Assembly: GCF_014697415.1 (NCBI RefSeq)
Contig: NZ_JACJRT010000008.1
Coordinates: forward strand, 310,001-374,000
DNA: 64,000 nt
Direction of reading: 5' to 3'
From: Cyanobium sp. FACHB-13342
GTDB lineage: Bacteria; Cyanobacteriota; Cyanobacteriia; PCC-6307; Cyanobiaceae
Below are positions 1 through 64,000 of this stretch, one piece after another (the stretch's first letter is position 1; every line of letters begins with the position of its first letter). The notes below the pieces were generated by a model, which was given only the letters and a program-made list of their open reading frames with translations, did no database searches and was not told where the DNA came from. The translations under genes were made by a program, and so were the position numbers.

Positions 1-1447
1 TCAACCACTCGGCCAACTTGCGGTAGTGCTGCTCGGCCAGCACTTCGGTGGGCGCCATCAACGCCCCCTGGCAGCCCGCTTCGATCGCGGTGAGCAGGGA
101 GGCCAGGGCCACGACGGTCTTGCCGCTGCCCACATCGCCCTGTACCAACCGGGCCATTGGCTGGGGACGGGCCAGATCGGCGCGGATCTCTGCCAACACC
201 CGCTCCTGTGCACCCGTGAGCGCGAAGGGCAACAGGGCCAGAAAGCGCTGCACCAAGCCCTCCCCGCCGGGGGGCAGGGCCAGGGGGGGAGCGGGGCGCT
301 GGCTGAGCTGGCGCCGGCGCTGGGCCAGGCCCAGTTGCAGCAGGAGGAACTCATCGAACACCAGGCGGCGGCGACTCGCCTGCAGCTGCTGTTGATTGGC
401 CGGGGCATGGATCCAGCTGAGGGCCTCGGCGCGGGTCACCAGGCCCTGGCTTTGGCGTAGGGCCTCGGGGAGGGGATCCGGCCACTGGCGAACCAGCGGG
501 AGCACGGCTTCCACCACCTGGCGCAGGCGGTCGGCACCGAGGCCTTCCGTCAGCCCGTACACCGGCAGCAAGCGGCCGATGGTGTCGGAGCGGACCGGAG
601 CCTGGGGCGACTCCAACACCTCCATCAAGGGATCTTGAAAGGCTGGGCCATAGGGAGTCTCTTTGACGAGCCCACTCACCGCCACCGTGGCCCCGGGGGG
701 GAATTGGCGCTGCTGGGTTTTCAGCCAACCCGGGCTGGAGAAGCGCTGTCCGGCAAAAAACCGGCTGACGCGAATCTTGCCGGTGCAGTCCACCAGATGC
801 AATTCGAGGATGGAGAGATTGGGGTTGCGCGGGCTGGCGAAGGCGTGGCTGCGCCGCACGGTGGCCACAATCGTGGCGGTCCGCCCCGGTTCCAGACCAC
901 TGATCCGCACCAGGTTGGCGTAGTCGAGGTAGTCGCGCGGGTAGTAGTGCACGAGGTCACGCACCAACAGCAACCCCAGCTGGGCCAAGCGGGATGCGGT
1001 TTTGGGCCCCACCCCCCGGATCTCCGCTAGGGGGGTGTCGGCGTCGAACTGGAGCTGGCCAGTCGCGCGGGGGCCCTCGGCACCGGGCTGCACCAACCGC
1101 AGACGGGGAGGCGCCACGGCCAACACGGGGCGCTGGGCCTGGCGCAGGGCATGGAGCCGCTCGCGACATTGGCGCACCAACGACTGGCGCCGGCCCAGAG
1201 ACAACCCCCCATAGCCCTCGAAGCCCGGCCGGAGCTCCAGGACCCGTGCCAGGGCTTCCCCGGGCAGCTCAGCGGGAGGCTCGCCCAGCTGCTGGACCAT
1301 GAACACACTGAAACTGCAGTGCCGCCCCTTGAGGTCGCCGAAACCGCGGTCAGCCTCCAGCTGCAAGCCCTGCTGGAGGGCCTTGAGCCAAGCTGCTACA
1401 CCGGCTGGCTCGGAGGGGGCGGGGCTGGATTGATGTCCTGCAGCCAC
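1..1447 (-). CDS. recG: ATP-dependent DNA helicase RecG (N-terminal part, cut by window edge)
   Basis: RecG remodels stalled replication forks and branched DNA. About 482 codons are visible; the C-terminal helicase half lies beyond the left edge. The reading frame holds the wedge/OB-fold region (about residues 120-260, including GVGPKTASRLAQLG and YYPRDYLDY) and then Walker A GDVGSGKT near residue 440, followed by the RecG-typical APTEVLAEQHY. No ATG fits, so I chose a GTG at 1445-1447, which gives a normal N-terminus but overlaps the 3' end of the upstream gene by about 50 bases. A start nearer the stop of that gene is possible. Identity is sure; the start is not. Confidence 0.93.
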   Translation of the reverse strand, partial: MAAGHQSSPAPSEPAGVAAWLKALQQGLQLEADRGFGDLKGRHCSFSVFMVQQLGEPPAELPGEALARVLELRPGFEGYGGLSLGRRQSLVRQCRERLHALRQAQRPVLAVAPPRLRLVQPGAEGPRATGQLQFDADTPLAEIRGVGPKTASRLAQLGLLLVRDLVHYYPRDYLDYANLVRISGLEPGRTATIVATVRRSHAFASPRNPNLSILELHLVDCTGKIRVSRFFAGQRFSSPGWLKTQQRQFPPGATVAVSGLVKETPYGPAFQDPLMEVLESPQAPVRSDTIGRLLPVYGLTEGLGADRLRQVVEAVLPLVRQWPDPLPEALRQSQGLVTRAEALSWIHAPANQQQLQASRRRLVFDEFLLLQLGLAQRRRQLSQRPAPPLALPPGGEGLVQRFLALLPFALTGAQERVLAEIRADLARPQPMARLVQGDVGSGKTVVALASLLTAIEAGCQGALMAPTEVLAEQHYRKLAEWL

Positions 1448-2511
1448 AGCTGTTCCGCCTCGAGCGCCTGAACCCGCCGCTGAATGCGGCGATAGTGCTG
1501 GGCCATTCTGCGCACCTCCTGGCGGTGCTGCTGGATGCGACTGCGGCAGGTGCGCAGGCGGGGCAGGGCCAACTCCAGATCCGTGGTGCGCAGCAGCAAG
1601 GCCGTGGCGTCCAGCCGGGAAGGGGCCGGATCGGGGCCGAAGGGGAGGGGCAGCCGCATCAGATTGGCGGGTGCCTCCTGGGTTTCGAGCTGGCCGGCGA
1701 GGGCAGCATCGAGCAGGCTCACCGGCAACAGGGTGCGGGTGATTCCCAGGCGCAGCAGATCCACATTGAGGGCATGGGACAGGTTGCGCAGCCTGCGGCT
1801 CAGAGCGGCCTCAAAGCCCTTGATCCAAGTGAGCAACAGATCCGGATTCGTGGGCAGTGCCCCCCCCTCCCAAGCCGTGACGGCTGGGCTGGAGGTCTGC
1901 TGGCCGATCCACTCGGCGAGAGCTTCCGCCATTGCCGCCATGGTCGCTTCACTGTCATCTCCCGAATCGTGATCTCCCGAGACGTCATCTGCCGAATCGG
2001 CAGCACCAGAGGCAGCATCCCTGTCGTCGTCTTGATCCGAATCGGGCTGCTGCGGGAAAAAACGCGAGGGCTGGAGGAAATCAGCGCCGATAGGCAACCG
2101 GAGTCCCAGATGGACCGAGCCCTGCGGAGTGGGCTCGGGGTCGGGGTCATGGCTGGATTCCAGTGCCTCCAGCAAGCGGCCCCGCTGGCGCCGACGTTCC
2201 CGGTGCTCTTCCCGCGAGATCTGCACTGCCAAATGGGTCAGTTGCTCCACCGTGAGCAGGCTGCAGGCGCGTTGCACCAGATTGGCCATACGACGGTGTA
2301 ACACCAGCCGCTGGGACTGGGGCAGATCGGCATAGCGCTCGGGGTAAACCTGGGTAGCCAGATGGAAGCAGGCCTGCTGAACGGCCCCCAGCAGGCCCTC
2401 GCGGAGGACCTGTAGATAGAGCGCCAGGTGTCTGTAGAGCTGGGGGTTCGACGCCCCCAGCCGTTCTTCCAGATCATGCAGCTGCTGGTGGGCAGCATCC
2501 AGCAGCGTCAC
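1396..2511 (-). CDS. Conserved hypothetical protein, 371 aa
   Basis: I do not recognise a named domain. The protein has a helical N-terminal third rich in Leu/Gln/Arg (residues 1-125), a low-complexity Asp/Ser/Ala-rich acidic linker (about 150-195, containing DSDQDDDRD), and a helical C-terminal half ending in a coiled-coil-like segment (about 325-360) and a Pro-rich tail. No signal peptide or membrane segment is visible. It lies between tsf and recG on the same strand, 11 bases after tsf, so it probably shares a transcript with translation genes. From memory, a similar gene sits between these two in other picocyanobacteria, but its function is unknown to me. Confidence 0.75.
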   Translation of the reverse strand: MTLLDAAHQQLHDLEERLGASNPQLYRHLALYLQVLREGLLGAVQQACFHLATQVYPERYADLPQSQRLVLHRRMANLVQRACSLLTVEQLTHLAVQISREEHRERRRQRGRLLEALESSHDPDPEPTPQGSVHLGLRLPIGADFLQPSRFFPQQPDSDQDDDRDAASGAADSADDVSGDHDSGDDSEATMAAMAEALAEWIGQQTSSPAVTAWEGGALPTNPDLLLTWIKGFEAALSRRLRNLSHALNVDLLRLGITRTLLPVSLLDAALAGQLETQEAPANLMRLPLPFGPDPAPSRLDATALLLRTTDLELALPRLRTCRSRIQQHRQEVRRMAQHYRRIQRRVQALEAEQLWLQDINPAPPPPSQPV

Positions 2512-2522
2512 GGGCGGACCGC

Positions 2523-3182
2523 TCAGGCAGCTTGGGTCATGGCTGCCACTTCGGCGGCGAAATCAGCTTTCTCCACCTCGATGCCCTCCCCGAGGGTGAA
2601 GCGGGTGAAGCGACGCACCTGGATGTTCTCCCCCACCTTGCCGGCCACCTGCTTGACCATTTCGGCCACGGAGACGGTGCTGTCCTTGATGAAGGGCTGG
2701 TCCAGCAGGGCAAGTTCCTTGAGGCGCTTGCCGATGCGGCCCTCAACAATCTTCGCCTTCATCTCTTCTTTTTTGCCGGCCAAGTCATCCCGGCCCATCT
2801 CAATGGACTTCTCCCGTTCGGCCACCTCAGCGGGGATCTGATCCACGCTGACGTACTCGACGCCAGGGCAGGCCGCGATCTGCATGGCGACGTTGCGCAG
2901 CAGTTCCTGGAACACCTCGCCGCGGGCAACGAAGTCGGTTTCACAGTTGACCTCCACCAACACGCCGACGCGGGCACCGGTGTGGATGTAGCTGCCGATG
3001 GCTCCTTCCGCAGCCGTGCGGCCGGCCTTTTTCTCGGCGGTGGCAATGCCTTTCTGACGCAGCCATTCGGTGGCCTTGGTGGCATCGCCACCGCATTCCG
3101 AGAGGGCCTTCTTGCAATCCATCATGCCTGCGCCGGTCTTATCGCGCAGTTCCTTGACGAGCTTTGCTGAAATCTCAGCCAT
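2523..3182 (-). CDS. tsf: Translation elongation factor Ts
   Basis: EF-Ts exchanges GDP for GTP on EF-Tu. The 219-aa product starts with the UBA-like domain ([20 protein letters not shown], about residues 8-27) and carries the EF-Tu-contacting TDFVAR motif near residue 80. It matches the short single-core form usual in cyanobacteria, not the longer E. coli protein. It follows rpsB with a 65-base gap on the same strand, the near-universal rpsB-tsf order. The spacer contains a GC-rich inverted repeat but no T-run, so read-through is expected. Confidence 0.98.
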
Positions 3183-3247
3183 GGGAGGTAGGGATAGGGA
3201 GGGACATCCCGCCGGGCGGGAGATGGGATGGGGGCCTGGGGAGGGGC

Positions 3248-3961
3248 TCAGCCCTCGTCATCACGGCCCTGATCCTGGGCACCGTGACGGCCTTCATTAA
3301 TGGCATCTGCCAGACGGCCGAGCACCAGTTGCACCGAACGCACGGCGTCGTCGTTGCAGGGAATGGGGACGTCGCAGAGGTCAGGGTCGCAATTGGTGTC
3401 GAGCATGGACACCAGGGGAATGTCGAGCTTGCGGGCCTCGAGCACGGCGTTGGTTTCGCGGCGCTGGTCCACCAGCACCACCACGTCGGGCAAACGACGC
3501 ATGTTCTTCAGACCACCCAGGTACTTCTGCAGGCGCTCCAATTCCCGGCGCAGCACGGCCGCTTCCTTCTTGGGACGCATGGCGATGGCACCCGAGCTCT
3601 CCATGCGCTCCAGGTCCTTGAGGCGATCGATACGGGCGCGCATTGTGGTCCAGTTGGTGAGCATGCCGCCCAACCAGCGCTGGTTGACATAGGAGGCCCC
3701 GCAACGGGTGGCTTCCTGGGCAATCACTTCGGAGGCCTGCTTCTTGGTGCCCACGAACAGGAAGCGCTTGCCGCTGCGGGCGGCACTGCGGGTCCATTTG
3801 TAGGCGTTGTTCATGCAGACGGCGGTCTGCACAAGATCGATGATGTGAACGCCGTTGCGTGCGCAATAGATGTAGCGCGACATCTTCGGGTTCCAGCGGC
3901 GCGTTTGGTGCCCAAAGTGGGCACCCGCCTCCATCATTTCGGCGAGAGTGACAACAGCCAT
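3248..3961 (-). CDS. rpsB: 30S ribosomal protein S2
   Basis: S2 is a late-assembling protein of the small subunit. The 237-aa sequence shows the family signatures [20 protein letters not shown] at the start, [12 protein letters not shown] (about 67-78) and [13 protein letters not shown] (about 92-104), with normal length. The start lies 140 bases downstream of the glycosyltransferase stop, so rpsB-tsf probably has its own promoter there, although I see no convincing -35/-10 pair. In other bacteria S2 represses its own operon; nothing visible here tests that. Confidence 0.98.
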
Positions 3962-4101
3962 GGCTTGTTAGGGGTTTCGGGTTTGCCTCCACCTGCCAGG
4001 GATCAAGAGCCGCCCAGCCAGCCAAGGGAGCTGGTGAGGTGAATCGCTCAGATCACCCGAAACACGCAGGTGTGCGGGGTGAGTGGAACCCAGGCACCCT
4101 A

Positions 4102-5028
4102 TCAAATGGTGTTGCGGGCCTCGGCATGCAGGGCCCTCACCCCCAAACGATTGAGCGGGAGCCGCAGCAGCTCCATCGCCAGGCCCGGATGGCCCTTGCG
4201 GATCAGCCAGGCCAAGAGGGGGCGCAGGCTGTTCTCATTGAGCAGGCCGCCCAGGGTGAGCAGCTCCCAGAGCAGCTGGTGAAGCCAGGTGTACTGAATG
4301 ATGAACCGCACCCGACGGGTGGGGTGCTTGAGATAAAACACCCAACCCATTTTGGCCCGCTCCCGTTCAACCCGGATCAGGTCGGGAATCTGCTCCAGGC
4401 GCAGGGCCGGATGCCAGTGGTACCCCACCGCCTCAGGACAACGCACCAGTTCGACCCCGAGCTGCCGCAGCCGTTCTCCCAATTCCAGATCCTCCCAGCC
4501 GTAGAGCCGGAAGCGGGTGTCGAACAGACCTGCCTGCTCCAGCACCTGGCGGTCGATGGCCACATTGCCTGTGGCGAAATAGGCAAACGAGAGATCCTGG
4601 AGCTTGTGGGGCTCACTGGTGGGGTCGTCAAACCTGGCGGTGTTGACCACAGCGCCGTAGGTGAAGCAGCGGCGGTGCCCCCGCTGGCGCCAACGTCGCT
4701 CGAGGGCCTGGGCGTGACAGCGCAAAAAACTGGGGGTCACCACCAGGTCGCTATCGATGAACACGATGACGTCACCACGGGCCTGGCTGACCCCCCGGTT
4801 GCGGCCTTCCGCCGGCCCCCCATGCTCCTGCTGGATCAGCCGCAGATGGGGGAGCTCAGCCCCGTGCTCATGGAGCCAGGCCACGGTGGCATCGGTGGAG
4901 CCGTCGTCGACCAGCACCACCTCGTAACCCGTGATTGGCGAGGCCAGGTGCTGGTCTTCCAAGGCCTGCAGACACTTCTGCAGGATCGGCAGGCGGTTGT
5001 AGGTCGGAATGACGACGCTGAGGAACAT
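4102..5028 (-). CDS. Family 2 glycosyltransferase
   Basis: This is a GT-A fold nucleotide-sugar transferase of unknown acceptor, cytosolic or membrane-associated. In 308 aa it has the N-terminal SVVIPTYNR, VLVDDGSTD (about 40-48), the metal-binding DSD inside VIVFIDSDLVV (about 90-100), and a C-terminal GWEDLELGERLR block (about 175-190) typical of processive or galactosyltransferase-like GT2 enzymes. There is no clear transmembrane segment; residues near 245-265 are only mildly hydrophobic. It stands alone between a terminator and rpsB, so its polysaccharide pathway cannot be read from context. Confidence 0.88.
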   Translation of the reverse strand: MFLSVVIPTYNRLPILQKCLQALEDQHLASPITGYEVVLVDDGSTDATVAWLHEHGAELPHLRLIQQEHGGPAEGRNRGVSQARGDVIVFIDSDLVVTPSFLRCHAQALERRWRQRGHRRCFTYGAVVNTARFDDPTSEPHKLQDLSFAYFATGNVAIDRQVLEQAGLFDTRFRLYGWEDLELGERLRQLGVELVRCPEAVGYHWHPALRLEQIPDLIRVERERAKMGWVFYLKHPTRRVRFIIQYTWLHQLLWELLTLGGLLNENSLRPLLAWLIRKGHPGLAMELLRLPLNRLGVRALHAEARNTI

Positions 5029-5073
5029 CGTGGTCGCCTGAAGGGTTGGGGTGGCCGAAGCAGACTGAACAGC

Positions 5074-5098
5074 AAAAAGGGGATCCCGCAGGATCCCC
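5074..5098 (-). terminator. Rho-independent terminator of the 51-aa gene
   Basis: On the minus strand an 8-bp perfect stem (GGGGATCC/GGATCCCC, 5079-5098) with a 4-base loop is followed by five T. It lies 24 bases after the stop of the small basic-protein gene and separates it from the glycosyltransferase gene. Confidence 0.85.
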
Positions 5099-5121
5099 CG
5101 AGCAACGCCACAGGGCGCTGA

Positions 5122-5277
5122 TCAGTCAGCAGCTCCGCCGTTGTTGGCCGTGCCGGTCACACCGTTGCCGGCACCTTCACCACGGCCGTCGTTGCGCAGC
5201 TTGCGCTTCTTGAACTTGCGCGCGTAGGCGCGGTTGCGTTCCTGCTTTTCTTTCTTGAGATTCCTGCGCTTGGCCAT
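5122..5277 (-). CDS. Small very basic cyanobacterial protein, 51 aa
   Basis: The ATG at 5275-5277 opens a 51-codon frame ending in TGA at 5122. The N-terminal 33 residues are dominated by Lys and Arg (MAKRRNLKKEKQERNRAY and on), and the tail is Gly/Asn/Ala-rich. The composition suggests an RNA- or ribosome-associated protein, which is inference. I recall similar short proteins annotated as conserved hypotheticals in picocyanobacteria. A strong terminator follows directly, which supports a real, separately transcribed gene. Confidence 0.75.
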   Translation of the reverse strand: MAKRRNLKKEKQERNRAYARKFKKRKLRNDGRGEGAGNGVTGTANNGGAAD

Positions 5278-5313
5278 GCGGACGGCGGCTTGGGGGAGAG
5301 GCGAAGTCTCAGC

Positions 5314-6006
5314 CTACTCAATCGCGTAAGCCCCCTGGCTCAACTGGCCGTCCTCCATTTGAACGAGGCGGTCTGCCACATCCAGGATGCGGGGGTCATG
5401 GGTGACCATCAACACGCCGCAGCCCTGATCCTTCGCCAGACCCTTCAACAACTCCACCACCTCCCGACCGGTGCGGGAGTCAAGCGATGCAGTGGGCTCG
5501 TCCGCCAGGAGCAACTGGGGCCTGGCGGCGAGGGCCCGGGCGATGGCGACGCGCTGCTTCTGGCCACCGGACAGATCGTGGGGCAGCTTGCCGAGGTGGT
5601 CACTGAGCCCAACGGCGCGCAACCACTCCCTGGAACGATCGCGGCGGGCCCGATAGCTGAGCCCTTGGAGAAGGTCCGCGCCCATCTGCACGTTCTGTTC
5701 AGCGGTGAGGCAGCGCAGCAGGTTGTGGCCCTGAATGATCATGCCGATCCGGCGGCGCAAGGTCAGGCGAGTCGAGCGACTGGCATCCCGCAACTCCTGG
5801 CCGAACAACCGCACCGACCCCTCCTGAACCTGGCGCAAGGCGCCGATCAGGGTGAGCAGCGTTGTTTTGCCGCAGCCGGATGGGCCCGTCAGCAAAACCA
5901 CTTCCCCGGGATCCACGCGCAGGCTGATGTCCTGCAGCACCTGGCGGCGCATGGAGCCACTGCCGTAGCTGTGCCGCAATCCAGACACCAGGACCATCGG
6001 TGCCAT
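5314..6006 (-). CDS. devA: DevA-family ABC transporter ATP-binding protein
   Basis: This is the ATPase of a DevBCA-type exporter. In heterocystous cyanobacteria DevBCA exports glycolipid with a TolC-like protein; in unicellular species the substrate is unknown. Walker [10 protein letters not shown] (about 42-50), the LolD/DevA-like Q-loop MIIQGHNLL, signature [15 protein letters not shown] and Walker [13 protein letters not shown] are all intact. The longer open frame reaches 6072, but the ATG at 6004-6006 gives the family N-terminus ([12 protein letters not shown]) and overlaps the devC stop (TGATG), indicating coupling. Confidence 0.92.
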
Positions 6007-7178
6007 CAAAAAATCTCCGCCGGATCGGCATCGCCGAGCTTGCGCATGGCCAGCACCGCCGAGGCCATGCACATCACCAAGATCATGGTGAACACCGTGA
6101 GGGCCCGGGTGGTGTTCATCGTCACCGGCAACTGGGTGGCATTGCGCACCAGCAGATAGAGGCCCTGGCCTGCCGCATAGGCCGGCAGGTAGCCGAAGGT
6201 GGCCAGGAGCAAGCCCTCCCGGGCCACCACCCCCAACAGGGTTGGCAGGCGGTAGCCCATCGCCATCAAGGTGGCGTACTCCGGCAGGTGATCACTGACG
6301 TCGGAGTAGAGGATTTGATAGACAATCACGCAGCCCACCACAAAGCCCATGGCCGCGCCCAGGGTGAAGATGAAGCCAATCGATGTGCTGGTGCGCCAAT
6401 AGTTCTGCTCAAAGGCAATGAAGCCGTCCTTGGTGAGCACGGTCACGTCATCCGGTAACTGACGCTGGAGCCGCTCCACCGCGGCCACGGCATCGGAACC
6501 CGGCCGCAGCCGGATCAAGCCCACCTCGATGCTCCCCGGAGGGGTATTGGGGAGCAGTTTCAGGTAGGTCTCATGGCTGGTCAGCAGGTTGCCGTCGGCA
6601 CCGAACGAGGTGCCCAGGCCCACCAATCCCGCAACCCGAACGCGCTGCCCGCCGATCTCACTCTCGACGATGCGACCGCTGCGAAACCACTCGGCTACGG
6701 GACCGAATTCAGGCCTGGAGCGCTCATCAAAGAGGACCCGGCCCCGATCCTGCAGCAGCTTCGCCTTGGGCTGCAGCGATGGATCGATGAACAGGGGATC
6801 ACTGGGCTCGAATCCGAGGGTGAGGATGGAGCGGGTGGAACGGTTTTCCGGATTGCGCCAGAGCAACAGATTCCAGTGCACCGGCGTGATCCCCTCCACG
6901 GCAGGATCCGCCATGGCCTGCACCAGCCGGCGGCGGGGAAAGCCCGCCATGCTCACCGAGCTGCTGGAGCGGGGGCTGATCAACACCAGATCAGCGTCAA
7001 ACAGCCGGTGAATCGTGACGCTGGCATCGAACAGGCCGTCACGGAAACCCAGCTGCATGAACATCAAAATGCCGGCAAAGGCAATCCCAGCCAGCGCCAC
7101 CAACAGGCGTACCGGCTGCCGGGTCAAGAGCAGCCAAGCCAGGGGGATCCGCCGGCCCGTCCAAAGGCGTCCGAGCAT
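6006..7178 (-). CDS. devC: DevC-family ABC transporter permease
   Basis: This MacB/FtsX-type permease of the DevBCA exporter is 390 aa, normal for the family. One N-terminal transmembrane helix (about 22-42) is followed by a large periplasmic domain (about 45-260) and three C-terminal helices (about 265-290, 320-345, 350-375), with the DevC-like YATLMAMGYR just before the third helix. It overlaps devB at its start by one base (7178) and devA at its end, so the three genes form one unit. Order on the transcript is devB-devC-devA. Confidence 0.93.
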   Translation of the reverse strand: MLGRLWTGRRIPLAWLLLTRQPVRLLVALAGIAFAGILMFMQLGFRDGLFDASVTIHRLFDADLVLISPRSSSSVSMAGFPRRRLVQAMADPAVEGITPVHWNLLLWRNPENRSTRSILTLGFEPSDPLFIDPSLQPKAKLLQDRGRVLFDERSRPEFGPVAEWFRSGRIVESEIGGQRVRVAGLVGLGTSFGADGNLLTSHETYLKLLPNTPPGSIEVGLIRLRPGSDAVAAVERLQRQLPDDVTVLTKDGFIAFEQNYWRTSTSIGFIFTLGAAMGFVVGCVIVYQILYSDVSDHLPEYATLMAMGYRLPTLLGVVAREGLLLATFGYLPAYAAGQGLYLLVRNATQLPVTMNTTRALTVFTMILVMCMASAVLAMRKLGDADPAEIF

Positions 7179-8122
7179 CAGCCGCCCGTACCAACGGCAC
7201 CCGGGGCAACGGCCCCAAGCCGGGCAATGACTTTCAGGCCGGTGAGATCTCTCACCCGCTGGCTGTCGGCAGGATTGAGGGCCACCCGCACGTCCACGAC
7301 CCGGGCATCCGCATCACCCGTGGGATCGGTGGACAACAGCGACCGCTGGCGGACCTGGGGACTGATCCGAATCACCTGACCTTGAAGGGTGCCCTGGAAG
7401 CCCCCGTTTTCACTGATCAGGCTCACGGACTGGCCGAGCTGGACCCGGTCGATGTCGCTTTCGTAGACCTCCACCACCGCCTGCATGCGCATGCTGGCGC
7501 CGAGTTCGAGCACGCCGGCATCGCCAGGTCGCTCACCGACCCGCGCATGGAGCTTGAGCACCACACCCTCGATGGGGGCCCGGAGCTCGGTGAGCAGCAG
7601 TTCCGCCTTGATGCGCTCCCGCTCTGCCCAGGCTTCATTGCGTTGACCCTGGAGTTCCAGCAACGCCGTTTCCCGGGTATCCAGTTCTCCACTGGGGATG
7701 GCGCCGGAGCGGCTCAACTGGCGGTAGCGCCCGATGTCGCGGGTTTGGACCTGCAAGCGCCTGTCCAGGTTGGAGAGGCGCGCATCGAGCAGGCGCCGCT
7801 GGGCCACCAGGGAGGGTGCCGTGTCGAAACGGGCCAACAACTGGCCGCGGGTCACCGCGTCACCCTCCTCCACCAGCAAGGTGGTCAGGCGAGGGCTGCC
7901 CCCAATGCCACTGATCGGCGCGGCGAGCCGGCGCACATCTCCGGCCGGTTCCAGCCGCCCCAGGGCCGCGACCGCTTCCGGTGCTCGCGCGGGCTGGGAC
8001 ACCTGGGGCGTTGAGACGGACTTGGGTCGTTGCTGCCGGCTGAGCACCAGGCCAACAACCAGGGTGAGCCCAATACCCAGGACCCACCAGGCCTTGGGAG
8101 CGGTCTTCAGGGCGCGGCCCAT
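7178..8122 (-). CDS. devB: DevB-family periplasmic adaptor (membrane fusion) protein
   Basis: The adaptor links the DevCA inner-membrane pump to an outer-membrane channel. From the ATG at 8120-8122 the protein is 314 aa: one N-terminal membrane anchor (about 11-28), the HlyD/DevB beginning [16 protein letters not shown], a central coiled coil (about 110-185) split by the lipoyl half-motifs, and a beta-barrel region with [11 protein letters not shown]. The open frame continues to 8236, but that part only overlaps the pcyA C-terminus. The gene overlaps pcyA by 16 bases, suggesting co-expression. Confidence 0.92.
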
Positions 8123-8922
8123 GGAGCCGGCGGATCGTCGAAGAGCAAGTCTTCGATGTACCGGTCGGCCCACGCGGGGTTGAAGGCCTTCTCCAACACC
8201 CGCCGCGTCTTGTCGTTTTGTTTCTGGTGCTTGCAATATCGGAGCTGACCCTGCCAGCGATCAACCGTAGCCGGATGGTCGGACGGCTGCGCTTCGGCGG
8301 CACCAACCGCCGCGGCGAGCACCGTCAGAAAGCCACCCACCTCGTCGAGAAACATGGCTTCCTCATCGGGGCTGGTGGGGCGCACAAAACGCACGAAGGG
8401 AGAAAAGATGGATCCCCAGCCCGGAAGATCGCGCTGCTGGCTGTAAGCGCCGGAGGGGAGGGCCGCCAAACCGGCGGCGATGGCCTCGGGCAAGGAGTCC
8501 CGAACCGGGGAGAGGTCGACGATCGCGGCGGAGACCCCAGCCGGGCCGGCGACGATGTCGGCCCCAAACACCGGCAGGTCGTAGCGGGGATCGGGAAACA
8601 GCACGCAGTGCAGGATCTGCAGCCCCGCCCCCAGGCGGGCGGTTTCCAGATGGAGCTTGCGCAGGCCCCGGCACTGGAACAGCTCATTGCGAATGAACAG
8701 GGCCTCGCCATCAAGGCTGCCGCTGATGGCTTCCAGTTCGGGGTCCACCGCCAAGGGGGCCAGCTCAGGTAGCCCCTGCCACGCGATGCGGATGCGCTCG
8801 GCCAAGGCGTCCACCAGGGGGTGGATGCCTCCGCTGCTGCGCACACCGGGAACCTGGGGCGAAGGGGAGGCGGAACTCACGGCGGGGGGCGCAGCCAGCA
8901 GAATGCAGATCCTGCCACGCAT
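8107..8922 (-). CDS. pcyA: Phycocyanobilin:ferredoxin oxidoreductase
   Basis: PcyA reduces biliverdin IXalpha by four electrons from ferredoxin to phycocyanobilin, the chromophore of phycobiliproteins. The family core is clear: [18 protein letters not shown] and [11 protein letters not shown], which hold the active-site His and Asp, and the C-terminal [19 protein letters not shown] and [12 protein letters not shown]. The ATG at 8922 gives 271 aa, slightly long; a GTG at 8878-8880 gives 257 aa with a more typical N-terminus (SSASPSP), so the first 14 residues are doubtful. It is the first gene of a transcript running into devBCA and is divergent from the M16 peptidase gene. Confidence 0.95.
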
Positions 8923-8929
8923 CTGAGCC

Positions 8930-10198
8930 TTGCCCCTGGCCCCTGCCGACTCCCTGCTGCCGGGCCTGGCTCCCCCCAGGGATCACCAGCTGGCGAATGG
9001 CGCCAGGGTGGTGAGCCTGCCGCTGGCGGAGGCTCCCCTGGTCTGCCTGGATTTCTGGTGTCGGGCGGGCAGCATTTTCGAAAACAGCCAGGAAAGCGGC
9101 ATGGCCCACTTTCTTGAGCACATGGTGTTCAAGGGCAGTGAACAGCTGGGGCCAGGCCAATTCGATCTCCGCATCGAGGCCATGGGGGGCAACAGCAATG
9201 CCGCCACCGGGTTTGACGACGTGCACTACCACGTGTTGATTCCGCCAGAGGCCGCCGCCGACGCCCTAGACCTGCTCCTTGATCTGGTGTTGAGGCCTCG
9301 GCTGGAGGCGGAAGCCTTCCAGATGGAGCGGCAGGTGGTGCTTGAGGAACTCGCGCAAAGCGAGGACCAGCCTGACGAGATGGCCCTGCAGAAGCTGCTG
9401 CACCTGGGCTGCCCCGGCCACGCCTACGGCGAGCCAATCCTGGGCCGACGGGAGTTGTTGCAGTCCCAAACCCCGGCGGCCATGGCGGAGTTCCACCAAC
9501 GGCTGTATGGAGCCGATCGCTGTGTGCTGGCTCTAACGGGCTCCCTCGACTCTGAAGAGCTGATCGAGCGCATCGAAGGCAGCGCCCTGGCGGCGCTCGC
9601 GACCGTGGGGGAGCCCCCCCCGCGCCCGCCCCTGGCCGTGTGTCCTGGCGACCATCGGCTGGCGCTACCCCGTCTGGAGTCGGCCCGCCTGTTGATGCTC
9701 TGGGGCCTGCCCCCAGCCGCCGATCTCCACGGCGTCATGGGCGCCGATCTGCTCACCACCGTGCTGGCCGAGGGGCGCCGCAGCCGGCTGGTGGAGCGGC
9801 TGCGGGAGCAGCTGCGGATCGTCGAGAGCATCGACCTCGATCTGCATGTGATGGAAAGCGGCAGCTTTGCCCTGCTCGAGGCCATCTGCGAACCGGATGA
9901 ACTGCCGGCGGTGCGCCAGGCCATCAGCGAGGTGTGGAGCCGGCTCATGGCCGAGGGCCTGCCCGAGGCCGAATGGCGGCGAGCCCAACGGCTGGTGGCC
10001 AATGGCTACCGCTTCGGCCTGGAGGCAGCCGGTGGGGTGGCGGGCCTGATTGGCAACAACCGGCTTTGGGGACGTTGCCACGGGCTGGGCCTGCCGTTGG
10101 CAGACATCCAGGCCTGGAGCCCCGATGCTCTCCTGCAGGACTGCCTGCCCCTGCTCGATCCCAGTCGGGCCTGCGTGCTGGAGGCGGTGCCGGCATGA
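8930..10198 (+). CDS. M16 family zinc metallopeptidase (catalytic member)
   Basis: This pitrilysin/processing-peptidase-like protein is 422 aa. It carries the inverted zinc motif HFLEH at residues 60-64 and a downstream Glu-rich helix ([15 protein letters not shown]) that supplies the third ligand, followed by the M16C inactive-like C-terminal domain. I take the TTG at 8930 as start because no ATG/GTG precedes the conserved ANGARVV strand; a few residues either way are possible. Its stop overlaps the start of the partner gene (ATGA at 10195-10198), so the two are translated together and probably form a heterodimer. Confidence 0.9.
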
Positions 10199-11493
10199 GC
10201 GTGACCTTGCCCCCACCGTGGCCATGGCACCAAACCAACCTGCCGGGGGGGCTCCCCCTCATCTGGCAGTCGAGGCCAGGTCCGGCGATCGTGGCCACCC
10301 GGCTCTGGATCCGGGGCGGCAGCAGCGAAGACCGGCCCGGTCAACGGGGCGCCGCCCAGCTGTTGGCCGGACTGATGACCCGCGGTTGTGGCCATTACGG
10401 AGCGGAAGCCCTGGCCGACCTGGTGGAGGGCCGCGGGGCTGCCCTGCGCTGCGAAGCCAACGAGGACAGCCTGGTGCTCAGCCTCAAATGTGCCAGCGGT
10501 GACGCCCCTGACCTGCTGCCCCTGCTGCTCGCGATGGTGCGCGAACCCTGGATCCAGGGCGACCAGCTTGAGCTGGAGCGGGGGCTGAACCTGCAGAGCC
10601 TGCAGCGGCAGCGGGAAGATCCATTCCAGCTGGCCCACGACCAGCTGCGCAGCCAGCTCTACGGGCAGGGTCCCTACGGCCACGACCCCCTTGGTGTGGA
10701 GGAGGAGTTGGCCAATCTGCAGGTGGGCCCGATCCGTGAGCTGGTGCCGTCCCTGGGGGGCGGCGGAGCCCTGCTGGTGGCCTGCGGCGACGTGGATGGG
10801 GATCTGGCAGCGCTGTTCCAGGACGAACTGCACCAGACCCCTTGGGCAACGTCCGCTCCCCGCCCGGGGCCAGGCCCGGAGGCACCCGCCTGCACCCAGC
10901 GCTTCGCCAGCCTGGAGCAGGACACGGAGCAGCTGGTGGTGATGCTGGGGGCTGCCACCGTTCCCCTCGGCGACCCGGATGGTTTGGCCCTACGCCTGCT
11001 CCAGGCCCACCTCGGCATGGGCATGTCCAGCCGCCTGTTCGTGAGCCTGCGCGAAGAGCGCGGCCTGGCCTACGACGTGGGCGTGCACCTACCGGCCCGC
11101 CGCGGCGCTACCCCGTTCATCTGGCACCTCTCCACCTCGGCGGATCGGGCGGAGGAAGCCGTCACAGCCCTGCTCGAGGAGTGGCAACGGATGCTGGACG
11201 ACCCGCTGAGCGCTGGGGAACTCGACCTGGCCAAGGCCAAATTCCGCGGTCAGGACGCCATGGGACGGCAGACCTGCGGCCAGATTGCCGACCGCCAGGC
11301 CCTGGTGCTGGGCCATGGCCTGGGCTGGTCCTACGTCGCTGACACCCTGCTGCGGGCCCACCAGCTCAGCGCTGACGACCTCATGGCCGCTGCACGCCGG
11401 CAACTGGCGGCTCCGGCCCTGAGCCTCTGCGGTCCGCCGATGGCGCTGGAGGCAGGCGAGCGGGCCTGGTGCAGCCATGCCCTCAGCCGCTGA
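10195..11493 (+). CDS. M16 family peptidase-like protein (non-catalytic partner)
   Basis: The 432-aa product has the M16 fold, but the position of HxxEH is occupied by AAQLLAGLM, so the zinc site is missing. The C-terminal half keeps the substrate-arm motif SRLFVSLREERGLAYDVG (about 280-297). By analogy with bacterial M16B pairs, such as the Sphingomonas heterodimer, this would be the regulatory or substrate-binding subunit. The first gene supplies the active site. The start ATG at 10195 lies inside the stop of the catalytic gene. Its 3' end overlaps the convergent sipA gene by 11 bases. Confidence 0.88.
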   Translation: MSVTLPPPWPWHQTNLPGGLPLIWQSRPGPAIVATRLWIRGGSSEDRPGQRGAAQLLAGLMTRGCGHYGAEALADLVEGRGAALRCEANEDSLVLSLKCASGDAPDLLPLLLAMVREPWIQGDQLELERGLNLQSLQRQREDPFQLAHDQLRSQLYGQGPYGHDPLGVEEELANLQVGPIRELVPSLGGGGALLVACGDVDGDLAALFQDELHQTPWATSAPRPGPGPEAPACTQRFASLEQDTEQLVVMLGAATVPLGDPDGLALRLLQAHLGMGMSSRLFVSLREERGLAYDVGVHLPARRGATPFIWHLSTSADRAEEAVTALLEEWQRMLDDPLSAGELDLAKAKFRGQDAMGRQTCGQIADRQALVLGHGLGWSYVADTLLRAHQLSADDLMAAARRQLAAPALSLCGPPMALEAGERAWCSHALSR

Positions 11494-11740
11494 GCTGGTT
11501 GACGTCGATCAGGAAGGTGCCACGCCGGAAGCGCACCGCCAGTTGTTGCCTCGCCTTGATCGCCACCACCTGGCCCAGCTCCTCCGGATCCACCAGATCG
11601 GGCGGGCGCAGCATGGGCATGGGATCGGCCGTCTTGAGATAGCGCAGCGGCCCCTTCAGGCGCACCTGAGCTCCGAGCTCGAATGGGGGTGCCTCGGCTT
11701 GCTCCTGCGGAGCGTTGGACTGGGTGGAGTGGTCGTCCAT
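11483..11740 (-). CDS. sipA: SipA-like DUF3148 regulatory protein
   Basis: SipA binds the NblS (Hik33) histidine kinase in Synechococcus elongatus and affects high-light and nutrient-stress output. The 85-aa protein has the family core VRLKGPLRYLKTADPMPMLR and a C-terminal AVRFRRGTFLIDVNQL. The N-terminal 20 residues are a poorly conserved Gln/Ser/Ala tail. It is a single gene, convergent with the M16 pair and divergent from bioY with 70 bases between. I assign the family with good confidence; the partner interaction is from the literature, not from this sequence. Confidence 0.85.
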   Translation of the reverse strand: MDDHSTQSNAPQEQAEAPPFELGAQVRLKGPLRYLKTADPMPMLRPPDLVDPEELGQVVAIKARQQLAVRFRRGTFLIDVNQLSG

Positions 11741-11810
11741 GGGCGCAACCTAACTGCCGCCGCAGCCGGGACCCGGTTGGCGCGACCCCGCAGAATGGGT
11801 AGTAGACACG

Positions 11811-12395
11811 ATGGAACAGTTGCGGGCCCTAGCCACTTGGAGCGGCGCCATCGCCGGCCTGTTGCTGATTCTGGTGGGCGGACTGATTCAGGCCGCTGCC
11901 CCCCTGCCCACCGCCGGGGGCAGCTGGAGCTTGGCCATTCTGCCGATCACCCTGCAAGTGCCGGCCCTCCTACTCACCGCCTTGGTGTGCGGCCCCCGCA
12001 GCGGGATGCTGGCCGCGGTGGCCTATCTGAGCCTGGGGTTGTTCCAACTGCCGGTATTCCACGGCGGTGGCGGAGCGGCCTATCTGCTGGATCCGGGGTT
12101 TGGCTACCTGGCTGGGTTCGTTCCCGCCGCCTGGCTCACCGGCAAGCTGGCCCGCCAACCCGGCATGGACGACCTGCTCAGCCTGTTCGGCGCGGCCGTG
12201 GTGGGACTGGGCGTGCTGCAACTCTGTGGCATCGCCAACTTGCTGCTGGGCGGCCTGGCCGGTCGCTGGGGCCCCAACCTGGGCGTGCTGCTGGTCAGCT
12301 ACAGCCTCGCTCCCCTGCTCCCCCAGCTGGTGCTCTGCTGTGCGGTCGCGGTTGTAGCCCTGCTGCTTCGACGCTTGCTGCTGGTTGAGCCATGA
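11811..12395 (+). CDS. bioY: BioY biotin transporter substrate-binding component
   Basis: BioY is the membrane S-component that binds biotin, working alone or with an ECF ATPase module. The 194 aa form about six transmembrane helices with the family motif PVFHGGGGAAYLLDPGFGYL (about 80-99) and ILPITLQVPALLL before it. No bioM/bioN genes are nearby, as is common in cyanobacteria. The stop overlaps the lspA start by four bases (ATGA at 12392), so it leads a three-gene unit with lspA and the penicillin-binding protein. I saw no BirA-like operator in the 70-base upstream gap. Confidence 0.9.
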   Translation: MEQLRALATWSGAIAGLLLILVGGLIQAAAPLPTAGGSWSLAILPITLQVPALLLTALVCGPRSGMLAAVAYLSLGLFQLPVFHGGGGAAYLLDPGFGYLAGFVPAAWLTGKLARQPGMDDLLSLFGAAVVGLGVLQLCGIANLLLGGLAGRWGPNLGVLLVSYSLAPLLPQLVLCCAVAVVALLLRRLLLVEP

Positions 12396-12859
12396 GACGG
12401 CTTCGAGGCCTGGCCTTCAGCTGCGCTGGCCTGGTGGTGATGGGCGACCAGCTCAGCAAGGCCTGGGCCGTCACCCACCTGACGCCCTATGCAGCCACTC
12501 CCTGGCTGCCGGGACTGCTGGCCCTCCAGCTCACCCGCAACACCGGAGCGGCCTTCAGCCTGTTCAGCGGCCATCCCGAGTTACTGGGCCTCGTGAGCCT
12601 GGTGGTGGGCCTTGGGGTTACCTTCTGGATCCAGCGGCAGGGCGCCATGCCCCTATCCCGCTGCCTGGGGCTGGGGTGTCTATTGGGCGGTGCGATCGGC
12701 AATGGCCTGGACCGTTGGCGACTCGGCTATGTGGTCGATTTTCTGGCCCTGGTGCCGGTGTCCTTCCCCGTGTTCAACCTGGCCGACGTGGCCATCAATG
12801 TGGCCGTGCTCTGCTTTGCCATCGACCTGTTGGGGCAGCGTGGTGAACCCCAGGCTTGA
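12392..12859 (+). CDS. lspA: Lipoprotein signal peptidase (signal peptidase II)
   Basis: LspA cleaves the signal peptide of prolipoproteins in the membrane. The 155-aa protein has four predicted helices and both aspartate motifs: NGLDRWRLGYVVDFL (first catalytic Asp) and FNLADVAIN (second), plus the conserved NTGAAFSLF loop. Length is normal. The start overlaps the bioY stop, and the end overlaps the next gene by 17 bases, an unusually long overlap that ties production of the penicillin-binding protein to lspA translation. Confidence 0.95.
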   Translation: MRRLRGLAFSCAGLVVMGDQLSKAWAVTHLTPYAATPWLPGLLALQLTRNTGAAFSLFSGHPELLGLVSLVVGLGVTFWIQRQGAMPLSRCLGLGCLLGGAIGNGLDRWRLGYVVDFLALVPVSFPVFNLADVAINVAVLCFAIDLLGQRGEPQA

Positions 12860-14993
12860 GGCGATCCGGCGCCGCTGGCAGCGGTTCAGCCAACCCGGCC
12901 AGGCCCAGCTGCGCATCCACCTGCCCGGCCAACCGTCACGGCTGCTGGCGCTCCACGACGGCGCCTACGGCATCGGCCGCGATAGCGACTGCCAGATCTG
13001 CATTGAGCACCAGGCGGTGAGTCGGCGGCACGCCCTGCTGGAACGGCGGGGCCCCCACTGGCTGATCACGGACCTGAACTCCACCAATGGGCTCTGGTGG
13101 CAGGGACGGCGCGTGCAGACCCTGCTCCTGCGGGACGGAGATGCCCTGCGGTTTGGCCCCAGCCAGGAGGCGGGCCTGCCCGAACTGGACTTTGAGGTGC
13201 GGCCGATGCCCCAGCTGCAGAAGCTGCTGCGGGGGGCCAGCCTGGGCCTGGCGGCCCTGGCGATCTCCGGCCTTGGGCTGCTGGGCCTCTCCAGCCTCCA
13301 GGCGCCGATCCGCGGCAGCCTGGCGACGGTGCGTGGACCGTTGGTTCTCTACGACCGTCAGGGGCGCCCCCTCAATACGGCTGACGCCCGGGAACATCGG
13401 GAACTCAAGGCCCTGCGCGCCTATCCCGCGGTGCTGATCGATGCGCTGCTGGCCAGCGAGGACAGCCGCTTCTGGTGGCACCCCGGGGTCGATCCGGTTG
13501 GCACCGCCCGAGCCCTGGTGACCAACGTGCTGGGTGGTCGGGTGCTGGAGGGCGGCAGCACCCTCACCCAGCAGCTGGCCCGCAGCCTCTACCCCGACCA
13601 GGTGGGCCAGGGGGAGACCCTCGGCCGCAAATGGCGGGAGCTGCTGGTGGCACTGCAACTGGAGGCCCGCTTCAGCAAGCGGGATCTGCTGTTGAACTAC
13701 CTCAACCGGGTGTACCTGGGCGTGGGCTGGGGCTTTGAGGACGCCTCCCGGCATTACTTCGGCAAACCGGCCACCCAGCTGGAGCTGGAGGAGGCCGCCT
13801 TGCTGGTGGGTCTTCTGCCCTCGCCCAACGGCTACGACCCCTGTTTTGACCCCCAGGCCGCCCTGGACGCGCGCAATGCCGTCCTGGCCAAAATGGGGCA
13901 GACGGGCCGCATTTCCGCGGATCGGGCTCGCAGGGGCAGGCGCAGTCCCATCCGGCTCTCTCCCCAGGCCTGCCGCAGCAACCCCGGCCGGCGTGGGGCC
14001 CCGTTCTACTCCGACCAGGTGCGCCGGGATCTGGACCAGTTGGTGGGACAGGACGTGGCGGCGGAAGGCAATTTCCTGATCGACACCCACCTCGATCTGC
14101 GGTTGCAGGAGCAGGTGGAGCGGTTGTTGCGGCAGCGGATCCAGGCCAGCAGGGGGCTGGGGGTGACCGAAGGGGCGGTGGTGGTGCTCGACACCCGCAG
14201 CGGAGGGATTCTGGCCATTGCCGGTGGTCGCGATTACCGCCAGAGCCAGTTCAACCGGGCCACCATGGCCCTTCGCCAGCCCGGCAGCACCTTCAAACTG
14301 ATTCCCTATCTGGTGGCCCTGGAACGGGGCCGCCGGCCCGGAGATCCGATTAGCTGTGCACCCTTGCGTTGGCGCGGGCAGAACTTCGCCAGCGGCTGTC
14401 AAGGCTCCCTCAGTCTGGTCAGTGCCTTTGCCACCAGTAGCAACACCGCCGCCCTGCGGCTGGCCCAGCAGTTCGGTCTCGACGGGTTGGTGCTGAAGGC
14501 CCGGGATCTGGGCATCACCAGCCCCCTGGCGGCCGTGCCCGGCCTGGCGCTCGGCCAGAGCGAACTCACCCTGCTGGAACTCACCGCGGCCTACGGGGCC
14601 ATTGCCAACGACGGCACCTGGCATCCGCCCACCACGATTCGACGCTTGACCGATGGGGAGGCCTGCACGGACGCCTCCGGGACCTGCCGCCGCAGCACCC
14701 TGGCCCAGCCTGGTCGGCGGGTGACCTCCGTCGCCACCGCCCGGGCCATGCAGCAACTGCTGCGGGCGGTGGTGCAGCGGGGAACGGGCCAGATGGCCAG
14801 CGTTGGCGGGCAGGAAGGGGGCAAAACCGGCACCACCAACGACAGCCGAGATCTGCTCTTCATCGGATACGAACCGCAGCGGCACTGGGTGATCGGCATC
14901 TGGCTCGGCAACGACGACAACAGCCCCACCCGGGCCAGCAGCTCCCTTGCCGCCGGCCTCTGGGGCGAGATCATCCGCACAAGCCGGTCGTGA
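12843..14993 (+). CDS. Class A penicillin-binding protein with N-terminal FHA domain
   Basis: This bifunctional peptidoglycan glycosyltransferase/DD-transpeptidase is 716 aa from the GTG at 12843. Domains in order: a cytoplasmic FHA domain (about residues 40-105, with GIGRDSDC, SRRHA and LNSTNG, the phosphothreonine-binding loops), a membrane anchor (about 131-152), GT51 transglycosylase (about 170-345, LLASEDSRFWWHPGVDP and EGGSTLTQQLARSLYP), and a transpeptidase with SxxK in QPGSTFKLIPY, SxN in SSNTAAL and KTG in GGKTGTTNDSRD. All key catalytic motifs are present. The FHA domain suggests control by a Ser/Thr kinase. It is the third gene after bioY and lspA. Confidence 0.95.
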   Translation: MNPRLEAIRRRWQRFSQPGQAQLRIHLPGQPSRLLALHDGAYGIGRDSDCQICIEHQAVSRRHALLERRGPHWLITDLNSTNGLWWQGRRVQTLLLRDGDALRFGPSQEAGLPELDFEVRPMPQLQKLLRGASLGLAALAISGLGLLGLSSLQAPIRGSLATVRGPLVLYDRQGRPLNTADAREHRELKALRAYPAVLIDALLASEDSRFWWHPGVDPVGTARALVTNVLGGRVLEGGSTLTQQLARSLYPDQVGQGETLGRKWRELLVALQLEARFSKRDLLLNYLNRVYLGVGWGFEDASRHYFGKPATQLELEEAALLVGLLPSPNGYDPCFDPQAALDARNAVLAKMGQTGRISADRARRGRRSPIRLSPQACRSNPGRRGAPFYSDQVRRDLDQLVGQDVAAEGNFLIDTHLDLRLQEQVERLLRQRIQASRGLGVTEGAVVVLDTRSGGILAIAGGRDYRQSQFNRATMALRQPGSTFKLIPYLVALERGRRPGDPISCAPLRWRGQNFASGCQGSLSLVSAFATSSNTAALRLAQQFGLDGLVLKARDLGITSPLAAVPGLALGQSELTLLELTAAYGAIANDGTWHPPTTIRRLTDGEACTDASGTCRRSTLAQPGRRVTSVATARAMQQLLRAVVQRGTGQMASVGGQEGGKTGTTNDSRDLLFIGYEPQRHWVIGIWLGNDDNSPTRASSSLAAGLWGEIIRTSRS

Positions 14994-15023
14994 TGAGATC
15001 CCCCTCGCCGTGACAGCCGTTCC

Positions 15024-16574
15024 GTGAACACCCGCACCCGTCTTTGGCTGATTGCCGGGCTGAGCCTGCTGGCGCTGATCGTCGTGGGGTTGGTGCTGCA
15101 GGCCATCAACACCCTCTATTTCCAACTCAGTTGGGTGTTGCCGGCCTGGATCGTTCAGCCGATTTTTTTTCTGGTGTTTGCCGGTCTGGTGGTGCTGCTG
15201 GTGCAGCTGGCCTGGCCCTGGATCCAGGGGAGTCTCGGCGGCAAAGGGAGGCAGCGGAGTGGATCCGCGCTCCCGCCACCAGGCAATCGCCGGGAGGCCG
15301 CCGCCCAGAACCTGGCCGCCATCGACCAGACCCTCGACCAGGTGCGCGATGCGGTGGAGCGTGAAGCCCTCCGCCTCGAGCGCCAGCGGATGGCCGCCGA
15401 ACTGGAGCGGGGGGATCTGGTGATCGTGGTGTTCGGCACGGGGTCTGCGGGCAAGACCTCCCTGATCCGTGCCCTGCTGCAGGAGCTGGTAGGGGAGGTG
15501 GGCGCGGCGATGGGCTCCACCAGCCAGACCCAGCGCTACCGCCTGAGGCTACGGGGACTGCAGCGGGCCGTATGGCTGGTGGATACCCCCGGGATCCTCG
15601 AGGCCGGTGTTGCCGGTCTGCAGCGCGAGCGCCTGGCCCGCGACCAGGCCGCCAAGGCCGACCTGTTGCTGCTGGTGGTGGATGGGGATCTGCGGGCCAG
15701 CGAACTGGAGGTGTTTGACACCCTGGCTGGCCTCGGCAAACGATTGATCCTGGTGCTCAACAAATGCGATCTGCGGGGCGAGCAGGAGGAGTCCCGGCTG
15801 CTCGACCTGCTGCGCCAGCGCACCCGCGGTCGGATCGCTGCCGAGGACGTGATTGCCGCCAGTGCGGCCCCCCAGAGTGTGCCCATGCCCGGCGGCCGCC
15901 CCCTGCAGCCACCCGCCGAGGTGCAGGCCCTGTTGCGACGCATCGCCGCCGTGCTGCATGCCGACGGCGAGGAGCTGATTGCCGACAACCTGCTGCTGCA
16001 ATGCCGCCAGCTCAGTGAGGCCAGCCGCTCCCTTCTGGCCCGCCAACGGCGTAGCGACGCGGAAACCATCGTCGATCGCTACATGTGGATTGGGGCCGGG
16101 GTGCTCGCGGTCACGCCCCTGCCGGGATTGGACCTGCTTGGTGCAGCTGCGGTGAATGCCCAGATGGTGGTGGAGATCGCCCGGGTGTACGGCATCACCC
16201 TGAGTCGCCAGAGCGCCCAGGATCTCGCCCTCTCGGTGGGCCGCACCATGGCGGGTTTGGGGCTGGTGAAGGGAGGAGTGAGCCTGCTGACGGCCGCCCT
16301 GAGCCTCAACGTGCCGGCCCTGGTCTTGAGCCGGGCGGTTCAGGCGGTGAGTGCCGCCTGGCTGACCCGGGTGGCGGGGCTCAGCTTTGTCACCTACTTC
16401 GAACGCGACCAGGACTGGGGGGATGGGGGGGTCCAGGAGGTGGTGCAGCAGCAGTACGACCTCAACCGCCGCGACGGAGCCCTGAGCCGGTTTCTGGACG
16501 CGGCCTTCAGGCGGGTGGTGGAACCGCTCCAGGCCAAGCAACCGAGCCTGCCGCCCCGGCCGGAGCGTCGCTGA
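15024..16574 (+). CDS. Membrane GTP-binding protein with DUF697 (YcjF-like)
   Basis: The 516-aa protein starts at GTG 15024 and has two N-terminal transmembrane helices (about 6-28 and 40-62). A Era/YihA-like GTPase follows: P-loop GTGSAGKTS (about 138-146), switch II DTPG, NKCD (G4) and a likely SAAP (G5). The C-terminal part (about 335-445) is a hydrophobic DUF697 region with WIGAGVLAVTPLPGLDLLG. Similar proteins are common in cyanobacteria and possibly chloroplasts; the function is unknown. It follows the penicillin-binding protein gene by 30 bases on the same strand. Confidence 0.85.
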   Translation: MNTRTRLWLIAGLSLLALIVVGLVLQAINTLYFQLSWVLPAWIVQPIFFLVFAGLVVLLVQLAWPWIQGSLGGKGRQRSGSALPPPGNRREAAAQNLAAIDQTLDQVRDAVEREALRLERQRMAAELERGDLVIVVFGTGSAGKTSLIRALLQELVGEVGAAMGSTSQTQRYRLRLRGLQRAVWLVDTPGILEAGVAGLQRERLARDQAAKADLLLLVVDGDLRASELEVFDTLAGLGKRLILVLNKCDLRGEQEESRLLDLLRQRTRGRIAAEDVIAASAAPQSVPMPGGRPLQPPAEVQALLRRIAAVLHADGEELIADNLLLQCRQLSEASRSLLARQRRSDAETIVDRYMWIGAGVLAVTPLPGLDLLGAAAVNAQMVVEIARVYGITLSRQSAQDLALSVGRTMAGLGLVKGGVSLLTAALSLNVPALVLSRAVQAVSAAWLTRVAGLSFVTYFERDQDWGDGGVQEVVQQQYDLNRRDGALSRFLDAAFRRVVEPLQAKQPSLPPRPERR

Positions 16575-16728
16575 GGGCCTCGGGAGGGGGGGGCTGCAAG
16601 GGGCCACGGCTGTCCAGCACCACGATCAGGGCCAGATACAGCACACCGATCAGGATGGAGATGGCGCCGGTAATGATGGCCACCCAGCGCCCCCGGGGCG
16701 AGGGGGAAGGGGGAAGGGGCTCGCTCAT
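16507..16728 (-). CDS. Small single-span membrane protein, 73 aa
   Basis: A Pro/Ser/Arg-rich N-terminus is followed by one transmembrane helix (about residues 16-38, VAIITGAISILIGVLYLALI) and a Pro/Ala-rich tail. The start overlaps the stop of the PLP decarboxylase gene in the ATGA arrangement (16725-16728), which supports real translation. The last 68 bases overlap the convergent GTPase gene, so the tail sequence is constrained by the other strand. I recall similar sequences in marine Synechococcus. Function unknown. Confidence 0.65.
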   Translation of the reverse strand: MSEPLPPSPSPRGRWVAIITGAISILIGVLYLALIVVLDSRGPLQPPPPEALSDAPAGAAGSVAWPGAVPPPA

Positions 16729-18164
16729 GGCAGCGGCTCCAGGCTGGCCTGAACCACCATCGCCAGGGTCTCAAGATGACTGGTGCGGGTGTGGGGGTTG
16801 CCGAGCACGGCCTTGAGGTGATGGCGGCCGGAGTAGTGGGGGCGGGAGAGCATCAGCTGCTGTTGCAACAGCAGCTGGCGGGTGTCCTGGCTCCAGGCCT
16901 CCGCACCTGCGCGGTCCAAGCCGGCTGGCGTGAAGGCCAGCAGGTGGAACGGGCCGCTGCGCAGCAGCAGACGGTCGTTGGCGGCCAGCAGGGCACGCAA
17001 CTGGCGGCGGCGGGCGATGGCCCCATCGAGAACCGCTTCGATGCCGTTCAACCCCAGCTGGCGCAGACCCAGCCAGAGCTTGAGGATCTCTGCCGGCCGG
17101 GTGCCCTGCAGGCCGCTCTCACCCCCATGGCCACCCCCCCAACTGGGCTCCATATAGGGCAGACCCGTGTGGAAAGCCTCCCCAAGGGCCTGGGGCCTGG
17201 CCAGCAGCAACAGCGATGACGTCTTGGTGATGCCCAGCAGTTTCTGGGGGTTGATCGTGATCGAATCGGCCAGCTCCAGACCGGCCACGCGGGAACGGTG
17301 CGACTCCACCAGGCCAAACACGGCTCCAATCGCCCCGTCCACGTGCAACCACAGGCCCCGGCGACGGCAGATCTGGGCCATTCCCTCCAAGGGGTCCACG
17401 GCGCCCCGCACGGTGGTGCCGGCGGTGGCGACCACGGCCATCACGGGACGACCCTGACGTCCCAGGCTGGCCAGCTCCTCATCGAGGGCCGGGAGCTGGA
17501 GGCGGCCATCCCCATCCACCGCGACGAGCCGCAGGGCATCGGCAGGCAAGCCCATCACGGCCAGGGACTTGGCCAGGGAAACATGGGCATCGGCGCTGGC
17601 GACCACCACCGCATCGGATGCCGTAGCCAGCCCCTGATGCCGCCGGGCGGTGACCAGAGCCATCAAATTGGACAGGGTGCCGCCACTGGCCGCCACCCCG
17701 CCACTGCCGAGGGGCAGTCCCAGGCGCTCCGCCAACCAGGCGGTGAGGCTGCGTTCCAGGCGGGTGAGGCTGGGGGAAAGCTCTTCGGCCAGCAGATTGT
17801 TGTTCAGACCGGCGCAGATCAGATCCGCAGCCAGGGAGGCCCCCAAGGGGGGAGGGTCCAGGTGGGCTAGGGCACCCGGGTGGTTGGGGTTGTAGGCCCC
17901 ATCCATCACCACCTGCAAATCTGCCAGCAAGGCATCCGGAGCCAGGCCATGCAGCTGGGGTTCCACCGCCGGCAGCATGCTCAGGCCAGGCAGGGGGGAA
18001 CGCTGCACAGCCGAACCCAGCCATCCGCAGAGCTGGCGGGAGGCCTGCTCCAGAAAATCCTGCAGCACCGGATCCAGCTGCTCCGGGCTGGCAAAGGGCA
18101 GGGGCTGGCTCGCCCGCGGGGCAGGTGGCGCGCTTGCCAACGACGAACGATCAGATCGGGCCAT
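16725..18164 (-). CDS. Group II pyridoxal-phosphate-dependent amino-acid decarboxylase
   Basis: This enzyme belongs to the glutamate/DOPA/2,4-diaminobutyrate decarboxylase superfamily. Visible motifs include HPGALAHLDPPP (substrate region, about 95-106), SGGTLSNLMAL, LWLHVDGAIGAV with the cofactor-binding Asp, and INPQKLLGITKTSS with the Schiff-base lysine. The ATG at 18162-18164 gives 479 aa; the frame stays open to 18308 but that part overlaps tadA. Substrate cannot be named from sequence: aspartate, glutamate and diaminobutyrate are all possible. It is divergent from tadA and coupled to a small membrane-protein gene. Confidence 0.85.
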   Translation of the reverse strand: MARSDRSSLASAPPAPRASQPLPFASPEQLDPVLQDFLEQASRQLCGWLGSAVQRSPLPGLSMLPAVEPQLHGLAPDALLADLQVVMDGAYNPNHPGALAHLDPPPLGASLAADLICAGLNNNLLAEELSPSLTRLERSLTAWLAERLGLPLGSGGVAASGGTLSNLMALVTARRHQGLATASDAVVVASADAHVSLAKSLAVMGLPADALRLVAVDGDGRLQLPALDEELASLGRQGRPVMAVVATAGTTVRGAVDPLEGMAQICRRRGLWLHVDGAIGAVFGLVESHRSRVAGLELADSITINPQKLLGITKTSSLLLLARPQALGEAFHTGLPYMEPSWGGGHGGESGLQGTRPAEILKLWLGLRQLGLNGIEAVLDGAIARRRQLRALLAANDRLLLRSGPFHLLAFTPAGLDRAGAEAWSQDTRQLLLQQQLMLSRPHYSGRHHLKAVLGNPHTRTSHLETLAMVVQASLEPLP

Positions 18165-18217
18165 TCTCACCTGCGGGGGTGGGCTACAAGGGAAGGGCTG
18201 CCACAGCTCTTCGGGCA

Positions 18218-18763
18218 TTGGAGTCATCCCCATCTCCCCAACCGGATCCCGGGGTCCGGCCCAACCGCCATGAGCAGTGGATGGAGCGGGTGCTGCGCCA
18301 CGGAGCACGGGCGGGATCCCGGGGGGAAATCCCTGTGGCTGCAGTGGTGCTCGATGAGGTGGGTCGCTGCATCGGCTGGGGCAGCAACCGCAGGGAAGCC
18401 GGGTCCGATCCCCTCGGCCATGCGGAGCTCGTGGCCCTCAGCCAGGCCGCCCGCATTCGAGGCGACTGGCGCCTGAATGGCTGCACCCTGGTGGTGAGTC
18501 TGGAGCCCTGCCCGATGTGTGCGGGGGCTCTGGTGCAGGCCCGCATGGGCGCCGTGGTGTTTGCGGCCGCGGATCCCAAGCGCGGAGCCCTGGGCAGTTG
18601 CCTCAACCTCGCCACCGACTCCAGTGCCCATCACCGCATGGAGGTGACGGGAGGGGTGCTGGGCGAGACGGCTGGAAACCAGTTGGGGGCCTGGTTCAGA
18701 CGGCGACGGCAGCAGGGGACGCGGCGGGGTGGAAGGCCGGCAGCTCGCTCTCAAACAGATTGA
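18218..18763 (+). CDS. tadA: tRNA-specific adenosine deaminase
   Basis: TadA converts A34 of tRNA-Arg(ACG) to inosine. The zinc site is intact: HAE in DPLGHAELVAL and the PCxxC in LEPCPMCAGAL. The start is uncertain: TTG at 18218 gives 181 aa, while the ATG at 18281 gives 160 aa beginning directly at the conserved WMERVL helix (ERVLRHGARAG). The 3' end overlaps the convergent aminotransferase gene by 68 bases, and the C-terminal tail is Arg/Gly-rich and beyond the conserved domain. Confidence 0.92.
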   Translation: MESSPSPQPDPGVRPNRHEQWMERVLRHGARAGSRGEIPVAAVVLDEVGRCIGWGSNRREAGSDPLGHAELVALSQAARIRGDWRLNGCTLVVSLEPCPMCAGALVQARMGAVVFAAADPKRGALGSCLNLATDSSAHHRMEVTGGVLGETAGNQLGAWFRRRRQQGTRRGGRPAARSQTD

Positions 18764-19904
18764 GCAGACGGTCTACGTTTTCAGGCTGGCTGTTGTACCC
18801 CATCAGGCCAATCCGCCACACCTTGCCGGCCAGGGCACCGAGACCACCGCCCACCTCGATCCCATGGGTGTTGAGCAGATGCAGGGTGAAGGCCTTGCCA
18901 TCCACTCCCGCGGGGATCCGAACCGTGGTGAGGGTGGGAAGCCGGAGATGCTCCGGAGCATGGAGTTCCAGACCCAGCCGCTCCAGGCCAGCCCAGAGGC
19001 GTTCCGCATTGCGGCGATGGCGAGCCCAGGCCTCATCCAGTCCCTCCTCGGCCAACAGCCGCAGGGCTTCGCGCATGCCGAAATTCATGTTCACCGGAGC
19101 GGTGTGGTGGTACACCCGATCGCTGCCCCAGTACTGGTTCAACAGGGTGACATCGAGGTACCAATTCGGCACCTTGCCTTGGCGAGCCATCATTTTGGCC
19201 TCGGCCCGGGGCCCCATGGTGAAGGGGCCAAGCCCTGGAGGGCAGCTCAGACCTTTCTGACTGCAGCTGTAGGCCAGATCCACCTTCCAGGCGTCGAGAT
19301 AAAGGGGCACGGCGCCAAGGGACGTGACCGTGTCGAGCAGCAACAGGCAGTCGTACTGCCGGCAGAGATCCCCGATGCCCTCCATGGGTTGGCAGATGCC
19401 GGTGGACGTTTCGGCGTGGACAATCGCCAGGATCTTGGGCCGATGGGTGGCCACGGCCTCCTCCAACTCGGCCAGGCTGAAGGCTTCGCCCCAGGGCTTT
19501 TCGATCGTGACGACATTGGCCCGGTAACGGCCAGCCATGTCAGCCAGGCGCAGACCGAAATAGCCCTTCACCGCCACCAGCACGGTGTCGCCGGGCTCGA
19601 TGGTGTTGGCCAGGGTGGCTTCCATGGCGGCACTCCCGGTGCCGCTCATCGGAATGGTGAGGCGATTGTCCGTCTGCCAGGCATAGCGGAGCAGCTCCTG
19701 GACCTCCCCCATCAGCTCGACATAGAGGGGATCGAGGTGACCGATCGGCGTGCGGGCCAGGGCCTGCAGAACGGTGGGATGGGCATTGGAGGGCCCTGGC
19801 CCCAGCAGGAGACGGTCGGGGGTGGCGATCGGACCCAGCGTGCGGCGATGGGCGGAATTGACGGGGGGCAGCACGGGGAGAGAAGCCAAAGCCTGGAGGG
19901 ACAT
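18696..19904 (-). CDS. Class V aminotransferase, serine/alanine-glyoxylate type
   Basis: This PLP aminotransferase of the AGT/SGAT family is likely active in photorespiratory glyoxylate metabolism. The 402 aa include LLLGPGPSNAHPTVL (about 33-47), SGTGSAAMEA (cofactor phosphate loop), HAETSTGI, LLLDTVTSLGAVPL, and the PLP lysine in YSCSQKGLSCPPGLG. It resembles the cyanobacterial alanine/serine-glyoxylate enzymes. It is a single minus-strand gene following apcF, with 36 bases between that hold an inverted repeat. Confidence 0.9.
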   Translation of the reverse strand: MSLQALASLPVLPPVNSAHRRTLGPIATPDRLLLGPGPSNAHPTVLQALARTPIGHLDPLYVELMGEVQELLRYAWQTDNRLTIPMSGTGSAAMEATLANTIEPGDTVLVAVKGYFGLRLADMAGRYRANVVTIEKPWGEAFSLAELEEAVATHRPKILAIVHAETSTGICQPMEGIGDLCRQYDCLLLLDTVTSLGAVPLYLDAWKVDLAYSCSQKGLSCPPGLGPFTMGPRAEAKMMARQGKVPNWYLDVTLLNQYWGSDRVYHHTAPVNMNFGMREALRLLAEEGLDEAWARHRRNAERLWAGLERLGLELHAPEHLRLPTLTTVRIPAGVDGKAFTLHLLNTHGIEVGGGLGALAGKVWRIGLMGYNSQPENVDRLLNLFESELPAFHPAASPAAVAV

Positions 19905-19925
19905 GCAATCGTTTGGAGCCTAAAC

Positions 19926-19942
19926 AGCAGCCAGGGGCTGCT
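19926..19942 (-). terminator. Possible weak terminator after apcF
   Basis: A perfect 7-bp inverted repeat (AGCAGCC/GGCTGCT, 3-base loop) sits at the apcF stop codon and is followed on the minus strand by a short GTTTAG. The T-run is poor, so partial read-through into the aminotransferase gene is possible. Confidence 0.35.
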
Positions 19943-20459
19943 ATCGGGCGCGCACGTTGGTGGCTCCAAGCCCCCTGCAGAGATGCTCAAAGGGCACCCG
20001 CACCACTGCGGTGGCGGTCACGCCGGCGTCCAGGAGCATCTCGCACACCACATCGGCGAGCAGGGCGATGCTGCGCACCGTGGGACCCGTGGGCACCCCG
20101 AGGCTCTTGTAGGTGTCGTCGAGCCCATTCAGAACGCGCTCATTGAGAATGGTGGCGTCGTCAGCAATGAGCGCATAGCTGGCGTAACGCAGGAAGTAAT
20201 CCATATCCCGCAGGCAGGCCGACAGCCGCCGGGTGGTGTAGGCGTTGCCTCCGGGCAGGATCAATTCGGGATCGGCCAGCCAGAGGCGCTGGGCGGCCTC
20301 GCGCACGATCGCGGCGGCCTCGCGGTTGATCAGCTCCACCGCCGCCAGACGCACTTCAGCCTCGGAGTAGTAGGCGGAGATCCGGTCGATGGCATCCCGG
20401 TCCAGATAGCGGCCCAGCTGGTCATAACGGCCAATCAGACCGGTGATGGCATCGCGCAT
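19941..20459 (-). CDS. apcF: Allophycocyanin beta-18 subunit
   Basis: ApcF is a minor phycobilisome-core subunit that replaces one ApcB in the trimers with the linker ApcE and helps pass energy to photosystem II. The ATG at 20457-20459 gives 172 aa starting MRDAITGLIGRYDQ. The chromophore Cys lies in RRLSACLRDMDYFLRYASY, with the downstream LNGLDDTYKSLGVPTGPTVR. The beginning and the ACLRDMDYFLRYASYAL stretch fit ApcF better than ApcB. The longer frame to 20486 adds nine residues and is less likely. It is divergent from glnA across a 208-base region. Confidence 0.93.
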   Translation of the reverse strand: MRDAITGLIGRYDQLGRYLDRDAIDRISAYYSEAEVRLAAVELINREAAAIVREAAQRLWLADPELILPGGNAYTTRRLSACLRDMDYFLRYASYALIADDATILNERVLNGLDDTYKSLGVPTGPTVRSIALLADVVCEMLLDAGVTATAVVRVPFEHLCRGLGATNVRAR

Positions 20460-20581
20460 GGCGGAATTGAATCGACGCACCTGCACCGGAAGCTAGCACT
20501 CACATTCGGCCAGATCCCAGGCCAGGGGCGCGTTTTGGGCAAAGTGACAGAAACGGTTACGCAAGCAGCACCCCGCGATTG

Positions 20582-20623
20582 GTAGCAAGCGCTACATAGT
20601 GGTGCCCCGGCGATCCGTACCGT
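20582..20623 (+). promoter_or_regulatory. NtcA-activated promoter of glnA
   Basis: A perfect GTA-N8-TAC box (20582-20595) is followed after exactly 22 bases by TACCGT (20618-20623), which fits the TAN3T -10 element. This is the canonical class II NtcA promoter layout of cyanobacterial nitrogen-assimilation genes. Transcription should begin near 20630, leaving a leader of about 38 bases before the glnA ATG. Confidence 0.92.
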
Positions 20624-20667
20624 CCCGCCACGCCGCATTCCGGCCGGCACCCACCCCTCTGTTCGTC

Positions 20668-22086
20668 ATGGCCAAAACAGCCCAGGACGTCCTCCGTCAG
20701 ATCAAAGACGAAGGCATTGAGCTGATCGACCTCAAGTTCGTTGATCTCCATGGCAAGTGGCAGCACCTCACCGTCTGCAACGATCTGATCGACGAAGCCG
20801 CCTTCACCGATGGCGTGGCCTTTGACGGCTCCTCAATCCGCGGCTGGAAGGCCATCAATGAATCGGATATGGCCATGGTGCCGGATCCGAACACGGCCTG
20901 GATTGATCCGTTTTACAGCCACAAAACCCTCAGCCTGATCTGCTCGATTCAGGAGCCCCGCAGTGGCCAGCCCTACGCCCGCTGCCCCCGTGCCCTGGCC
21001 CAGAAGGCCCTCAACTATCTCGGCTCCACCGGCATCGCCGACACGGCCTACTTCGGTCCGGAGCCCGAGTTTTTCGTGTTTGACGATGTGCGCTACACCT
21101 CGGGCAGTGGCAGCAGCTTCTACAGCGTCGACTCGATCGAAGCCCCCTGGAACACGGCCCGCCTCGAGGAGGGCGGCAACCTGGCCTACAAGATCCAGCT
21201 GAAGGAGGGCTACTTCCCGGTTGCCCCCAACGACACGCTGCAGGACATGCGCACCGAGATGCTGCTCACCATGGGCAGCTTGGGGGTGCCGATTGAAAAG
21301 CAGCACCACGAAGTGGCCACGGCCCAGCACGAGCTGGGGATCAAGTTTGCCGAGCTGATCAGCGCAGCCGACAACGTGATGATTTACAAGTACGTGGTGC
21401 GCAACGTGGCGCGGAAGTACGGCAAGACGGCCACGTTCATGCCCAAGCCCGTGTTCGCCGACAATGGCAGTGGCATGCACGTGCACCAAAGCCTCTGGAA
21501 GGGTGGCAACCCCCTGTTCTTCGGCGAAGGCACCTACGCCAACCTCTCTCAGACAGCCCGCTGGTACATCGGCGGCCTGCTCAAGCACGCCCCCAGCTTC
21601 CTGGCCTTCACCAACCCCACCACCAACAGCTACAAGCGTTTGGTGCCGGGCTTTGAGGCTCCCGTGAACCTGGTGTACTCCCAGGGCAACCGTTCGGCCG
21701 CCGTGCGCATCCCCCTCACCGGCCCCAGTCCCAAGGCCAAGCGACTGGAGTTCCGCTCCGGCGATGCCCTCTCCAATCCCTATCTGGGCTTTGCCGCCAT
21801 GCTCATGGCCGGCATCGACGGCATCAAGAATCAGATCGATCCGGGCGATGGCACGGACGTCGACCTGTTTGAGCTCTCGGCTGAGGAGCTCGCCAAGATC
21901 TCCACAGTGCCCGCTTCCCTCAACGGCGCCCTCGAAGCCCTCGATGCCGACAAGGACTACCTGCTGGCCGGTGGCGTCTTCACCGAAGACTTCATCAACA
22001 ACTGGATCGCCCTCAAATACGAGGAGGTGCAGCAGCTGCGCCAGCGGCCCCACCCCCACGAGTACGTGATGTACTACGACGCCTGA
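20668..22086 (+). CDS. glnA: Glutamine synthetase type I
   Basis: GlnA makes glutamine from glutamate, ammonia and ATP, the entry point of ammonium in cyanobacteria. From the ATG at 20668 the protein is 472 aa, standard for dodecameric GSI. It has the beta-grasp start [17 protein letters not shown], the metal/ATP region [19 protein letters not shown] (about 265-285), and the NRSAAVRIP loop. The open frame reaches back to 20599, through the predicted transcription start, so the shorter start is right. The gene is monocistronic: NtcA promoter upstream, strong terminator downstream. Confidence 0.98.
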
Positions 22087-22128
22087 TCCCAAGGCCCGCT
22101 CAGGACCCGTAGTCCGATGACACAGCCC

Positions 22129-22156
22129 AAGCCCTGGTTAACGCCAGGGCTTTTTT
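22129..22156 (+). terminator. Rho-independent terminator of glnA
   Basis: A perfect 9-bp stem (AAGCCCTGG 22129-22137 / CCAGGGCTT 22144-22152) with a 6-base loop runs into a T-run ending at 22156, 42 bases after the glnA stop. Confidence 0.92.
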
Positions 22157-22195
22157 GTGCCTGGCCTACGACAACCAAAGTCAGAACAACGGGGC

Positions 22196-22426
22196 TCAGC
22201 GGTGGCGCAGTTGGGCAATGGCGCTGTCGTGCAGGTGCTTCTCGCGAGCCTGGCGCCTGGCCCAGGCCTCCATCTGGTGCACCACATCGCCGGCGGGGTT
22301 GAGGTCGTGGTGCTGGGTGATCTGGGCCAGCTCGGCGGCATGCAGGCGCGCGGCGTGGGCGTGTTGGCGGCTCCAGGTCTGAAATTCGGGATCGGGAGCC
22401 AGCGGCTGAAAACGGGAGTCGTCCAT
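22196..22426 (-). CDS. Small hypothetical protein beside glnA, 76 aa
   Basis: An AGGAGG ribosome-binding site lies seven bases before the ATG at 22424-22426. The product is soluble and helical, rich in His, Gln, Ala and Arg (for example SRQHAHAARLHAAEL and MEAWARRQAREKHL), with no membrane segment or recognisable domain. It faces glnA tail to tail, with the glnA terminator between. A perfect NtcA-type box lies 42-55 bases before its start codon, where NtcA would cover the core promoter. A size like the glutamine-synthetase inactivating factors is suggestive, but I see no sequence match to IF7 or IF17. Confidence 0.6.
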   Translation of the reverse strand: MDDSRFQPLAPDPEFQTWSRQHAHAARLHAAELAQITQHHDLNPAGDVVHQMEAWARRQAREKHLHDSAIAQLRHR

Positions 22427-22467
22427 GGAGCCTCCTGGATCTGTGGGATCAGCATGGGTCCATTTCT

Positions 22468-22481
22468 GTAGCGGTTGCTAC
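22468..22481. promoter_or_regulatory. Second perfect NtcA-type box (GTA-N8-TAC)
   Basis: The palindromic half-sites GTA (22468-22470) and TAC (22479-22481) flank eight bases. On the plus strand a weak -10 candidate (GACGTT, 22503-22508) follows after 21 bases, 55 bases before the methyltransferase start, so activation of that gene is possible. On the minus strand the box lies only 42 bases before the small 76-aa gene, too near for activation but well placed for repression. Confidence 0.6.
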
Positions 22482-22562
22482 GAAAGCGGCCAAGCTTCAC
22501 AGGACGTTGCAGGCGCGGTCGCCAGCCAGATCCGCTGAAATGGGGGTCGCCTCGCTCGACCC

Positions 22563-23621
22563 ATGCCTGATCAGCTCACCAAGCTGGCTTACCAAACCCT
22601 GCAGCAGGGCAAGGCTTTGCTGGGGGTCACCCACAAGGAAGTCAGCACGCGGCTGATGGGCCTGCTGGCACCCGAAGGCAGCCCCAAGACGGTGCCGGTA
22701 CCGCCGGAATTGCTGGGCCGGCTGAAGCAGGCCATGGATGCCCTGCATGAGCGCGACTGGCAGGAGGCCGAACAGGGGCTCTATCCGGCATCGCTGTTGT
22801 TTGATGCCCCCTGGCTCGATTGGGCCAGCCGCTATCCCCTGGTTTGGCTGGATATGCCCAGCACCTGGAGCCGGCGCATGGAGCGCAACGTGCGCGACCT
22901 GCCGCGCAGCATCGATCCCGAGGACTTCCCCGACTACTACCTCCAGAATTTCCATCACCAGACCGACGGCTACCTGAGCGACCACTCCGCCGCCCTCTAC
23001 GACCTGCAGGTCGAAATTCTGTTCAACGGCACAGCCGATCCGATGCGGCGCCGGGTGCTGGCTCCGCTCCTACGGGGTGTCCGGGCCTTCCCGGACCGCC
23101 CGGCGGGGCAGATCCGGGTGCTGGATGTGGCCACAGGCACCGGCCGCACCCTGCGTCAGATCCGCGGCGCCCTGCCCAAGGCCCAACTGTTTGGCCTCGA
23201 TCTCTCCAGCGCCTATCTGCGTCAGGCCAACAAATGGCTCAGTCAGTTGCCGGGGGAGCTGCCCCAGCTGGTGCAGGGGAATGGGGAGTGCATGCCCTTT
23301 GCCGAGGGCACATTCCAGGGGCTCACCTGCGTCTTCCTGTTCCATGAACTGCCCGGTGAGGCCCGCCAAAACGTGCTGCAGGACGCGTTCCGGGTGCTGG
23401 AACCGGGTGGGGTCGTGGTGCTGGCCGACTCCGTGCAGCTGGCCGATTCACCCCAGTTCAGCGCCGTGATGGAAAACTTCCGGCGGGTGTTCCACGAGCC
23501 CTACTACCGCGACTACATCAGCGACGACATCGAAGGGCGACTGCGCCGTTGCGGGTTTGAGGGAATCACCGCCGAGACCCATTTCATGACCCGGGTCTGG
23601 ACGGCGCGCAAACCCCGCTAA
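22563..23621 (+). CDS. Class I SAM-dependent methyltransferase
   Basis: The 352-aa protein has a cyanobacterial N-terminal region of about 175 residues (with YPLVWLDMPSTWSRRMERN) followed by a Rossmann methyltransferase: motif I VLDVATGTGRTL (near 185), acidic motif II LFGLDLSSAYL, and motif III/post-I FRVLEPGGVVVLADSVQL. It resembles UbiE/COQ5-like enzymes but the acceptor is unknown. The gene is preceded by an NtcA-type box and converges with a small minus-strand gene, the stops overlapping by four bases. Confidence 0.83.
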   Translation: MPDQLTKLAYQTLQQGKALLGVTHKEVSTRLMGLLAPEGSPKTVPVPPELLGRLKQAMDALHERDWQEAEQGLYPASLLFDAPWLDWASRYPLVWLDMPSTWSRRMERNVRDLPRSIDPEDFPDYYLQNFHHQTDGYLSDHSAALYDLQVEILFNGTADPMRRRVLAPLLRGVRAFPDRPAGQIRVLDVATGTGRTLRQIRGALPKAQLFGLDLSSAYLRQANKWLSQLPGELPQLVQGNGECMPFAEGTFQGLTCVFLFHELPGEARQNVLQDAFRVLEPGGVVVLADSVQLADSPQFSAVMENFRRVFHEPYYRDYISDDIEGRLRRCGFEGITAETHFMTRVWTARKPR

Positions 23622-23887
23622 CGCTTCAGGCACCAGGCCAGCAGCAGACCGGCGGTGGCCCAACGCAGCCCCCGCCAAAACAGCACGTCCTGGCGATGCG
23701 GTGGGGCCAGCTCGGGCGGCAGGGGATCGAGCAGCCGTTGGGTCAACGCCAGCCGCTGCTGCTGTCGCCGCAGGGTCACCCCCGAACTGTTGGCCGTCAG
23801 GGAGGCCTGGGTGAGCAGGCCATCCAGCAGGTGCAGGAGCCGGATCGGCTGTCGTACGGCATGGTGGCCGAGGGGTCTCAACGGCAT
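23618..23887 (-). CDS. Small hypothetical protein with C-terminal membrane helix, 89 aa
   Basis: No named domain is visible. The N-terminal 65 residues are Leu/Gln/Arg-rich and probably helical; the last 20 (FWRGLRWATAGLLLAWCLKR) form a likely tail anchor. Its ATG overlaps head to head with the ATG of the plus-strand gene at 23886, so one of the two starts may be annotated too far upstream. The stop overlaps the methyltransferase stop. I give it moderate support from composition and packing only. Confidence 0.5.
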   Translation of the reverse strand: MPLRPLGHHAVRQPIRLLHLLDGLLTQASLTANSSGVTLRRQQQRLALTQRLLDPLPPELAPPHRQDVLFWRGLRWATAGLLLAWCLKR

Positions 23888-24275
23888 GGCCCGCTCCCAG
23901 CGTCAGGGGTGTGGCATCAGGATGGGGCCTTCCTCCGGCAAACGTCCAGTGTCCACGCCCCTGGCAAAGCCCCAACGCAGCTGGCCGGAGGGCTCCCTGG
24001 AGCAGGCCGTGGCTCTGCAGCGGCTCCTGGCCATCGGCGATCGCGACTGGCATGCCCTCAAGGCCCAACGTTCGCGCCGAGGTGCGGAACAGCTGGCTGC
24101 GGCGCTGGTGGTGTTGCTCAGCGGGGACGATCCCGGGGCTCCCCAGCCCAGCCCAGCTCGGCTTGAGGCGATCGCCCTGGTGGAACATGGCCTGGGCTGG
24201 CTCCGGGCTGAGGTCAGCGACCCCGGTTGCCCCAGCCACCGGCCAGCGACAACAATTCCGCCCGCTGACGGCTGA
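23886..24275 (+). CDS. Conserved cyanobacterial hypothetical protein (DUF6439-like)
   Basis: The convincing part is residues 38-115 (SLEQAVALQRLLAIGDRDWH, then KAQRSRRGAEQLAAALVVLL and EAIALVEHGLGWLRAEVSDP), a short helical family I recall in picocyanobacteria as DUF6439; the family name is from memory. The ATG at 23886 gives 129 aa, but a GTG at 23949 would start closer to the conserved part and avoid the head-to-head overlap with the minus-strand gene. The 3' end overlaps the convergent ATPase gene by 62 bases. Confidence 0.6.
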   Translation: MARSQRQGCGIRMGPSSGKRPVSTPLAKPQRSWPEGSLEQAVALQRLLAIGDRDWHALKAQRSRRGAEQLAAALVVLLSGDDPGAPQPSPARLEAIALVEHGLGWLRAEVSDPGCPSHRPATTIPPADG

Positions 24276-24651
24276 CCGCTAATTGCAGGCGATTGCCCCG
24301 TTGGCTCCAGCGCACGTCGTCAAAACAGTGGTGAATCAGAAACAGGCCTCGGCCGCTGGCGGCATCCAGCTGTTCGGGCAGGGTTGTGGTGCGGGATGCA
24401 GCGGGGAGGCCAGGCCCCTCATCCTGCACCTGCCACACCAGCCAACGGGGCGTTTCAATCCGACGCACCCGCAGACACTTGGACGGATCGCAATCGTTGC
24501 CATGGCGCACGGCATTCACCAGGGCCTCCTGCAGGCCCAGCTGCACCTGGCTCTGCAGCTGCAAACTGCGCACGGGCTCGATCAGCAACTCCAGCAGCGG
24601 CGCCAGCTGCAGGGTGGAGGGGGTGATGAAATCCGACCAGCGCAGCGCCAT
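24214..24651 (-). CDS. RsbW-like anti-sigma-type ATPase domain protein
   Basis: This 145-aa protein is a stand-alone GHKL/HATPase_c_2 domain. It has the N-box in QEALVNAVRHGN (about 55-66), the G1-like QDEGPGLP (about 90-97) and the G2-like GRGLFLIHHCFD (about 115-126). Such proteins are serine kinases or anti-sigma factors that act with STAS antagonists in partner switching. The ATG at 24649-24651 gives a normal start. The upstream GUN4 gene ends 55 bases away on the same strand, so they may be co-transcribed. A STAS protein is encoded separately at 55450-55794. Confidence 0.83.
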   Translation of the reverse strand: MALRWSDFITPSTLQLAPLLELLIEPVRSLQLQSQVQLGLQEALVNAVRHGNDCDPSKCLRVRRIETPRWLVWQVQDEGPGLPAASRTTTLPEQLDAASGRGLFLIHHCFDDVRWSQRGNRLQLAVSRQRAELLSLAGGWGNRGR

Positions 24652-24706
24652 TCGGCCCGGATCCGCAGGGTCCGGTTTGACCCTACGCCGTGGCCGGCCC
24701 CCTGAC

Positions 24707-25435
24707 TCAGGCCTTGATGCGCTGTTGCAGAGCCGGATGGCGCAGCAGGGCATCCATCAGACGAACGCCGCGCAACTGATTCACCAGCGGCATGTGACCC
24801 TCCGGGGCGTCGATCGACCACTGGAAGGAGCCTGGGTAGCGGGTCCACAGGCCCCCATCCTTCCAGCCCAACTTGGGCCACAGCAGCTCCCAGCGGCCGT
24901 TGCAGCTGGCCAGCAAGGTTCCCTGCACGGAAAAGCCGAACCGGCCTTGGGAGTAACACACCCACAGCCGATCGAGACTGTCGAGATCGGCCGAGGGCAT
25001 GGGCGGCACCTCGCTGTAATAGACGTAGCCGCGTCGCACGGCGTCGGCCCCCGCCAGCTCCCGCAGCAGGGCACTGGTGAGCCGATCGGCCTCCTCAAAG
25101 CGCTGGGCCATCAGGGCCCGCTCCAGCGGGGCGTAGTCGAGACCACAGGCCGACACGGTGGCCAGCCAGCCGTCGGGGTAGCGGCTGAGAAAGTCGGCCC
25201 GCAACCCATCCCCCTCCTCCAGCAGCATCTGGATCAGGAAGCCTGCGGCCCAGTCATCGCCGGTGGCATCCAGGCCTGCGAGATGGTCCGCAATCAGGGG
25301 CCGCAGTTCCTGGCGACGGGTCTGCAGGGTGGCAACCAGGGAACGGCGTTGACGGCCGTTGGCGGCCTGGAAGCGCTCCAGCAGGGCGCCTGGACTGGCG
25401 GTAGCGGTGGCGGTGACCGGAGGTCCGGAAAGCAT
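24707..25435 (-). CDS. GUN4-domain protein
   Basis: GUN4 binds protoporphyrin IX and Mg-protoporphyrin and stimulates Mg-chelatase in chlorophyll synthesis. The 242-aa product has an N-terminal helical bundle (about 15-95) as in Synechocystis Gun4, then the GUN4 core: DYAPLERALMAQRFEEADRL, LDRLWVCYSQGRFGFSVQ (about 155-172) and PGSFQWSIDAPEGHMPL. The ATG at 25433-25435 is preferred to the one at 25477. It may be the genuine Gun4 or one of the paralogous GUN4-domain proteins that cyanobacteria carry. Confidence 0.88.
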   Translation of the reverse strand: MLSGPPVTATATASPGALLERFQAANGRQRRSLVATLQTRRQELRPLIADHLAGLDATGDDWAAGFLIQMLLEEGDGLRADFLSRYPDGWLATVSACGLDYAPLERALMAQRFEEADRLTSALLRELAGADAVRRGYVYYSEVPPMPSADLDSLDRLWVCYSQGRFGFSVQGTLLASCNGRWELLWPKLGWKDGGLWTRYPGSFQWSIDAPEGHMPLVNQLRGVRLMDALLRHPALQQRIKA

Positions 25436-25503
25436 GGAAGGGAGGCCGAGCCTGAAGCGGTGCCAGCGTGGGCCCACTATGTCAGCAGAGATCCTCGTCA
25501 GTG

Positions 25504-26571
25504 ATGCCGGGCGCCAGCCCCCCCCTCCCTGTGGATGCCTTCCTGTCCAACGCGGGGCCGGTGGTGGATGTGCGCAGCCCGCAGGAATTCGCCCAGGGAC
25601 ATATCCCGGGGGCCCACAACCTGCCCCTGTTCAGCAATGACGAAAGGGCCCAGGTGGGCACCTGTTACAAGCAGGCTGGGCGCGGGGCCGCCGTGCAGCT
25701 CGGCCTGGAGTTGGTCGGCCCCAAGCTTGCGTCCCTGGGCCGCAGTCTCAGCACCCTGGTACAGGGGGAGCAGCCCCTGCGGATCCACTGTTGGCGGGGA
25801 GGCATGCGGTCGGGCAGCGTGGCGTGGCTGGCCGCCAGCTTGGACCTGCCGGTGCTGGTGCTCGACGGGGGGTACAAGGCCTACCGACGCTGGGTCTTGG
25901 CCACATTTGAGCGGCCTTGGCCCCTGTTGATTCTGGGCGGACGCACCGGCACGGGCAAAACGGATCTACTGCTGGCCCTGCGAGACCAGGGCGCCGCCGT
26001 GGTCGACCTGGAGGGGTTGGCCCATCACCGGGGCAGCAGCTTCGGCGGCTTGGGGTTGCCTGACCAGCCCAGCACGGAGCACTACGAGAACCGGCTGGCC
26101 ATGGCCCTGCAGGCCCTGCAGGGGCGTGGGCCGATCTGGCTGGAAGCCGAGAGTGCCCAGGTGGGTCGTTGCCGCATCCCCAACGGTCTCTGGCGGCAGA
26201 TGGGGACAGCCCCGGCGATTGAGATTCTGCGTCCCCTGCAGGAACGGCTGGACCAGCTCGTGGCCGTCTACGGCGGCCAAGGGCAGGCCCCCCTCCGGGA
26301 AGCCACCGAACGCATCGCCCGGCGGTTGGGCCCCCAGCGCACGGCAGCGGCCCTGGAGGCGATCGACCGCAGCGACTGGGCCGGAGCCTGCCTGCAGATG
26401 CTCGATTACTACGACCGCTGCTACGACCATGAGATGGGTCGCCGGGACCATCCGGTACGGGCCTGCTTTGATCTGACCGGGATGGAGCCGAAGGTCGCAG
26501 CCCTGCGGCTGCTGCAGGATCCATCCTGTGGGTTGCGCCCCGGAACGGAGGGCTTCGGGGCTGACTCCTAG
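25504..26571 (+). CDS. mnmH: tRNA 2-selenouridine synthase
   Basis: MnmH replaces sulfur by selenium in 2-thiouridine at the wobble position, through a geranylated intermediate. From the ATG at 25504 it is 355 aa. The N-terminal rhodanese domain has VVDVRSPQEFAQGHIPGAHN and the catalytic Cys in IHCWRGGMRSGS; the C-terminal P-loop domain has GGRTGTGKTDLL. The classical MnmH residues EHYENRLA and WLEAES are present. No selD (selenophosphate synthase) is in the window, so selenium use cannot be confirmed here. Confidence 0.9.
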   Translation: MPGASPPLPVDAFLSNAGPVVDVRSPQEFAQGHIPGAHNLPLFSNDERAQVGTCYKQAGRGAAVQLGLELVGPKLASLGRSLSTLVQGEQPLRIHCWRGGMRSGSVAWLAASLDLPVLVLDGGYKAYRRWVLATFERPWPLLILGGRTGTGKTDLLLALRDQGAAVVDLEGLAHHRGSSFGGLGLPDQPSTEHYENRLAMALQALQGRGPIWLEAESAQVGRCRIPNGLWRQMGTAPAIEILRPLQERLDQLVAVYGGQGQAPLREATERIARRLGPQRTAAALEAIDRSDWAGACLQMLDYYDRCYDHEMGRRDHPVRACFDLTGMEPKVAALRLLQDPSCGLRPGTEGFGADS

Positions 26572-26595
26572 GATTGATTTTTGTCCCCTCTTGCC

Positions 26596-26967
26596 ATGGG
26601 CGCCGCCATTCAGTTCTTCCGTGGAGTGGATGAGCCGGTCGTGCCCGACATCCGCCTGACGCGCTCAAGGGATGGGCGCACGGGTCAGGCCCTGTTCGTA
26701 TTCGAAGAGCCCGATGCCCTGGCACCCGAAACCATGGGGGACATCACGGGCATGTTTCTGGTGGACGAGGAAGGGGAACTGGTGAGCCGGGAGGTGAAGG
26801 CGCGCTTCGTCAACGGCAAGGCCAGCGCCTTGGAGTGCACCTACACCTGGAAAACCACCGAAGACTTCGATCGCTTCATGCGATTCGCCCAGCGTTACGC
26901 CGAGAGTCACGATCTCGGTTTCTCCGGCAACCAGGGCGAAGATCAGGGGGAGCAGGACGAGGCCTGA
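26596..26967 (+). CDS. psb28: Photosystem II assembly protein Psb28
   Basis: Psb28 binds the cytoplasmic side of CP47 and cytochrome b559 in photosystem II assembly intermediates. The ATG at 26596 gives 123 aa with the family sequence [40 protein letters not shown] and [20 protein letters not shown]; the C-terminus is a short acidic tail. No signal peptide is present, as expected. It sits 24 bases after mnmH and four bases before the first AI-2E-family gene. Confidence 0.96.
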
Positions 26968-26971
26968 TCCC

Positions 26972-28066
26972 TTGAAATTCGGCCAATGGCTGGGGCTGCT
27001 GGGGCTGGTGGCAGCCCTGCTTCTCCTCTGGAGCCTGCGCCAGAGCTTGATGCATCTGTTTGCAGCCGTGGTTTTGGCGATGGCCCTCTGCACCCTGGTG
27101 GGCGCCATCCGCAAGCGGTTGAACTGCTCCAGACCCCTGGCCCTGTTGCTCAGCCTGGGGGTGGTGGGCCTGGTGCTCACGGTGGTGGCCACCGCCGTGA
27201 TTCCCCCCTTCGTCGACCAGTTCGCCCAGTTGCTTGCCAAGTTGCCGGCGGCCGCAGAGACGCTGCTGGATCTGCTGCGAAGGGGTCTGGCCAACGCCAG
27301 TCAGATGCTCTACGGCAGTGGTGGGGACAGCGTCTCCTGGTTGCGCAATGGCCTGATGGGGGAGCCAGGCGCCCCCGGCCTGTCGTCCGGGCTGGGGTCC
27401 GGTCTTGGGCCGAGCCTCGGCAGCGGTGCCTTGCGTCTGTTGGGCCTGGCCGGCGGCCTGGGCACCGCTCTGCTCCAAGCCCTGTTCGTGGTGGCTGTGG
27501 CCCTGATGGTGGCGGTTCAACCGGTGCCCTACCGCGAGGTCGCCGTGCTGTTGGTGCCCTCCTTTTACCGGCGCCGTTTCCGCCAGATCCTTGTGCAGTG
27601 CGGCGAAGCCCTGAGTGCCTGGATGGTCGGGGTGCTGATCAGTTCGCTCTGTGTGGGCACCCTGGCCGCCATCGGACTCACCCTGCTGGGGGTCAAGCTG
27701 GTGGCCGCCAATGCGCTGCTGGCGGGGCTGCTCAACATCATTCCCAACGTGGGGCCAACCCTGAGCACGGTCTTCCCCGTCTCGGTGGCGCTGTTGGATG
27801 CCCCCTGGAAGGCCTTGGCGGTCCTGCTCCTCTACATCGGCGTGCAGAACCTGGAGAGCTATCTGATCACCCCCTCGGTGATGCACCACCAGCTGCGCCT
27901 CTTACCGGGTCTCACCCTCACGGCCCAGCTGCTGTTCACCGTGGTGTTCGGGCCGCTGGGCCTGCTGCTGGCCCTGCCGCTGGCGGTTTGCCTGCAGGTG
28001 ATCGTGCGTGAGGTGCTGATCCACGACATCCTGGATCCATGGAAGCGCCAACGCCTGGAGGCCTGA
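26972..28066 (+). CDS. AI-2E family (PerM-like) transporter, first copy
   Basis: This 364-aa polytopic membrane protein of the DUF20/AI-2E exporter superfamily starts at TTG 26972. About seven to eight helices are predicted, with the cytoplasmic helical segment after helix 3 (about 85-125) and a Gly/Ser/Leu-rich insertion (about 130-150, LSSGLGSGLGPSLGSG). The conserved NIIPNVGPTLST loop lies near 255 and the late QNLESYLITPSVM motif near 290. Substrate is unknown; AI-2 export is only the family name. It is followed by a paralogue four bases later. Confidence 0.88.
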   Translation: MKFGQWLGLLGLVAALLLLWSLRQSLMHLFAAVVLAMALCTLVGAIRKRLNCSRPLALLLSLGVVGLVLTVVATAVIPPFVDQFAQLLAKLPAAAETLLDLLRRGLANASQMLYGSGGDSVSWLRNGLMGEPGAPGLSSGLGSGLGPSLGSGALRLLGLAGGLGTALLQALFVVAVALMVAVQPVPYREVAVLLVPSFYRRRFRQILVQCGEALSAWMVGVLISSLCVGTLAAIGLTLLGVKLVAANALLAGLLNIIPNVGPTLSTVFPVSVALLDAPWKALAVLLLYIGVQNLESYLITPSVMHHQLRLLPGLTLTAQLLFTVVFGPLGLLLALPLAVCLQVIVREVLIHDILDPWKRQRLEA

Positions 28067-28070
28067 TCCC

Positions 28071-29072
28071 ATGAACGGCCGCACGGTGCTCGGGGCCTTG
28101 GCCCTGATCGTGCTTGGGCTGCTCACCTGGGAACTGCGCTGGGTGTTGCTGGTGCTGTTTGGCGCCGTGGTCCTGGCGGTTGCCCTGGATGTGCCCATCA
28201 CCCTGCTGCGCCGGCTGCTACCCCTGAACCGACCCACCGCCCTGATCGTGGTGCTGGTGGTGCTGGTCCTGGTGGGTGGACTGCTGGGTCAACTGCTGCT
28301 GCCGGAACTGCTGGAGCAGGTCAATCAACTCACAGCCCTGCTGCCGGCCCTGGCTGAACGGTTGAGCAGCCTGGCCCGTCAGGTCACCTGGATGCCTGAT
28401 CTGGAGCGTCAGTTGATGCAACTGGGCACCTGGGATCGCTTGCAGCCCCTTGGCAGCCAACTGCTGGGCTTTGCCGGAGGGGCCGCAAGCACCACCATTC
28501 AGCTGCTGCTGATGGCCCTGCTGGCGATCCTGCTGGCCCTCGATCCCCGCAGTCACCAGAAGGTGGTGGTGGCCATGACGCCGCACTTCTGGAGGCCCCA
28601 GATGCGCTCCCTGCTGACGGAATGCCGCCAGGCACTGGGGGGCTGGCTCGCTGGCATGACCCTCTCCGCCGTCAGCGTCTTTCTGCTCACCTGGGCTGGC
28701 CTGGCCCTGTTGGGCGTGCCCTTGGGCCTGCTCAGCGCCCTGGTGTGTGGTCTGCTGACCTTTGTGCCCACCATTGGGCCGACGGCCGCCACCCTGCTGC
28801 CGCTGGCGGTGGCCCTGCTGGTGTCCCCTGGGAAAATGCTGCAGGTGTTGGTGCTGAGGCTGGTGTTGCAGAACGCCGAGGCCTTTCTGCTCACCCCGAT
28901 GTTGCTGCGGCGCACCGTCAACCTGCTCCCCACCGTCGCGCTCATGGCCCAGCTGTGCCTGGGTGCCCTGCTGGGATTGCCTGGCGTGCTCCTGGCCCTC
29001 CCCTTGGTGGTCGTCCTGCAGGTGATCTGTGAGGAAGTGGTCGTCAAAGAAGTGATGGATCGCTGGGCCTGA
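28071..29072 (+). CDS. AI-2E family (PerM-like) transporter, second copy
   Basis: The 333-aa paralogue has the same fold as the upstream gene: VPTIGPTAATLLPL replaces NIIPNVGPTLST and QNAEAFLLTPMLL replaces QNLESYLITPSVM. It lacks the Gly/Ser-rich insertion. The N-terminus is highly hydrophobic without a cleavable signal. Tandem placement and similar length indicate a local duplication. Whether the two form a heteromer is unknown. The ATG at 28071 lies in a GATCCCATGA context directly after the stop of the first copy. Confidence 0.88.
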   Translation: MNGRTVLGALALIVLGLLTWELRWVLLVLFGAVVLAVALDVPITLLRRLLPLNRPTALIVVLVVLVLVGGLLGQLLLPELLEQVNQLTALLPALAERLSSLARQVTWMPDLERQLMQLGTWDRLQPLGSQLLGFAGGAASTTIQLLLMALLAILLALDPRSHQKVVVAMTPHFWRPQMRSLLTECRQALGGWLAGMTLSAVSVFLLTWAGLALLGVPLGLLSALVCGLLTFVPTIGPTAATLLPLAVALLVSPGKMLQVLVLRLVLQNAEAFLLTPMLLRRTVNLLPTVALMAQLCLGALLGLPGVLLALPLVVVLQVICEEVVVKEVMDRWA

Positions 29073-29086
29073 GCGTCAGCCAGGCC

Positions 29087-29374
29087 TCATTCAGGCCGCC
29101 TGCGGTAGTGCTGCACCAGGGAGGGCAACAGCAGCAGAACCGCTACAGCCAGTGGATGGCTGCGCACCGCCGCCGCCAGGGCCGCCAGGGTGAAGTGGTC
29201 CCCAAGCAATTGCAACTCCACCCGCAGATCCAGCAGGGCCAGGAGACCCAACAACAACGGCACGGCAAACCAGCTGCGGCTGCGTCGCCTGCGGGGGCCA
29301 GCGTTGGGGGACGTTTCAGCGACGGGAGAGTACCGGCAACAGGGTTGGTGCCACGGCGATGCTCGACCAGCCAC
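29087..29374 (-). CDS. Small membrane protein downstream of secF, 95 aa
   Basis: The GTG at 29372-29374 opens a frame overlapping the secF 3' end by 59 bases. The first 30 residues are basic and Pro-rich (GPRRRRSRSW), then two hydrophobic segments (about 35-52 and 66-84) separated by a short polar stretch, and a basic end. No family is recognised. It is probably the last gene of the pdhB-secD-secF transcript. The true start could be downstream of the overlap. Confidence 0.5.
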   Translation of the reverse strand: MAGRASPWHQPCCRYSPVAETSPNAGPRRRRSRSWFAVPLLLGLLALLDLRVELQLLGDHFTLAALAAAVRSHPLAVAVLLLLPSLVQHYRRRPE

Positions 29375-30305
29375 CGATCACGATGCCGAAACTCAGGGCT
29401 ATGGCAAACCAGAACAGGGTGCTGCCCCCGAAGAAAATCAGGGCAATCAGAGGCAGAAGGGTGGTGAGCGACGTGTAGACGGAACGGGTGAGGGTGCTGA
29501 TCACGGCCTCATCTGCCTGATCCGCCAAGGGGAGCTCCTTGAGCTCGTTGCGCTTCTCACGGATTCTGTCAAAGATCACCACCGTGTCATTCACCGAATA
29601 GCCAGCGATGGTGAGCAGGGCAACGGCAAACAGGCTGTTCACTTCCACGCCGAACACCAGGCCCAACCAGGCAAAAAGGCCACAGGTAATCAGCACATCA
29701 TGGGCTAGACACAGCAACGCCAACAGCGCATAGACACGGTCATAGCGAAAGGTGATGTAGAGGGAGATTCCAACAAAACTCACCAAAAGGGACAACAGGC
29801 TGGCCTTCAGCAACTGGGCCCCCAGGGTTGGCCCAATGGTGTCGACAGAGAGGTCACCGGGCACCGTCTCTCCCACCACAGGGCCGATGGTGTTCAACAC
29901 GAGCTCGGCCTGGTCAGGGCTGAGGCTGGGCAGCCGCATCACCACGGAGCGGCCGCCATCGAGCAACTGAACGGCGGCGGCCGCCAGGGCGGGCGCGGCC
30001 TCGCCCTGGGCGCTTGGCAACTTGAGGGTTCGCAGCGCTGCTTCAAGGCTGCCCAGCTTGAGGTCGGCACAGGCCGGTTCACAGCGACGCTCGATCTGGA
30101 TCTGGGTTCCACCGGTGAAATCGAGACCTGGACGCAACGGTGCGCGGATCGATGGGGACAACCAACTGATGGCCATACCCAGGAGACTCAGCACGATGGC
30201 CACGCTGGACAGCAGCCACAGTTGGCGCCGATGGCGGTTCACCCGAAAGGCGAGAAGGCCTGTTCGCCCATTGGTGGACTGATCCATCACGGAAGGATTG
30301 GCCAT
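29316..30305 (-). CDS. secF: Protein translocase subunit SecF
   Basis: SecF works with SecD to drive late steps of Sec translocation using the proton motive force. The 329-aa protein has six helices, with the first periplasmic segment (GLDFTGGTQIQIE, about 58-70) and the signature block TIAGYSVNDTVVIFDRIREK (about 230-249). Its start lies one base after the secD stop. Confidence 0.97.
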   Translation of the reverse strand: MANPSVMDQSTNGRTGLLAFRVNRHRRQLWLLSSVAIVLSLLGMAISWLSPSIRAPLRPGLDFTGGTQIQIERRCEPACADLKLGSLEAALRTLKLPSAQGEAAPALAAAAVQLLDGGRSVVMRLPSLSPDQAELVLNTIGPVVGETVPGDLSVDTIGPTLGAQLLKASLLSLLVSFVGISLYITFRYDRVYALLALLCLAHDVLITCGLFAWLGLVFGVEVNSLFAVALLTIAGYSVNDTVVIFDRIREKRNELKELPLADQADEAVISTLTRSVYTSLTTLLPLIALIFFGGSTLFWFAIALSFGIVIGGWSSIAVAPTLLPVLSRR

Positions 30306-30306
30306 A

Positions 30307-31815
30307 TCAAGCGATGCCTTCAGAACGCTGGGACAGGGGGATGAAATAGGAAATCTGTCGCAGGGCTGGATAACTCATCAGCACCCGCAGCAGGGTTCGG
30401 GTGCAGGTGAGTGCACTGAAGAGGCTCAGCAGCACGCCGATGCCGAGGGTCACCGCAAATCCCTTAACGAATCCCGTACCAAGAGCAAACAGGGCGACAC
30501 AACTGATCAGGGTTGTCACCTGGCCATCCAGGATCGAGGAGAATGCCAGGGAAAAGCCGGTATCGATCGAGCGGATCAGGGTGTTCCCGGAGCGCAGCTC
30601 CTCCTTGATCCGCTCAAAGATCAGCACATTGGCGTCCACCGCCATCCCGAGGGAAAGAATGAACCCGGCGATTCCCGGCAGGGTCAGGGTGACGGGGATC
30701 AGCGCGTAGGCAGCGAGATTGAACAGGCCGTAGAGGGAAAGGGCCAGAACCGCAACCACCCCGGCCAACCGGTAGACCACAAGCATGAAAACGGCCACAA
30801 GGAAGAGGCCGCTCAGGGCCGCCGCCAGGCTGGTGCGGATGTTGTCCGCACCCAGGGACGGTCCCACGGTGCGCACCTCCACGATCTTGACGGGCAGCGG
30901 CAGGGAGCCCCCCCGCAGCTGCACCTCCAGATCACGGGCCTCCTCGGCGCTGAAATTGCCGGTGATGCTGGCCGAGCCGCCGCTGATGCCAGCCGCCTTG
31001 AATTCAGGGCCCACGCTGGCCTCGCTGATCGAACGGCCATCCAGAACGATGCCGAGCAGGCGATCGCTTCCGGCGATTGCCTGGGTGAGCTGGGCGAATT
31101 TGACACCCCCCTCCCGGTTGAAGGACAGCGTCACATCCCAGCCGGTTCCGGTCTGCTGCTGCTGACGCCCCGCGGTGGTGAGGTCTTTGCCGGTGAGCTC
31201 CGCCGGTTCGTAGAGCTCCACAATGCGGGTGTTGACAGCCTGGAGCAGCAGGTCGAGTTGGTCGGCTTCACTGCTCCCGGGCGGCACCTGGATCCCCAGG
31301 GAGGCCAGGGAGGCCGCGAGCTCCTCGGCCTTGAGGGTCACCTGGGGCTGTTCCGGCTCCGGCTGGCTTGAGAGATCGGCTTGGGTGGTCTTGGGCTTCT
31401 TCTGGTTGAGAACGGCCTGGGCCTGACGTTTGAGGCGGAGCAAGCCCTGCATCTGCTGTTCCGTACCAGGCTTCTGCGCCCGGAACTCCAGCAGGGCGGT
31501 GGTGCCGAGCACGGCGGCGGCCCGGGAGGGATCCTGCTCCCCGGGCAACTGCAGCACCAGCTGATCGTCGCCCACGGTCTGCAGCGTGGATTCGGCCACG
31601 CCCAAGCCGTTGATCCGGCGATCGAGCACCTCCTTCACCGCATCGAGTTGTTCCTTCTGAACCGACTTGACCGCCCCGGCCGGCAGAACCTGCAGGGTGA
31701 GTTGGCTGCCGCCCCGCAGGTCCAGACCCAGCTGGAGCGGGAACGAGGCGAGCAGGGCTCCCGCAGCGATGGCCAGAGCAAGAATCAGGGCAAACCACCC
31801 CTGTTGGCGGGCCAT
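30307..31815 (-). CDS. secD: Protein translocase subunit SecD
   Basis: SecD is the partner of SecF. In 502 aa it has an N-terminal helix, LGLDLRGGSQLTLQ (about 29-42), the large P1 periplasmic domain (about 50-310) containing a charged Gln/Lys/Pro insert (about 135-165), and a C-terminal six-helix region with GMAVDANVLIFERIKEEL (about 400-417). It is one base after pdhB on the same strand and one base before secF, so the three are translated in close succession. Confidence 0.97.
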   Translation of the reverse strand: MARQQGWFALILALAIAAGALLASFPLQLGLDLRGGSQLTLQVLPAGAVKSVQKEQLDAVKEVLDRRINGLGVAESTLQTVGDDQLVLQLPGEQDPSRAAAVLGTTALLEFRAQKPGTEQQMQGLLRLKRQAQAVLNQKKPKTTQADLSSQPEPEQPQVTLKAEELAASLASLGIQVPPGSSEADQLDLLLQAVNTRIVELYEPAELTGKDLTTAGRQQQQTGTGWDVTLSFNREGGVKFAQLTQAIAGSDRLLGIVLDGRSISEASVGPEFKAAGISGGSASITGNFSAEEARDLEVQLRGGSLPLPVKIVEVRTVGPSLGADNIRTSLAAALSGLFLVAVFMLVVYRLAGVVAVLALSLYGLFNLAAYALIPVTLTLPGIAGFILSLGMAVDANVLIFERIKEELRSGNTLIRSIDTGFSLAFSSILDGQVTTLISCVALFALGTGFVKGFAVTLGIGVLLSLFSALTCTRTLLRVLMSYPALRQISYFIPLSQRSEGIA

Positions 31816-31816
31816 C

Positions 31817-32800
31817 TCAGAGTTGACCGGCGAGGAGTTGCTTGGCGGTGTCGACGATCTGGTGGGGTTGGATGATCGTCAGGTTTTCCAGGGCGCCGTT
31901 GTACGGGGTGGGAATGTCCTGGGACGAGAGGCGAATCGGCCGGGCGTCGAGGTCGTCAAAGCACTGCTCGGTGATCAGGGCGATCAGCTCAGCACCGATG
32001 CCGCCCGTCTTCATGCATTCCTCCACCACGATCACCCGATGGGTCTTGCGGATCGAGCGGGCGATCGTCTCCATATCGAAGGGTTTGAGGCTGATCAGGT
32101 CAATCAACTCCACACTCACCCCATCCTTCTCCAGCTGATCCACGGCCTTGAGGCAGTGGTGACGCATGCGCGAGTAGGTGAGGATCGTGACGTCGTTGCC
32201 CTCCTTGACCAAATCCGCCTGATCGAGGGCACAGGTGTAGTCGCCCGAGGGGATCTCCTCGGAGAGGTTGTAGAGCAACACGTGCTCGAAAAAGAGCACG
32301 GGATTGTTGTCGCGGATGGCGGCCTTCATCAGGCCCTTGGCGTTGGTGGGGGTGCTCACCGCCACGATCTTGATGCCCGGCACGGCGTGGAAGTAGGCCT
32401 CCAGGCGCTGGCTGTGCTCGGCCCCGAGCTGACGGCCTACGCCACCGGGGCCGCGGACCACGGTGGGAATGGTGAAATTGCCGCCGCTCGTGTAGCGCAG
32501 CATCCCCATGTTGTTGGAGATCTGGTTGAAGGCGAGCAGCAGAAAGCCCATGTTCATGCCCTCCACGATCGGCCGCAGGCCCGTCATCGCAGCACCCACC
32601 GCCATGCCGGTGAAGGCGTTCTCGGCGATCGGGGTGTCCAGCACCCGCAGCTCGCCGTATTTCTCATAGAGGTCCTTGGTGACCTTGTAGGAGCCGCCGT
32701 ACTGGCCGACGTCCTCGCCCATCACGCAGACGTGGGGATCGCGGGCCATCTCTTCGTCGATGGCTTCACGAAGGGCGTTGAACAGCAGGGTCTCTGCCAC
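31817..32800 (-). CDS. pdhB: Pyruvate dehydrogenase E1 component, beta subunit
   Basis: PdhB pairs with PdhA to decarboxylate pyruvate and feed acetyl-CoA synthesis. The 327 aa show [40 protein letters not shown] (about 52-71) and the C-terminal [13 protein letters not shown] of transketolase-like beta subunits. PdhA and the E2/E3 genes are not in the window. Placement directly before secD is a picocyanobacterial arrangement I recall. No promoter is obvious in the 34-base gap upstream. Confidence 0.96.
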
Positions 32801-32834
32801 GTCTGGGCTTGCACCGTATGGGGGCCAACCTATC

Positions 32835-32930
32835 TCAGCCGCCAGCAGCGAAGGTGGAGAGCAGCAGCACCGAGAGCAGCATGCCGGGGAGCAGAAGCGT
32901 CACCAGCAGACCCAGGTCGTGGGGAGTCAT
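32835..32930 (-). CDS. Candidate 31-aa single-span membrane protein
   Basis: ATG at 32928-32930 to TGA at 32835 encodes [20 protein letters not shown] followed by [11 protein letters not shown]. Almost the whole peptide is one hydrophobic helix, as in small photosystem or cytochrome b6f subunits, but I cannot match it to PsbM, PsaM, PetN, PsbX or Psb30. It lies between the DUF3082 gene and pdhB in a same-strand cluster. It could also be an unused frame in a spacer of about 150 bases. Confidence 0.4.
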
Positions 32931-32953
32931 GGTCCGATGCCAGTGATGGGAAG

Positions 32954-33304
32954 CTAGGCGGTTTTGTCGGCCTCGGCCGGGGCTGATCCGGAGCCGGACA
33001 CCAGGCTTTGCACAAACACCAAGCCCAAGCCCAGGGCGATGAAGGCAAAGCTGAAGGTGGCCAGGAAGGCCATGCCCACGATCAGGGTCTTGAGGGCCGT
33101 GGCAATGCTCTGGGCAATCGCCGAGCCATAGCTGGGTGGATGCAGGGCGTAGTAAGCCACCAGCCGCTGGCTCAGGCCCAGGGCGAGCCAGGCCAGCAGA
33201 CCGGCGGTGAGGGATCCGGACAGAAAGCTGAGCGGACCCTTTCGGGGCCTGGTGGCGGCAGGGCTCTCCAGGGCAGGGCTGGGGGTGGGGTCGGAGTCGG
33301 TCAC
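32954..33304 (-). CDS. DUF3082 membrane protein
   Basis: The GTG at 33302-33304 overlaps the ispE stop (GTGA), which fixes the start and gives 116 aa. A Pro/Ser-rich N-terminus is followed by two helices (about 28-48, and 72-98 with [20 protein letters not shown]) in the cyanobacterial/plastid DUF3082 pattern. Function is unknown. Translational coupling to ispE suggests a conserved transcript. Confidence 0.8.
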
Positions 33305-34236
33305 GGGTCCAGGCTGACACCCTGGGGACTGAAGCCACAACACCAGGCTTCAAAGCCAGCCGCCTCCAGTTGGGCCGCCAGGCCGGCGTGGGCCGCTTCC
33401 GCCTCGGCGCGGTGGGCAAACAGGGCGAACAGGCTCGGACCCGATCCACTCATCGCCACCGCCAGGGGACGGTCCGCCTGGCGCAGGAGTGCCAGGCCCT
33501 GCCGCACGCTGCCCACCTCCGGTTCCACCACGGCCTGGAGATCGTTGCGGAGCGGGGGCAGGGCCGCACCCTGGAGCAGGGCCTGCAGCAACGGACCCTC
33601 GCGCAACGCCTGCCGGCGTTGCGCGAAGTCGGGCTCCCCCTCCAGGTAAAAGTCACCCCGCATCGCCTTGCAGCGCCCATAGGCCCAGGGCGTGCTCACG
33701 CTGACCTCGGGGTGCTTGATCAACAGCACCGCCAGGTTGAGGGGCTGTTCGGGCACCAACGGCTCCAGCCGCTCCCCACGACCGAAACACAGCTGGGTGC
33801 CACCGTCGAGGCAGAACGGCATGTCGGAACCGAGCTCCGCCGCCATGGCCTGCAGGGCTTCGGCGGTGAATCCCAAGCCCCACAGGGCATTGAGCCCCAC
33901 CAGGGCGGCCGCCCCATTGCTCGACCCCCCAGCCAAGCCGGCGCCGATCGGAATGCGTTTCTCCAGCCCGATCTCCGCCCCCAGCTCGGAAAACCCCGAA
34001 CGGGTGCGCAGCAGCTCGCCGGCCCGCACGATCAGGTTGCTGCCGTCCGTGGGCAGGTCGCTGCGGTCACAGCGCAGGCTGATCTGCCCATCCGCCGTGG
34101 GGCGCATCCTCAGGGTGTCGGCCAGATCGATGGACTGCATCACCATCGCCAGCTCATGGAAGCCGTCGGGACGCAGGCCCAGCACCTCCAGATGCAGGTT
34201 GATTTTGGCGGGGGCCCGCACACACAGATCAGCCAT
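33301..34236 (-). CDS. ispE: 4-diphosphocytidyl-2-C-methyl-D-erythritol kinase
   Basis: IspE phosphorylates CDP-ME in the MEP pathway that supplies isoprenoids for carotenoids, chlorophyll side chains and quinones. From the ATG at 34234-34236 it is 311 aa, a GHMP kinase with [20 protein letters not shown] at residues 8-27, the ATP loop [17 protein letters not shown] (about 88-104), and the late [10 protein letters not shown] motif. The start overlaps the rsmA stop by eight bases. Confidence 0.96.
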
Positions 34237-35074
34237 GGGCGGGAGTGGGAACCGGGTCCGTTGCACGCATCGCCTGATTCAAACCCTTGGCCAAGGCCAC
34301 CCACGCCTCGGGGGCGATGTCCTGGGGCCGCTGCTGCAGACCAACACCCGCAGCCTCGGTGAGGGGAGCCAGCTCCGCCTCCGGCAGCAACCCGGCCAGG
34401 GTGTTGCGCAACATCTTGCGCCGGGCGGCAAAACAGCGCTTCAACAGCTGCTCCACCGTGCGAGCCAGCTGGGGGTCGAGCTGCCGCGGCGCCGGCAGCG
34501 GATCGAGCACGATCACCTCGGAGTGAACCTTCGGCGGCGGTTGGAAGCAACGGGGGGGAACCGGGCACACCGAGCGGCAGTCGGCCAGCAATTGCATCCG
34601 CACGCTCAGGGCTGAGTAGGCGCTGCTACCGGGCTGGCAGCGGATGCGTTCGCCCACCTCCCGCTGCACCAGCAGCACCAGTCGCTGGTAGGGCTGGGCT
34701 GCGGGCCGATCCAGCCGGCCCACTAAGCGTTCCAGCAGGGGGCCGGTGATGTTGTACGGGATATTGGCGACCACCTTGTTGGCCCCTGGCAGCTCCACCG
34801 CCAGCACATCGCCGGAGGTGAGGCTGAAGCGCGGTTGATCGCCAAAGCGACCCTGCAGACCCTCCACCAGATCCCGGTCCAGCTCCACCGCCAGGACTGC
34901 CGCCGCAGGCGAGGCCAAGAGCCGCTCGGTGAGGGCCCCGCGCCCCGGGCCGACCTCCAACACCCGGTCGCTCCCCTCCAGCTCGGCCGCCGTGACGATC
35001 TGGCCCAGCACCGTTTGATCCACCAACCAGTGCTGGCCGAAGCGCTTTCGTGCGCGGTGGGCAGCAAAACTCAT
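34229..35074 (-). CDS. rsmA: 16S rRNA dimethyladenosine transferase
   Basis: RsmA (KsgA) dimethylates two adjacent adenosines in helix 45 of 16S rRNA. The ATG at 35072-35074 gives 281 aa: [11 protein letters not shown] at the start, SAM motif [17 protein letters not shown] (about 38-53) and the adenine-binding NIPYNITGP (about 108-116). The frame stays open to 35494 but that part is antisense to no gene and lacks conservation. The gene overlaps ispE at its end, the familiar rsmA-ispE pair of cyanobacteria. Confidence 0.97.
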
Positions 35075-35160
35075 GGATGCCCTCTCAGTGCCTCCACCTT
35101 GCCTGTTTCCTTCCAGGGCCACCAGCCCGGCCCCTAACCCCGCGCCATCCCCCGTGGACC

Positions 35161-35526
35161 TCAGCCTTGGGGCCGAATCCAGCGCACGGGGCCGGCCGTC
35201 GGCGCCAGGGGAACCAGGGCACACACGAGCTCCACGGGACTCTCGGCCCAGCTGGGATGGGCGGCGAGCCAGCAGCTCCAGGCCTGCTCCAGCCTTCGTC
35301 GCTTCTGGCGTCGCAGGCTGGCAATCCCCCAGCCATCGGGCCCCCGGCGGCGGCGGCCCTTCACCTCCACCAGCAGTAGCCGGCCGGACTTTTCCAGCAC
35401 CAGATCGAGTTCGCCCCAGCGACATCCCCATTGATGGGACAGCATTCGCCACCCCCTGGCCCGCAGCAGCCGCAGCACCCGCTGCTCGGCCCAATCCCCC
35501 TGGCGGCGGGCGGTGGTGCGCGGCAT
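35161..35526 (-). CDS. yraN: YraN/UPF0102 family endonuclease-like protein
   Basis: The 121-aa protein has the restriction-endonuclease-like core of UPF0102: RRQGDWAEQRVLRLLRARGW, then GELDLVLEKSGRLLLVEVKG with the metal-binding Glu, Asp and ExK. Its role is not established. The ATG at 35524-35526 is preferred over the one at 35562. It is 86 bases upstream of rsmA on the same strand and divergent from the pentapeptide gene. Confidence 0.88.
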   Translation of the reverse strand: MPRTTARRQGDWAEQRVLRLLRARGWRMLSHQWGCRWGELDLVLEKSGRLLLVEVKGRRRRGPDGWGIASLRRQKRRRLEQAWSCWLAAHPSWAESPVELVCALVPLAPTAGPVRWIRPQG

Positions 35527-35619
35527 CGGGACCAGTCCGGGGTGGTTCAGGCTTCCCACCAAGCCCGCCCGAACCGAAGCGAACGGCTTCCCTAGGCTGC
35601 CTCCAGCTTCCCTGTCGCC

Positions 35620-36138
35620 ATGCTCGCGCCGTCCCCTCCCGGGTGGGTCCCCCGCCGTCTGGTCCGTCTGGTGTCAGGGGCCCTGCTGGCTCTAGCCCTC
35701 AGTTGGTTTGGACCCATCGCCCCAGCCGGGGCCGCCATGGATGTGGCCAAGCAGGTGCTGATCGGTGCCGATTTCCACGATCAGGATCTGCGGGGTGCCA
35801 CCTTCAACCTCACCAACCTGCGGGACGCCAGCTTCGCCGGCTCCGATCTGCAGGGGGCGAGCCTGTTTGGCGCCAAGCTCCAAGACGCCGATCTCAGCAA
35901 CACCAATCTGCGGGAGGCCACGCTGGATTCCGCGATCTTCGATGGCACCAACCTCACCAATGCGGTGATGGAAGACGCCTTTGCCTTCAACACCAAGTTC
36001 ACCAACGTGGTGATCGAGGGCGCCGACTTCACCAATGTGCCCCTGCGGGCTGACGCCCTCAAAACCCTCTGCGGCGTGGCCAGTGGCACGAACCCCGTCA
36101 CGGGCCGTGACACCCGTTCCACCCTGGGCTGCAGCTGA
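35620..36138 (+). CDS. Exported pentapeptide-repeat protein
   Basis: The 172-aa precursor has a signal peptide (about 1-39, basic RRLVRLVSG then a hydrophobic core ending APAGAA), so it likely resides in the thylakoid lumen or periplasm. Residues 48-142 form a right-handed pentapeptide beta-helix built of A(D/N)LxX-type units such as [19 protein letters not shown]. The end has [10 protein letters not shown] and a final Cys, which could form a disulfide. It resembles lumenal pentapeptide proteins of cyanobacteria and plants. Target unknown. Confidence 0.85.
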
Positions 36139-36149
36139 GCCGACCCGCC

Positions 36150-36563
36150 ATGAGCTTCGACGCCCGCAGCCGCGAACGCCTTGAGGCCCTCGGTCGCCGC
36201 CTCCCCCAACCTCTGCCCACGCCGCCACCACCCCAGCGGGCGGAAACGAAGGCCACCGACAAACGTCATCGCGTGGAACAGGAGGAGAACCCTGAGGCCC
36301 TGTTTCGCGCCTTGATGCAGGTCAGTCCCGATGGCACGGTGCCGCCTCACTTGATGGATCGGTTGCGTCAGCTGGAGCAACGCCGCCAGGAGCTGGCCCC
36401 GCAAGCATCACGCGCCACCCTCTCCCCGCCCCCTTCCAAGGGCAGGAACAGACCCTCTGGAGCCAACACCGCTGGCCGTGCGGATGCTCGAACCGCCGCT
36501 GAGCACGGCGATCTCTACACCGCATTCCAGCAACTGCTGCTGGAAGATGAACAGGATGCCTGA
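36150..36563 (+). CDS. Conserved hypothetical protein, 137 aa
   Basis: No known domain. The protein is hydrophilic: a Pro-rich stretch (about 18-30), a helical middle with ENPEALFRALMQVSPDGTVP (about 46-65) and LMDRLRQLEQRR, a low-complexity Ser/Pro/Arg linker, and an acidic end DLYTAFQQLLLEDEQDA. It starts 11 bases after the pentapeptide gene. Part of its linker is encoded by a 20-base stretch that recurs 108 bases downstream between genes (36490-36509 and 36598-36617). Confidence 0.65.
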   Translation: MSFDARSRERLEALGRRLPQPLPTPPPPQRAETKATDKRHRVEQEENPEALFRALMQVSPDGTVPPHLMDRLRQLEQRRQELAPQASRATLSPPPSKGRNRPSGANTAGRADARTAAEHGDLYTAFQQLLLEDEQDA

Positions 36564-36617
36564 GTTCGCCGTGGACGTGTGCCCTGTCACGGCTTCTGAA
36601 CCGCCGCTGAGGACGGC
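36490..36617 (+). repeat. Pair of near-identical 20-base direct repeats
   Basis: GAACCGCCGCTGAGCACGGC at 36490-36509 (inside the 137-aa gene) recurs at 36598-36617 just before the Gdt1-family gene, with one mismatch. The second copy precedes the next start codon by seven bases. The pair may be chance in GC-rich DNA or trace a small local duplication. Confidence 0.45.
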
Positions 36618-36624
36618 ATAAGCC

Positions 36625-37284
36625 ATGCCCGTTCCCCTCTCCAGCGACCCCAGCCTGGCCGCCTTCGGCTCCAGCCTCACCGCCATCACCCTGGCGGAGC
36701 TGGGCGATAAAACCTTTTTCATGGCGTTGATCCTGGCGGTACGCCACCGGGCCCGCTGGGTGTTCCTGGGCGCGTTTGCTGCGCTCACGGCGGTCACGCT
36801 GATCTCCCTGGCCCTGGGCTACGGCCTGCGGGAATTGCTGCCCCAGACCGTGGTGCCCTGGCTGGCCGCAGCGCTGTTTCTGGGTTTTGGCCTCAAGTTG
36901 CTGATCGATGCCCAGGGCATGGCCGCGGACGCGGCCGAAGAGGAAGCCGAGGAGGCCCAGGAGGCCATCAATGCAGCGGAATCCAGCAAGCCCCTCACCA
37001 CCGCCTGGGCCGTGGTCTGGGAGGCCTTCGCCCTGGTGTTCGTGGCGGAACTGGGGGACCGAACCCAATTCACCACGATCTTCATGGCCACCGCACCAGC
37101 CCAGGTGTTCAGCTTTGCCGGACTGCTGACGGGCACCTTGCTCGGTCACGCCCTGGTCACCTGGTTGGCGGTGGGCGCCGGCAAGTGGATCGGCCAGCGG
37201 GTCAATGAGCGGCTCTTGTATCGCCTCAGTGGCGGTCTTTTTCTGGTGTTCGGACTGGCAGCCCTGCAGCAGGCCCTGGGTTGA
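36625..37284 (+). CDS. Gdt1/UPF0016 family manganese/calcium exporter (Mnx-like)
   Basis: The 219-aa protein has six helices in two homologous halves, each with the family motif ExGD(K/R)T: ITLAELGDKTFFMAL (about 23-37) and VFVAELGDRTQFTTI (about 137-151), separated by an acidic cytoplasmic loop (about 95-118, AADAAEEEAEEAQEA). The Synechocystis homologue Mnx exports manganese from cytosol to thylakoid lumen or periplasm; the plant PAM71 supplies Mn to photosystem II. Both acidic motifs are intact in one polypeptide. Confidence 0.9.
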   Translation: MPVPLSSDPSLAAFGSSLTAITLAELGDKTFFMALILAVRHRARWVFLGAFAALTAVTLISLALGYGLRELLPQTVVPWLAAALFLGFGLKLLIDAQGMAADAAEEEAEEAQEAINAAESSKPLTTAWAVVWEAFALVFVAELGDRTQFTTIFMATAPAQVFSFAGLLTGTLLGHALVTWLAVGAGKWIGQRVNERLLYRLSGGLFLVFGLAALQQALG

Positions 37285-38343
<1,059 letters not shown>

Positions 38344-38397
38344 GCACCCCCCTGAGACAGGCCGGGCACTGGTGAAGGGCACCTCCCTTCCCAGTCC

Positions 38398-38775
38398 ATG
38401 GCCCGTGGCGCCGTGATTTCCCTGCTCGACACCCAGCAGGCCCGTCAGGGCCACTGGTGGCTCCCCGATGCCGGCTTTCCCCAACACCTCGCCAGCCTGC
38501 TCGGCGCGCCGCTGCGAGCGAGTGGGCAGCCGCCCCGCAGCTGGTGGGAGCTCGCCGCCGTGTTTGAACCGCTACGGCCGCTGCCCGCTGCAGATGCCCC
38601 GCCAACCACCAGCGACGCCACCTACCGCTACCTCATCTCCCTCCATCGGCGCGGCAACCGCCTGTGCTGCTGGCGCCGCTATCCGCAAGGCCTGGGCTGG
38701 CAACGCCGCTGCGGACCCATGCCCCTGGCGCAGTTCATCCACCGGTTCAACCAGCACCTAATCTCGCCCCCATGA
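38398..38775 (+). CDS. Hypothetical protein, 125 aa
   Basis: No family recognised. The product is soluble and Trp/Arg/Pro-rich (HWWLPDAGFPQHLASLLG, PRSWWELAAVF, CCWRRYPQGLGWQRRCG). It starts at ATG 38398 after GAPDH and its stop overlaps the next start (ATGA at 38772), a sign that both are real and co-translated. The Cys-Cys and Cys near residues 94-105 have no obvious partner. Confidence 0.6.
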   Translation: MARGAVISLLDTQQARQGHWWLPDAGFPQHLASLLGAPLRASGQPPRSWWELAAVFEPLRPLPAADAPPTTSDATYRYLISLHRRGNRLCCWRRYPQGLGWQRRCGPMPLAQFIHRFNQHLISPP

Positions 38776-39032
38776 CCGGCAATCTCCAGGCGATCGGCTT
38801 TCTGCTCAGCTGGGTGCTGGGCTGGGGCATTGGCGGATCCCTGATCGACGCGGGGTTGATCCAGGCGGGTGTGTATTCCCTGGAAACCGGCCAGATCGGC
38901 ACGCTCACCACCTTTGTGCTGTGGACCCTGGCCTGGGGCGGTGGTGGCTTGTGGCTCTACCGCCGCTTCACCAGCCCCGATCCGCACGCCCGTGCCTCGG
39001 ATCCATCCGACTCAGGCGACTCCCAGAGCTAA
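38772..39032 (+). CDS. Small membrane protein with two helices, 86 aa
   Basis: Two hydrophobic segments (about 7-28 and 42-64) flank a short loop; the end is Ser/Asp/Pro-rich. No named family. The start overlaps the previous stop by four bases. It ends 24 bases before the LexA-like box of umuD, so it belongs to the GAPDH side of the locus. Confidence 0.6.
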   Translation: MTGNLQAIGFLLSWVLGWGIGGSLIDAGLIQAGVYSLETGQIGTLTTFVLWTLAWGGGGLWLYRRFTSPDPHARASDPSDSGDSQS

Positions 39033-39056
39033 AGGCCCCATCACCCCTCCAAGACC

Positions 39057-39070
39057 AGTACATCTGAACT
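39057..39070 (+). promoter_or_regulatory. LexA-like box upstream of umuD-umuC
   Basis: AGTACATCTGAACT matches 13 of 14 positions of the cyanobacterial LexA consensus RGTACNNNDGTWCB (consensus from memory); the mismatch is A instead of T at position 11. It lies 26 bases before the umuD TTG, a place where LexA would block transcription, and controls an SOS-type gene pair. Confidence 0.65.
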
Positions 39071-39096
39071 AGCGTTGAAGGGTCTGCGGTCCACCC

Positions 39097-39483
39097 TTGG
39101 CTCCACGCCCGCGTGCCAACTTCCTCAAGCCCAACCCCCTCGAGCCAACAGCCACCAGCCTTGAAGAGCAGCTGATCCGCTGCCGTGCCAGCACCTTTTT
39201 GCTGCGGGTGAGCGGTGAGTCGATGGGGGGCGCCGGCATCCATCACGGCGACCTGCTGATCGTCGATCGGGGACTGGAACCCCGTGTCGGCCAGATCGTC
39301 GTCGCCTACCTCGACGGGGGCTTCACCCTCAAGCGGCTGGTTCGGCACCGGGGGCGGCTGCGGCTGGAAGCCGCCCATCCGGCCTACCCCCCCCTCGAGC
39401 TCACCGACTCCGACGACCATCAGCTCTGGGGAGTGGCGCTCCACGTGATCCGCGCCCTGGCAGCCAACCCGCCCCATCGCTGA
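39097..39483 (+). CDS. umuD: UmuD-like S24 family protein, short form
   Basis: UmuD is the regulatory subunit of DNA polymerase V. In 128 aa the catalytic Ser lies in VSGESMGGAGIHHGDLLIVD (Ser42) and the catalytic Lys in FTLKRL (Lys79); the 37-residue spacing equals that of E. coli (Ser60/Lys97). The protein has only 41 residues before the Ser, where E. coli UmuD has 59 and processed UmuD-prime 35. The only start is TTG 39097: an in-frame TGA lies at 39076-39078 with no ATG/GTG between. The AGFPSPA-type cleavage segment is absent. It is seven bases upstream of umuC. Confidence 0.88.
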   Translation: MAPRPRANFLKPNPLEPTATSLEEQLIRCRASTFLLRVSGESMGGAGIHHGDLLIVDRGLEPRVGQIVVAYLDGGFTLKRLVRHRGRLRLEAAHPAYPPLELTDSDDHQLWGVALHVIRALAANPPHR

Positions 39484-39490
39484 GCAAGCC

Positions 39491-40795
39491 ATGGGGCCCT
39501 GCCCGTTGGCCAGCCGCCACCCCGCCATCGTGCTGATCGACGGCAACAACTTCTACGCCTCCTGTGAGGCGGTGATGGATCCGGCCGTACTGGGCCGACC
39601 GCTGGTGGTGCTCTCCAACAACGACGGCTGCATCGTGTCGCGCAGCGCCGAGGCGCGAGCCCTCGGCATTCGCATGGGACAGCCCTACTTCCAGGTGCGA
39701 CGGGATCTGGAGCGCCAGGGCGTGGTGGTGCGCAGCTCCAACTACACCCTCTACGCCGACATGAGCCAACGGCTGATGGCCACCCTGGAACCCTGGGTGG
39801 AAGCGCTGGAGATCTACTCGATCGATGAGGCCTTTGGCCGATTGGGGCGGCCGGCCGGCAACGGCGACCTGAGCGACTGGGGCCAGCAGCTACGGCACCA
39901 CGTGCTGTGCCAGCTCGGGCTGCCGGTGGCCGTGGGCATCGGTCCAAGCAAGGTGCTGGCCAAGCTCGCCAACCGAGTTGCCAAGACGACCCCGGGACGC
40001 AACGGCGTCTTCGACATCGGCAGCATCCCCGACCCCGATCCCTACCTCGAAGCCATCGCCGTCGAAGAGGTCTGGGGCATCGGCCGCCAGCTCTCCCGCT
40101 GGTGCCGGCTGCGGGGCATCAGCCATGCCCGCGCCCTGCGGGACATGCCCACCGGAGAACTGCGGCGGCGCTGCGGCGTGGTGGGCGTGCGCCTGCAGCA
40201 GGAGTTACGCGGCCATGCCTGTCTGCCGCTCGAACTGGTGCCGGCTGCGAAGCGGGAAACCTGCGTCAGCCGCAGCTTCAGCCAGCCCATCACCACCCAG
40301 GGCGCGCTGAAAGAGGCGATCGCCACCTACCTGAGCCGGGCGGCAGAGAAATTGCGGCGACAACGGCAACGGGCCGGCGCCATCACGGTGTTTGTGCGCA
40401 GCAGCCCCTTCAACGGCACCAGCTTCTACAGCAACAGCGCCACCGTGACCCTGCCCCTGGCCAGCAACGACACGGCCGTGTTGCTGGCGGCAGCCCTGCC
40501 CCTGGTGACGCAGCTGTTCCGCCCCCACAAGCCCCTGCAGAAGGCCGGCGTGCTGCTGCAGGCCCTGCAGAGCACCACGACCCTGCAGCACCACCTGCTG
40601 CTGCCCCTACCCGAGGAGCAGCAACACCGTCGTGAGGCCCTGATGGCCGCCATCGATGCCCTCAACCGGCGCTATGGCAGCGGCACCGTGCAATGGGCCG
40701 CTGCCGGGCTGCACACTCCCTGGCGGATGCGGCGCTCACGCCTGTCCCGGTCGGCCACCACCCAGCTGGACGCCATCCCGCTGGTGCAAGCCTGA
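39491..40795 (+). CDS. umuC: Translesion DNA polymerase V catalytic subunit UmuC
   Basis: This Y-family polymerase of 434 aa is error-prone and acts after DNA damage. Motifs: VLIDGNNFYASCEAV (about 14-28), SNNDGCIVSRSAEARALGI, and the catalytic YSIDEAF (about 109-115), then a helix-hairpin-helix region (VEEVWGIGRQLSRW) and the little-finger domain. All three catalytic acidic residues are present. It is coupled to umuD behind the LexA-like box. The C-terminus is shorter on beta-clamp signature than I could verify. Confidence 0.95.
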   Translation: MGPCPLASRHPAIVLIDGNNFYASCEAVMDPAVLGRPLVVLSNNDGCIVSRSAEARALGIRMGQPYFQVRRDLERQGVVVRSSNYTLYADMSQRLMATLEPWVEALEIYSIDEAFGRLGRPAGNGDLSDWGQQLRHHVLCQLGLPVAVGIGPSKVLAKLANRVAKTTPGRNGVFDIGSIPDPDPYLEAIAVEEVWGIGRQLSRWCRLRGISHARALRDMPTGELRRRCGVVGVRLQQELRGHACLPLELVPAAKRETCVSRSFSQPITTQGALKEAIATYLSRAAEKLRRQRQRAGAITVFVRSSPFNGTSFYSNSATVTLPLASNDTAVLLAAALPLVTQLFRPHKPLQKAGVLLQALQSTTTLQHHLLLPLPEEQQHRREALMAAIDALNRRYGSGTVQWAAAGLHTPWRMRRSRLSRSATTQLDAIPLVQA

Positions 40796-40829
40796 ACGCC
40801 TGCAGGGTGAACGGACCCCAACCGCGGAT

Positions 40830-41090
40830 TCAGGCAAGTTCCTGCAGGGCGGCCTCGATCATGGCGGCGGTCACCGGAATGGTTTCCAGTTCGTCGGCAT
40901 TGTCGAGGTAGGCCTCAAAGGAGGCATAGCGCCGCAGATGGGGCTGGGCCGCCGGTTCGGCACAGGCCTCGCTCCAGCAGAGCTCATCGGAATGCCCGGA
41001 TTGCACGGCGCGATAGGACGCCAGGGCTTCCTCGAGATCGCCACCATCGCCGATGGCCTCACCGTGCCAGAACGCCTCGAAAAACACCAT
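40830..41090 (-). CDS. Hypothetical protein, 86 aa
   Basis: The ATG at 41088-41090 gives an acidic soluble protein (VFFEAFWHGEAIGDGGDLEE, then YASFEAYLDNADELETIPVT). No domain recognised. The frame is open to 41198, but that upstream part runs across the start region of the plus-strand methyltransferase gene (41177). It is convergent with umuC, 34 bases away. Confidence 0.55.
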   Translation of the reverse strand: MVFFEAFWHGEAIGDGGDLEEALASYRAVQSGHSDELCWSEACAEPAAQPHLRRYASFEAYLDNADELETIPVTAAMIEAALQELA

Positions 41091-41176
41091 GGAGCGGAAC
41101 GGGGGCAAACCAGCTGGAAGCAGCGTATCCAGCTCTCCAGCAGGGGGGAGTAGAAACAAGGGAATCCGGTTCTCCC

Positions 41177-41809
41177 ATGGGCAACAACTCCCCTGCAACG
41201 GGCAAAACCTGGTGGGAACGGCAGCGCACCGGACTGTCCAAAGTGGTGGCCGTGCTGGTGTTCGTGGTGGTGGCCCTCACCCAGAGCCGCTGGGAACAGC
41301 ACCACGAGGACGTGGCCACCTTCCTCTACAGCGCAGGATTGGCCCTGGCGGCCATCGGCGCAGCGGGGCGGATCTGGTGCTCGTTCTTCATCTCCGGCCG
41401 CAAGGACGGCCAGCTGGTGACCGAAGGTCCCTACTCGATCAGCCGCAATCCCCTGTATGTCTTCAGTTGCATCGGGCTGGTGGGGGTGGGACTGACCACG
41501 GAAACCCTCACCTACCCGGTGCTGTTTCTGCTGATCTTTGGGCTGTACTACCCCGGGATCATGGGCCGGGAGGAACGGCGCCTCGAAGAGCTGTTCGGTG
41601 ATGCCTATCGCGCCTACCAGCAGCGGGTGCCGCGCTTCTGGCCCCAGCCTCGGCTCTACAGCGAACCAGCGAGCTGGAGCAGCAACCCGCGCCTGTTCCG
41701 CCGCCACATCCTCAGCGACATCTGGTTTGTGTGGATTGCCGCGATCATCGAGCTGGTGGAGGGATTCCGCAACGTGGGGTGGCTCCCCCACCTGCTGCAG
41801 CTCTGGTGA
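41177..41809 (+). CDS. ICMT/PEMT-family integral membrane methyltransferase
   Basis: The 210-aa protein has four to five helices and the isoprenylcysteine-methyltransferase fingerprint: VTEGPYSISRNPLYVFSCIG (about 81-100) and EERRLEELFGDAYRAYQQRV (about 136-155), which bind SAM. Bacterial members methylate varied lipids or proteins; here the substrate is unknown. It starts at ATG 41177. No co-directional neighbours with a shared pathway. Confidence 0.87.
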   Translation: MGNNSPATGKTWWERQRTGLSKVVAVLVFVVVALTQSRWEQHHEDVATFLYSAGLALAAIGAAGRIWCSFFISGRKDGQLVTEGPYSISRNPLYVFSCIGLVGVGLTTETLTYPVLFLLIFGLYYPGIMGREERRLEELFGDAYRAYQQRVPRFWPQPRLYSEPASWSSNPRLFRRHILSDIWFVWIAAIIELVEGFRNVGWLPHLLQLW

Positions 41810-41845
41810 GTGCACCGTCGCACACCGCTCACCAGCACCCGTCAC

Positions 41846-42154
41846 TCACCACCAGTCATCCCAGAAGGGACCGCCGAAACCGTCATCAAAGGCAGGCTCC
41901 ACGGTCCAGGTGGGGGGTGGTCCCCCAGCCAGGGGCGGCTTGGGGGGGCCGGAGAGGGTTTCGGCGTTGATGCCGGGAATCGGCACGGCCTCACACGGAC
42001 ACAGGCAGGCCCCATCGGGGCCCATCTGGCCGACGGTGGGCTGGGCACAGCCACAGGAACATCCCTGGGCCTGACCAGCCGGGGGAGCCATCAGGCAGAG
42101 CAGGGCCAGGCCAGGGACGGCACCACCCATGCGGAGAACAGACGGCCAGGGCAT
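41846..42154 (-). CDS. Secreted protein with two CxCxC motifs, 102 aa
   Basis: A signal peptide is clear (about 1-28, LALLCLMAPPAGQA). Just after it come two identical-spaced triplets, CSCGC (Cys32, 34, 36) and CLCPC (Cys50, 52, 54), separated by 13 residues. The rest is Pro/Gly-rich with an aromatic, acidic end (FDDGFGGPFWDDWW). I recognise no family. The Cys spacing suggests metal binding or paired disulfides outside the cytoplasm. It is on the minus strand downstream of dnaG, 54 bases away. Confidence 0.65.
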   Translation of the reverse strand: MPWPSVLRMGGAVPGLALLCLMAPPAGQAQGCSCGCAQPTVGQMGPDGACLCPCEAVPIPGINAETLSGPPKPPLAGGPPPTWTVEPAFDDGFGGPFWDDWW

Positions 42155-42208
42155 CGAATCAAACCGGGTGAGAGGACAACAGGCTGGAATGGGAAGCGGA
42201 GGCTGCGC

Positions 42209-44287
42209 TCAGGCGGCAGGTTGGGCCATCACCTCCCCGTAGCCGGCGCGGCGCTGGGAATCGAGGTGCTCCAGATGCTTGCGCTCGTTGTAATAGAGCT
42301 CCTGGAAGCGCAGGGCATCGCCGTTGAGCTCGGCGAAGAGGGCCTCGATCCGCGCTTCCATATCGCTCACCGGAGCCAGGCCTGAGGCGGAAGCTCGGGC
42401 CTCCTGGCGTTCCTCATCCAGCAGCCGGGCGATGCAGCGCTCCAGGGTTTCAAGCCGTTGGCTGCCCCAGGCATCCAGCAGGTGTCGGCAACGCTTGACG
42501 CTCTTCTGCCGTTCCAGGGCAGCCGTGGCACCGCGCAACTGGAGCAGGGGCTGGCTGAGGCTCATCCGCTGCAGTTCACTCGGCTCCAGCAGGGGGGTGA
42601 GCCGGCCGAGCAGGGCGCTCTGCTCCACCACCAGCAGGTCGGCCAGCAGCCGGGGCAGGTCGAGATCCGCCAGCTCGAGGCCAGGGTCACTGCCCCGGTT
42701 GATCGCCTCCAGCCGACCGACGCCCAGGTTGTCCTCCTCCAGGGAACTGATGGCTGCCCAGAGCAGGCGATGGTGCTGCAGGGCGAAGTCGTCGAGCTCC
42801 CGCTGGCGCAGCTCCACCCGGATCGCGGGGCGATGGGTGGGGCAATGGAGATAGAGCCGCAGCAGCTCAGCCTCAGCCCGTTCCCGCAAGCCCGCCTCGC
42901 CCGGCTGCTCCCACTTCTGGGAGCGCCCATGCCAGCGCTGACCCTTCACCTGCTGGCGCAGGTCGTCTTCGAGCTGGATCGCCAGCCGCGCCTGGCCGCC
43001 GCTCAGCCGCTCGGCCACCCGCTGGAGGTAGTGGCTGCGCACGGCGCTCTGGGGCAACTTGCCGAGCAGGGCAACCAGGGCTGTCACCGCCTGCTGGAAT
43101 TGGTCGGCACGGGCCAGATCGCGCCCCTCGAGGACCTGCTCCATCTGCCAATCCAGCCAGAGGGGGGCCTGATCGAGCAGGGAGCGGTACTCGCCGGCGC
43201 CGTGCTGCTGGAGGAACTCGTCGGGATCTTTGCCAGCTGGCAGGTGAAGCACCCGCAGCTCCAACTGGCCCTGCAGGGCCAGTTGCTCCACCTCGCCGAT
43301 GGCGCGCTGGGCGGCGCGCACCCCGGCGCCATCGCTGTCGAAGTTGAGAATCAGCCGCCGGCTCTCGCAGCAGCGGCACAGCTGGGTGATCTGCTGGCTG
43401 CTGAGGGCCGTGCCCAGGGCCGCCACCGCATTGGTGATGCCAGCGGCATGGAGGGCGATCACGTCGAAATAGCCCTCCACCACCACCGCCCGGTCGTCCT
43501 TGCGGATGGCCGGGCTGGCCTTGTCGAGCCCAAAGAGGTGTTTGCCCTTCTCAAACACCTCCGTTTCCGGCGAGTTGAGATATTTGGGTTCAGCGCCGTC
43601 AAGACTGCGACCGCCAAAGCCGATGACCCGGCCCTGGCGGTCCTTGATGGGCACCATCACACGACCACGGAACCGGTCGTAGAAGCCGTCCCCACCCTTG
43701 CGGGGCACAACCAGACCGGCGGCCTCCAACAGCTCCGGAGCCAAGCCTTCAACCTGCTGCAGGTGGGCGAGCAGGCCATCCCAGCGATCGGGGGCAAAGC
43801 CGAGCTCAAAGGCTTCGAGGGTGGCCTCGCTCAGGCCACGGCTCTCACGCAGATAGGCCAGGGCAGCCGCTCCCTCCGAGGTGCGGAGTTGGCTGCGAAA
43901 CCACCCCGCCGCCAGGGTGAGAACCCGGTGTAGCTGTTCACGGCGGGAGAGCTGCTTGCGCAGCCGTTCCTGCTGGGGACCGTCGAGGGTTTCGATCGGC
44001 AGCTGGTACTTGCGCGCCAGCTCCAGCACCACATCGCTGAAGCTCTGGCGCTGGTGCTCCATCAGAAACTTGATGGCATTGCCTCCCGCTCCGCAGGAGA
44101 AGCAGTAGTAGAACTGCTTGGCCGGGGACACCGTCATCGACGGTGACGTGTCGTCGTGGAAGGGACAGATGCCGACGTACTCCCGACCCTTCTTCTTGAG
44201 CACCACGTGCTCGCCCACCACATCGACGATGTCGGCCCGCTCCTTGACGGCCTCGATCGTGCGGGGGTGGAGACGGGGCAGGCTCAA
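42209..44287 (-). CDS. dnaG: DNA primase
   Basis: DnaG makes RNA primers for replication. The 692-aa protein has the CHC2 zinc ribbon (CPFHDDTSPSMTV ... FYYCFSCGAGG, about 40-67), the RNA polymerase domain with a Toprim core (VVVEGYFDVIALH near 265, then ILNFDSDGAG with the DxD metals near 315), and a C-terminal helicase-interaction region rich in Leu/Arg/Glu. Length is slightly above E. coli's 581 aa, as usual in cyanobacteria. It is divergent from the DMT transporter with 14 bases between starts. Confidence 0.98.
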   Translation of the reverse strand: MSLPRLHPRTIEAVKERADIVDVVGEHVVLKKKGREYVGICPFHDDTSPSMTVSPAKQFYYCFSCGAGGNAIKFLMEHQRQSFSDVVLELARKYQLPIETLDGPQQERLRKQLSRREQLHRVLTLAAGWFRSQLRTSEGAAALAYLRESRGLSEATLEAFELGFAPDRWDGLLAHLQQVEGLAPELLEAAGLVVPRKGGDGFYDRFRGRVMVPIKDRQGRVIGFGGRSLDGAEPKYLNSPETEVFEKGKHLFGLDKASPAIRKDDRAVVVEGYFDVIALHAAGITNAVAALGTALSSQQITQLCRCCESRRLILNFDSDGAGVRAAQRAIGEVEQLALQGQLELRVLHLPAGKDPDEFLQQHGAGEYRSLLDQAPLWLDWQMEQVLEGRDLARADQFQQAVTALVALLGKLPQSAVRSHYLQRVAERLSGGQARLAIQLEDDLRQQVKGQRWHGRSQKWEQPGEAGLRERAEAELLRLYLHCPTHRPAIRVELRQRELDDFALQHHRLLWAAISSLEEDNLGVGRLEAINRGSDPGLELADLDLPRLLADLLVVEQSALLGRLTPLLEPSELQRMSLSQPLLQLRGATAALERQKSVKRCRHLLDAWGSQRLETLERCIARLLDEERQEARASASGLAPVSDMEARIEALFAELNGDALRFQELYYNERKHLEHLDSQRRAGYGEVMAQPAA

Positions 44288-44301
44288 GGGACAGGGGGGC
44301 T

Positions 44302-45183
44302 GTGGTGGGCACTGAAGCGACGCCCGATTCTGACGGGGGCCGGCGTGCCGTGCTGGGGATGGTGGCCAGCGCCCTGAGTTTCTCCCTGATGGGGGTGTGC
44401 GTGAAACAGGTGGGCGGGCGAATTCCCGCTGCCGAGGTGGTGCTGGCCCGGGCGATCGTGAGCGTGGGCCTGAGCTGGTGGCTGCTGCACCGCGCCGGGG
44501 TGCCGCCCTGGGGGCAGCGGCGCGGACTGCTGGTGTGGCGCGGCGTGATCGGCACGGCCGCCCTGCTGTGCGTGTATGCGGCCCTGGCAGCCCTGCCCCT
44601 GGCCTCCGCCACGGTGCTGCAGTACCTCTACCCCCCGTTCACCGCCCTGCTGGCCTGGTTGATGCTGGGAGAACGCATCGGCAAGCGGGTGCTGGCCGCC
44701 ATGGCCCTCGGTTGGGCCGGGGTGCTGCTGGTGGCCCAACCCGGTAGCGACCTGGCCCTGGCCTGGCAGCCGGTGCTCATCGCCGTGGCGGGGGCCCTGT
44801 TCACGGCCCTGGCCTACGTGAGTGTGCGCTCCCTGGGGCAGAGCGAGCATCCGCTCGTGATCGTGTTCTATTTCCCGCTCGTGGCCCTGCCCTTGAGCCT
44901 GCCGCTGGTGGCGCTCGATCCGGTGCTGCCGACCCCTGGGGAGGTGGCCTGGCTGATTGGGGTGGGGGTGTTCACCCAACTGGGCCAGGTGTACCTCACC
45001 CGCAGCCTCACCGCCCTGCCGGCGGCCAGGGCCACGGCAATCAGCTACGTGCAGGTGGTGTTCGCAGGGGGCTGGGGCTGGCTGTTATTCGGCGAGACCA
45101 TCGATGGCGCCACAATCGCCGGCGCGGCGCTGGTGTTGGCCGCCACCCTGGTGAGCCTCAGTCATCGTCAGCCGGTGCGTTGA
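44302..45183 (+). CDS. EamA/DMT-family transporter
   Basis: The 293-aa protein has ten predicted helices in two EamA repeats (about 15-140 and 155-285), with ASALSFSLMGVCVKQ in the first and TAISYVQVVFAGGWGWLLFG in the second. Start: GTG 44302, or the adjacent GTG 44305. Substrate unknown (drug/metabolite superfamily). Its 3' end overlaps the convergent HNH-like gene by 26 bases. Confidence 0.88.
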   Translation: MVGTEATPDSDGGRRAVLGMVASALSFSLMGVCVKQVGGRIPAAEVVLARAIVSVGLSWWLLHRAGVPPWGQRRGLLVWRGVIGTAALLCVYAALAALPLASATVLQYLYPPFTALLAWLMLGERIGKRVLAAMALGWAGVLLVAQPGSDLALAWQPVLIAVAGALFTALAYVSVRSLGQSEHPLVIVFYFPLVALPLSLPLVALDPVLPTPGEVAWLIGVGVFTQLGQVYLTRSLTALPAARATAISYVQVVFAGGWGWLLFGETIDGATIAGAALVLAATLVSLSHRQPVR

Positions 45184-45622
45184 GCGTGTCGGCATGGGCG
45201 ACCACCCGGCGGCAAAACGCCACCAGCTCCTCTGGGGTCATGTCGTGCTTGGCGTCGTTGGTCCGCCAGGCACAGATCACGAAGTTGGGTTCAGGGCGGT
45301 TGGAGTGGTGGTCAATCGTGGGCAGCAGGGCGTACTGCTTCTTGTGCTCACCCTTGCCCTCCGCCGCCTCCCGGTTGTCGTAGGTGCCGATCAAATGCCA
45401 GTCGAGTTGTTCCCCGGTCCAGTGATCGAGGCCGCCTGAGGCCACCACGGCCTCGTGAATGGCGAGCCGGTACTGCTGCACGTTGCCGCTGCCACCGCGT
45501 TTCTGATCGCGTTTGCACAGGGTGACGGCCTTGCGCTGCACCCAGCCCGGATAGGTGCGGGCCACGTTGTCGGGCATCCAAGGCGGCGGGCTGGTCTCCA
45601 TGCCCTGAGTCTTGCGGTTCAC
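45158..45622 (-). CDS. HNH-nuclease-like hypothetical protein, 154 aa
   Basis: The protein has YPGWVQRKAVTLCKRDQKRG near the start and a segment TIDHHSNRPEPNFVICAWRTNDAKHDMT (positions about 105-132) that follows the DH...N(L/F)..C...N..K pattern of HNH nucleases, though the usual second Cys is missing. I read it as an HNH-fold relative of uncertain activity. It sits between the DMT transporter and a small exported protein with no partner toxin, methylase or integrase nearby. Confidence 0.6.
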   Translation of the reverse strand: MNRKTQGMETSPPPWMPDNVARTYPGWVQRKAVTLCKRDQKRGGSGNVQQYRLAIHEAVVASGGLDHWTGEQLDWHLIGTYDNREAAEGKGEHKKQYALLPTIDHHSNRPEPNFVICAWRTNDAKHDMTPEELVAFCRRVVAHADTLNAPADDD

Positions 45623-45688
45623 CGCCAGCCTGGCCAGCAGTGGGCATCCGGCCTAGAACGCAAGCAGCGACCGTTCTGGAGCGATCCC

Positions 45689-45931
45689 ATGCGCCATGCC
45701 GTTCTGCTGCCCGCGCTGGTGGCGGCGATGTCAGGACTCCTCGCCCTGCCATGCCGGGCAGGCGGCGCCATCGGGCAGTCCAACGTGAGCCAGGCGGAAG
45801 CGATCCGCAGTGCCACGGTGGGCATGCTGCCCGGAGAGGTGATCACCTCCAGCAACTGCACCGAAACCCTGGTGGATGGCATCACGTTGTACAGCTGCGA
45901 GGTGCAATGGGGGGCACCACCGTCCCCCTGA
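45689..45931 (+). CDS. Small exported protein, 80 aa
   Basis: From the ATG at 45689 there is a signal peptide (about 1-24, LLPALVAAMSGLLALPCRAGG) followed by a short mature domain with two Cys in SSNCTETLVDGITLYSCEVQW that could form one disulfide. The frame is open further upstream to 45455, but that part overlaps the HNH-like gene antisense. No family recognised. It converges with the lipoprotein gene, seven bases apart. Confidence 0.6.
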   Translation: MRHAVLLPALVAAMSGLLALPCRAGGAIGQSNVSQAEAIRSATVGMLPGEVITSSNCTETLVDGITLYSCEVQWGAPPSP

Positions 45932-45938
45932 GCCAAGT

Positions 45939-46430
45939 TCAGCCCTTGAGGGGCAAGGGATCCGTGATCCAGGCCTGCACCCCAGGGCTGGCGGTGCCCG
46001 CGTCTCCACGGGGGCGGGCCAGGCGCCAACTTTGGCGCCGTTCCCCCCGCTCGAGGTAGAGCTCGAAGGGGCTATCAACCCGAATCCGATCGCCGGCGAG
46101 ACGCCAGTCGAACTGACCTTCCACCCGGAGTCCCTTCGCCTCGCCGATGCGGACCGACTCCTGCTGGGACACTCGCACCCGGCTCACCTCGGGGATCCCG
46201 CCGGACTCGAGGGCCAGGGCGTCGGCAATGGCCCCCTGGGTGAGCTGGATCTGCAGCTCAAGCGCCTGCAGGAGCACCGAGCGGGGCGGCTGACCGACGC
46301 CACTGCAGCCCACCAGCGCGAACGGCAACACCACCACCAGGGGCAACAGCCAGCTCAACAGCCGGCGCCACCAGCCGGACGTCCAGGTTGAGGGCAATTT
46401 GGGCTGGGCATCGCTAGGCAGGGCGGGCAC
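45939..46430 (-). CDS. Putative lipoprotein, 163 aa
   Basis: The GTG at 46428-46430 gives a protein with basic N-terminus, hydrophobic helix (LLSWLLPLVVVLPFALVG) and a lipobox LVGC, then a mature domain of about 115 residues with QLTQGAIADALALE and a beta-rich second half ending at DPLPLKG. It would be lipid-anchored on the periplasmic side. The start is 24 bases from that of ruvA on the other strand. No known family. Confidence 0.7.
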   Translation of the reverse strand: MPALPSDAQPKLPSTWTSGWWRRLLSWLLPLVVVLPFALVGCSGVGQPPRSVLLQALELQIQLTQGAIADALALESGGIPEVSRVRVSQQESVRIGEAKGLRVEGQFDWRLAGDRIRVDSPFELYLERGERRQSWRLARPRGDAGTASPGVQAWITDPLPLKG

Positions 46431-46454
46431 GATGGGGAACCTTTCACTGCTCCC

Positions 46455-47102
46455 ATGATCGGCTGGCTGCAAGGGCAACTCACCCACCCCTGGCAGCAGG
46501 ACAAACGCTTCGGCCTGATGCTGGTCTGCCAGGGGGTGGGCTACGACGTGCAGGTGACCCAGCGGCAATGGCAGCAACTGCCTGGGGAGGGCAGTGCGCT
46601 GAGCCTGCACATCCACCACACCATCCGCGACGACGCCTGGCTGCTCTTCGGGTTTGGCGAACGCCACGAGCGCGATCTGTTCCGCGAACTGGTGGCCGTC
46701 ACAGGCGTGGGCCCCCAGATGGGCCTGGGCCTGCTCGGTGCGATGGACCCTGGCGAATTGGTGCAGGCGATTGTGCAGGCCGACCTGCGCCGCCTTTGCC
46801 AGGCACCCGGGGTGGGCAAGCGCACCGCCGAGCGACTCGCCGTGGAATTGCGCACGCGGCTGCAACAGCGGTTTCTGGGTCAGTTGGAGGATCGGGAGGA
46901 CTCAGATCCCCTCGCGGACCTCTCCCTGCTGCCGGCCTCAGGCCGCGATGAGGTGCACCTCACCTTGGCGGCCCTGGGCTACGAAGCCCTGGAAATCCAC
47001 CGGGCCCTGCGGGCCGTGGCGGTGGGAAGCTTGGCGGCCGGGGCCCCAGCGGAAGACTGGATCCGGGAATGCCTGCGCTGGCTGTCCCGCGAGGTCGCCT
47101 GA
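46455..47102 (+). CDS. ruvA: Holliday junction branch migration protein RuvA
   Basis: RuvA binds the four-way junction and loads RuvB. In 215 aa: OB-fold start MIGWLQGQLTHPW, the tandem HhH motifs in VTGVGPQMGLGLLGAM (about 77-92) and APGVGKRTAERLAVEL (about 117-132), and the C-terminal domain III (ALGYEALEIHRALRAV) that touches RuvB. Length is normal. RuvB and RuvC are not in the window. Confidence 0.97.
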   Translation: MIGWLQGQLTHPWQQDKRFGLMLVCQGVGYDVQVTQRQWQQLPGEGSALSLHIHHTIRDDAWLLFGFGERHERDLFRELVAVTGVGPQMGLGLLGAMDPGELVQAIVQADLRRLCQAPGVGKRTAERLAVELRTRLQQRFLGQLEDREDSDPLADLSLLPASGRDEVHLTLAALGYEALEIHRALRAVAVGSLAAGAPAEDWIRECLRWLSREVA

Positions 47103-47193
47103 TCCGATCGGGGCCTGACCACTGGGCGGTATGGTGGTCCCTTGCACCGTAGGTCCCCAGCCCGGGCCCAGCCTGCGCTTCACTCCCCAGCCC

Positions 47194-47463
47194 ATGCCGC
47201 TCACCACCACCAAAAAGCAGGAACTGATCAACGGTCACCAGACCCATGGCACCGACACCGGTTCCGTGGAAGTGCAGGTGGCCATGCTCAGTGAGCGGAT
47301 CAGCCAGCTGACGGGCCATCTCCAGAAAAACAAGCACGACTTCTCCTCCCGGCAGGGTCTGCTGAAGATGATCGGTCGCCGCAAGCGCCTGCTCGGCTAC
47401 CTCAACGGCATCAGCAAGGAGCGCTACAGCGCCCTGATCGCCAAGCTCGGCATCCGCGGCTGA
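47194..47463 (+). CDS. rpsO: 30S ribosomal protein S15
   Basis: S15 binds 16S rRNA early in 30S assembly. The ATG at 47194 gives 89 aa with [20 protein letters not shown] (about 18-37) and [20 protein letters not shown]. The open frame starts at 47131 but the extra residues are not S15. A 91-base gap from ruvA probably holds the promoter. S15 often represses its own mRNA; no structure was verified. Confidence 0.97.
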
Positions 47464-47474
47464 TCGGAGCGACC

Positions 47475-47909
47475 ATGGCCGGCAAGGGGATTGAGGGTCG
47501 TGCCCCAGCCGGCAAGGCCAAGCGCCAACCACAGGGGAAACCCGCCCGACCCGCCGCCAAACAGCGCAGCACGGGGCAGCAGGTGATTCCCGATGCCGTG
47601 GCCAACCGCATGGCCCGGCGCATTGCCATCGGCACGGGCATCCCCACCCTGATGGGCATGGGCGTCTTTGTGGGCAGCTATCTTCTGGTGAGCCGCCAGA
47701 TCGTGGAGGTTCCGACCGGCGTCACCCTGGCCGCATCGGGAGCCTGTTTTTTTCTGGGCGTGCTGGGGCTCAGTTTCGGCGTCCTCTCCGCCAGCTGGGA
47801 AGACAAGCCTGGAAGCCTTCTGGGCACCGAGCAAATCGGCGTGAACATCAGCCGCCTGCGCAGCTCGATCAAGAGCATGCGCCAGGGCGGCACTGGCCCC
47901 CAGTCCTGA
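47475..47909 (+). CDS. PAM68-family photosystem II assembly protein
   Basis: The 144-aa protein has a basic Lys/Pro/Gln-rich N-terminus (about 1-35), two helices (about 52-72 and 82-105) and the DUF3464/PAM68 sequence VIPDAVANRMARRIAIGTG and GLSFGVLSASWEDKPGS. In plants PAM68 is needed for photosystem II core assembly; the Synechocystis homologue also acts early in photosystem II biogenesis. It is 11 bases after rpsO, and its stop abuts the convergent dnaE stop. Confidence 0.88.
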   Translation: MAGKGIEGRAPAGKAKRQPQGKPARPAAKQRSTGQQVIPDAVANRMARRIAIGTGIPTLMGMGVFVGSYLLVSRQIVEVPTGVTLAASGACFFLGVLGLSFGVLSASWEDKPGSLLGTEQIGVNISRLRSSIKSMRQGGTGPQS

Positions 47910-50900
47910 TCAAGCAGCCAACAGGGGCGAACTGATCCGGGCCTGAAAATCGGCCGCCGTGAGCGTGTCGAGGGCGGCGCCCACATCTCCCACGCAGAAC
48001 TGGGGGCCGAGCCGAACGAAACGGGTCTGGTCCGCCTGATGGACGAGGGCTACAACCGGCACCCGCAGGCCGGCTTCCTCCTGGGGGGGCTTGTGGCGAT
48101 GCAGGCACTCGCGCAGCCTGTGCTGGATGGCGATGTCCGCAGCCTGCTCGGCTGGCAGGTCCACCATCAGCAACTGAAGATCATCAATGGAGCGGCAGTC
48201 GTCAACGATCAGCTGCACCCGATCATCGCGGCGGTCGACCGAGGCCCACACCAGCAGGCGGGCGTCCACCATCAGGTGGTCGGCCAGGCGCGCGTAGCTC
48301 TTGGGGAAGACCACGGCCTCACAGCTGCCGGTGAGATCCTCCAGCTGCAGGACGGCCATCCGATCACCCTTGCGGGTGGTGACCTGGCGGAGTTCGGGCA
48401 CCATCACCACCGCACTCACCTTGGCCTTGTCCGCCATCTCCTCCAATTGTCCCAGGGCGATCGGGGAGAGCAGCTTCACCTGGCGGGCCAACTGCTTGAG
48501 GGGGTGATCGGAAAGGTAGAAGCCCACCAGCTCCTTCTCCAACCGCAGTTTTTCGGTGGGGGGATAGTCGGGCACCGGCGCCGCCTTGGGGGCCGTACTG
48601 AGATCAGCTGCTGAGGCTCCAACGGGGTTGCTGTCGGCTGGGGCCGCCAGGAGATCGAAGAGATTGCCCTGGCCGCTGGCCCGATCCTTGGCCCGGGAAC
48701 TGGCCCAGTCGATCACCAGATCGAGGTCGGCCATCAACTGGGCACGGTTGGCGCTGGGTTCCAGGGCATCGAGGGCACCGGAATGGATCAGGGCCTCCAT
48801 GGCCCGGCGGTTGAGCTGCTGGCCGGGGATGCGATCACAGAGTTCGGCCAGGCTGGCAAAGGGGCCGTCAACCCGACGGCACTCGATCAACTGCCGAATC
48901 GCCCCATCCCCCAGATTGCGCACGGCCGAGAGGCCAAAGAGGATGCGATCACCCACGGGTGTGAAATCGATGCCGGAGGCATTCACATCAGGAGGCATCA
49001 CCTCGATACCCATGGCGTTGCAATTGGCGATGTAACGCTGCACCTTGGCGCTGTCGCCGGCATTCACGGTGAGCAACGCCGCCATGTAGGCCACCGGATA
49101 GTGGGCCTTGAGATAGGCGGTTTGATAGGTCACCGCCCCGTAGGCGGTGGAGTGGCTCTTGTTGAAGCAATATTCAGCAAAGAGCACCATCTGTTCGAAC
49201 AGCGCTTCCGCAACCCGTGGCTCCACCCCCCTTTCGGTGGCACCACTCACAAAAATGCTCTGGTGCTTCTCCATTTCGCTTTTCTTCTTCTTGCCCATCG
49301 CCCGCCGCAACAGGTCAGCCTCGCCCAGGGAGTAGCCAGCCAGATCCTGGGCAATTTTCATGATCTGCTCCTGGTAGACCATGATCCCGTAGGTCTCCTT
49401 GAGGATCGGCTCCAGCTTTTCGTGGGCGACGTCAATCGCTTCACGCCCGTGCTTGCGATTGATGAATTTGGGAATGAGACCCGCGTCCAAGGGGCCTGGT
49501 CGATACAGGGCCAGAATGGAGGAAATATCTTCCAGCGACGAGGGTTTAAGGTCGCGCACGATCTGGCGCATGCCGCTGGATTCCAACTGGAAAATTCCCT
49601 CGAGATCACCGCGGGCCAGCAGGGCGTAGGTGCCCTCATCGTTGAGCGGAAGATCATCGGGATCTACTCTCACACCGCTGCTCTGCTCCACCAGATCGAC
49701 GGTTTTATCGATCATGGTGAGATTTTTCAGGCCCAGGAAGTCCATCTTCAGCAGGCCCATCGACTCCACATCTTCCATGAAGTACTGGGTGATCACCTGG
49801 CCATCGTTGTTGCGCTGCAGGGGCACAAATTGATCCAGCGGTTCGGCGGCAATCACCACACCGGCGGCGTGCACGCCAAAGGTCTTGTTGGTGCCCTCGA
49901 TGCGCATGGCCATGTCCACCCAGCGCTTGACCGCTGGGTCTTTCTCATACTTCTCGCGAAACTCAGGCGCCGGCGACTCTGCGCCGATCATCTCCTTGAG
50001 CTTGGCAGGTTTGCCCCGCACCACCGGAATCAGCTTGGCCAGCCGGTCGGCATCGCCATAGGGAATGTCCAGCACCCGCGCCACATCCTTGAGCACGGCC
50101 TTGGAGGTCATGCGGTTAAAGGTGATGATCTGGGCCACCTTCTCTTCGCCATAACGCTGGGTGACGTAGTCGATCACCTCGCCACGGCGTTCGATGCAGA
50201 AGTCGGTGTCAATATCCGGCATCGACTTGCGCTCGGGATTGAGAAAGCGCTCGAACAGCAGCCCATTGGTGACCGGGTCGATATTGGTGATGCCCAGGGC
50301 ATAGGCCACTAGGGAACCCGCCGCCGAGCCCCGGCCCGGACCAACCGGAATGCCGTTGTCCCGGGCGAAACGGATGTAGTCCCACACCACGAGGAAGTAC
50401 GTGGGGAAACCCATCTGCTCCATCACCTGCAGCTCGAAGGCCAACCGCTCGCCGTACTCCGTCTCAAATGCCGCACCACCCCCCAGGTGCAAGCGATCCC
50501 GCAGGCCCTGCTCGGCCACCGCGGTGAGGTAGCTCACCGGCGTGTGCCCCTCGGGAATCGGGAACCGCGGCATCTGGTAGCGGCCCAGGATGTCGTAGGC
50601 CTCCACCTTCTCCGCCACCTTGGCCGTATTGGCCACGGCGCGTTGGATCACGTCCTGGGAGAGGTGATCGCCAAAGAGGGCGAGCATCTCGGCTTCGCCC
50701 TTGATGTATTCGGTGCCGGTGTAGCGCAGACGCTTTTCGTCGCTGATCAGCTTGCCGGTGAGCACGCACAGCAAGGCATCGTGGGCCTCCACGTCATTGG
50801 CGCTGAGGTAGTGGGCGTCATTGGTGGCAATCAGCTCAATGCCCAGCTCGGCGCCGATGCGGGCGATCTCCGTGTTGACGATGCGATCTTCGATCCCACC

Positions 50901-51440
50901 ATGGTCTTGGATCTCCAGATAGAAATCGTCGCCGAAGGTGGCCTGATACCAACGGGCCACCTCCCGGGCCACCTCGGGCCGGCCCCGCAAAATGGCCTGG
51001 GGAATCTCACCGCCCAGGCAGGCGGTGGCCACGATCAAGCCATCGCTGTACTGGGCCAGGAGCTGCTTGTCGATGCAGGCCCGGGCAAAAATGCCCCGAC
51101 CCCGCATGCCGCGCAGGTGGCTGATGCTGGTGAGCTTCACCAGGTTGCGATAGCCCACGGCATTCTTGGCCAGCACCACGAGGTGGTAGCGCTTCTCTTT
51201 TTTCTGCTGGGGATCATCAATGGAGCCATTGATGACATACATCTCGTTGCCGATGATCGGCTTGATTCCTGCCTTGGTGCAGAGCTTCAGCAACTCAATG
51301 GCGCCATACATGACACCGTGGTCGGTCAGGGCCAGGGCCGGCATCCCGAGCGCTACCGCCCGCTCCACCATCGCCGGCAGCTGACTGGCTCCATCCAGGA
51401 GGCTGTAGTCGCTGTGGTTGTGGAGTGGAACGAAGGCCAA
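47910..51440 (-). CDS. dnaE: DNA polymerase III alpha subunit
   Basis: The 1176-aa replicative polymerase has the PHP domain ([20 protein letters not shown] at the start), palm-domain aspartates in [17 protein letters not shown] (about 405-421), the fingers and beta-binding domains, and a C-terminal OB-fold ([14 protein letters not shown]). It is a single uninterrupted frame across the site where many cyanobacteria carry the split DnaE intein ([12 protein letters not shown], Tyr757/Cys758, bases 49169/49170). The next gene upstream on this strand, gatA, stops 111 bases before its start. Confidence 0.98.
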
Positions 51441-51551
51441 GGAGCGAGACGGCCGGAGGGCGCCAGAGGCCTCCTAAGGCTAGGCGACGACGCAAGATCC
51501 AGTGTGCTGGCTCAAAGGAAACGTAGAACTGGCACCAGATCTGGGGCCCGC

Positions 51552-53012
51552 CTAGGGAACCAACCCGGCTGGGGGGCGAGCCTCCATCACCCGGGCCGCC
51601 TGCTCGTAATGGTGGGCCACCTGCAACAGACGCGGCTCCTCCAGCACGCCGGTGATCAGCTGCAGACCGATGGGCAGACCCTGCAGGTCGAAGCCACAGG
51701 GAAGGCTGATCGCCGGCAGGCCAGCCATGTTGGCGGGAATGGTCAGCAGGTCGGCCAGGTACATGGCGAGCGGGTCCTCCGCGTGGGCACCAAAGCCAAA
51801 GGCGGTGGTGGGCGAGGTGGGGGTGAGCAGCACATCGACGGCTTCGAACGCCCGGTCAAAATCGCGCCGGATCAGGGTGCGCACCTGCTGGGCCTTCTTG
51901 TAGTAGGCATCCACATAGCCGGCTGAGAGGGCGTAGGTGCCGATCAGGATGCGACGCTGCACCTCATCGCCGAAGCCTTCCGCCCGGCTGCGGGCCGTCA
52001 TCTCGGCCAGGCTGGCCGCATCCGGCGAGCGGTAGCCGTATTTGACGCCGTCGTAACGGGCCAGGTTGGCCGACGCCTCGGAAGGGGCAATGACGTAGTA
52101 GGTGGCAATGCCGTCGTTGAACCGGGGGCAGCTCACCTCCACCAGCTCGCAGCCCAGGGCTTCCAGCTGGGCCGCCGCCGCCATCACCGAAGCCTTCACC
52201 TGGGGGTCGAGCCCCTCCGCCTCGAAGCACTCGCGCACAATGCCCACCCGCAGACCAGCCACCGGCTGCTGCAGGGCGGCCCGGTAATCGGGTACGGGGG
52301 CCTTCAAACAGGTGGCATCGCGGGGGTCGGCACCGGCAATCACCTGCAGCAGTTCGGCCGCATCGGCCACGCTGGTGGTGAAGGGGCCGACCTGGTCGAG
52401 GGAGCTGGCAAAGGCCACCAGGCCGTAGCGACTGACGCGGCCGTAGGTGGGCTTCAGACCCACCACACCGCAGAAGGCGGCAGGCTGGCGAATCGAGCCG
52501 CCGGTGTCGGATCCGAGCGAGGCCAGGCACTCGCCGGCGGCCACCGCGGCGGCACTGCCACCGGAACTGCCACCGGGAACTTTCTCCGGATTCCAGGGGT
52601 TGCGGCTGGGGCCGAAGGCTGAGGTCTCGGTCGAGCTGCCCATGGCGAACTCATCGAGATTGGTCTTGCCGAGCAGGACGCCACCGGCCTGCCAAAGGCG
52701 CTCGGTAACCGTGCTTTCGTAGGGGGGCACGAAGTGCTCCAGCATTCGGCTGGAGCAGGTGGTGGCCACCCCCTTGGTGCAGAGGTTGTCCTTGATCGCC
52801 AGTGGAATGCCCGCCAGGGGAGGCAGGGCTTCGCCGGCCGCCCGCCGCTCATCGATGCGATCGGCATCCGCCCGGGCCCGCTCCGCCGTGACCTCCAGGA
52901 AGGCGTGGACGGTGGAATCGACCGCAGCAATGCGGGCCAGGTGGTGATCCGTGAGCTCCCGGGCCGAAACGTCGCCCTTGCTCAGTTGCTCACGCCATTC
53001 GGCGATCCCCAT
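51552..53012 (-). CDS. gatA: Aspartyl/glutamyl-tRNA amidotransferase subunit A
   Basis: GatA releases ammonia from glutamine or asparagine for the GatCAB conversion of Glu-tRNA(Gln). The 486 aa show the amidase triad: Lys in [13 protein letters not shown] (about 74-86), Ser in [14 protein letters not shown] (about 147-160), and the nucleophile Ser in [15 protein letters not shown] (about 168-182). Length is standard. GatB and GatC are not in the window. Confidence 0.97.
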
Positions 53013-53053
53013 CCACCCTATTGCCAGTTGGTCTGGACGCTATCAGCCGACCC

Positions 53054-53296
53054 TCATCCCCCGAACTCGGTGAGGGGTTCACCCCGCCGGGTACGGAGTA
53101 CCCGGTGCTCCAGCGATCCAGGAGATTCGGCCTGAATGTCGTCGAGGAAGGCAGGTAGGTGGGTTTCGAGCGTGCGACGACGCACGAAGGGCCCAAACCA
53201 GTAGACCGCATCGGGAGAACGCGTCTCCACCCGCGCCCACCAAGCCAGGCCCAGACCATTGGCGCAGCTGCGCACGGGCCACAGCAAGGGATTCAT
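53054..53296 (-). CDS. DUF1816 domain protein, 80 aa
   Basis: The short protein contains the cyanobacterial DUF1816 pattern ARVETRSPDAVYWFGPF followed by LETHLPAFLDDIQAESP. Some members are linked with phycobilisome or stress proteins by fusion, but function is not established. It lies 41 bases upstream of gatA on the same strand. The N-terminus before LAWWARVE may be over-extended. Confidence 0.8.
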   Translation of the reverse strand: MNPLLWPVRSCANGLGLAWWARVETRSPDAVYWFGPFVRRRTLETHLPAFLDDIQAESPGSLEHRVLRTRRGEPLTEFGG

Positions 53297-53357
53297 GGGG
53301 CGGGGGCAGGACTCCCTGCATTCTGCCCGGCCCGAGGCCCGTCAGGCATGGCGCGGC

Positions 53358-55010
53358 TCACAACTGAATGTCTCCCCAGAACCCGGGAGCGCGAGCGGGG
53401 CTGGGGTCCAGGTCCAGCCCGGAATCCAGCGGGATCTTCGCTGGATCTGGTGCCGTGGGCTCACTCGCCGCCAGGGAATCGGCCGACTCATCAGGTTCGG
53501 AGTGCTCTCCCGCGGCAGGGCTGGACAGGTCCGGGGCCGGATCGAACGCCATGGCGTGCTCGGGTTCGACCTCGCTGTCGACCTCTCTGTCGACCTCGGT
53601 GTCGGGAGCACTGGCGGAAGCGGCCGGGGCGGGGAGCTGGGGCCTGACCAGGCGCGGTGCGGGCTGGGAACCGCTGAGCCCCTTCATCCAGCCACGACGG
53701 GCCACCTCGTACAGGAGCAGGGCCGTGGCCACGGAGGCATTGAGGCTGGGGGTCGCCCCCCGCAGGGGGATGCGCACCAGCTGGTCGCAGTTGCGACGGG
53801 TCAGCATTGAGAGTCCATCGCCCTCCGAACCGGTGACGATGACCAGGGGCCCGTCCAAGTCAACCTCCTCCAGGCTGACGGTGCCCTCCGCCGCCAGGCC
53901 CACGATGCGATAGCCCTCCTGCTTGAGGGTGTCGAGGGCGCGGTTGAGGTTGACGACGCGGGCGACGGGAAGGTGCTCCAGGGCGCCGGCCGCCACCTTG
54001 GCGACCGAGCCGGTGAGACCCGCACTGCGGCGTTGGGGCAGCACCAGTCCGTGGGCACCAAGGGCCTCGGCGCTGCGCACGATGGCCCCGAGGTTCTGGG
54101 GGTCCGTGAGGCCGTCAACCGCCATCAGCAGCGGGGGTTCGCCGATGCTGGCGCAACCCTCGATCAGGGTCGGGAGGTCGAGGGTTTCTGCGGCGGCGGT
54201 CTGGAGGGCGATGCCCTGGTGCACCGCACCACCGGTGAGTTGACCCAGCCGTGCCCAGGTGACCTCCTCCACCAACACACCGGAGGACTTCGCCTCGCGC
54301 AGCAACTGCAGAAATTTGGGACTAAAGCGCATCTCCGGCGTGCACCACACCCGGTGAATCGGCCGGCCACTCTCCAGGGCAGCCTGGGCCGGGTGGCGTC
54401 CCCAGATCAGGTCCGTGCTGGGGTCAACGCTGTGGCGCTCGGCCTCCCCAGTGGGTGGGAGGCTGCCGGCATCGACAATCAGGGGCTTGGGCGCGAAGCG
54501 GGCCGGCCCCCCACGGGATCCTTCAAAACGGGAGCCTTCAAAGCGTGATCCCCCGAAACGGCCCCCTTCCGAACGGCCGCCGGCGGGGCGGCCGCCCTCG
54601 AATCGACGGCCCTGGGGACGGCCGCCACCGAACCGGCTGCCGTCCGAGCGGCCCCGCTCAAAGCGGCCCCCCTCCGGACGACCGCGCTCAAAGCGGCCTG
54701 GCTCGGGCCGGCCGGCCTCGAACCGGGGCCCCTCGGGCCGGCCACCCTCAATCCGACGCACCTCGGGACGCCGACCCAGGGGACGGCCCCCATCGCCGCG
54801 ACGGGCCTGGGGACGCCGGTCATAGGGCTTGCTGTCCAGCGGGGGGCGTTCCCCGCGGCTGCTGGATCGATCCCCACTCCCCTCCCGGCGTGGCTGGTCG
54901 CCATCCCGTCGCCATTCGGGCTTCGGACCACTGAAGCGGGGCGGGCGTCCTGCCCCGCGGCCCCCGCCCCCCGTCCGCTTGTCCGGACGACGTTCAAATC
55001 GTGGGCTCAT
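53358..55010 (-). CDS. rlmB: RlmB/TrmH-family 23S rRNA 2'-O-methyltransferase with extended tails
   Basis: The core (about residues 195-445) is a SPOUT methyltransferase: substrate-binding L30-like part WGRHPAQAALESGRPIHRVW, then motif DGLTDPQNLGAIVRSAEALG, LVIVTGSEGDGLS and IPLRGATPSLNASVATAL that form the SAM knot. The expected product is Gm2251 of 23S rRNA. The N-terminal 175 residues are Arg/Gly/Phe-rich with repeated GGRFEGSR/GGRPEG-like units, and the C-terminal 95 are acidic and Ser/Pro/Ala-rich (EVDREVDSEVEPEHA). Normal RlmB is about 245 aa. It follows mrnC by 15 bases. Confidence 0.92.
   Translation of the reverse strand: MSPRFERRPDKRTGGGGRGAGRPPRFSGPKPEWRRDGDQPRREGSGDRSSSRGERPPLDSKPYDRRPQARRGDGGRPLGRRPEVRRIEGGRPEGPRFEAGRPEPGRFERGRPEGGRFERGRSDGSRFGGGRPQGRRFEGGRPAGGRSEGGRFGGSRFEGSRFEGSRGGPARFAPKPLIVDAGSLPPTGEAERHSVDPSTDLIWGRHPAQAALESGRPIHRVWCTPEMRFSPKFLQLLREAKSSGVLVEEVTWARLGQLTGGAVHQGIALQTAAAETLDLPTLIEGCASIGEPPLLMAVDGLTDPQNLGAIVRSAEALGAHGLVLPQRRSAGLTGSVAKVAAGALEHLPVARVVNLNRALDTLKQEGYRIVGLAAEGTVSLEEVDLDGPLVIVTGSEGDGLSMLTRRNCDQLVRIPLRGATPSLNASVATALLLYEVARRGWMKGLSGSQPAPRLVRPQLPAPAASASAPDTEVDREVDSEVEPEHAMAFDPAPDLSSPAAGEHSEPDESADSLAASEPTAPDPAKIPLDSGLDLDPSPARAPGFWGDIQL
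54480..54830 (-). repeat. Imperfect tandem repeats encoding the RG-rich tail of RlmB
   Basis: About 350 bases hold degenerate units of roughly 15-30 bases that read as (G/R)RFE(G/R)-(G/S)RP(E/D)G peptides on the minus strand. Copies differ by point changes, so this is a diverged coding repeat, not a CRISPR. Confidence 0.7.
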
Positions 55011-55025
55011 GGCGTTTCCCGCTGG

Positions 55026-55469
55026 TTATGGATCGTTCTCCTTCAAGTGATCTAGCAGCTCGGCCAACCGGGGCGGGTCGTGGAGAAACAGCCAGCCCAG
55101 CAATGCCTCGAAGCCGGTGGCCTGGCCATAGGCCGCCGCATCCCCCCGACGGGGCCCCCGTCCTGCCCGATTTCGGCCCCGGCGTACCAGGTCCCGTTCG
55201 GCCTCGTGGAGGAGAGAATCGAGGCATTCCAAAGCTCTGGCCTGGGCATCGGCGCGCACCGCCTGCACCACCTCCTGATGGAGGGTCTGGGAACGGGCCG
55301 GCCGCCGACACCGCTGCAAGCGCTGGTGGAGTTCCCAGACCGCATCCCCCAGCCAGGCGAGCTGGACAGGTCCAAGTTCGCCGCTGGGGAGCTGGGTGGG
55401 GAGCGCAGTCAGCCAGCTGGTTGCGGCCCCGGAGCCGCCGTCAACCTGCTCAGGCGGCGAGGTTGCCAA
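55026..55469 (-). CDS. mrnC: Mini-ribonuclease III
   Basis: MrnC processes 23S rRNA precursors; it is an RNase III catalytic domain without a double-strand RNA-binding domain. In 147 aa: LAWLGDAVWELHQR (signature Asp, about 38-51) and GFEALLGWLFLHDPPRL (late acidic residue, about 118-134). Start TTG at 55467-55469 overlaps the end of the STAS gene by 20 bases. It neighbours rlmB, so two 23S rRNA maturation enzymes are co-transcribed. Confidence 0.9.
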   Translation of the reverse strand: MATSPPEQVDGGSGAATSWLTALPTQLPSGELGPVQLAWLGDAVWELHQRLQRCRRPARSQTLHQEVVQAVRADAQARALECLDSLLHEAERDLVRRGRNRAGRGPRRGDAAAYGQATGFEALLGWLFLHDPPRLAELLDHLKENDP

Positions 55470-55794
55470 GGGCCGTGTCGAGATCGGGCTGGAGATGCAG
55501 GAATTCCTCGAGGCGCACGAGTTTCACGGTTTGCACCACGCGCGCGTTGCCCACCACGAGAAACTGTTGCTGGTCGGTGTTGCACTGCTTGGCCAGCTGC
55601 ACCAGGGCCCCCAGGCCGGAGGAGTCAATGAAGTCGATATGGCTCAGATCGATCACCAGGGGCTGACCCATGCCCCGGTGGGAGGCGATGAATTCCCCAA
55701 ACTGCTTGTCGGAATAGGCATCCAGCTGGCCGGTGAAACGGAACAGCTGGCAGTGGGCCTGCTGCTCGAAGCCCCCTCGCAGGGACACCGTCAA
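55450..55794 (-). CDS. STAS-domain anti-sigma factor antagonist
   Basis: The 114-aa SpoIIAA/RsbV-like protein has RLF-type strand LFRFTGQLDAYSDKQF, and the phosphorylatable Ser in LSHIDFIDSSGLGALVQLAK (about 51-70), then the strand FLVVGNARVVQTVKL. Start is TTG at 55792-55794 or GTG at 55786-55788; there is no ATG. A GHKL partner with the RsbW fold is encoded at 24214-24651, 31 kb away, suggesting but not proving a partner-switching pair. It is between carA and mrnC on the same strand. Confidence 0.87.
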   Translation of the reverse strand: MTVSLRGGFEQQAHCQLFRFTGQLDAYSDKQFGEFIASHRGMGQPLVIDLSHIDFIDSSGLGALVQLAKQCNTDQQQFLVVGNARVVQTVKLVRLEEFLHLQPDLDTALGNLAA

Positions 55795-55916
55795 TCGCTG
55801 CAGGTCGTGAATGGCTCCAGTCCTCGATCCGTTCTGGGCCGAAGTGTAGGGAGCAAATTTGTCGCTGCAGCAGTCGCAACAAAACTGCGACAGCCCGCCA
55901 ACGCATCGGGCCAGCC

Positions 55917-57080
55917 TCAGCGGCGGGACGCCATCAGGGCCGTAAAGCGGGCGAAGTGGTGATCGGCGTCATGGGGGCCCGGACTGGCCTCCGGGTGGTA
56001 CTGGACCCCGAACACAGGGGCATGCAGCATCTCCAGGGCAGCGACGGTGTGGTCGTTGAGATTGAAGTGCGTCACCCGCACCCGATCGGCCGGCAAGGAC
56101 GCTGCATCCAAGGCGAAGCCATGGTTCTGGCTGGTGATCTCCACCTGGCCGGGGCTGCCGCAGGGATGGTTGAGGCCGCGATGGCCGTAGCCGAGCTTGA
56201 AGGTCCGTCCCCCGAGGGCCAAGCCAAGAATCTGGTGGCCCAGGCAGATGCCGAACACCGGCAGGTCGTTCTGGGCCAGCAACCCCCGGGCCAGGTCGAT
56301 GCCACTGCTGACGGCAGCCGGATCTCCCGGGCCGTTGGAGAGGAACACCCCCTCGGGACTGTGGCTGAGGACCTGATCGAGGCTGGCATCGGCTGGCAAC
56401 ACCGTGACGTCACAGCCATGGGCCAACAAGCGTTCCAGGATGGCCCGCTTGATGCCGAAGTCGATTGCCACGACGCGGTAGGGGCGTTCGGGGTTGACCT
56501 GCAGCCGGGTGTCGAAGCTGGCGCCACAGGGCCGGGTCCAGTGATAAGGCTCGCGGGTGGTCACCTGGGCCGCCAGGTTGAGCCCCTGCATGGAGGGAGC
56601 CGAGCGCACCTGGGCAAGCAGCTCTGCCGGCGGGGTGCCATCGGTGCTGATCGCCCCGTTGAGGGCCCCTCCCTCCCGCAGGTGCCGCACCAGAGCCCGG
56701 GTGTCGACGGCCCGGATGCCCACAACCCCGTGCTGGGTCAACCAGCTCTCCAAGTCCCCTTGGGAGCGCCAGTTGCTGGCCCGGGGGGACAGCTGGCGGG
56801 CAATGACGCCACGCACATGGGGACGGTCCGCCTCCTGGTCATCCCCATTGACGCCGGTGTTGCCGAGCTCGGGATAGGTGAAGGTGACCAGCTGTCCGGA
56901 ATAGCTGGGGTCGGTCATCACCTCCTGATAACCGGTCATGCCGGTGTTGAAGACCACCTCCCCGATGGCCGTGCCGCGGGCGCCAAAGGCCTCCCCCCGC
57001 AGCACCGTGCCATCGGCCAGCACCAACAGGGCAGTGGCAGAGGGCTCACCCACGGGATCCAGCACAGTTAGAGCGATCAT
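55917..57080 (-). CDS. carA: Carbamoyl-phosphate synthase small subunit
   Basis: CarA hydrolyses glutamine and passes ammonia to CarB, making carbamoyl phosphate for arginine and pyrimidines. The 387 aa include the N-terminal [20 protein letters not shown] (about 43-62) and the glutaminase: catalytic Cys in [16 protein letters not shown] (about 273-288), with His in [11 protein letters not shown]. The start overlaps the trpD stop by four bases (57077-57080). CarB is elsewhere. Confidence 0.97.
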
Positions 57081-58120
57081 CCCGCAGCGGGGGTGGGCAA
57101 GGCGGCGCGGAGGCGCTCCAGGGCGCTCCAGGCCTGGCCAGAGGCCAAGGCTTGCCGGGCCTGAACCAGCCCCTCAGCCACGCTGTCGGCCAGGCCAGCC
57201 GCCCACAGCACCAGGGCGGCATTGAGGGCCACCACATCGGCTTGGGCCTGGCTGCCCCGGCCCTGGAGCACCGCCTCGAGAATCGATCGGTTGGTGGAGA
57301 GATCACCCCCGGCCAGCGCGTCGATCGGGGCCCGCTGGAGGCCCAGGGTCTCCGGATCGAGCTGGTCGGCCCGCACCGAGCCGGCCTCCACCAGTCGCAG
57401 CGCATTGACCCCAGCCAGGGACGCCTCGTCCAGGCCTCCATGGCCATGCACCACCACGGCCCGGCGCAGACCGAGGCGGGCCAGGGCCTCGGCCATGGGA
57501 TCGAGCAGATCCTCCCGGGCCACCCCCAGCACCTGGGCGTCGGGGCGCAGGGGGTTCACCAGGGGACCCAGCAGATTGAACACCGTGCGCACGCCGAGGC
57601 TGCGTCGCAGGGGGGCCAGACCCACCAGGGCCGGATGCCAGCCCGGGGCGAACAGAAAGGTGACACCCGCCTGCGGCAGGGCCGCCACCACCTGCTCCTG
57701 GGGCGCCAGCAAATGGATGCCGAGGGCTTCGAGCACATCCGCCGATCCCACCCGACCACTGGCACTGCGGTTGCCGTGTTTGGCCACATGGGCTCCACAG
57801 GCGGCGGCCACGAAGGCCACAGCAGTGGAAATATTGAAGCTGTCGGCCCCATCCCCGCCGGTGCCGCAGGTGTCAACCAGGTCGAGGTCAGGCCGGGTCC
57901 CTGGCAAGGGGCAGGCCTCCCTCAGAACCTGGGCCATGGCGGCCAGTTCCACACCGTTGACGCCCTTGGCGCGCAGGGCGGCCAGCAGGGCTCCGGTGAG
58001 CACCGGATCGATCTGCTCGTCGAGCCAGCCCCGCATCAGGGCCGTGGCCTGCTCCTCCGTGAGCGGCACCCCATTCAGCAACTGCTCCAACAGGGCTGGC
58101 CACGATTGGGCTTGGAGCAT
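57077..58120 (-). CDS. trpD: Anthranilate phosphoribosyltransferase
   Basis: TrpD transfers phosphoribosyl from PRPP to anthranilate in tryptophan synthesis. In 347 aa: the PRPP loop [20 protein letters not shown] (about 82-101) and [20 protein letters not shown] (about 114-133), then the late [13 protein letters not shown]. Full length. Its unusual neighbour carA is a common picocyanobacterial pair. A hairpin region lies between it and the upstream DUF3288 gene, so a promoter in 58121-58272 is expected. Confidence 0.96.
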
Positions 58121-58174
58121 GGGAGGGGGGATCAGAGGTCAGTGATGGGCTGGAGGCCAACCAGGCTGGTCAGT

Positions 58175-58203
58175 AAAAAGCCCGGGTGCAAAGCACGCCG
58201 GGC
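58175..58203 (-). terminator. Rho-independent terminator after the DUF3288 gene
   Basis: On the minus strand GCCCGG-C-GTGC / GCAC-CCGGGC forms a 10-bp stem with one bulged base and a 3-base loop, followed by five T (58175-58179). A second inverted repeat GGGTGAT/ATCACCC (58205-58233, 15-base loop) lies before it. The pair separates DUF3288 from trpD. Confidence 0.8.
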
Positions 58204-58272
58204 CGGGTGATGGGGACCCTTCCACTATCACCCGAAGAGGGTGAAATTGGCGATGCCCGGGGGACATTTCGT

Positions 58273-58590
58273 TTAGGCCTGGTCCTGATCGGCGGTGTCG
58301 AAGCTGGAGCCGACGGCCTCAGCCGCCGCTGGAACCGGCCGATACCCCCCCTCCCAGATCAGGCGCGTGCGTGCATGCAGCTCCTGCCGCGTGAGGCCCC
58401 ACAGCCGCAGCGCCTTGGCGAGATCGGCGCTGAGGTCGTGGGCCCCTGGAAACCCCTCGTAGCGCATCAGCAGCCGGGCCGCATCCACCAGGTGATCGTC
58501 CGCCGGCACCTCGGCAGCAAGCAGGCGATCCACCACATCCCGATCGATGGCATAGAGGGGGTGACTCTGGTCGGGGTTGCCGGTGTCCAT
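58273..58590 (-). CDS. DUF3288 family protein, 105 aa
   Basis: From the ATG at 58588-58590 the protein starts DTGNPDQSHPLYAIDRDVVD and has LLMRYEGFPGAHDLSADL and LWGLTRQELHARTRLIW, the conserved pattern of the cyanobacterial DUF3288 family. It is small, soluble and of unknown function. The frame is open to 58677, overlapping the ABC exporter start. It is divergent from that exporter. Confidence 0.8.
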   Translation of the reverse strand: MDTGNPDQSHPLYAIDRDVVDRLLAAEVPADDHLVDAARLLMRYEGFPGAHDLSADLAKALRLWGLTRQELHARTRLIWEGGYRPVPAAAEAVGSSFDTADQDQA

Positions 58591-58666
58591 GTCAGGGCCG
58601 CTCGGGGACCCCAGCCTGCCGGAAAAGCCGCTCCCTAGGTTGGGGGCACCTGTGAACCGGGCCCCG

Positions 58667-60448
58667 ATGGGCGCCATCCGGCTGGATCTGATAGGCCGCT
58701 ACCTGCGGCCCCACCGCAAGGTTGTGCTGCGGGGCATGGCAGCCCTGGTGGTGGTGAACCTGCTGAGCGTCTCGATTCCCCTGCTGGTGCGGCGGGTGAT
58801 CGACGATCTCCAGGACGGTTTTGCCCTGCAGGACGTGCTCGCCCAAGCGGGACTGATTGTGGTGCTGGCCACGGCGATGGGGGCGGTGCGGCTGTACTCC
58901 CGCATGCAGGTGTTTGGGGTGGGACGGCAGGTGGAGGCCGACCTCAAGCAGCAGATCTTCGATCACCTGTTGCTGCAGGAACCCGGCTGGGTGCAGACCA
59001 CCGGCAGTGGCGAGGTGATCAGCCGGGCCACCAGTGATGTGGAAAATGTGCGGCGCCTGCTCGGTTTCGCCGTGCTGAGCCTCACCAACACGGCGCTGGC
59101 CTACGCCCTGACGCTGCCGGCCATGCTCGCCATCGACCCCTGGCTGAGCCTGGCGGCGGTGGGGCTCTACCCGGTGATGCTGATTGTGGTGCGGCTGTTC
59201 GGCGGTCGCATGATGCGCCAGCAGCGTCGCCAGCAGGAAGCCCTTGCCTCCCTCAGCGACCTGATCCAGGAGGACCTCTCCGGCATCAGCGCCATCAAGA
59301 TTTATGGCCAGGAAGCGACGGAAGAGCAGGCCTTTGCCGGCCGCAACCGCGTCTATCGGGACGCAGCCCTGAACCTGGCCCGCACCCGCAGCACGCTGTT
59401 CCCCCTGTTGGAGGGCATCTCCTCCATCAGCCTGCTGCTCCTGCTTGCCCTGGGCAGCGGCCAGCTGGAGAGCGGTCGACTCACGATCGGCGACCTGGTG
59501 GCCCTGATTCTGTTTGTGGAACGGCTGGTCTTCCCGACCGCCCTGCTGGGCTTCACCCTCAACACCTTCCAGACTGGCCAGGTGAGTTTGGAGCGGGTTG
59601 AGGAGCTGCTGCGACGGCAACCGCTGGTGATGTCCCCCCGGTTCCCCCAGCCCCCCGGCCAGCCCAGTCGCGGGGCGGTGGAAGCCCGAGGGCTCACGGT
59701 GCGCTACCCCAATGCCCCCAGGCCAGCGCTGGTGGACGTGAGCTTTGCGCTGCAACCGGGGGAACTGGTGGCGGTGGTGGGACCGGTGGGCTGCGGCAAG
59801 ACGACCCTGGCCCGGGCCCTGGGACGCATGGTGCAGGTGGATCCCGGCCAGTTGTGGCTGGACGGCGTCGACATCACCACCCTGGATCTGGCCGAACTGC
59901 GCGGCCGGGTCGGGCTGGTGCCCCAAGAGGGCTATCTATTTACCGCCACCCTGGCGGACAACCTGCGCTATGGCGAACCGGAGGCGCCACTGGAGCGGGT
60001 GCAAGAAGCGGCCCGCCAGGCCCGGCTGGACGGAGATATCAAGGGGTTCCCCGACGGCTACGAGACCCTGGTCGGGGAACGGGGGATCACCCTCAGTGGC
60101 GGGCAACGCCAGCGCACGGCCCTGGGCCGGGCCCTGCTGGTCCAGAGCCCCCTGTTGGTGTTGGACGACGCCCTGGCCAGCGTGGACAACAGCACCGCCG
60201 CCGAAATTCTGCGCAGCATCCGGGAAGAGCGTTCCCGCCAACAGGGTTCGGCCCAGCCCGACGGGCGCACGATTTTGATGATCAGCCACCAGCTCTCGGC
60301 CGCCGCCGCCTGCGACCGGGTGTTGGTGCTGGAAGACGGCCGGCTGGTGCAGCAGGGAACCCACAACGCCCTGCTTGCCCAGCGGGGCACCTATCAGCGG
60401 CTCTGGGATCGGGAACAGGCCACCGAACAGCTGAAAGCTGCGGGCTGA
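58667..60448 (+). CDS. ABC exporter (fused permease and ATP-binding protein)
   Basis: The roughly 593-aa half-transporter has six helices (about 15-310) and one ATPase domain: Walker A VGPVGCGKTTLARAL (near 370), signature LSGGQRQRTALGRALL, Walker B LLVLDDALASVD, and the H-loop in LMISHQLSAA. In the family the Walker B Glu follows DD; here it is D-A, so the catalytic Glu seems replaced by Ala or Asp, as in some degenerate heterodimer partners. Start is ATG 58667, or GTG 58652. Substrate unknown. Confidence 0.88.
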   Translation: MGAIRLDLIGRYLRPHRKVVLRGMAALVVVNLLSVSIPLLVRRVIDDLQDGFALQDVLAQAGLIVVLATAMGAVRLYSRMQVFGVGRQVEADLKQQIFDHLLLQEPGWVQTTGSGEVISRATSDVENVRRLLGFAVLSLTNTALAYALTLPAMLAIDPWLSLAAVGLYPVMLIVVRLFGGRMMRQQRRQQEALASLSDLIQEDLSGISAIKIYGQEATEEQAFAGRNRVYRDAALNLARTRSTLFPLLEGISSISLLLLLALGSGQLESGRLTIGDLVALILFVERLVFPTALLGFTLNTFQTGQVSLERVEELLRRQPLVMSPRFPQPPGQPSRGAVEARGLTVRYPNAPRPALVDVSFALQPGELVAVVGPVGCGKTTLARALGRMVQVDPGQLWLDGVDITTLDLAELRGRVGLVPQEGYLFTATLADNLRYGEPEAPLERVQEAARQARLDGDIKGFPDGYETLVGERGITLSGGQRQRTALGRALLVQSPLLVLDDALASVDNSTAAEILRSIREERSRQQGSAQPDGRTILMISHQLSAAAACDRVLVLEDGRLVQQGTHNALLAQRGTYQRLWDREQATEQLKAAG

Positions 60449-60449
60449 T

Positions 60450-60495
60450 CTCAACACTTGTTGAGCAGTTCGGACAAGCCCCAGCGCCGGGGCTT
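60450..60495 (+). terminator. Two tandem hairpins after the ABC exporter
   Basis: CTCAAC-ACTT-GTTGAG (60450-60465) and AAGCCCC-AGCGCC-GGGGCTT (60476-60495) are perfect 6- and 7-bp stems directly after the stop. Neither has a T-run, so they may pause or stabilise the RNA rather than terminate. Confidence 0.35.
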
Positions 60496-60530
60496 ACGTG
60501 GGGGTACTACTTCCGTCCAAGCCCCGCGCC

Positions 60531-60809
60531 ATGGAGCCCGCTGCCCCATTCACCGGCTGGCCGTACCGGCTGCGCTGCACCCTGACCTTCGGCGACATCT
60601 ACGGCCAGATCCTGATCTGGATGCTGGTGATCTTCGCCAGCCTGGCGGCGGGCCTGGCCCTGATGGGAGCCAGCAAACCGATCTTCGCCCTCGTGGGGGT
60701 GGGTCTGATCCTGGTGCTCTCGCTGCCCTTCCTGCTGTTTGCCTTCACCACCACCCTGCTGAACCACATCGCCTTGGAGCCGGACGCAGCGGCAAAAGAG
60801 GCCACCTAG
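60531..60809 (+). CDS. Small membrane protein with two helices, 92 aa
   Basis: From the ATG at 60531 the protein has a short polar start ([20 protein letters not shown]), then two helices (about 26-48 and 52-76) and an acidic end. No named family, but the pattern is like cyanobacterial conserved hypotheticals. It lies between the ABC exporter and msrA. Confidence 0.65.
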
Positions 60810-60835
60810 GCTCGGCTTTCTTCAGCAGAGCGCTT

Positions 60836-61534
60836 GTGTTCGGGCTGTTTCAGACCGCTCCCCAGAGCCAGTCCGCCCATGCGGTGCTGGGAACTGCGAT
60901 TGATGCCCCGACCCAGCAGGGACAGGCCGAAGCGGTGTTCGGCTGTGGCTGTTTCTGGGGGGCTGAGAAGGGGTTCTGGCGCCTGCCGGGGGTGGTCACC
61001 ACCGCGGTGGGCTACGCCGGGGGCTCCCTGGAAAACCCCACCTATCAGCAGGTCTGCTCCGGCAACACCGGCCACAGCGAAGTGGTGCGGGTGGTGTGGG
61101 ACACCACGCGGATCGACTTCAGCGACCTGCTCAAGCTGTTCTGGGAGTGCCATGACCCCACCCAGGGCAATCGCCAGGGCAATGATCGCGGCAGCCAGTA
61201 CCGCTCGGTGATCTACGTGGACGATCCGGCCCTGCTTGCCCAGGCCCAAGCCAGCCAGGCGGCCTATCAGACCCTGCTGAGCCAGGCGGGCTACGGCGCC
61301 ATCACCACGGAACTCCGCACCCACCAGACCCTCTGGTACGCCGAGCCCTATCACCAGCAGTACCTCGCCAAACCGGGCAGCCGTCCCTACTGCTCGGCCC
61401 AACCCAGCGGTCAGAGGCTGGGCTCCTTTGAGGGATCGGCCTACAAGCTCGATCCCCGGGTGTGGGAGGCCTACGACTGGACGGTGGCCCATTGCGTGCT
61501 GCGGGGTGACAATGCCCCCATTCAGCTGGCCTAA
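60836..61534 (+). CDS. msrA: Peptide-methionine (S)-S-oxide reductase
   Basis: MsrA repairs oxidised methionine. The catalytic Cys is in [16 protein letters not shown] (about 39-54); the substrate-binding [20 protein letters not shown] follows. In 232 aa from the GTG at 60836 ([19 protein letters not shown]) there is an N-terminal extension of about 40 residues before the core, typical of cyanobacterial MsrA. The C-terminal extension has two further Cys that may act in recycling. The frame runs back to 60458 across the previous gene, which is antiparallel noise. Confidence 0.93.
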
Positions 61535-61537
61535 GCG

Positions 61538-61876
61538 ATGCCGGTGTTGTCCCTTCTCCCGCTCCTGGCGTCCCAGCTGCTCTCGCTGCAGCCGCTGGGT
61601 CCCAGCAGCCTGGCGATGGGATCCCCCTGGTGGGAGGACTACGGCATCACCGAACAGTTCCTCTGTCCCGATCAACGGCGGGTGACCCTGGAGCGCAATG
61701 ACGCCCAGGCCTCGCTGATCGCTGGCAGGTTCCGCTCCACCCTGTTCCGCGAAGCCTCCGACCTACCGGGCCTGCGTTACCGCAATGAGCAGATGACCCT
61801 GATCCTGAAAGGAGACGTGCTGACCATGGAACAGCTGTCGCGTCGGCTGGAGTGCCTCCGCACTGAGCAGGTCTGA
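61538..61876 (+). CDS. Small exported protein, possible MliC-like fold, 112 aa
   Basis: A hydrophobic start (about 1-27) is a likely signal peptide. The mature part reads EQFLCPDQRRVTLERND, then ASLIAGRFRSTLFREASD, LRYRNEQMTLILKGDVLTM and a late Cys in RRLECLRTEQ. The order of strands with two Cys recalls the MliC/lysozyme-inhibitor family, but similarity is weak. It is three bases after msrA and three before the next gene. Confidence 0.6.
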   Translation: MPVLSLLPLLASQLLSLQPLGPSSLAMGSPWWEDYGITEQFLCPDQRRVTLERNDAQASLIAGRFRSTLFREASDLPGLRYRNEQMTLILKGDVLTMEQLSRRLECLRTEQV

Positions 61877-61879
61877 GCG

Positions 61880-62062
61880 ATGTCTCCGTTGCCGGATCGG
61901 GTGGTGATCCTGGGTTTGCTGATCACCCTGGGCGTCTGTTTCGCCCTGGTGTTCTGGAGCGTCAAGCTCAACCCGCGGCCCGAACCCCAGCTGCAGTGGC
62001 GTGATGGCCCTTCGGCCCAGCTCAGGGGCTGGCAACCTGGTTCCAGCCCTGCCCTGCTGTGA
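61880..62062 (+). CDS. Small single-span membrane protein, 60 aa
   Basis: One helix (about 8-30, VVILGLLITLGVCFALVFWS) is followed by a polar Pro/Gln/Ser tail. No family recognised. Its stop overlaps the next start (GTGA at 62059-62062), so the two are coupled. Confidence 0.6.
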   Translation: MSPLPDRVVILGLLITLGVCFALVFWSVKLNPRPEPQLQWRDGPSAQLRGWQPGSSPALL

Positions 62063-62421
62063 CTGAGCCCGATCGGCCCGAACCCACGCTGAGCCAGCCA
62101 GGGGGGAATCCCCGCCAGCTGCACCCCCTGCCCAAGGGGCTGGTTGAGCTCTACGGATTGCTGGCGGTGCTGTTTGTGCTGGTGCCGGAATGGATGGCGG
62201 GCGGGGCCCTGCTCGGTTTCACGGGCAATCGCCAGGGGTCGAACCTGCCAGCGGCAGCCGCCGCCTGGCAAAAGTTGCCCGAGTTGCGGCTGGCCGGCAT
62301 GGGTCTGGTGGAGCTGAGGCAGTTGGCCCGCCAACTGCGCCTTCCGGGCTACGCCAGGCTCAACCGGGACCGGCTCACCGGCGTGCTGATTCGGCGGCTG
62401 AAACGGCGCAAAGCGTTGTGA
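62059..62421 (+). CDS. Hypothetical membrane protein with C-terminal SAP/Rho-N-like motif, 120 aa
   Basis: The GTG at 62059 overlaps the previous stop. One weak helix (about 30-48, LYGLLAVLFVLVPEW) precedes a basic domain LPELRLAGMGLVELRQLARQ ... RLTGVLIRRLKRRKAL (about 75-120) that has the helix-extended-loop-helix spacing of SAP or Rho-N nucleic-acid-binding motifs. That reading is inference. It ends 14 bases before the tRNA gene. Confidence 0.6.
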   Translation: MTEPDRPEPTLSQPGGNPRQLHPLPKGLVELYGLLAVLFVLVPEWMAGGALLGFTGNRQGSNLPAAAAAWQKLPELRLAGMGLVELRQLARQLRLPGYARLNRDRLTGVLIRRLKRRKAL

Positions 62422-62435
62422 TAGCTTCCTTCTGC

Positions 62436-62509
62436 CGGGGCGTAGCGCAGCTTGGTAGCGCACCACTTTGGGGTAGTGGGGGTCGCAGGTTCAAATCCTG
62501 TCGCTCCGA
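62436..62509 (+). tRNA. tRNA-Pro (anticodon GGG)
   Basis: A full cloverleaf is visible: acceptor CGGGGCG/CGCTCCG with discriminator A, D-arm GCGC stem, anticodon stem CCACT/AGTGG with loop TTGGGGT (anticodon GGG at loop positions 3-5), and a T-arm with GTTCAAAT. CCA is not encoded (CGAT follows). It reads CCC/CCU. Confidence 0.93.
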
Positions 62510-62544
62510 TTTCAAAATCCAGCTGATCCTTCAGCAGCTTCCAA

Positions 62545-62569
62545 CCGCCCTCCCCAGGGCGGTTTTTTT
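62545..62569 (+). terminator. Rho-independent terminator after tRNA-Pro
   Basis: CCGCCC (62545-62550) and GGGCGG (62557-62562) form a 6-bp GC stem with 6-base loop, followed by seven T (62563-62569). Confidence 0.88.
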
Positions 62570-62640
62570 GTGACAACGCCAGCCCAGGACTTGGCACGTC
62601 TGAATGGGGCTCCTAGAGAGGGAAATCGATCTGGGCAGGG

Positions 62641-63516
62641 ATGGTTCCGGTTGACGCCCTCGACGCCCTCGACCTCCTGATTTGGCTGGGGACAGGCACG
62701 GAGGTTGCCCGCCACTGCCGCTGCAACCAGAGCACCATCTCGCGGCGGGTGCATCAGGCCCTGGGCCCCTTTGGCCTCAAGCTGAACCGCCGTCAGGGGG
62801 AGTGGGCGCTGCGAGAGGAGAGCCAGCTGCTGGCCCTCGAGCGGCAGGTGCACCAGCTTCACCGCTTCCTCAAGGGCCGTCAACTGCGCATCGATGCCAG
62901 CTACCTGGCGGGTCCTTTGCTTCAGATCCTGACGTCGAAATCCCAGACCTGGATCCATGGCCGGCTCAAGACCATTGGCAGCCAACGCCCGCTGGAGCTG
63001 CTGCGCCAGCGGGTCCTGGATGCCTGGATCACCGGCATGGACCAGGATCTCCCAGGGCTCGATCCCCAGACCTTCACCCGGATTGGGCTGCTGCGCACCC
63101 CTTTGAGGCTCGTGGCCGCTGACGACCATCCCCTGCACGGTCAAGGCGAGCTCAGCGGGACAGACCTGGCACCATTTCCGCGACTGGCCCCGCGTCCTGG
63201 CCTCTATCCACGGACGGAACACCAGATCAAGCCTTTGGGGCTCAAGCCGGCCATGCACGTGGCACCGCCAAACCACTACGGACCTGAGCTCACGGGCGCC
63301 ACCCCCCTGGCTCTGCATTACGGCACCGCGATCTCCCTGCTGAACAGCCCGAGACAGCAACCCCTTGATGACAGCCTGAACGTGGACAGCCAGGTGAGCC
63401 TGGTGGTGCGCACCGACTTGCTGGAGCAGCCAGCCGTAGCCCTCTTGCTCGATCAGCTGCAAGCCCAGTCGCGGCTCCTGGCGTCTCGCAGCGATGCGGT
63501 CACGCTCGTGGCCTAA
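62641..63516 (+). CDS. Atypical LysR-like transcriptional regulator
   Basis: In 291 aa the N-terminus has a winged helix-turn-helix reading LIWLGTGTEVARHCRCNQST with ISRRVHQALGPFGLKLNRR (about 13-50), similar to the LysR HTH, and the C-terminal 200 residues have the periplasmic-binding-like pattern (ADDHPLHGQGELSGTDLAPF). It lacks the strongest LysR signature, so I call it LysR-like. The start is ATG 62641. It is the only gene after the tRNA terminator; its own target is not visible. Confidence 0.7.
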   Translation: MVPVDALDALDLLIWLGTGTEVARHCRCNQSTISRRVHQALGPFGLKLNRRQGEWALREESQLLALERQVHQLHRFLKGRQLRIDASYLAGPLLQILTSKSQTWIHGRLKTIGSQRPLELLRQRVLDAWITGMDQDLPGLDPQTFTRIGLLRTPLRLVAADDHPLHGQGELSGTDLAPFPRLAPRPGLYPRTEHQIKPLGLKPAMHVAPPNHYGPELTGATPLALHYGTAISLLNSPRQQPLDDSLNVDSQVSLVVRTDLLEQPAVALLLDQLQAQSRLLASRSDAVTLVA

Positions 63517-63523
63517 AAGCCAA

Positions 63524-63778
63524 CTAGCCGAGCCGGGTGGACACCTTGAGCCGTTCCAACCAGCGGTTGACCCGGCGCCTCAACCGCGGCGGCACCTCCT
63601 GAAGTAGCTGGCCCAACTCATGGGCCGCCAGGCGCCTGAGGTCGCGCACGTCGACCCGCCACAGGCCTTCGGCCTCCCGGATCAGCCGGGCCCAGGTGCG
63701 CACGGACTGCCAACGGAGCAGCCGCTGCTGCGGCCCCCCGACCACCCGTAGCACTCGGAATCGAACCCGACTGGCCAT
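63524..63778 (-). CDS. Basic hypothetical protein, 84 aa
   Basis: The ATG at 63776-63778 gives a helical, Arg/Leu-rich protein (RLLRWQSVRTWARLIREAEG, LRRRVNRWLERLKVS). Another ATG at 63785-63787 adds three residues. No family recognised. It is convergent with the LysR-like gene with seven bases between. Frame and composition support it only moderately. Confidence 0.5.
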   Translation of the reverse strand: MASRVRFRVLRVVGGPQQRLLRWQSVRTWARLIREAEGLWRVDVRDLRRLAAHELGQLLQEVPPRLRRRVNRWLERLKVSTRLG

Positions 63779-63888
63779 GGCGTCCATGGCAACCACCCCA
63801 CCAGCCTGTGCGAGCCACCGGCAAAAGGGAGGAACGCCACGGCGGGCTTCGGAGATTGGAAGAAATTCAGTGGTGCGGCCTGGGGGAT

Positions 63889-64000
63889 CAGGCCGCAACG
63901 CCGTCCTGTCCAACCCGTTGCACCGGGAAGGGCAGGGCCTCGGCCTCCCGCTCACTGAGGCGACGGCTCCAGGCCCCGCGCACGGGGTCATTCCAGCGGA
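63889..64000 (-). CDS. Unknown gene, C-terminal 36 residues (cut by window edge)
   Basis: TGA at 63889-63891 closes a minus-strand frame that enters from the right edge and reads RWNDPVRGAWSRRLSEREAE then ALPFPVQRVGQDGVAA. Codon use is like that of neighbouring genes. Too short to assign. Confidence 0.5.

What the first reader, a model, noticed from the sequence alone, without database searches (positions are those of the whole stretch)
22428..22562. Second perfect NtcA box next to glnA, facing a small unknown gene and a methyltransferase
GTA-N8-TAC at 22468-22481 is as good as the glnA site (20582-20595) 1.9 kb away. It can serve two genes: on the plus strand spacing to a weak -10 (GACGTT) allows activation of the methyltransferase; on the minus strand it sits 42-55 bases before a 76-aa gene with a strong AGGAGG site, fitting repression. 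NtcA represses genes for small glutamine-synthetase inactivating factors (gifA/gifB) in other cyanobacteria. A small unknown protein beside glnA under an NtcA site could be an analogue, though it has no visible IF7/IF17 similarity.
Basis: partly seen in the sequence, partly recalled or inferred. Interest (0 to 1): 0.62.

Follow-up and report, generated by a model that had tools for sequence, protein, structure and literature searches.

The report
Nitrogen switch beside glutamine synthetase gene
Next to the glutamine synthetase gene of a small cyanobacterium, one binding site for the nitrogen regulator NtcA lies between two diverging genes, placed to switch off a little-known family of small proteins when nitrogen is scarce; these proteins are candidates for the missing brake on nitrogen assimilation in this group.

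Summary
In detail: a perfect GTA-N8-TAC box (22468-22481) lies between a 76-aa gene (22196-22426, minus) and a methyltransferase gene. It is not chance. The small gene belongs to an unnamed family with matches in 104 of 400 picocyanobacterial genomes. 82 of 102 distinct loci carry a perfect box 30-110 nt before its start, against 1.7 in shuffles. Methyltransferase loci without the small gene mostly lack the box: 3 of 90 have it, two of them with small-gene remnants by my reading. On the small-gene side the box runs into a conserved -10-like CAGAAT, a repression geometry resembling gifA/gifB/pirA. On the methyltransferase side a weak -10 sits at the NtcA-activation spacing in 35 of 52 clusters, so the box is probably a two-way switch. 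The protein is a helix repeat under purifying selection, not a homologue of IF7/IF17; no convincing IF7-type factor was found in this family. Best reading: an NtcA-repressed, nitrogen-excess regulator acting on glutamine synthetase or PII. The target is inferred, not shown. The window's own copy is near-neutral and has a degenerate -10 (CAGAAA).

The parts
22468..22481 (.). Perfect NtcA box GTAGCGGTTGCTAC, shared by two divergent genes
   Evidence: perfect box 30-110 nt before the small gene in 82 of 102 distinct loci
22196..22426 (-). Small gene, 76 aa, two-helix repeat protein, unnamed picocyanobacterial family
   Evidence: no Pfam match above cut-off and no NCBIfam match
22463..22468 (-). 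Predicted -10 of the small gene, fused to the box; CAGAAA here, consensus CAGAAT
   Evidence: read; consensus from 60 cluster representatives; window copy departs at the last base
22455..22456 (-). Predicted transcription start of the small gene (leader about 29-30 nt)
   Evidence: inference from the conserved purine 12 nt after the box; the window has C at +12 and A at +13
22431..22436 (-). Shine-Dalgarno-like AGGAGG of the small gene
   Evidence: sequence
22503..22508 (+). Weak -10 GACGTT, 21 nt after the box, for a possible NtcA-activated start facing the methyltransferase
   Evidence: an xANNNT hexamer at N20-23 in 35 of 52 clusters
22536..22541 (+). TGAAAT, conserved element (TG[AG]AAT) before the methyltransferase, possibly its own -10
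   Evidence: found in 30 of 31 distinct methyltransferase loci with a box and 54 of 98 without
22563..23621 (+). SAM-dependent methyltransferase, 352 aa, orthologues widespread in the family
20668..22086 (+). glnA, type I glutamine synthetase, convergent with the small gene
   Evidence: TIGR00653
20582..20595 (+). NtcA box of glnA with TACCGT 22 nt downstream (activation geometry)
22129..22152 (+). Terminator-like hairpin between glnA and the small gene

Best explanation
The box is a two-way nitrogen switch. When nitrogen is scarce, 2-oxoglutarate-bound NtcA sits on it, covers the -10 of the minus-strand small gene and shuts it off, and probably helps RNA polymerase start towards the methyltransferase from a weak -10 about 21 nt away. 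When ammonium is plentiful NtcA leaves, glnA loses its activator and the small gene comes on. The small gene makes a short helical-repeat protein of a family seen so far only in picocyanobacteria that most likely damps nitrogen assimilation by binding a protein of the glutamine synthetase / PII axis, glutamine synthetase I first: a functional stand-in, not a relative, of the inactivating factors IF7/IF17 that this group appears to lack. Shown here: conservation of box, -10, spacing and protein. Inferred: NtcA binding, repression, expression in nitrogen excess, and the target. My step-wise estimates: NtcA represses the small gene 0.8; it also activates the methyltransferase 0.5; the target is glutamine synthetase 0.35, or any part of the glutamine synthetase / PII axis 0.55.
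For: Box tied to small gene: 82 of 102 loci 30-110 nt before the start, 74 of the 82 at 43-61; shuffles mean 1.7, max 5. Methyltransferase loci: box in 28 of 35 with the small gene, 3 of 90 without, Fisher p 4e-18, not corrected for relatedness; two of the three keep a truncated or decayed small gene, by my reading. Box-to-small-gene spacing is tighter (sd 7.9) than box-to-methyltransferase element (sd 26, a figure that includes some wrongly picked elements). -10: AGAAT directly after the box (81-90% per base) and a purine at +12 in 60 representatives, putting the box centre near -18.5. An xANNNT hexamer is fused to the box in 43 of 52, and is at activation spacing in 0 of 52, on the small-gene side. 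Box kept beside the small gene where no methyltransferase was found in the DNA held (L266, L267, L271, L275). Protein: median dN/dS 0.10 in 73 non-independent pairs; tandem repeat E 1.6e-7; boxed members mostly basic, median pI 9.5. No convincing IF7/IF17 in 151 (best E 0.004, fragments) or 400 family genomes; glutamine synthetase I full length in 27 of 29 small-gene genomes checked.
Against: 20 of 102 loci lack a box in that range; two of these have a perfect box further upstream, one a one-mismatch site, and the other 17 no convincing degenerate site (one borderline). The window's own -10 reads CAGAAA, and its protein is near-neutral (pI 6.7, net -1), unlike basic IF7/IF17. glnA was seen within 800 nt in 60 of 102 loci and the methyltransferase next door in 84, so linkage does not single out glutamine synthetase. 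The glutamine synthetase of L030, a locus without the small gene, is 98% identical to the window's over the part held, and no C-terminal residue separates carriers from non-carriers cleanly. 17 of 52 clusters, WH7803 included, lack the methyltransferase-side -10, and its first T is rare. Six unlinked paralogues have no box. The comparisons are between related genomes and are not phylogenetically corrected.
Confidence: 0.5

Rival explanations
1. The small protein is an NtcA-repressed nitrogen-excess regulator but its target is PII or another enzyme, as with PirA, which competes for PII in Synechocystis.
For: PirA is a small NtcA-repressed protein with a proximal NtcA site at -33.5 and is reported absent from marine picocyanobacteria (passages of PMC8092223). 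The small gene keeps its box in 33 loci where the methyltransferase is next door but glnA was not seen within 800 nt in the DNA held.
Against: No Pfam match above cut-off and no NCBIfam match for the window protein, though no PirA profile was compared directly; glnA within 800 nt in 60 of 102 loci, 11 of them without the methyltransferase next door. In several other genomes glnA lies a few kb away on the same contig (for example G072).
Confidence: 0.25
2. The small protein works with the divergent methyltransferase; the shared box sets the two genes in opposite states.
For: Next door in 84 of 102 loci; methyltransferase-side -10 at activation spacing in 35 of 52 clusters (other windows mean 5.7, max 11; shuffles mean 9.6, max 19); weak helical phasing between box and methyltransferase element (10.5 bp: Rayleigh p 0.002 for 34 clusters, 0.02 for unique values; 11 bp similar).
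Against: The box and small gene remain beside glnA where no methyltransferase was found in the DNA held (L266, L267, L271, L275), and 90 methyltransferase loci do without an intact small gene.
Confidence: 0.15
3. The box only activates the methyltransferase; the small gene is a bystander.
For: Weak -10 GACGTT at N21 in the window.
Against: 87 of 90 methyltransferase loci without the small gene lack the box; the AGAAT on the small-gene side is the best conserved stretch outside the box and stays in four loci without a methyltransferase nearby.
Confidence: 0.06
4. The functional product is an antisense RNA: the small-gene transcript runs into glnA and lowers its expression.
For: The genes are convergent, 109 nt apart. 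An antisense RNA regulating glutamine synthetase is reported in a heterocyst-forming cyanobacterium (title and abstract start of PMC11288750 in the listing).
Against: Protein under purifying selection; glnA was not seen within 800 nt in 34 of the 82 loci with a box; terminator-like hairpin between the genes.
Confidence: 0.04

Closest known systems
Glutamine synthetase inactivating factors IF7/IF17 (gifA, gifB)
   Same: Small protein, NtcA site over the core promoter (reviewed as -30.5 and -7.5 for gifA and gifB, PMC6316151 passages; here predicted near -18.5), layout opposite to that of glnA
   Different: No sequence relation (hhalign probability 0.2%; no NCBIfam match); no glutamine riboswitch in the locus; beside glnA; tandem helix repeat; window copy not basic
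PirA (Ssr0692), PII-interacting regulator
   Same: Small NtcA-repressed protein of nitrogen excess, proximal site near the core promoter (-33.5, PMC8092223 passages)
   Different: No database match linking the two; one perfect site here, two motifs in the pirA promoter; PII binding unknown
NtcA-activated class II promoters (as at glnA of this window)
   Same: Same box; on the methyltransferase side an xANNNT hexamer 20-23 nt away in 35 of 52 clusters
   Different: First T of TAN3T rarely present (2 of 52 at N21); on the small-gene side no hexamer at that spacing
DUF4278 proteins under glutamine-II riboswitches, discussed as IF-like candidates of picocyanobacteria (PMC6316151, section 13)
   Same: The own genome has one such ORF, also with an NtcA box just upstream (DUF4278 match just below Pfam's cut-off)
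   Different: Different domain; the small gene has no riboswitch

Membership tests
IF7/IF17 (NCBIfam NF052599) | Sequence match to the family profile | tested here: not met
   No NCBIfam match at E<=1 for the window protein. All 10 reference IF domains in A2 match NF052599. Profile-profile A1 against A2: probability 0.2%, E 0.25.
IF7/IF17 (NCBIfam NF052599) | Conserved essential arginines at homologous positions | tested here: not met
   No alignable homology, so no homologous positions; the family has near-invariant arginines of its own (R27, R58, R74).
IF7/IF17 (NCBIfam NF052599) | NtcA site placed for repression over the core promoter | tested here: met
   Computational only. In the window itself the -10 is CAGAAA.
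IF7/IF17 (NCBIfam NF052599) | Basic small protein | tested here: inconclusive
   Boxed members median pI 9.5 (range 6.4-12.0); window copy 6.7.
IF7/IF17 (NCBIfam NF052599) | Binds and inactivates glutamine synthetase | not testable with these tools
   Needs purified proteins or mutants.
IF17 / DUF4278 with glutamine riboswitch | DUF4278 domain and glutamine aptamer in the leader | tested here: not met
   No DUF4278 match; no glutamine riboswitch at E<=1 in window 19900-24800.
PirA | Sequence family and PII binding | tested here: inconclusive
   No Pfam match above cut-off, no NCBIfam match, but no PirA profile was compared directly; PII binding not testable.
NtcA-activated class II promoter (small-gene side) | TAN3T about 22 nt after the box | tested here: not met
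   0 of 52 and 0 of 8 clusters with xANNNT at N20-23.
NtcA-activated class II promoter (methyltransferase side) | TAN3T-like -10 about 22 nt after the box | tested here: inconclusive
   35 of 52 with xANNNT at N20-23, other windows mean 5.7 max 11, shuffles mean 9.6 max 19; without a methyltransferase next door 3 of 8, within shuffle range; full TANNNT rare; GACGTT in the window.

The most novel reading that the evidence does not exclude
Picocyanobacteria, which appear to lack IF7/IF17, have their own unrelated glutamine synthetase brake: a tandem helix-repeat protein encoded tail-to-tail with glnA, switched by a bidirectional NtcA site, so that small-protein inactivation of glutamine synthetase arose at least twice.
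Probability: 0.35. Interest if true: 0.8.

Novelty: new variant of a known kind. Interest (0 to 1): 0.6.

Why it matters
A 2018 review (PMC6316151, section 13 read) calls glutamine synthetase regulation in marine picocyanobacteria unclear, and says that Prochlorococcus-like strains appear to lack full-length inactivating factors (passage). This locus offers a concrete candidate: a protein family, its promoter switch and a sequenced marine strain that carries it (Synechococcus WH7803), in a group that matters for ocean nitrogen use.

Tried and rejected
IF7/IF17 homology: rejected. The family as something wider: in 145 genomes drawn from the class, eight outside the family gave only weak hits (E 0.0018-0.0996, four with internal stops). 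Not found in phage or plasmid records by tblastn with the window protein, nor in viral contigs with A3; solved structures gave one irrelevant hit (E 0.15). PHROGs: two weak hits, each in a single member.

Co-evolution of glutamine synthetase with the small gene: among 48 carrier and 68 non-carrier C-terminal sequences the largest differences (such as position 433) do not separate the groups cleanly, and lineage was not corrected for. Structure: two helices (13-38, 44-75), pLDDT 74.5, pTM 0.32; too weak for a fold search, so none was run. RNA element: Rfam gave two sub-threshold hits, taken as chance. Sigma-70 consensus scan of 22050-22600: none; I identified no -35 on the small-gene side.

A first distance analysis between box and methyltransferase element picked some elements inside the gene; I repeated it with limits. 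Start codons were chosen by a Shine-Dalgarno/ATG score, so leader lengths are approximate. Two loci with a distant chosen start (L021, L023) have a perfect box at -172 and -136 and count as 'without'. 'glnA not adjacent' includes contig ends and short flanks (for example G123, whose glnA lies on the same contig). In one search the tally '95 of 95' counts weak methyltransferase paralogues; some genomes have only those. The control is weak: of 14 control genomes only Synechococcus elongatus rang, below the cut-off. In one search nine of 151 genomes gave IF-profile matches up to E 0.1 (best 0.004, partial, most in ORFs of other sizes), which I judged not convincing.

Full report
What is there. 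Between glnA (20668-22086, plus) and a methyltransferase gene (22563-23621, plus) lies a 76-aa gene on the minus strand (22196-22426), convergent with glnA and divergent from the methyltransferase. The perfect NtcA box GTAGCGGTTGCTAC is at 22468-22481. The glnA box at 20582-20595 has TACCGT exactly 22 nt downstream, the activation layout. The genome (2.37 Mb) has 32 perfect boxes. I looked at all 32 (29 fetched stretches and three in the window): five stand directly before glnA, glnB (PII; Pfam P-II), the small gene, a glutamine-II riboswitch followed by a DUF4278-like ORF (E 8e-5, just below Pfam's cut-off) and a glutamine-I riboswitch. Many of the others overlap long ORFs; some stand before ORFs that I did not identify (for example L319), so the count of functional boxes may be higher.

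The small gene is real and belongs to a family. A profile of 23 members (A1) matches 104 of 400 genomes of the same family, 15 of 59 genera; three of the 104 have only weak matches (E above 0.001). Among 145 genomes drawn from the class, only eight weak hits appear outside the family. Named carriers include Cyanobium, Vulcanococcus and Synechococcus WH7803 (31 loci). In 73 close, non-independent pairs the median dN/dS is 0.10 and none exceeds 0.5. The protein is a tandem repeat of about 23 residues (the two halves align with E 1.6e-7; 18 of 22 members significant on their own); one member (L058) has three copies. The prediction is two helices with modest confidence (pLDDT 74.5, pTM 0.32).

The box belongs to the small gene. 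Among 103 distinct small-gene loci, 102 have at least 110 nt upstream and 82 of these carry a perfect box starting 30-110 nt before the start codon, 74 of them at 43-61; shuffled sequences give 1.7 on average and 5 at most. Seen from the methyltransferase, 28 of 35 distinct loci with the small gene have a box, against 3 of 90 without it. Two of those three (L037, L069) show remnants of a small gene in the sequence printed, by my reading. By neighbourhood the box is present in 40 of 49 loci with both neighbours, 33 of 35 with the methyltransferase alone, 8 of 11 with glnA alone and 1 of 7 with neither; 'alone' means in the DNA held, which sometimes ends early. The six boxless loci of the last class are unlinked paralogues. 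Relatedness of the genomes is not corrected for in these counts.

How it is built. Aligning 60 representatives (less than 80% identical) on the box shows AGAAT directly after it on the small-gene side (81-90% per base) and a purine, A 65% or G 23%, at +12. Read as a -10 (CAGAAT) and a start site, this places the box centre near -18.5, over the core promoter. An xANNNT hexamer is fused to the box in 43 of 52 locus clusters with the methyltransferase next door and 5 of 8 without; none has one at the activation spacing on this side. This is the kind of layout of NtcA-repressed genes: gifA and gifB sites are reviewed at -30.5 and -7.5 (PMC6316151, passages) and the proximal pirA site at -33.5 (PMC8092223, passages). 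The window's own copy reads CAGAAA, so its -10 is degenerate.

The other side. Toward the methyltransferase an xANNNT hexamer stands 20-23 nt from the box in 35 of 52 clusters; other four-wide windows average 5.7 (max 11) and shuffles 9.6 (max 19). It is missing in 17 of 52, WH7803 among them. Where no methyltransferase is next door it occurs in 3 of 8, within the range of shuffles (mean 1.0, max 4). The methyltransferase also has a conserved TG[AG]AAT element of its own, in 30 of 31 loci with a box and 54 of 98 without, and there is a weak helical phasing between box and element. So activation of the methyltransferase is plausible but less secure than repression of the small gene.

What the protein may do. 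It is not an IF7/IF17: no NCBIfam hit, profile comparison probability 0.2%, while ten reference IF domains taken from riboswitch-linked genes all match NF052599. No convincing IF7/IF17 was found in 151 or 400 genomes of the family, in line with statements that IFs are missing in marine picocyanobacteria (PMC6316151, passage; PMC8092223, passage). Boxed members are mostly basic (median pI 9.5), boxless ones acidic (median 5.6); the window's copy is 6.7. I checked 29 small-gene genomes, chosen because glnA was not seen beside the gene in the DNA held: glutamine synthetase I is there at full length in 27, including all 22 of high quality. Glutamine synthetase sequences give no clear sign of co-evolution. 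In WH7803, glutamine synthetase activity rises in nitrogen starvation; that paper (PMC4923085: outline, section 16, part 1 of section 19 and a term search) has no occurrence of 'inactivating factor', IF7 or gifA. The most economical reading is an NtcA-repressed brake for nitrogen excess; glutamine synthetase is the first suspect because of position and the apparent lack of IFs, PII the second.

Literature. In the searches no title or abstract start named such a family; only openly licensed PubMed Central papers were searched, and an earlier NtcA-regulon paper (its subject recalled) was not held, so a prior note of the box or the gene cannot be excluded.

Noticed in passing
window 22482-22510; 60 representatives: A second conserved element upstream of the box on the small-gene strand (AAG[AT]TT then TG.AG, 15-27 nt before the box). 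It overlaps the methyltransferase-side -10 position but by eye also appears in two loci that lack the box (L018, L035); another regulator site is possible.
   Followed up: partly
L336 (G000:C17:459807-459898) and L332 (G000:C17:82862-82948): The one glutamine-II and the one glutamine-I riboswitch found in this genome both have a perfect NtcA box (GTAACAACCGCTAC) within about 20 nt upstream: possible joint NtcA and glutamine control of a DUF4278-like ORF and of a 37-aa ORF that stands before what looks like a fructose-bisphosphate aldolase gene (name recalled from the sequence).
   Followed up: partly
L231, L259, L264, L270, L272, L273: Paralogues of the small protein, not linked to glnA or the methyltransferase and without an NtcA box; function unknown.
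   Followed up: no
L050, L058, L268: A lineage whose small protein has extra repeats (three in L058) and no box, while the gene stays between glnA and the methyltransferase.
   Followed up: no
window 22530-22545: Element around TG[AG]AAT about 30-40 nt before the methyltransferase start, seen with and without the box; probably its basal promoter.
   Followed up: partly
window 22436-22462: A terminator-like hairpin on the plus strand between the small gene's start and the box; it may be a chance match.
   Followed up: no
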